This document shows, one piece after another, positions 1-11,249 of a stretch of 11,249 bases of DNA. The translations under genes were made by a program, and so were the position numbers. The DNA is from Nitrospira sp. (lineage in GTDB: Bacteria > Nitrospirota > Nitrospiria > Nitrospirales > Nitrospiraceae). The stretch spans positions 1-11,249 of the forward strand of contig JAJFBJ010000102.1 in the NCBI GenBank assembly GCA_020697375.1, given 5' to 3'. Below the pieces are notes generated by a model. That model searched no databases and had not been told where the DNA came from. It was given only the letters and a program-made list of their open reading frames with translations. The number at the start of each line of letters is the position of its first letter. The first letter of the stretch is position 1.

Positions 1-138
1 CGCCGACGAGATGAGACCGGCCATGGTCGTGTCTGACGACCAGTAGGCAGCATCGCGGATGCGCTCTAAAAGATCGGTCGGCAGACTGACGGTCATTCGT
101 TGCCGTTTCGGGCTTCTCATGTAGACGAATCGATTCAT
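1..138 (-). CDS. Ribbon-helix-helix DNA-binding protein, N-terminal part (cut by window edge)
   Basis: The first 46 codons are inside the window and the gene runs off the left edge. After a short basic start the protein reads KRQRMTVSLPTDLLERIRDAA, a typical ribbon-helix-helix pattern: a beta strand of alternating residues (MTVSLP) followed by an amphipathic helix (TDLLERIRDAA), then a second helix that begins near residue 40 (TMAGLISSA). Such proteins dimerise and bind DNA through the paired strands, and they often act as transcriptional repressors or antitoxins. The start is set by AAAGGAG seven bases upstream of the ATG. The small membrane-protein gene at 245-370 lies 106 bases upstream in the same orientation. 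The DNA target and any toxin partner cannot be seen. Confidence 0.75.
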   Translation of the reverse strand, partial: MNRFVYMRSPKRQRMTVSLPTDLLERIRDAAYWSSDTTMAGLISSA

Positions 139-244
139 GGTGTAACTCCTTTGCAGAAGAGGCGCAGATGCGCGGGCCTGCCCACTTATGGGTTCTCCTG
201 ATCAAGGCGCGCGGATCCGCTCCTCGTGGATGGTGCCAGTCTCT

Positions 245-370
245 TCATACTTCGCGGTGGCGAGGATGGATTTCAGCCTGCCGAGAGGCAGGATCTTTCC
301 ATGCCGCGATGACCAACAGCACCAGCATGCCGCTCACTCCAATCAGTAGGCCGCCCATGACGAGTTCCAT
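245..370 (-). CDS. Small single-span membrane protein, 41 residues
   Basis: This short reading frame encodes 41 residues. An N-terminal hydrophobic helix (about residues 3-23, including LLIGVSGMLVLLVIAAW) is followed by a short polar, basic tail ending in HPRHREV. The call rests mainly on an excellent Shine-Dalgarno sequence (AAAGGAG, six bases before the ATG) together with the clean membrane-span-plus-tail layout. I do not recognise a family. Similar tiny membrane proteins serve as accessory subunits of respiratory complexes or as regulators, but nothing here points to either. It lies upstream of the ribbon-helix-helix gene in the same direction and could be co-transcribed with it. A second small single-span protein with the same layout occurs at 10589-10795. 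Confidence 0.6.
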   Translation of the reverse strand: MELVMGGLLIGVSGMLVLLVIAAWKDPASRQAEIHPRHREV

Positions 371-615
371 GTCAGGCTCCTTTCGGTATCCTCGGATTCC
401 AGGCGTCCGAGACATTCATATAATTTCTACACTAAGGAAATGCAGCAATACCCATGCCATTGTGGAGCAGAAATACGTGGCTGTCTGAATGCGAGGAATA
501 TTTTGCGAATTTCACTTCGGCAGGAAGACTACTTCTCAACGACGGCTATGCAGGTGTGTGATCACGGGAAACTGTATCATACTGTGGACGTATCGGATTG
601 TTCGTTTTCCGGGGG
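371..615. other. Intergenic stretch with weak promoter-like sequence only
   Basis: I see no convincing gene in this stretch. Short plus-strand frames are present, but they lack ribosome binding sites and protein-like composition. On the minus strand TTGCTG, a 17-base spacer and AATTAT (about 422-450) could form a weak promoter for the small membrane-protein gene. On the plus strand there is an exact TATAAT at 419-424, but I see no matching -35 and no gene for it to serve. The right part probably contains the poorly defined left boundary of the transposase remnant. Confidence 0.3.
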
Positions 616-948
616 GAGGTCAGGCCGCCGAGGGAAAAGATTCACGATGTCGTCGAGCTCTATCTGGATCCGCCCACTCACGCCGTCGTGCTGAGCGTGG
701 ACGAGCAGACTCAGATCCAGGCGCTCAATCGCACGCAACCCCTTCTGTCATTGCGGCCGGGCGTGCCGGCCCGACAAACCCATGACTATCGTCGGAACGG
801 CTTGACGAGTCTCTACGCCGCGCTGGAGGGAGCCTCCGGCACGGTCGTGGGCGAGTGTTGCGCACGCCATACCGGCGCCGACTTTCTGCGCTTCCTGAAC
901 GTGCTGGTGCGGCAGTATCGAACGCGAGCGCTGCATATCGTCCTCGAT
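616..948 (+). pseudogene. IS630-family transposase remnant (internal fragment of the DDE domain)
   Basis: About 110 codons read as part of an IS630/Tc1-type transposase. The visible pattern runs VVLSVDEQTQIQALNRTQP, then RPGVPARQTHDYRRNGLTSLYAAL, then GTVVGECCARHTGADFLRFL and finally ALHIVLD. The first catalytic Asp lies in SVDEQT and the second in IVLD. The usual continuation after IVLD (Asn, a few residues, His-Lys-Thr-Pro) is missing. The frame turns into unrelated METYEFLLFL and stops at 981, so the third catalytic acid is lost. The N-terminal helix-turn-helix part is also missing on the left. A full transposase of this family is about 340 residues, so this is a dead fragment. It is convergent with the biosynthetic cluster, ends about 65 bases from it, and is visibly GC-rich. 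I found no terminal inverted repeats. Confidence 0.8.
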
Positions 949-1014
949 ATGGAAACGTACGAGTTTCTATTGTTCTTGTAGAACTTGAATGCAGAGCAGC
1001 GTCCTACTTCATGC

Positions 1015-2565
1015 CTAATTGTTCTTGTCGATAGCAGCTCGCACGACAATATCTTTGGCTGCACGATGCCCCGACTGTAATGCCCCCTCCATCCATCCCG
1101 GTCGACCCCAGGTGTGATCTCCCGCAAAAAACGTGCGGCCTTCGGATCTTTGAATATGAGGGACCAGCTCGAACATCTGTCCTGGCCGAAAGAGCGGATA
1201 CGCACCTAGTGACCACTTTTCTTTGTCCCAACATCGAGTGGCATGGTGGGAGCCGGCTGCGTTGTAACTTTTCTTAAGCCCTGGGTAGACCTTCTCTAAT
1301 TGATCAAGAGTAAACTGGACGCTCTCGGCATCTTTCATGGCAGTAACTCTCTCGCCCAGCATTCCCACCATGTAAGCTTGTATGATGCCTTGAGGGGTAT
1401 CCTTTCGCCGAGCATATGTCATGTCGAGCAAGTTCATTCTGCAGACTCCCGGGTCATTCGGTAAGTCATCAGGGAGGTCCAAAAATGCGACGCCATTGAA
1501 TTTATCTTCTCGGTCCCAGACACGTTCTTTGCACTGAAGATATACCCTTGCTACAGTGGCATAGGGCAAATTCCTAATGGCATGTAATTTCTCCGATGAA
1601 AAAGGGAGATTCCTTATGTCCCTAAGCGTGGAGAAGGGAATCGCAGATACCAAATAGGTTCCCTGTATCTTCTGTTCTTGGCCGTCTTTTTTGTACGTGA
1701 TGGAAATGCCCGTCTGCCCTTGCATAATTTCGGTGACTGGTGCTTCCAAGATTGTGCGGACATTCTTCTCACGTGCATCGAGCCGTTTCTTAAATTCTTG
1801 CGGAAGTGCATCCATGCCACTCTTAAGCGTATACCATTTGGTTTGGGGGTCCTGGCACATTTGACGTGCCACCGCGCCGTCTCGGAATACCGATAAGGCA
1901 GAAATTTGGTCGAGGTCATCCCACCATCCAAACCAAGGGCGTATCAATTCAATGGCTTCGTCTGAGGCTCCGCGCATTCTTAAGAAAGTGAGGAAGCTCA
2001 CGTCGTCACAGCTTTGAAGATCAAGAGAAAGCTTTGTGCTGGGCCATGCTGGTTGGCAAGGATCTACAAGAGCGGTTTGAGTGCAGATATATCTACCAAG
2101 TAGTCCCCAAAATCCTGCGGCAGCTTCCTTAGGGTTTGTCAGAGTTGGCCAAGGTATCTCAGGTGTACTCCTTTTGGCCAGATCAACAGCTTGCCCGCTC
2201 TCATGTAGTGGTATGAGCTTCTCTAATCGGCGAAAATAATAAGGTAGGGTGGTTCCAGGAAGTACGACCTGCGATAACTCACCGTGGGCATCAAGCTCGA
2301 ATTTCCTCACATAGTCGAGCGCGAGCCGATGATCTTCCGAAACCCAAAATGCGCCAGCTTCCGCAGATAGATTCTCAGTAAATTCTTTGCGGAGAGTTTC
2401 AACGCGGCCGCCAACCCTGTCACGCGATTCAATTATTATAATTTCCCATTCTTCAGACGAAAATCCCCGTTCCCTTAGGTGATAAGCGCATGAGAGACCT
2501 GCCAAACCTGCACCAATGATGATCACCCTCTTTTCGGCAGCTTTCTTTTCGGCAGCGTTTCTCAT
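1015..2565 (-). CDS. FAD-dependent amine oxidase-like flavoenzyme
   Basis: This 516-residue protein has the layout of the flavin amine oxidase/phytoene desaturase superfamily. Residues 14-23 (VIIIGAGLAG) form the Rossmann dinucleotide-binding loop. An acidic strand end (IIIIESRDRVGGRVETL, about residues 38-56) carries the ribose-binding Glu and the GGR motif. The C-terminal FAD-binding end reads FFAGDHTWGRPGWMEGALQSG, about residues 476-496. Members oxidise C-N or C-C bonds using FAD and oxygen, and the fold is usually soluble. The substrate cannot be read from the sequence. As the last gene of a TOMM operon, 49 bases after the 558-residue gene, it is a candidate tailoring enzyme for the modified peptide. 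AAGGGG six bases before the ATG is the ribosome binding site, the same core used by the preceding gene. The N-terminus carries a small tandem repeat (AAEKK/AAEKR). I see no clear terminator after the stop. Confidence 0.85.
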   Translation of the reverse strand: MRNAAEKKAAEKRVIIIGAGLAGLSCAYHLRERGFSSEEWEIIIIESRDRVGGRVETLRKEFTENLSAEAGAFWVSEDHRLALDYVRKFELDAHGELSQVVLPGTTLPYYFRRLEKLIPLHESGQAVDLAKRSTPEIPWPTLTNPKEAAAGFWGLLGRYICTQTALVDPCQPAWPSTKLSLDLQSCDDVSFLTFLRMRGASDEAIELIRPWFGWWDDLDQISALSVFRDGAVARQMCQDPQTKWYTLKSGMDALPQEFKKRLDAREKNVRTILEAPVTEIMQGQTGISITYKKDGQEQKIQGTYLVSAIPFSTLRDIRNLPFSSEKLHAIRNLPYATVARVYLQCKERVWDREDKFNGVAFLDLPDDLPNDPGVCRMNLLDMTYARRKDTPQGIIQAYMVGMLGERVTAMKDAESVQFTLDQLEKVYPGLKKSYNAAGSHHATRCWDKEKWSLGAYPLFRPGQMFELVPHIQRSEGRTFFAGDHTWGRPGWMEGALQSGHRAAKDIVVRAAIDKNN

Positions 2566-2614
2566 GCTAATCCCCTTTTATGCAATGAATTCCGGATATA
2601 TGGGAGCCCGGTCA

Positions 2615-4291
2615 CTAGGCGGAAGGCGGCTGCCAAACCCGAGCTAAGGCAGATCCAGAATTGCCCCATACCTCATCACGTTCATAGCTAATCTCTAGCG
2701 CTTCACAGAGCCTTTTGTTGATGTCGGCATACAATTGACTATCTTCGAATGCGGCTAAAGTGGCTCCGGCCAAAAGCTGAGCATCATCCCCCATATTATT
2801 AATTGAACCTTCTACTTTGGCCTGAGTACGAAGTAGTCGGCCACATATCTCAACGGCGATACTCTCACGAGAATTATCCCAAGTAACTAGGTCTTGAATT
2901 GATAGATTGCTACAGGTCTTTAAGTTTGCAGTGGAAAGATAACGCCCAACCTCGCGGGCATATTCCTTCATCCGATACAATGGAATGGAATTGTAGATGC
3001 CAGGATGAGCGGACTGGGCGGCTTCTATCCAGACATCTGAGCTGATCTGGAGAGAGCCGCGAAGCCTTACAACAGTGTTTCCTTTGCGAGCTCTACCAGC
3101 ACAATCTGTTGTGCAAATGGATATAGCCTCCTCGATCATTTTTATGTAGTTAGTCCTGATAGCTTCGTCTAGTCCCCGTAACTCTGCAATCACACCAATC
3201 ATGACCCAAAGCCGGAGTACATCGGATGGATGGTTATCTAAGTCGCCACCCTTATCCGGCGACGAAACATGGAGAACTGGAATTTTCTCCATTTCAGTTT
3301 GCTGGTTGGCAAGTCTTGTAAGCCGAGCGACTCTTGCAGCCTTCTCTTCCGTGGGAAGACCATCACCGCCGTACTTGAGGCTATCGATGATCCACGGAAT
3401 TAATTGTCGATTGAAGACCGCCGTAAAAACAAGTGAGTTCAGTGCAAACTCTGGCCCCATATTCAGAATTGCAAGCGCGTCGGCCGCTGCCTCTCCAATC
3501 CAATAGCGCCAGAGCTGCGCAAGAAATTGAGCAGATTCTGTTGACTCTTGATTGAGAAGGGTGAGAAATCGGGGAGACCTATGTTCCTTTTTGCCATTCT
3601 GTCCCTTTGTGAATAGATCAAAGGCGCCTTCCTCCAGTTCAGGCAATAGCTCTCGATCCGCGCGCAGGACGTCATGTCCGGCAACCTCATGCGCAAGGCC
3701 AGCCCAAAGTACGGGATGACTTCTGTAAGTAGCTGGCAGCACAACCACTCCCACGGTCCCGCCAAACAGGAGTCGAACCTCGTCCGCTGGAAAGATGTAT
3801 GGTCCAGGATCGGCCGGGAACGTGGTCTGGTATTTGAAGGTGGCCAAAGGTGGCAGGGAATTTGTGACTTCTCCAAGTCCGGCTTGTCTCCTTGTGGAGG
3901 CAGATAGAAACGTGCGGGTAAAATTTGAGATGACTGCTAGAAAGCACTGCAGCTGAATAAAAAGCAGTGTGCCGTTCAAGTAATCTGGGTCTGATAGGTC
4001 GTAGATAGCACCGACTAGATTCTCTACATATGGAGAAGGAGTCTGTTTCATCACAAGCTCGATATTGGTTTTGAGAGGATCTGCAAAAGCAGCTCTATAA
4101 CTATATGGGAGGTCATTAATACCGCTATCAATTGCTCCTACTAGTTCTGCTTTTTTGTATAGGCGATCTTCGTGCAACCAATCCATCCGCGCTCTTCCGC
4201 CATCTTTATGCCCCTCCCCGATCAGTCTGACTTCATCTGCTATCTTGATATAAAGACTCGTCAAGTGCTTCTCTAAATTTTCTGCAAGCAT
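2615..4291 (-). CDS. Unrecognised 558-residue protein with HEXXGH motif (putative zinc metallopeptidase)
   Basis: I do not recognise the family by overall sequence. The striking part is HEVAGH at residues 201-206, placed in a helix-like segment (VLWAGLAHEVAGHDVLRAD), followed 60 residues later by WIGEAAADALAIL with Glu267 and Asp271. An HEXXGH motif followed some 55-65 residues later by an (E)EXXAD/E motif is the zinc-binding arrangement known in dipeptidyl peptidase III (M49). In that family the two His and the second-motif Glu bind zinc, and the Glu of HEXXGH is the catalytic base. Homology to M49 is not claimed; only the motif pair matches. There is no signal peptide, so it is probably cytoplasmic, where a leader peptidase for a TOMM precursor could act. 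The start has AAGGGG seven bases upstream. It follows the dehydrogenase gene after 91 bases and precedes the flavoenzyme. Alternatives are a catalytically inactive immunity or scaffold protein. Confidence 0.75.
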   Translation of the reverse strand: MLAENLEKHLTSLYIKIADEVRLIGEGHKDGGRARMDWLHEDRLYKKAELVGAIDSGINDLPYSYRAAFADPLKTNIELVMKQTPSPYVENLVGAIYDLSDPDYLNGTLLFIQLQCFLAVISNFTRTFLSASTRRQAGLGEVTNSLPPLATFKYQTTFPADPGPYIFPADEVRLLFGGTVGVVVLPATYRSHPVLWAGLAHEVAGHDVLRADRELLPELEEGAFDLFTKGQNGKKEHRSPRFLTLLNQESTESAQFLAQLWRYWIGEAAADALAILNMGPEFALNSLVFTAVFNRQLIPWIIDSLKYGGDGLPTEEKAARVARLTRLANQQTEMEKIPVLHVSSPDKGGDLDNHPSDVLRLWVMIGVIAELRGLDEAIRTNYIKMIEEAISICTTDCAGRARKGNTVVRLRGSLQISSDVWIEAAQSAHPGIYNSIPLYRMKEYAREVGRYLSTANLKTCSNLSIQDLVTWDNSRESIAVEICGRLLRTQAKVEGSINNMGDDAQLLAGATLAAFEDSQLYADINKRLCEALEISYERDEVWGNSGSALARVWQPPSA

Positions 4292-4382
4292 ATGTTGTCC
4301 CCTTGGCGCCTAGAGTAACTTTATTGACATCTTAGACATTGATCTTTACAGCTCCGTTGAAGATACGGTAAATCTGCAATTG

Positions 4383-5201
4383 CTATGCACGTGGCTCTGA
4401 TCTGGTTGGCTTTGTGCGCTGCCCGATAGCTACGATATAGATTGTTGAATGTGTAACCCCGTCGAGCCCGAGTAGATCGTCAATTTCATGGTCAAAAAAT
4501 CCGCCTATATTTATACTTCCTAGATTCAGACCGTTCGAAACTAGATTAAGATTCTGTGCGACGTGGCCAGCTTCCAGTAATATAAAGCGGTACCCCCGAT
4601 CGCCATACTTGAAAATAGATCGTTCGAAAATGGCCGTAATAAATATAATGATTGATGCCTTCCGAATGAGTTCGGGATATGCCGTGGCGCGTTCAATACG
4701 CGACATCTCTTCCTGAGTACTAAGCAAGCGGAGCTGATTTTGTTCCGGACTGTAATGGTACATGCCAGGAGGATTCTCTTCGATGCAGGAGCTGTAAAAA
4801 AACAGTTCTAGAGGGTATAAGGCTCCGCCTGAGGGAACGACTCTAAATGGGCGGGGGAAAGTTGCCGCACTATTGGATCTATTTATACCGTAAGCATAAT
4901 GGAGAAGAGTCGCTATTTTACCGAGTGATAATCGTTCAGGATTTAGATGACGACAAGAAGTGCGGCTCGTGATTGCTTCGGAAAGCGACAATTTGAAGTG
5001 AGCATCAGGAGGAGGCAATTTTATTAAAGGATATCCGACGAAATCCAAAGACTCATGAAGCTTTGTCATCCGCAAGCGGACCTCCTGATCGGAAAGGCCT
5101 CTACTAAACCTGCCTATCTTGGAGTTTTCATGGAAAAGTTCCCAAAGCTGGTCTTTATTGCCAGGTGGTAAGTATGTGTCCTGCCACAATTCAGATGACA
5201 T
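4383..5201 (-). CDS. SagB-type FMN-dependent azoline dehydrogenase
   Basis: This 272-residue protein belongs to the nitroreductase-fold SagB/McbC group. These enzymes use FMN to oxidise thiazolines and oxazolines in a peptide to thiazoles and oxazoles. Hallmarks are SRTSCRHL (residues 79-86, the FMN-phosphate region), RVVPSGGALYPLELFFY (120-136) and KYGDRGYRFILLEAGHVAQNL (from 198). That last segment contains the adjacent Lys198-Tyr199 pair that matches the catalytic Lys-Tyr known in microcin B17 McbC. GLNLGSINIGGFFD (225-238) ends the fold. Length is normal for a stand-alone enzyme. AGGAG lies only three bases before the ATG, an unusually short spacing, so translation may depend partly on coupling to the YcaO gene, which stops 13 bases upstream. 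The presence of this enzyme predicts aromatic azoles, not only azolines, in the product. Confidence 0.93.
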   Translation of the reverse strand: MSSELWQDTYLPPGNKDQLWELFHENSKIGRFSRGLSDQEVRLRMTKLHESLDFVGYPLIKLPPPDAHFKLSLSEAITSRTSCRHLNPERLSLGKIATLLHYAYGINRSNSAATFPRPFRVVPSGGALYPLELFFYSSCIEENPPGMYHYSPEQNQLRLLSTQEEMSRIERATAYPELIRKASIIIFITAIFERSIFKYGDRGYRFILLEAGHVAQNLNLVSNGLNLGSINIGGFFDHEIDDLLGLDGVTHSTIYIVAIGQRTKPTRSEPRA

Positions 5202-5214
5202 TGGCTCCTCTCAC

Positions 5215-6537
5215 CTAAGGTAAGGGATGTGGAATCGGATTGTCTCCCTGAGATCTAAGGATTCCTCGATAGCCGAGTCTTTGTGGTATTTCCCAAAGCC
5301 GATCTCCTCCCAAAGCTCGAAGATGATGACCGACACACAGCGGGTGAAAGCCGGGTATTACTGCTCGCATGACTGAAAAGCCGAGGCTTTTAACGTCTGT
5401 GGTAGTTACATCAGCAAGTAATACTTGGTGGCCTCCACTGACAATTCGGTCAATCAGAATTGCCAGATCCTGATCAAGATCTCCTGTGGAATGGTTCGTG
5501 ATGTCAGTGAAATTGATTCGTTTTTCAGATTTAAATAAGTAATCAACAAGGTGCGCATTTCCATGATCGCAATACAACGCAACGTGGCTGTCGCGGTCGA
5601 CGACATTTGTAAAGCATCGGTTAGGTGTGAAGTTGTGCCGCGAGGCCTTGAGAAGCCGGCAAAACCTATAGCTATGGGCAAGTTCTTCGAGACTTTTCCG
5701 TACTGCCTCTGATGGGTTTAAATGACAAGAAAGCGCAAAAACCAGTGCAGGGGCATCCGAACAGTTATTTCTGAGAACTGAAAAGATAACGGGTATGTCG
5801 TGATCCATCTTTAGCCTGAATAGAGTCAATCTTGATCCAATGCGTTCAAACCTTTTGACCAGTTCAAGATTTGTATGGTCAAGTGATTCAAGAATAATTT
5901 GAGGTGGTTGCAATCGTGCTTGCCAGGTGATCGTAAAAGCATCCCTTTCTAGCACTTCGCAAATGGCGGAGAGAGAGGCACGTGTGGGGCCGACATGACA
6001 TGCCAAGCCAGTCGATATCGGTTGAAGTATGGGAAATTCGTCGCGATCTTTATCATAAAGGTATGGAACAAATACCATGGCGGCAGGGATATGGTGAATC
6101 TGCCCCGTTTTGGGGTCCAATGCCGGCGTCCATCGGACGATCGTCGAACGGTTAAATGGTCTAAAGGGAAATGACCGCTTTCTATATTGATGCGGGCGGT
6201 AAAGGGCAAACGTTTCTGGAGCTACGCATAAAAATGAGGCATTCTCAAAAGTAGACAGTGGTAATTCTTCATGGAAGTAAATGGATGAACAGTACCGCTC
6301 CACTGCTTCGCCTATAGCCTTTGCCAGTGCCCTGTCGCGTTCCGATGAAGCTCCTCCGGCGTCAGCTGAATTACGTTGCGGACATAGACTTCGAGTGTCG
6401 CAAGCTCGTGCGTAGAAATGAAAAAAGTTCGGACTACCCGCTTCCGCTGGTACTTCTGTTACATAACGTACAATTCCGACTGATTCATCGACGAGCGATG
6501 TGATACTTTCAGAGAGCATTTCAAGAGATGGATTCAT
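5215..6537 (-). CDS. YcaO-domain azoline-forming cyclodehydratase (TOMM D protein)
   Basis: This 440-residue YcaO-family enzyme is of the thiazole/oxazole-forming peptide maturase type. It uses ATP to activate a backbone amide and cyclise Cys, Ser or Thr side chains to azolines. ATP/Mg-binding segments are visible: AKAIGEAVERYCS (72-84) and STGLACHVGPTRASLSAICEVLERDAF (175-201), with the acidic residues in GEAVER and EVLERD. The C-terminus is PIPHPLP (434-440), an exact PxPxPxP tail. In characterised TOMM YcaO proteins this proline-rich terminus is needed for cyclodehydration and lies near the active site, so the reading frame is complete and probably functional. The start codon overlaps the stop of the E1-like gene as ATGA, with GGAG seven bases upstream, so the two subunits are likely made by coupled translation and form a complex. 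It is a separate protein, not fused to the partner. Confidence 0.95.
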   Translation of the reverse strand: MNPSLEMLSESITSLVDESVGIVRYVTEVPAEAGSPNFFHFYARACDTRSLCPQRNSADAGGASSERDRALAKAIGEAVERYCSSIYFHEELPLSTFENASFLCVAPETFALYRPHQYRKRSFPFRPFNRSTIVRWTPALDPKTGQIHHIPAAMVFVPYLYDKDRDEFPILQPISTGLACHVGPTRASLSAICEVLERDAFTITWQARLQPPQIILESLDHTNLELVKRFERIGSRLTLFRLKMDHDIPVIFSVLRNNCSDAPALVFALSCHLNPSEAVRKSLEELAHSYRFCRLLKASRHNFTPNRCFTNVVDRDSHVALYCDHGNAHLVDYLFKSEKRINFTDITNHSTGDLDQDLAILIDRIVSGGHQVLLADVTTTDVKSLGFSVMRAVIPGFHPLCVGHHLRALGGDRLWEIPQRLGYRGILRSQGDNPIPHPLP

Positions 6538-7634
6538 TTTCGCTCTCCGCTATCCCAGTCTAGTGGAACAAAAAATGTTTTCTCGGGATTAGTGGATGCT
6601 TGAAGTTTCATTCGACTACAAACACGGCAACGTGGAACCTTTAATACTTTTCTTTGCGTTAAACGCAATTCCCGCAGATTAAACTCAATAAGCGTTCCGA
6701 CCTTCGCCAAGTCCTCTAACCCACCGTAGAGTTTTGTTAACTCAAACGCGGCTATATTCCCCAGGATAGCCGGCATCGCGGGATGAAGGCCGAAGGATTG
6801 TTGCCCGTCAAAAGCCGCATCTTCACATGCCTGCCAGAGAGCCCAATCATCGATATGGCTGTTATGGCGTGCTCGGAGGCATTCGAAACAAGCAGTTTCC
6901 TCAGGGATGATCAGGGGTCCAACACTGCCAGAAACATTTTGTAGAATCACAGGGAGAAGGTGACATTTACTGCTAACACAAAGCGCATTCACCTCGTGAA
7001 AAGACGAGTTGCTGCCAAAATCAGAAGTAATTACGACGCAGTCGGTGTCTTTGGGATCAAATTTCTCGCTCGTCGCGATATAATTCCGTGTTTCATCAGG
7101 CCAGGACTGATTCAGAAATGTATGGCTCTTATCAAAAAAACTCAAGTTCCGTAATAAGGGAAGGTCCACAATCTTCAGCTGCTTGAGACCGGCCTTATTG
7201 AGCGCACCCGCGATTTGGCGAGAGACCTGATTCAAACCCAAGATGGTAATCCGCCGCTCTGCTAGACTTGGAACGGCTTGTGTGAATCCGCTATGTAGAT
7301 CCCAGTAAAAGACTTGTAGATTGCCATCGACCGCCTCGCCGGTAAACATGTGGGAATCGTGGCGAACCAGTAAGTTCCATCCGACGAGCTGATTGATCAG
7401 ATTTTTCACAAGAGACTTGACCTTTGGCGAAAATAGATTGCAGATTTGCTCAACCGTTCTCCCCTCATTCTGGGTCTCTTCCAGAATGATACGTACGGCT
7501 TTGGCTGCGCCTTTTGTGCCAAGCTTAACCGTCGTTCCTCCACGACGTAGAAGTACTCCTCCGGGATAGTCGATAAATTGAACCTGCAATGACCGCAATG
7601 CATCAGAGATATGGGAAGTCACGTCAATATTCAT
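6534..7634 (-). CDS. ThiF/E1-like TOMM leader-binding cyclodehydratase partner
   Basis: From the ATG at 7634 this encodes 366 residues. The first ~95 residues look like the winged-helix RiPP recognition element (for example residues 26-53, GVLLRRGGTTVKLGTKGAAKAVRIILEE; about 65-95 form the helical part). The rest is an E1/ThiF-like domain with RRITILGLNQVSRQIAGAL (127-145) where the nucleotide-binding loop would be. That loop is degenerate (GLNQVS instead of GxGxxG), as expected when ATP chemistry has moved to YcaO. Two cysteine pairs, CFEC (249-252) and CRVC (336-339), match the structural zinc site of the family. The role is to bind the precursor leader and present the core to YcaO. A TTG six bases earlier could add two residues, but the ATG is preferred; neither has a strong Shine-Dalgarno sequence. 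The gene follows the precursor after about 128 bases that hold a hairpin, and overlaps YcaO by four bases. Confidence 0.9.
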   Translation of the reverse strand: MNIDVTSHISDALRSLQVQFIDYPGGVLLRRGGTTVKLGTKGAAKAVRIILEETQNEGRTVEQICNLFSPKVKSLVKNLINQLVGWNLLVRHDSHMFTGEAVDGNLQVFYWDLHSGFTQAVPSLAERRITILGLNQVSRQIAGALNKAGLKQLKIVDLPLLRNLSFFDKSHTFLNQSWPDETRNYIATSEKFDPKDTDCVVITSDFGSNSSFHEVNALCVSSKCHLLPVILQNVSGSVGPLIIPEETACFECLRARHNSHIDDWALWQACEDAAFDGQQSFGLHPAMPAILGNIAAFELTKLYGGLEDLAKVGTLIEFNLRELRLTQRKVLKVPRCRVCSRMKLQASTNPEKTFFVPLDWDSGERK

Positions 7635-7714
7635 GTCCAAAGTTCCAGCATATCGCCAAGTGTGACCGTGCTGCCCTCACAATGCTTAACAATTGCACCG
7701 GCCTCCCAATCTTT

Positions 7715-7745
7715 CGGAGGGGAGTCTCACGCTGCCTCCCCTCCG
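7715..7745 (-). terminator. Perfect 10-bp hairpin between precursor and enzyme genes (possible attenuator)
   Basis: CGGAGGGGAG at 7715-7724 and its exact complement CTCCCCTCCG at 7736-7745 enclose an 11-base loop. The hairpin starts 18 bases after the precursor stop codon in the transcription direction. No U-run follows on the minus strand (the next transcript bases are AAAGAUUGGG), so it is not a standard intrinsic terminator. A partial terminator, or a stem that stabilises the 3' end of the precursor message, would give many precursor copies per enzyme copy. That arrangement is known between sagA and sagB in the streptolysin S operon. Confidence 0.55.
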
Positions 7746-7762
7746 TCAAAATCCTCAACTAG

Positions 7763-7936
7763 TTAGGAACTACTGCAGCAGGTACAGAGTCCCGGTACCG
7801 ATTGAGTTGAGGTAGCTGCCTTTCGTATTGCAAGTCTTATCGCATCGAGATCCTCTACCGTTAAATCCCCTGCCTTCTTTTCTTTGATCTTGTTGGAGAC
7901 TTTCACGTTTTCCCAATCTTTGAGTTTCGCGCTCAT
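7763..7936 (-). CDS. TOMM precursor peptide, 57 residues, core ending CTCCSSS
   Basis: This small gene encodes 57 residues. The leader is highly charged and Cys-free (MSAKLKDWENVKVSNK at the start, then DLTVEDLDAIRLAIRKAA at residues 24-41, a predicted amphipathic helix). It is followed by a Ser/Thr/Gln linker (TSTQS) and the tail VPGLCTCCSSS (47-57). All three cysteines and a run of Ser/Thr fall in the last seven residues, so each could be a site for azole formation. The leader helix is a plausible docking site for the recognition element of the adjacent E1-like protein. Translation is supported by a strong AAGGAGG four bases before the ATG. The gene sits directly upstream of the E1-like, YcaO and SagB genes, the usual place for a TOMM substrate. 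There is no GG or GA leader-cleavage motif; the Pro-Gly at 48-49 may mark the leader/core boundary, though this is inferred. Confidence 0.88.
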   Translation of the reverse strand: MSAKLKDWENVKVSNKIKEKKAGDLTVEDLDAIRLAIRKAATSTQSVPGLCTCCSSS

Positions 7937-7940
7937 GGTT

Positions 7941-7947
7941 CCTCCTT
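7941..7947 (-). promoter_or_regulatory. Strong ribosome binding site of the precursor peptide gene
   Basis: AAGGAGG on the minus strand, then AACC, then the ATG at 7936. It is among the strongest Shine-Dalgarno sequences in the cluster and decides the start codon. It fits a substrate peptide that must be made in excess over the enzymes. Confidence 0.85.
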
Positions 7948-8001
7948 GGTTGATGCGTGATTTTGCGAAGACGATGTGACTATCGGTTGCTTCCTATGGA
8001 C

Positions 8002-8014
8002 GATCACCTCCTTA
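8002..8014 (-). promoter_or_regulatory. Extended Shine-Dalgarno-like element without a start codon
   Basis: The minus strand reads TAAGGAGGTGATC, beginning at the TAA stop of the receptor gene. All 13 bases are complementary to the usual 3' end of bacterial 16S rRNA (GATCACCTCCTTA). Nine bases after GGAGG there is ATA, not ATG, and that frame reads only four more codons before TAG. No ATG, GTG or TTG at a useful distance follows. It may be the relic of a lost small gene, a ribosome-holding site, or part of the precursor leader RNA. Confidence 0.4.
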
Positions 8015-10165
8015 GTATCTAAGTGTTAACCAGCCCATGACTCGGCTGCCAATTGTATCCCCGAGTGGATGTTCCTTATGTTTATCGTTTAGTGCGCTGA
8101 AGGCTGTAATCGCCACCTCAGCATGCTCGTGCCAGAATTGATAAGCTCCTCGAAGGTTCAGGAGGGTGTATGAACCTACCGTAGTACTAGGCGGTAGGGA
8201 GGCGTTGAACGGAAAGGCAGTAAATTGCGAGAATGCCCCAGAGATCGGATATGTCGCAGAGCTCACATAATGGACTGCTGCTTCACCGCTTAACCCGTTG
8301 GCCCACTCGCCTCGAAGGCCTGCATTAATCTTGTCCCTGGGGGCCCCTCGAGTAACCTCTTGGATGGTGAATTTCTGCCCAATCTCTTGATAAGAATAGT
8401 TGATGAATCCGCTTAACCATGATGTGGCTAAAAATTCTACCCCCACTTCGAAACCATAAATGTCGGCTGAGCCATTGTTGAAAAATGTAACCAATCGGGG
8501 GTTATCCGCTGGCCTGGTTCTCGCGATGAGATTTGATATGTGGTTAAAAAACAAGTTCCCTCTCACCCGTACGCGGTGCTTGAGAAACCAACCTTGATAT
8601 CCAAGTTCATACGATGCGATTTGTTCGGGGCTGAGGTTTGACGCCCCTGCCAATCGCCCCGGGGTGACACTCGATGGCACAAAGGGAGGGATTCCAGGAA
8701 AAAATACCGACGAAGCTGCGCTCCCATGAGTCTCAAATATGGTAGGCGGACGGTATGCTACTGAAGCCGATACCCGAATAGTATGATTCTCAGCAAGCTG
8801 GTAGATGATTGCTCCGCGAGGACTGTAGGTTGGATTGATAAATGTGTCCAAATCATATCGAAGCCCGGCCACAGCCGTTAAAGACTCCGTCGCACGCCAT
8901 TCATCTTGAAAGAAAATTCCTAAACGATTTTCCGTGACGTATTGATCCAACAGCGGAGAGGAGCCGGTGTTGTGGCGATAGTTGAATCCATATGTGAGGC
9001 GATTGTTAGACACCAGTTCGATGGAATGCTGAGATTCCAAGTTGTAACTGTTCTGAGTGGCTGAGTTGGTGGGGTTGCCTGATGCATCTCCAACAGAAAT
9101 AAATCGTGCAATACGTGGATCCACCCTTGAAGTAAAATTATCGTTCCAAGTTTGCCACCAGGCTCTGATGAAAAAGTTTGGCCGTTCATACAAGGCATTG
9201 GCATATCCATTACTAATCTTGGTTGAGCCGTGGAGAATATCGAACACCGGCCCATCGAAACGGTTGGTATCCACAATTCCGCCCGAGAAAGTAACTCTCG
9301 ATTTATCGGCCATTGCATATTCAACCTGGCCGTTGAATTTATGGTCTCTGAATGCGAGAGCGTCGCGGTTATTCCACTGGTTTGTCTGATCTCGTCCTAT
9401 TGAGAGACGATAGCCCCAGTTCTTATACACTCCGGCTTGTATCGCAGCTGATGATATCGTCCCTAATTCGCCGCCACCGAATTGAACGGTAGTTCCTTTC
9501 ATTTCTTGCGGAGATTTTGTGATGATGTTAATCACGCCATCGAAGGCGTTGAATCCGTACAAAACTGAGGCGGGTCCTTTCAGTACTTCGATCCGTTTAA
9601 TCTCAGGTAACGTAATAGGAATAGACTTCCACCAAACCTGTCCCTGTATATCTTCATAAATACTGCGGCCATCCACGAGAACCAGCATTTTGTTTTGCTG
9701 TAGCTGATTGTCTCCTCGAACGCTGACATTGAAGTCTGCTCCCGTCACTTGCATAACGTCTATTCCGGGAATACGTCGGAGAACTGTCGGAAGGTCTATA
9801 GCGCCGGAGTGCCGAATATCTTCATCAGTGATGACGTAAACATCCGATGGAGCCTTACTAATTAATTCTGCTCGTCCAGGAAATAATCCTCCCGCAATGA
9901 CGGCGCTTTCTTCTTCCTTGATCAGCTCCAGTTCCGGAACGTTTACATCGCGTTGCTTTGTGATTAGAGTTTCGTCATCAGAGGTGGTGGAGGGCTCGTT
10001 CGTAGTTAAACCAGATGTATCTGGCTGGGCTAGGACCGATGGAACATCCACCGCTAACAAACACAGGGCGCTCATACTTAGCACCACCCGTATGAAGAGC
10101 TGTATTTGATGAAGGTGATGCGGCTTCGCCGAGAGGAAGAAAAAATGCGGAAACTGAGTAGCCAT
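8012..10165 (-). CDS. TonB-dependent outer-membrane receptor
   Basis: From the ATG at 10165 this gives 717 residues. A signal peptide has its hydrophobic core at about residues 21-46, and the likely cut is after VPSVLA, before QPDT. The plug domain spans about residues 95-215: APSDVYVITDEDIRHSGAIDL, the RIPGIDVM segment, VSVRGDN, MLVLVDGRSIYED, then IKRIEVLKGPASVLYGFNAFDGVINIIT. A beta barrel of about 500 residues follows and ends in LTLRY with the terminal aromatic residue typical of outer-membrane proteins. These receptors use TonB energy to import siderophores, other metal chelates, cobalamin or peptides. GGAAGGAG ten bases upstream favours this ATG over the upstream GTG at 10222, which would put 19 extra residues before the signal peptide. 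It precedes the precursor by 75 bases in the same orientation, so its ligand may be the cluster's product. I see no convincing TonB box and no cobalamin riboswitch. Confidence 0.92.
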   Translation of the reverse strand: MATQFPHFFFLSAKPHHLHQIQLFIRVVLSMSALCLLAVDVPSVLAQPDTSGLTTNEPSTTSDDETLITKQRDVNVPELELIKEEESAVIAGGLFPGRAELISKAPSDVYVITDEDIRHSGAIDLPTVLRRIPGIDVMQVTGADFNVSVRGDNQLQQNKMLVLVDGRSIYEDIQGQVWWKSIPITLPEIKRIEVLKGPASVLYGFNAFDGVINIITKSPQEMKGTTVQFGGGELGTISSAAIQAGVYKNWGYRLSIGRDQTNQWNNRDALAFRDHKFNGQVEYAMADKSRVTFSGGIVDTNRFDGPVFDILHGSTKISNGYANALYERPNFFIRAWWQTWNDNFTSRVDPRIARFISVGDASGNPTNSATQNSYNLESQHSIELVSNNRLTYGFNYRHNTGSSPLLDQYVTENRLGIFFQDEWRATESLTAVAGLRYDLDTFINPTYSPRGAIIYQLAENHTIRVSASVAYRPPTIFETHGSAASSVFFPGIPPFVPSSVTPGRLAGASNLSPEQIASYELGYQGWFLKHRVRVRGNLFFNHISNLIARTRPADNPRLVTFFNNGSADIYGFEVGVEFLATSWLSGFINYSYQEIGQKFTIQEVTRGAPRDKINAGLRGEWANGLSGEAAVHYVSSATYPISGAFSQFTAFPFNASLPPSTTVGSYTLLNLRGAYQFWHEHAEVAITAFSALNDKHKEHPLGDTIGSRVMGWLTLRY

Positions 10166-10284
10166 CCGCGGCTCACTCCTTCCGGCCCCTAAACGACTTC
10201 CAGCGCACTGTGCCAGGCGCACTGGATAATCAGGAGAGGTGCTTAGAACACCGCCTCGTCATGTCTGAACAAGTTGGGGCTTAG
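10166..10284. other. Receptor gene upstream region, no clear promoter
   Basis: This stretch holds the receptor gene's ribosome binding site (GGAAGGAG on the minus strand) and presumably its promoter, but I cannot find a convincing -35/-10 pair or an operator such as a Fur box by eye. A 60-residue minus-strand frame that covers 10243-10425 starts with TTG, has no ribosome binding site and overlaps the palindromic repeat, so I do not call it a gene. Confidence 0.3.
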
Positions 10285-10407
10285 CAGGATGCGGAAAAAG
10301 TCCGCCAGCGGCGTTCTCGCATCGTTCAGCGGCTCACCGTACGGCAAGAGCACGATTCGCCGCTTCGCTCGCTGCGGCCTTGCTGGACGGCCTTTTTGCG
10401 CATCCTG
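10285..10407. repeat. Long imperfect palindromic intergenic repeat (Nitrospira-like)
   Basis: The left arm at 10285-10309 begins caggatgcggaaaaag, and the right arm at 10382-10407 ends ctttttgcgcatcctg. The arms are near-complements of each other over about 25 bases, with a few mismatches and a one-base gap. About 72 bases lie between them, including the GC-rich cttcgctcgctgcggcc stretch. Such large stem-forming units scattered between genes resemble REP-like or MITE-like elements. I remember this type of sequence from Nitrospira genomes, but I could not search. It lies just upstream of the receptor promoter region and may terminate transcription coming from the right flank. Confidence 0.6.
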
Positions 10408-10588
10408 TTGACTATCTGATACCAACCGGCCATGTGATCTGCCCGCGGCTTATTGTACAAAAATTGAGTTTTTCCGCAGCTTGTTGGAACTCATCTCGGT
10501 ACGAGCCTGGTTCCTGTCACGCACAGTATTCTTCATCCCGGTCAGCCCAATGTACTGTGCCGATCGTCACAGCCTATGCCGTCGCCGG
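10408..10588. other. Intergenic stretch with nothing recognisable
   Basis: I see no gene, RNA or clear regulatory site here. Two overlapping plus-strand frames lack ribosome binding sites and run into the small membrane-protein gene on the other strand. Part of the left side may belong to an extended form of the palindromic repeat. Confidence 0.3.
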
Positions 10589-10795
10589 CTAGGCCACGGA
10601 GTCTTTGCTCCCAGAAATGTGAGTCGGTGTGACAGACTCGCTTGGATTGTGCGCTTCAGCTGAATCGATTCTCGGCCCGTCTACGGGAGTGGCATCGATC
10701 CAGATGCGGCCGGCCGCTATGAGAAGGAAGAGGATGCCGAGAAGCAGGAAAGTGAGCGCGATCATAATGACCTCTTGGATGCGCTGTTCTCCCAT
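10589..10795 (-). CDS. Small single-span membrane protein, 68 residues
   Basis: This encodes 68 residues. A short polar N-terminus (MGEQRIQEV) is followed by one strongly hydrophobic helix, about residues 10-30 (IMIALTFLLLGILFLLIAAG), and a polar tail rich in Pro, Ser, Asp and Thr. AAGGAGG eight bases before the ATG is an excellent ribosome binding site and is the main evidence that the gene is real. I do not recognise a family. It lies 279 bases downstream of the DUF928-like gene in the same direction and upstream of the palindromic repeat, so it is probably not part of the biosynthetic operon. Its layout, one N-terminal span followed by a short soluble tail, is like that of the 41-residue protein at 245-370, but the sequences do not look related. 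Confidence 0.65.
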   Translation of the reverse strand: MGEQRIQEVIMIALTFLLLGILFLLIAAGRIWIDATPVDGPRIDSAEAHNPSESVTPTHISGSKDSVA

Positions 10796-11074
10796 CGGCG
10801 TGCCCTCCTTGGGGAACGATCATCTGAGTTCGTCAAAGCGCAAAGGTTGTGCCAATATCAGACGCTATGTCCTGAACCGAGTTTGTGTTCGAGGAACTCC
10901 AGAATCCTAAGGAAAACAGGTCGAGCCATTCAGCTCTGACTTCATTTCGATTTCGCTACGCATGAAGAGGTGTATCCAAACGGATTCAGGGAGTATCTAA
11001 ATTGATACGACATGCTGTGAGCGCAGAGGCGGAAATGAGAATTCAGGCAGGTCAGTATGGGAAGGAGCCCGGCA
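10796..11074. other. Intergenic stretch, only a small inverted repeat seen
   Basis: No gene is supported here apart from the ribosome binding site of the 68-residue protein at the left edge. A short inverted repeat, GTATC-taaatt-GATAC at 10993-11008, could be an operator or chance. No terminator follows the DUF928-like gene within the bases I checked by eye. Confidence 0.3.
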
Positions 11075-11249
11075 TTACCCTGGCCAGTACACTCCAGACT
11101 GGTTCAATAGGTGTCGAAGCATCGTTCTCAAGGTGGCATTGTTGCCATCCTGCTCAATGAGTTCAAGCAGGCAGGAAATGGCGTCATACCACAAGCCCGA
11201 TTCGGAATACCGATAAATCGCATCTCTGCTACAAGCGGTCCAGGTACAG
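11075..11249 (-). CDS. C-terminal end of a DUF928-like protein (cut by window edge)
   Basis: The last 57 codons and the stop are in the window; the start lies beyond the right edge. The readable part contains IYRYSESGLWYDAISCLLELIEQDGNNATL and ends LRHLLNQSGVYWPG. The pattern [AS]ExGxWYDA[ILV]xxLxEL followed by a short helix and a terminal Leu/Val segment resembles the C-terminus of DUF928 proteins, a family of unknown function that often occurs near CHAT or TPR proteins. This match is from memory and the fragment is short, so the assignment is tentative. The helix-rich, TPR-like composition is directly visible. It is transcribed toward the 68-residue membrane-protein gene. Confidence 0.5.
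   Translation of the reverse strand, partial: CTWTACSRDAIYRYSESGLWYDAISCLLELIEQDGNNATLRTMLRHLLNQSGVYWPG

Follow-up and report, generated by a model that had tools for sequence, protein, structure and literature searches.

We propose that an intact TOMM (azole peptide) operon of Nitrospira sp. (contig JAJFBJ010000102.1) makes a thiazole peptide that is recaptured by a dedicated TonB receptor and most likely acts as a metal carrier, a reading to which we assign a probability of about one half. Within the window (the whole stretch of 11,249 nucleotides that was analyzed), the interpretation of the locus as a TOMM cluster is supported, and both the synthesis of the peptide and its pairing with the receptor are well supported. 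That the receptor is encoded with the peptide genes suggests a peptide made in order to be taken back, perhaps loaded with metal. The metal cargo is our inference, drawn solely from the class of receptor and the clustering of the thiazoles. The features are as follows:

8012..10165, minus strand: TonB-dependent outer-membrane receptor of 717 aa, a member of the TOMM-adjacent clade (PF00593, E 8.7e-36; PF07715, E 1.1e-19)
7763..7936, minus strand: precursor peptide of 57 aa with the leader helix motif LTVEDLDAIRLAIRKA (leave-window-out profile)
7766..7792, minus strand: predicted core GLCTCCSSS with 3 Cys (C-terminal Cys cluster aligned with relatives' ends)
7715..7745, minus strand: 10-bp G+C-rich hairpin between the precursor and enzyme genes (MFE -28.4 for a 76-nt stretch, z -3.2)
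6534..7634, minus strand: E1-like protein of the ThiF/MccB type, leader-binding, with a pair of CxxC motifs (TIGR03882, above cut-off)
5215..6537, minus strand: YcaO cyclodehydratase of the SagD family with a PxPxPxP tail (TIGR03604)
4383..5201, minus strand: SagB-type FMN azoline dehydrogenase (TIGR03605)
2615..4291, minus strand: HEXXGH protein, metallopeptidase-like, a candidate leader trimming enzyme
1015..2565, minus strand: FAD amine oxidase whose nearest solved relatives are L-amino-acid oxidases (PF01593, E 9.2e-55)

Read 5' to 3', the operon runs from the receptor through the precursor, E1-like, YcaO, and SagB genes to those for the HEXXGH protein and the flavoenzyme. As the initial annotation had described, the genes share one direction and are closely spaced: all seven lie on the minus strand with every frame intact, and the gaps in operon order are 75, 128, -4, 13, 91, and 49 bases, the negative one being an ATGA overlap at the E1-like/YcaO junction. 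The operon spans 9151 bases, against 8799 bases of summed gene length; an in-frame TTG at 7640 also lies upstream of the E1-like start at 7634. An inactive remnant beside a transposase piece would fit the IS630-like fragment at 598-981, which scores under the model's cut-off, and the lower G+C of the operon (0.482, with flanks of 0.535 and 0.565), as in an acquired island. However, all frames and motifs are intact and 10 of the 15 measured relatives likewise have an operon G+C below both flanks, which makes such decay very unlikely.

The three core enzymes, which had been assigned to TOMM families, all score above the curated NCBI cut-offs against which the HMM results were judged. The YcaO protein reaches 292.6 bits with TIGR03604 (cut-off, 219.25), SagB 153.6 bits with TIGR03605 (cut-off, 78.4), and the E1-like protein 46.3 with TIGR03882 (cut-off, 36.9), the last remaining under the cut-off of the longer C-protein model TIGR03603 (96 versus 187.65). 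Also as annotated, the catalytic signatures are intact, with CFEC and CRVC as the CxxC pair of the E1-like protein, PIPHPLP at the C-terminal end of YcaO, and Lys-Tyr at residues 198-199 of SagB; the same holds for HEVAGH in the HEXXGH protein. Among solved chains, the best match of YcaO is MJ1094 (E 1.1e-14), ahead of MusD, TruD, and LynD, each matched in its C-terminal half (E 7.6e-14 to 3e-13), and that of SagB is the putative nitroreductase 3eo7 (E 9.9e-42), followed by McbC (E 5.4e-14). For the E1-like protein, an alignment profile of nine relatives hits MccB (E 7.6e-18) and LynD (E 5.5e-7); residues 11-91 of this protein were modeled as strands followed by three helices and one more strand, a block with pLDDT of 71-86 within a model that is poor overall. 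The closest named relative of the YcaO protein comes from a Nitrospirales bacterium, and the closest receptors come from the same order, in agreement with the "Nitrospira-like" origin first suggested.

The precursor gene is preceded by a strong ribosome-binding site, AAGGAGGAACC-ATG. A precursor profile from which the window had been left out, run against 347 frames, recovered it as the sole frame above the inclusion threshold (E 8.4e-6; runner-up, E 0.83); the precursor is not a chance frame. The calculated monoisotopic mass of the unmodified peptide is 6136.18 Da, which each azole would lower by 20.03 Da, with at most three azoles on Cys alone. No NCBIfam family matches it. Its conservation in genomes that keep the enzymes, on which the initial annotation had laid weight, holds up: a related frame occurs at the equivalent position in locus L001 and others, with leaders or cores that are quite different in some. 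The core aligns with relatives' ends such as LCTCCCCA and YFCCTCx, while that of L096 has one Cys and those of L093, L106, L107, and L109 have longer tails. The locus combines a SagD-type YcaO, a leader-binding E1-like partner, the optional FMN azoline dehydrogenase, and an adjacent Cys/Ser/Thr-rich precursor conserved in relatives, as expected of a TOMM/LAP cluster. The hairpin that follows the precursor gene, with a counterpart at the equivalent place in L001 (z -3.2), is a possible attenuator or mRNA end protector.

The survey of related genomes for the same gene order covered 235 Nitrospirales genomes, 17 of them with this YcaO; the receptor-precursor-E1-YcaO-SagB arrangement, headed by a receptor of the same family, is present in 16 of the 17, the contig of the last being cut. 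In a tree of 57 receptors, the 15 TOMM-adjacent ones form one clade (SH-aLRT 96), separate from the receptor family that is common in Nitrospirales; in a reduced, more careful tree its support is moderate (88/90, and 85% of 200 bootstrap trees). Receptor and YcaO distances correlate across 15 loci (r 0.63). With rpoB distances held constant as a measure of species history (13 loci), the partial r is 0.61 for receptor and YcaO (0 of 5000 permutations), 0.52 for receptor and SagB, and a weak 0.31 (p 0.027) for receptor and E1; without the near-copy L087, these become 0.54 (p 0.005), 0.43, and 0.16 (p 0.20). The enzymes follow one another more closely (YcaO-SagB, 0.72) than the receptor follows them, and there is a correlation of receptor with rpoB as well (0.40). 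One could read the receptor as merely a neighbor of the TOMM genes, taking up a nutrient that has nothing to do with the peptide and sharing their transcript for some other reason, as would suit the general occurrence of its parent family in Nitrospirales, the second copies near some TOMM loci that group outside the clade, and the weak tracking of E1. We consider this rather unlikely: the receptors form a single clade even though the organisms and tailoring genes of their loci vary, their distances follow those of YcaO and SagB after species history is accounted for, and no receptor of this family was found in the four relatives outside Nitrospirales that have the core enzymes. These three observations, together with the variable genes downstream of SagB described below, are the new element of the present analysis.

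Many characterized TOMMs are antibacterial. Hence, the secreted peptide might instead be a narrow-spectrum weapon that enters related Nitrospirales via receptors of the same family. Such receptors occur in 111 of the 235 genomes, 96 of which are without this YcaO, so that competitors would offer an entry route, and the core residues differ among loci. Against this, a producer that encoded the route of entry within its own operon would hardly do without an immunity gene, and none was recognized in the window, which is also without an ABC-transporter signature; we therefore regard an antibacterial role as unlikely.

The genes 3' of SagB vary: the window has the HEXXGH protein and the L-amino-acid-oxidase-like enzyme, whereas 9 of the 17 Nitrospirales loci have a DyP-type peroxidase-like gene, with no HEXXGH or LAAO-like relative found beside SagB. 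HEXXGH is the zinc motif of dipeptidyl peptidase III (M49). The protein carries it as HEVAGH at residue 201, and H201, E202, G205, and H206 are invariant in 46 sequences; since it matches no Pfam family at E 0.001, and hence no peptidase family, we call it metallopeptidase-like only. It is not TOMM-specific: in 71 of 72 loci encoding it, some of them short contigs, no E1, YcaO, or SagB relative was found. The flavoenzyme matches LAAO structures from E 1.5e-34. A quite unlikely alternative makes the product a signal or scavenged peptide, released, re-imported through TonB, and dismantled inside by the HEXXGH protein, which would then not be a leader peptidase. The pairing of a TonB transporter with a hydrolase-like gene, as described for lasso-peptide clusters (PMC9266682), favors this, and the lack of a HEXXGH motif in the 9 DyP-type loci speaks against it.

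Under the metal-carrier reading, established TOMM family chemistry predicts that the E1-like protein would bind the leader helix, YcaO with ATP would cyclize the core Cys residues, perhaps also Thr/Ser, to azolines, and SagB would oxidize these to azoles, the Cys residues thereby yielding thiazoles. Judging by family resemblance, the HEXXGH protein may then trim the leader and the L-amino-acid-oxidase-like enzyme may oxidize the exposed N-terminal amine, two steps weakened by the DyP-type loci. The product would exit via an exporter encoded outside the operon, and the receptor, whose pairing is supported by phylogeny, would recapture it. The cluster had been called apparently complete, which stands for synthesis and uptake and does not for export or maturation, the operon having no ABC-transporter signature and no proven leader peptidase.

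This reading is favored by the family assignments with intact motifs, the conserved precursor family, and the receptor's consistent presence, clade, and distance tracking; the association of RiPP genes with a TonB transporter has precedents in the lasso-peptide isopeptidase and itf clusters. It is weakened by the weak E1 tracking, the rpoB signal, the moderate clade support, the receptor family's frequency in YcaO-less genomes, the nonuniform cores, and solved receptor relatives too remote for naming a ligand. No metal-related or export gene was recognized in the window, and no E. coli-like Fur box was found in any of the 16 loci, each scanned over up to 350 bases ahead of the receptor gene; the best matches (10-11 of 19 positions) equal those of shuffles, for a consensus that may not hold in this phylum.

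Methanobactin systems pair the receptor MbnT with MbnN, which gives an N-terminal carbonyl. As a would-be functional analogue, methanobactin offers Cys-derived heterocycles, a TonB receptor, and loss of the N-terminal amine; like metallophore systems, the operon has a dedicated TonB receptor. In contrast, none of its seven genes is MbnB/MbnC-like, and its chemistry is YcaO based, with metal binding conjectural. Tentatively, it might represent the founding type of a Nitrospirales azole-peptide metallophore, a YcaO/SagB thiazole analogue of methanobactin with a LAAO-like-oxidized N terminus, in which an ordinary TOMM with a long, Cys-rich core gained a captured TonB receptor and the core contracted into a compact cluster of Cys in most lines, not all; the departures in L093, L096, L106, L107, and L109 slightly lower our estimate of this. 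Known azole peptides are mostly weapons. If our proposal is true, receptor-paired azole peptides gain a nutritional or signaling role in an order that includes nitrite oxidizers and comammox bacteria, with a bearing on metal supply for the nitrogen enzymes of these slow growers; the precursor family, receptor clade, and interchangeable tailoring genes make the system directly testable.

TOMM/linear azol(in)e-containing peptide clusters, as surveyed by Cox et al. 2015 (PMC4603692), share the short precursor, leader-binding partner, YcaO, and FMN dehydrogenase; the main text of that survey contains no occurrence of "Nitrospir-" or "TonB." The present locus differs from those described there in its dedicated TonB receptor, its precursor without an NCBIfam model, and its lack of an ABC-transporter signature, and the Nitrospirales loci add HEXXGH, LAAO-like, or DyP-type genes. 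Cytolysin-type TOMM clusters (streptolysin S group) hold ABC transporters and a CaaX-like protease (PMC4603692); neither was found here, the window having no ABC signature and the seven genes including no Pfam protease family. The lasso-peptide isopeptidase clusters likewise join RiPP genes, a TonB transporter, and a hydrolase, but their precursor and modification enzymes are unrelated to those of the window, and as described they carry GntR and sigma/anti-sigma genes (PMC9266682). Similarly, the itf cluster of B. thetaiotaomicron, a YcaO (ItfB) RiPP cluster, encodes a TonB-dependent transporter (ItfF); as reported, its product is an amidine and its genes include those for a radical SAM enzyme and an ABC/C39 transporter, whereas the operon described here has none of these and combines SagD with SagB for azole chemistry (PMC11002830).

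The minus strand of the window carries, from 10165 to 1015, seven genes, all intact: a TonB receptor, a precursor peptide, an E1-like protein, YcaO, SagB, an HEXXGH protein and a flavoenzyme. The initial annotation had proposed an apparently complete azole-peptide (TOMM) cluster here, and the motifs it named are all present. The core enzymes belong to TIGR03604 (YcaO), TIGR03605 (SagB) and TIGR03882 (E1-like), each beyond the curated NCBIfam cut-off; the score of the longer C-protein model, TIGR03603, lies under its own. A profile made from the E1 alignment hits MccB at E 7.6e-18 and also LynD, and among solved structures YcaO is best matched by MJ1094, the next matches being MusD, TruD and LynD, each in its C-terminal half. 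Pfam families were assigned above curated cut-offs to the receptor and to the flavoenzyme; among solved structures the latter is closest to L-amino-acid oxidases. Neither Pfam nor NCBIfam places the HEXXGH protein in a family; its structure is predicted with confidence (pLDDT 90) and is weakly similar to zinc peptidases.

The precursor frame (7936-7763) encodes 57 residues ending in GLCTCCSSS, behind a strong ribosome-binding site. NCBIfam models gave no match, and a protein search, weak with so short a query, returned only the peptide itself. At the equivalent position, the Nitrospirales locus L001 encodes a peptide with a similar leader helix and the end SLCTCCCCA, and small genes at the precursor position in other relatives end, for example, in YFCCSCA, YFCCTCV, NACCSCLG, GVCCCCT, YICCTCC and ACDACCTCW. 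With a profile built from 14 such C-terminal parts, leaving out the window and six loci whose leaders looked different (L089, L092, L096, L106, L107 and L109), the window precursor (E 8.4e-6) was the sole frame past the inclusion threshold among 347 stop-to-stop frames. The family is not uniform: the L096 candidate has one cysteine, and the tails behind the cysteines are longer in L093, L106, L107 and L109. Two loci, L088 and L095, have tandem precursor gene pairs with similar cores (YFCCSCA/V and YFCCTCT/V). A 10-bp hairpin (z -3.2) separates the precursor from the enzyme genes in the window, and L001 has one at the same place (z -3.2); it possibly sets an excess of precursor, and is not general.

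The tailoring genes vary. The HEXXGH protein and the oxidase-like flavoenzyme occur together in the window, L001, L093 and L096; L097 has the former without the latter, and L109 the reverse. After SagB, 9 of 17 Nitrospirales loci carry a DyP-type peroxidase-like gene, an assignment in which one of the nine matched Pfam PF20628 (E 4.2e-7) and the other eight group with it by sequence; in L106 and L110 the sequence stops too early to judge this region. Within its TOMM operon, L096 also encodes a second YcaO with TfuA (3911-6609, minus strand), which suggests thioamidation and a peptide with azoles plus thioamides. The HEXXGH family is wide, and at most of its loci no TOMM genes were found; four further database members lie on contigs of the same size as those of close YcaO matches (12378, 457162, 13045 and 10431), suggesting linkage to YcaO. 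On a Planctomycetaceae contig (L004, 1703-4910), a DyP-type gene precedes an HEXXGH gene, with no TOMM gene detected.

YcaO was found in 13 of 395 Nitrospirota genomes at E 1e-20, one of them only distant, and in 17 of 235 Nitrospirales genomes at E 1e-60. A receptor of the window's family stands upstream of the precursor region in 16 of 17 Nitrospirales loci; the start of the contig truncates that of genome G470, and genome G473, with a divergent YcaO (33% identity), has a contig that starts 504 bases ahead of E1, so receptor presence cannot be judged there. Receptor and E1 are separated by a methyltransferase gene in L097 and by an amine oxidase gene in L109. Outside Nitrospirales, the core enzymes occur in L094 (Nitrospirota), L154 and L155 (Acidobacteriota) and L073 (a Tistrella plasmid), all with longer Cys-rich cores, e.g., CCCCTCTPCCCC, and with no receptor of this family in the 18-21 kb read; at loci with a receptor, the Cys cluster is compact in most cases, though not in all. 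The receptor family is itself widespread in Nitrospirales: 111 of the 235 genomes have it (E 1e-100), and 96 of these are without YcaO at E 1e-60. In a tree of 57 receptors, all 15 TOMM-adjacent ones form a single group (SH-aLRT 96), to which the five second copies at TOMM loci do not belong; when the tree is reduced to 41 receptors, the group has 88/90 support and reappears in 85% of 200 bootstrap trees. Nitrospirales probably acquired the receptor a single time.

Receptor distances correlate with those of YcaO (r 0.63 over 15 loci; 0.50, p 0.006, over 13 non-redundant loci), SagB (0.58; 0.46) and E1 (0.37), the enzymes correlating among themselves at 0.68-0.76. Controlling for species history by partial correlation on rpoB from 13 genomes, and again without the near-copy L087, gave 0.61 and 0.54 (p 0.005) for YcaO, 0.52 and 0.43 for SagB, and just 0.31 and 0.16 (p 0.20) for E1. 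At the TOMM loci of these 13 Nitrospirales genomes, enzyme distances barely track rpoB (r 0.04-0.15) and receptor distances do so more closely (0.40); therefore, the operon may have been transferred between lineages, and the receptor may have moved, at least partly, along with YcaO and SagB.

The operon is flanked in the window by the following:
10282-10407 (to 10483 in some matches), palindromic dispersed repeat just upstream of the receptor gene; in this region, 10270-10420 folds into a long hairpin (MFE -67.9, z -3.4)
598-981, plus strand, IS630 transposase-like fragment adjoining the operon 3' end (NF033545, 63.2 bits, below the cut-off of 100)

The repeat has no Rfam family. With 23 candidates scored out of up to 253 first-look candidates, the 1020-base flank containing it matched 19 of the 20 Nitrospirales genomes searched, at up to 28 places per genome, and nearly all listed matches are the repeat itself (~79-94% identity); it is a many-copy element common to several species of the order.

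Leader binding, cyclodehydration and oxidation are expected from the enzyme families; we propose that trimming of the leader by the HEXXGH protein and oxidation of the product N terminus would come next. Export would then use a system outside the operon; a scan for ABC-type exporters found no ABC-transporter signature in the window or in 18 E1-YcaO-SagB loci. The precursor of L155 starts with GGRRQFVSAAITAAG, which by eye resembles a twin-arginine signal, hinting that its modified peptide might be exported via Tat. The product may carry a metal; no site resembling the E. coli Fur box turned up in the 16 upstream regions scanned, which weighs somewhat against an iron role.

The chemistry of the operon is TOMM chemistry. 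In the open-licence literature, we found no report of a TonB transporter with azole peptides; such a transporter has been described for another YcaO cluster, itf, and for lasso peptide clusters.
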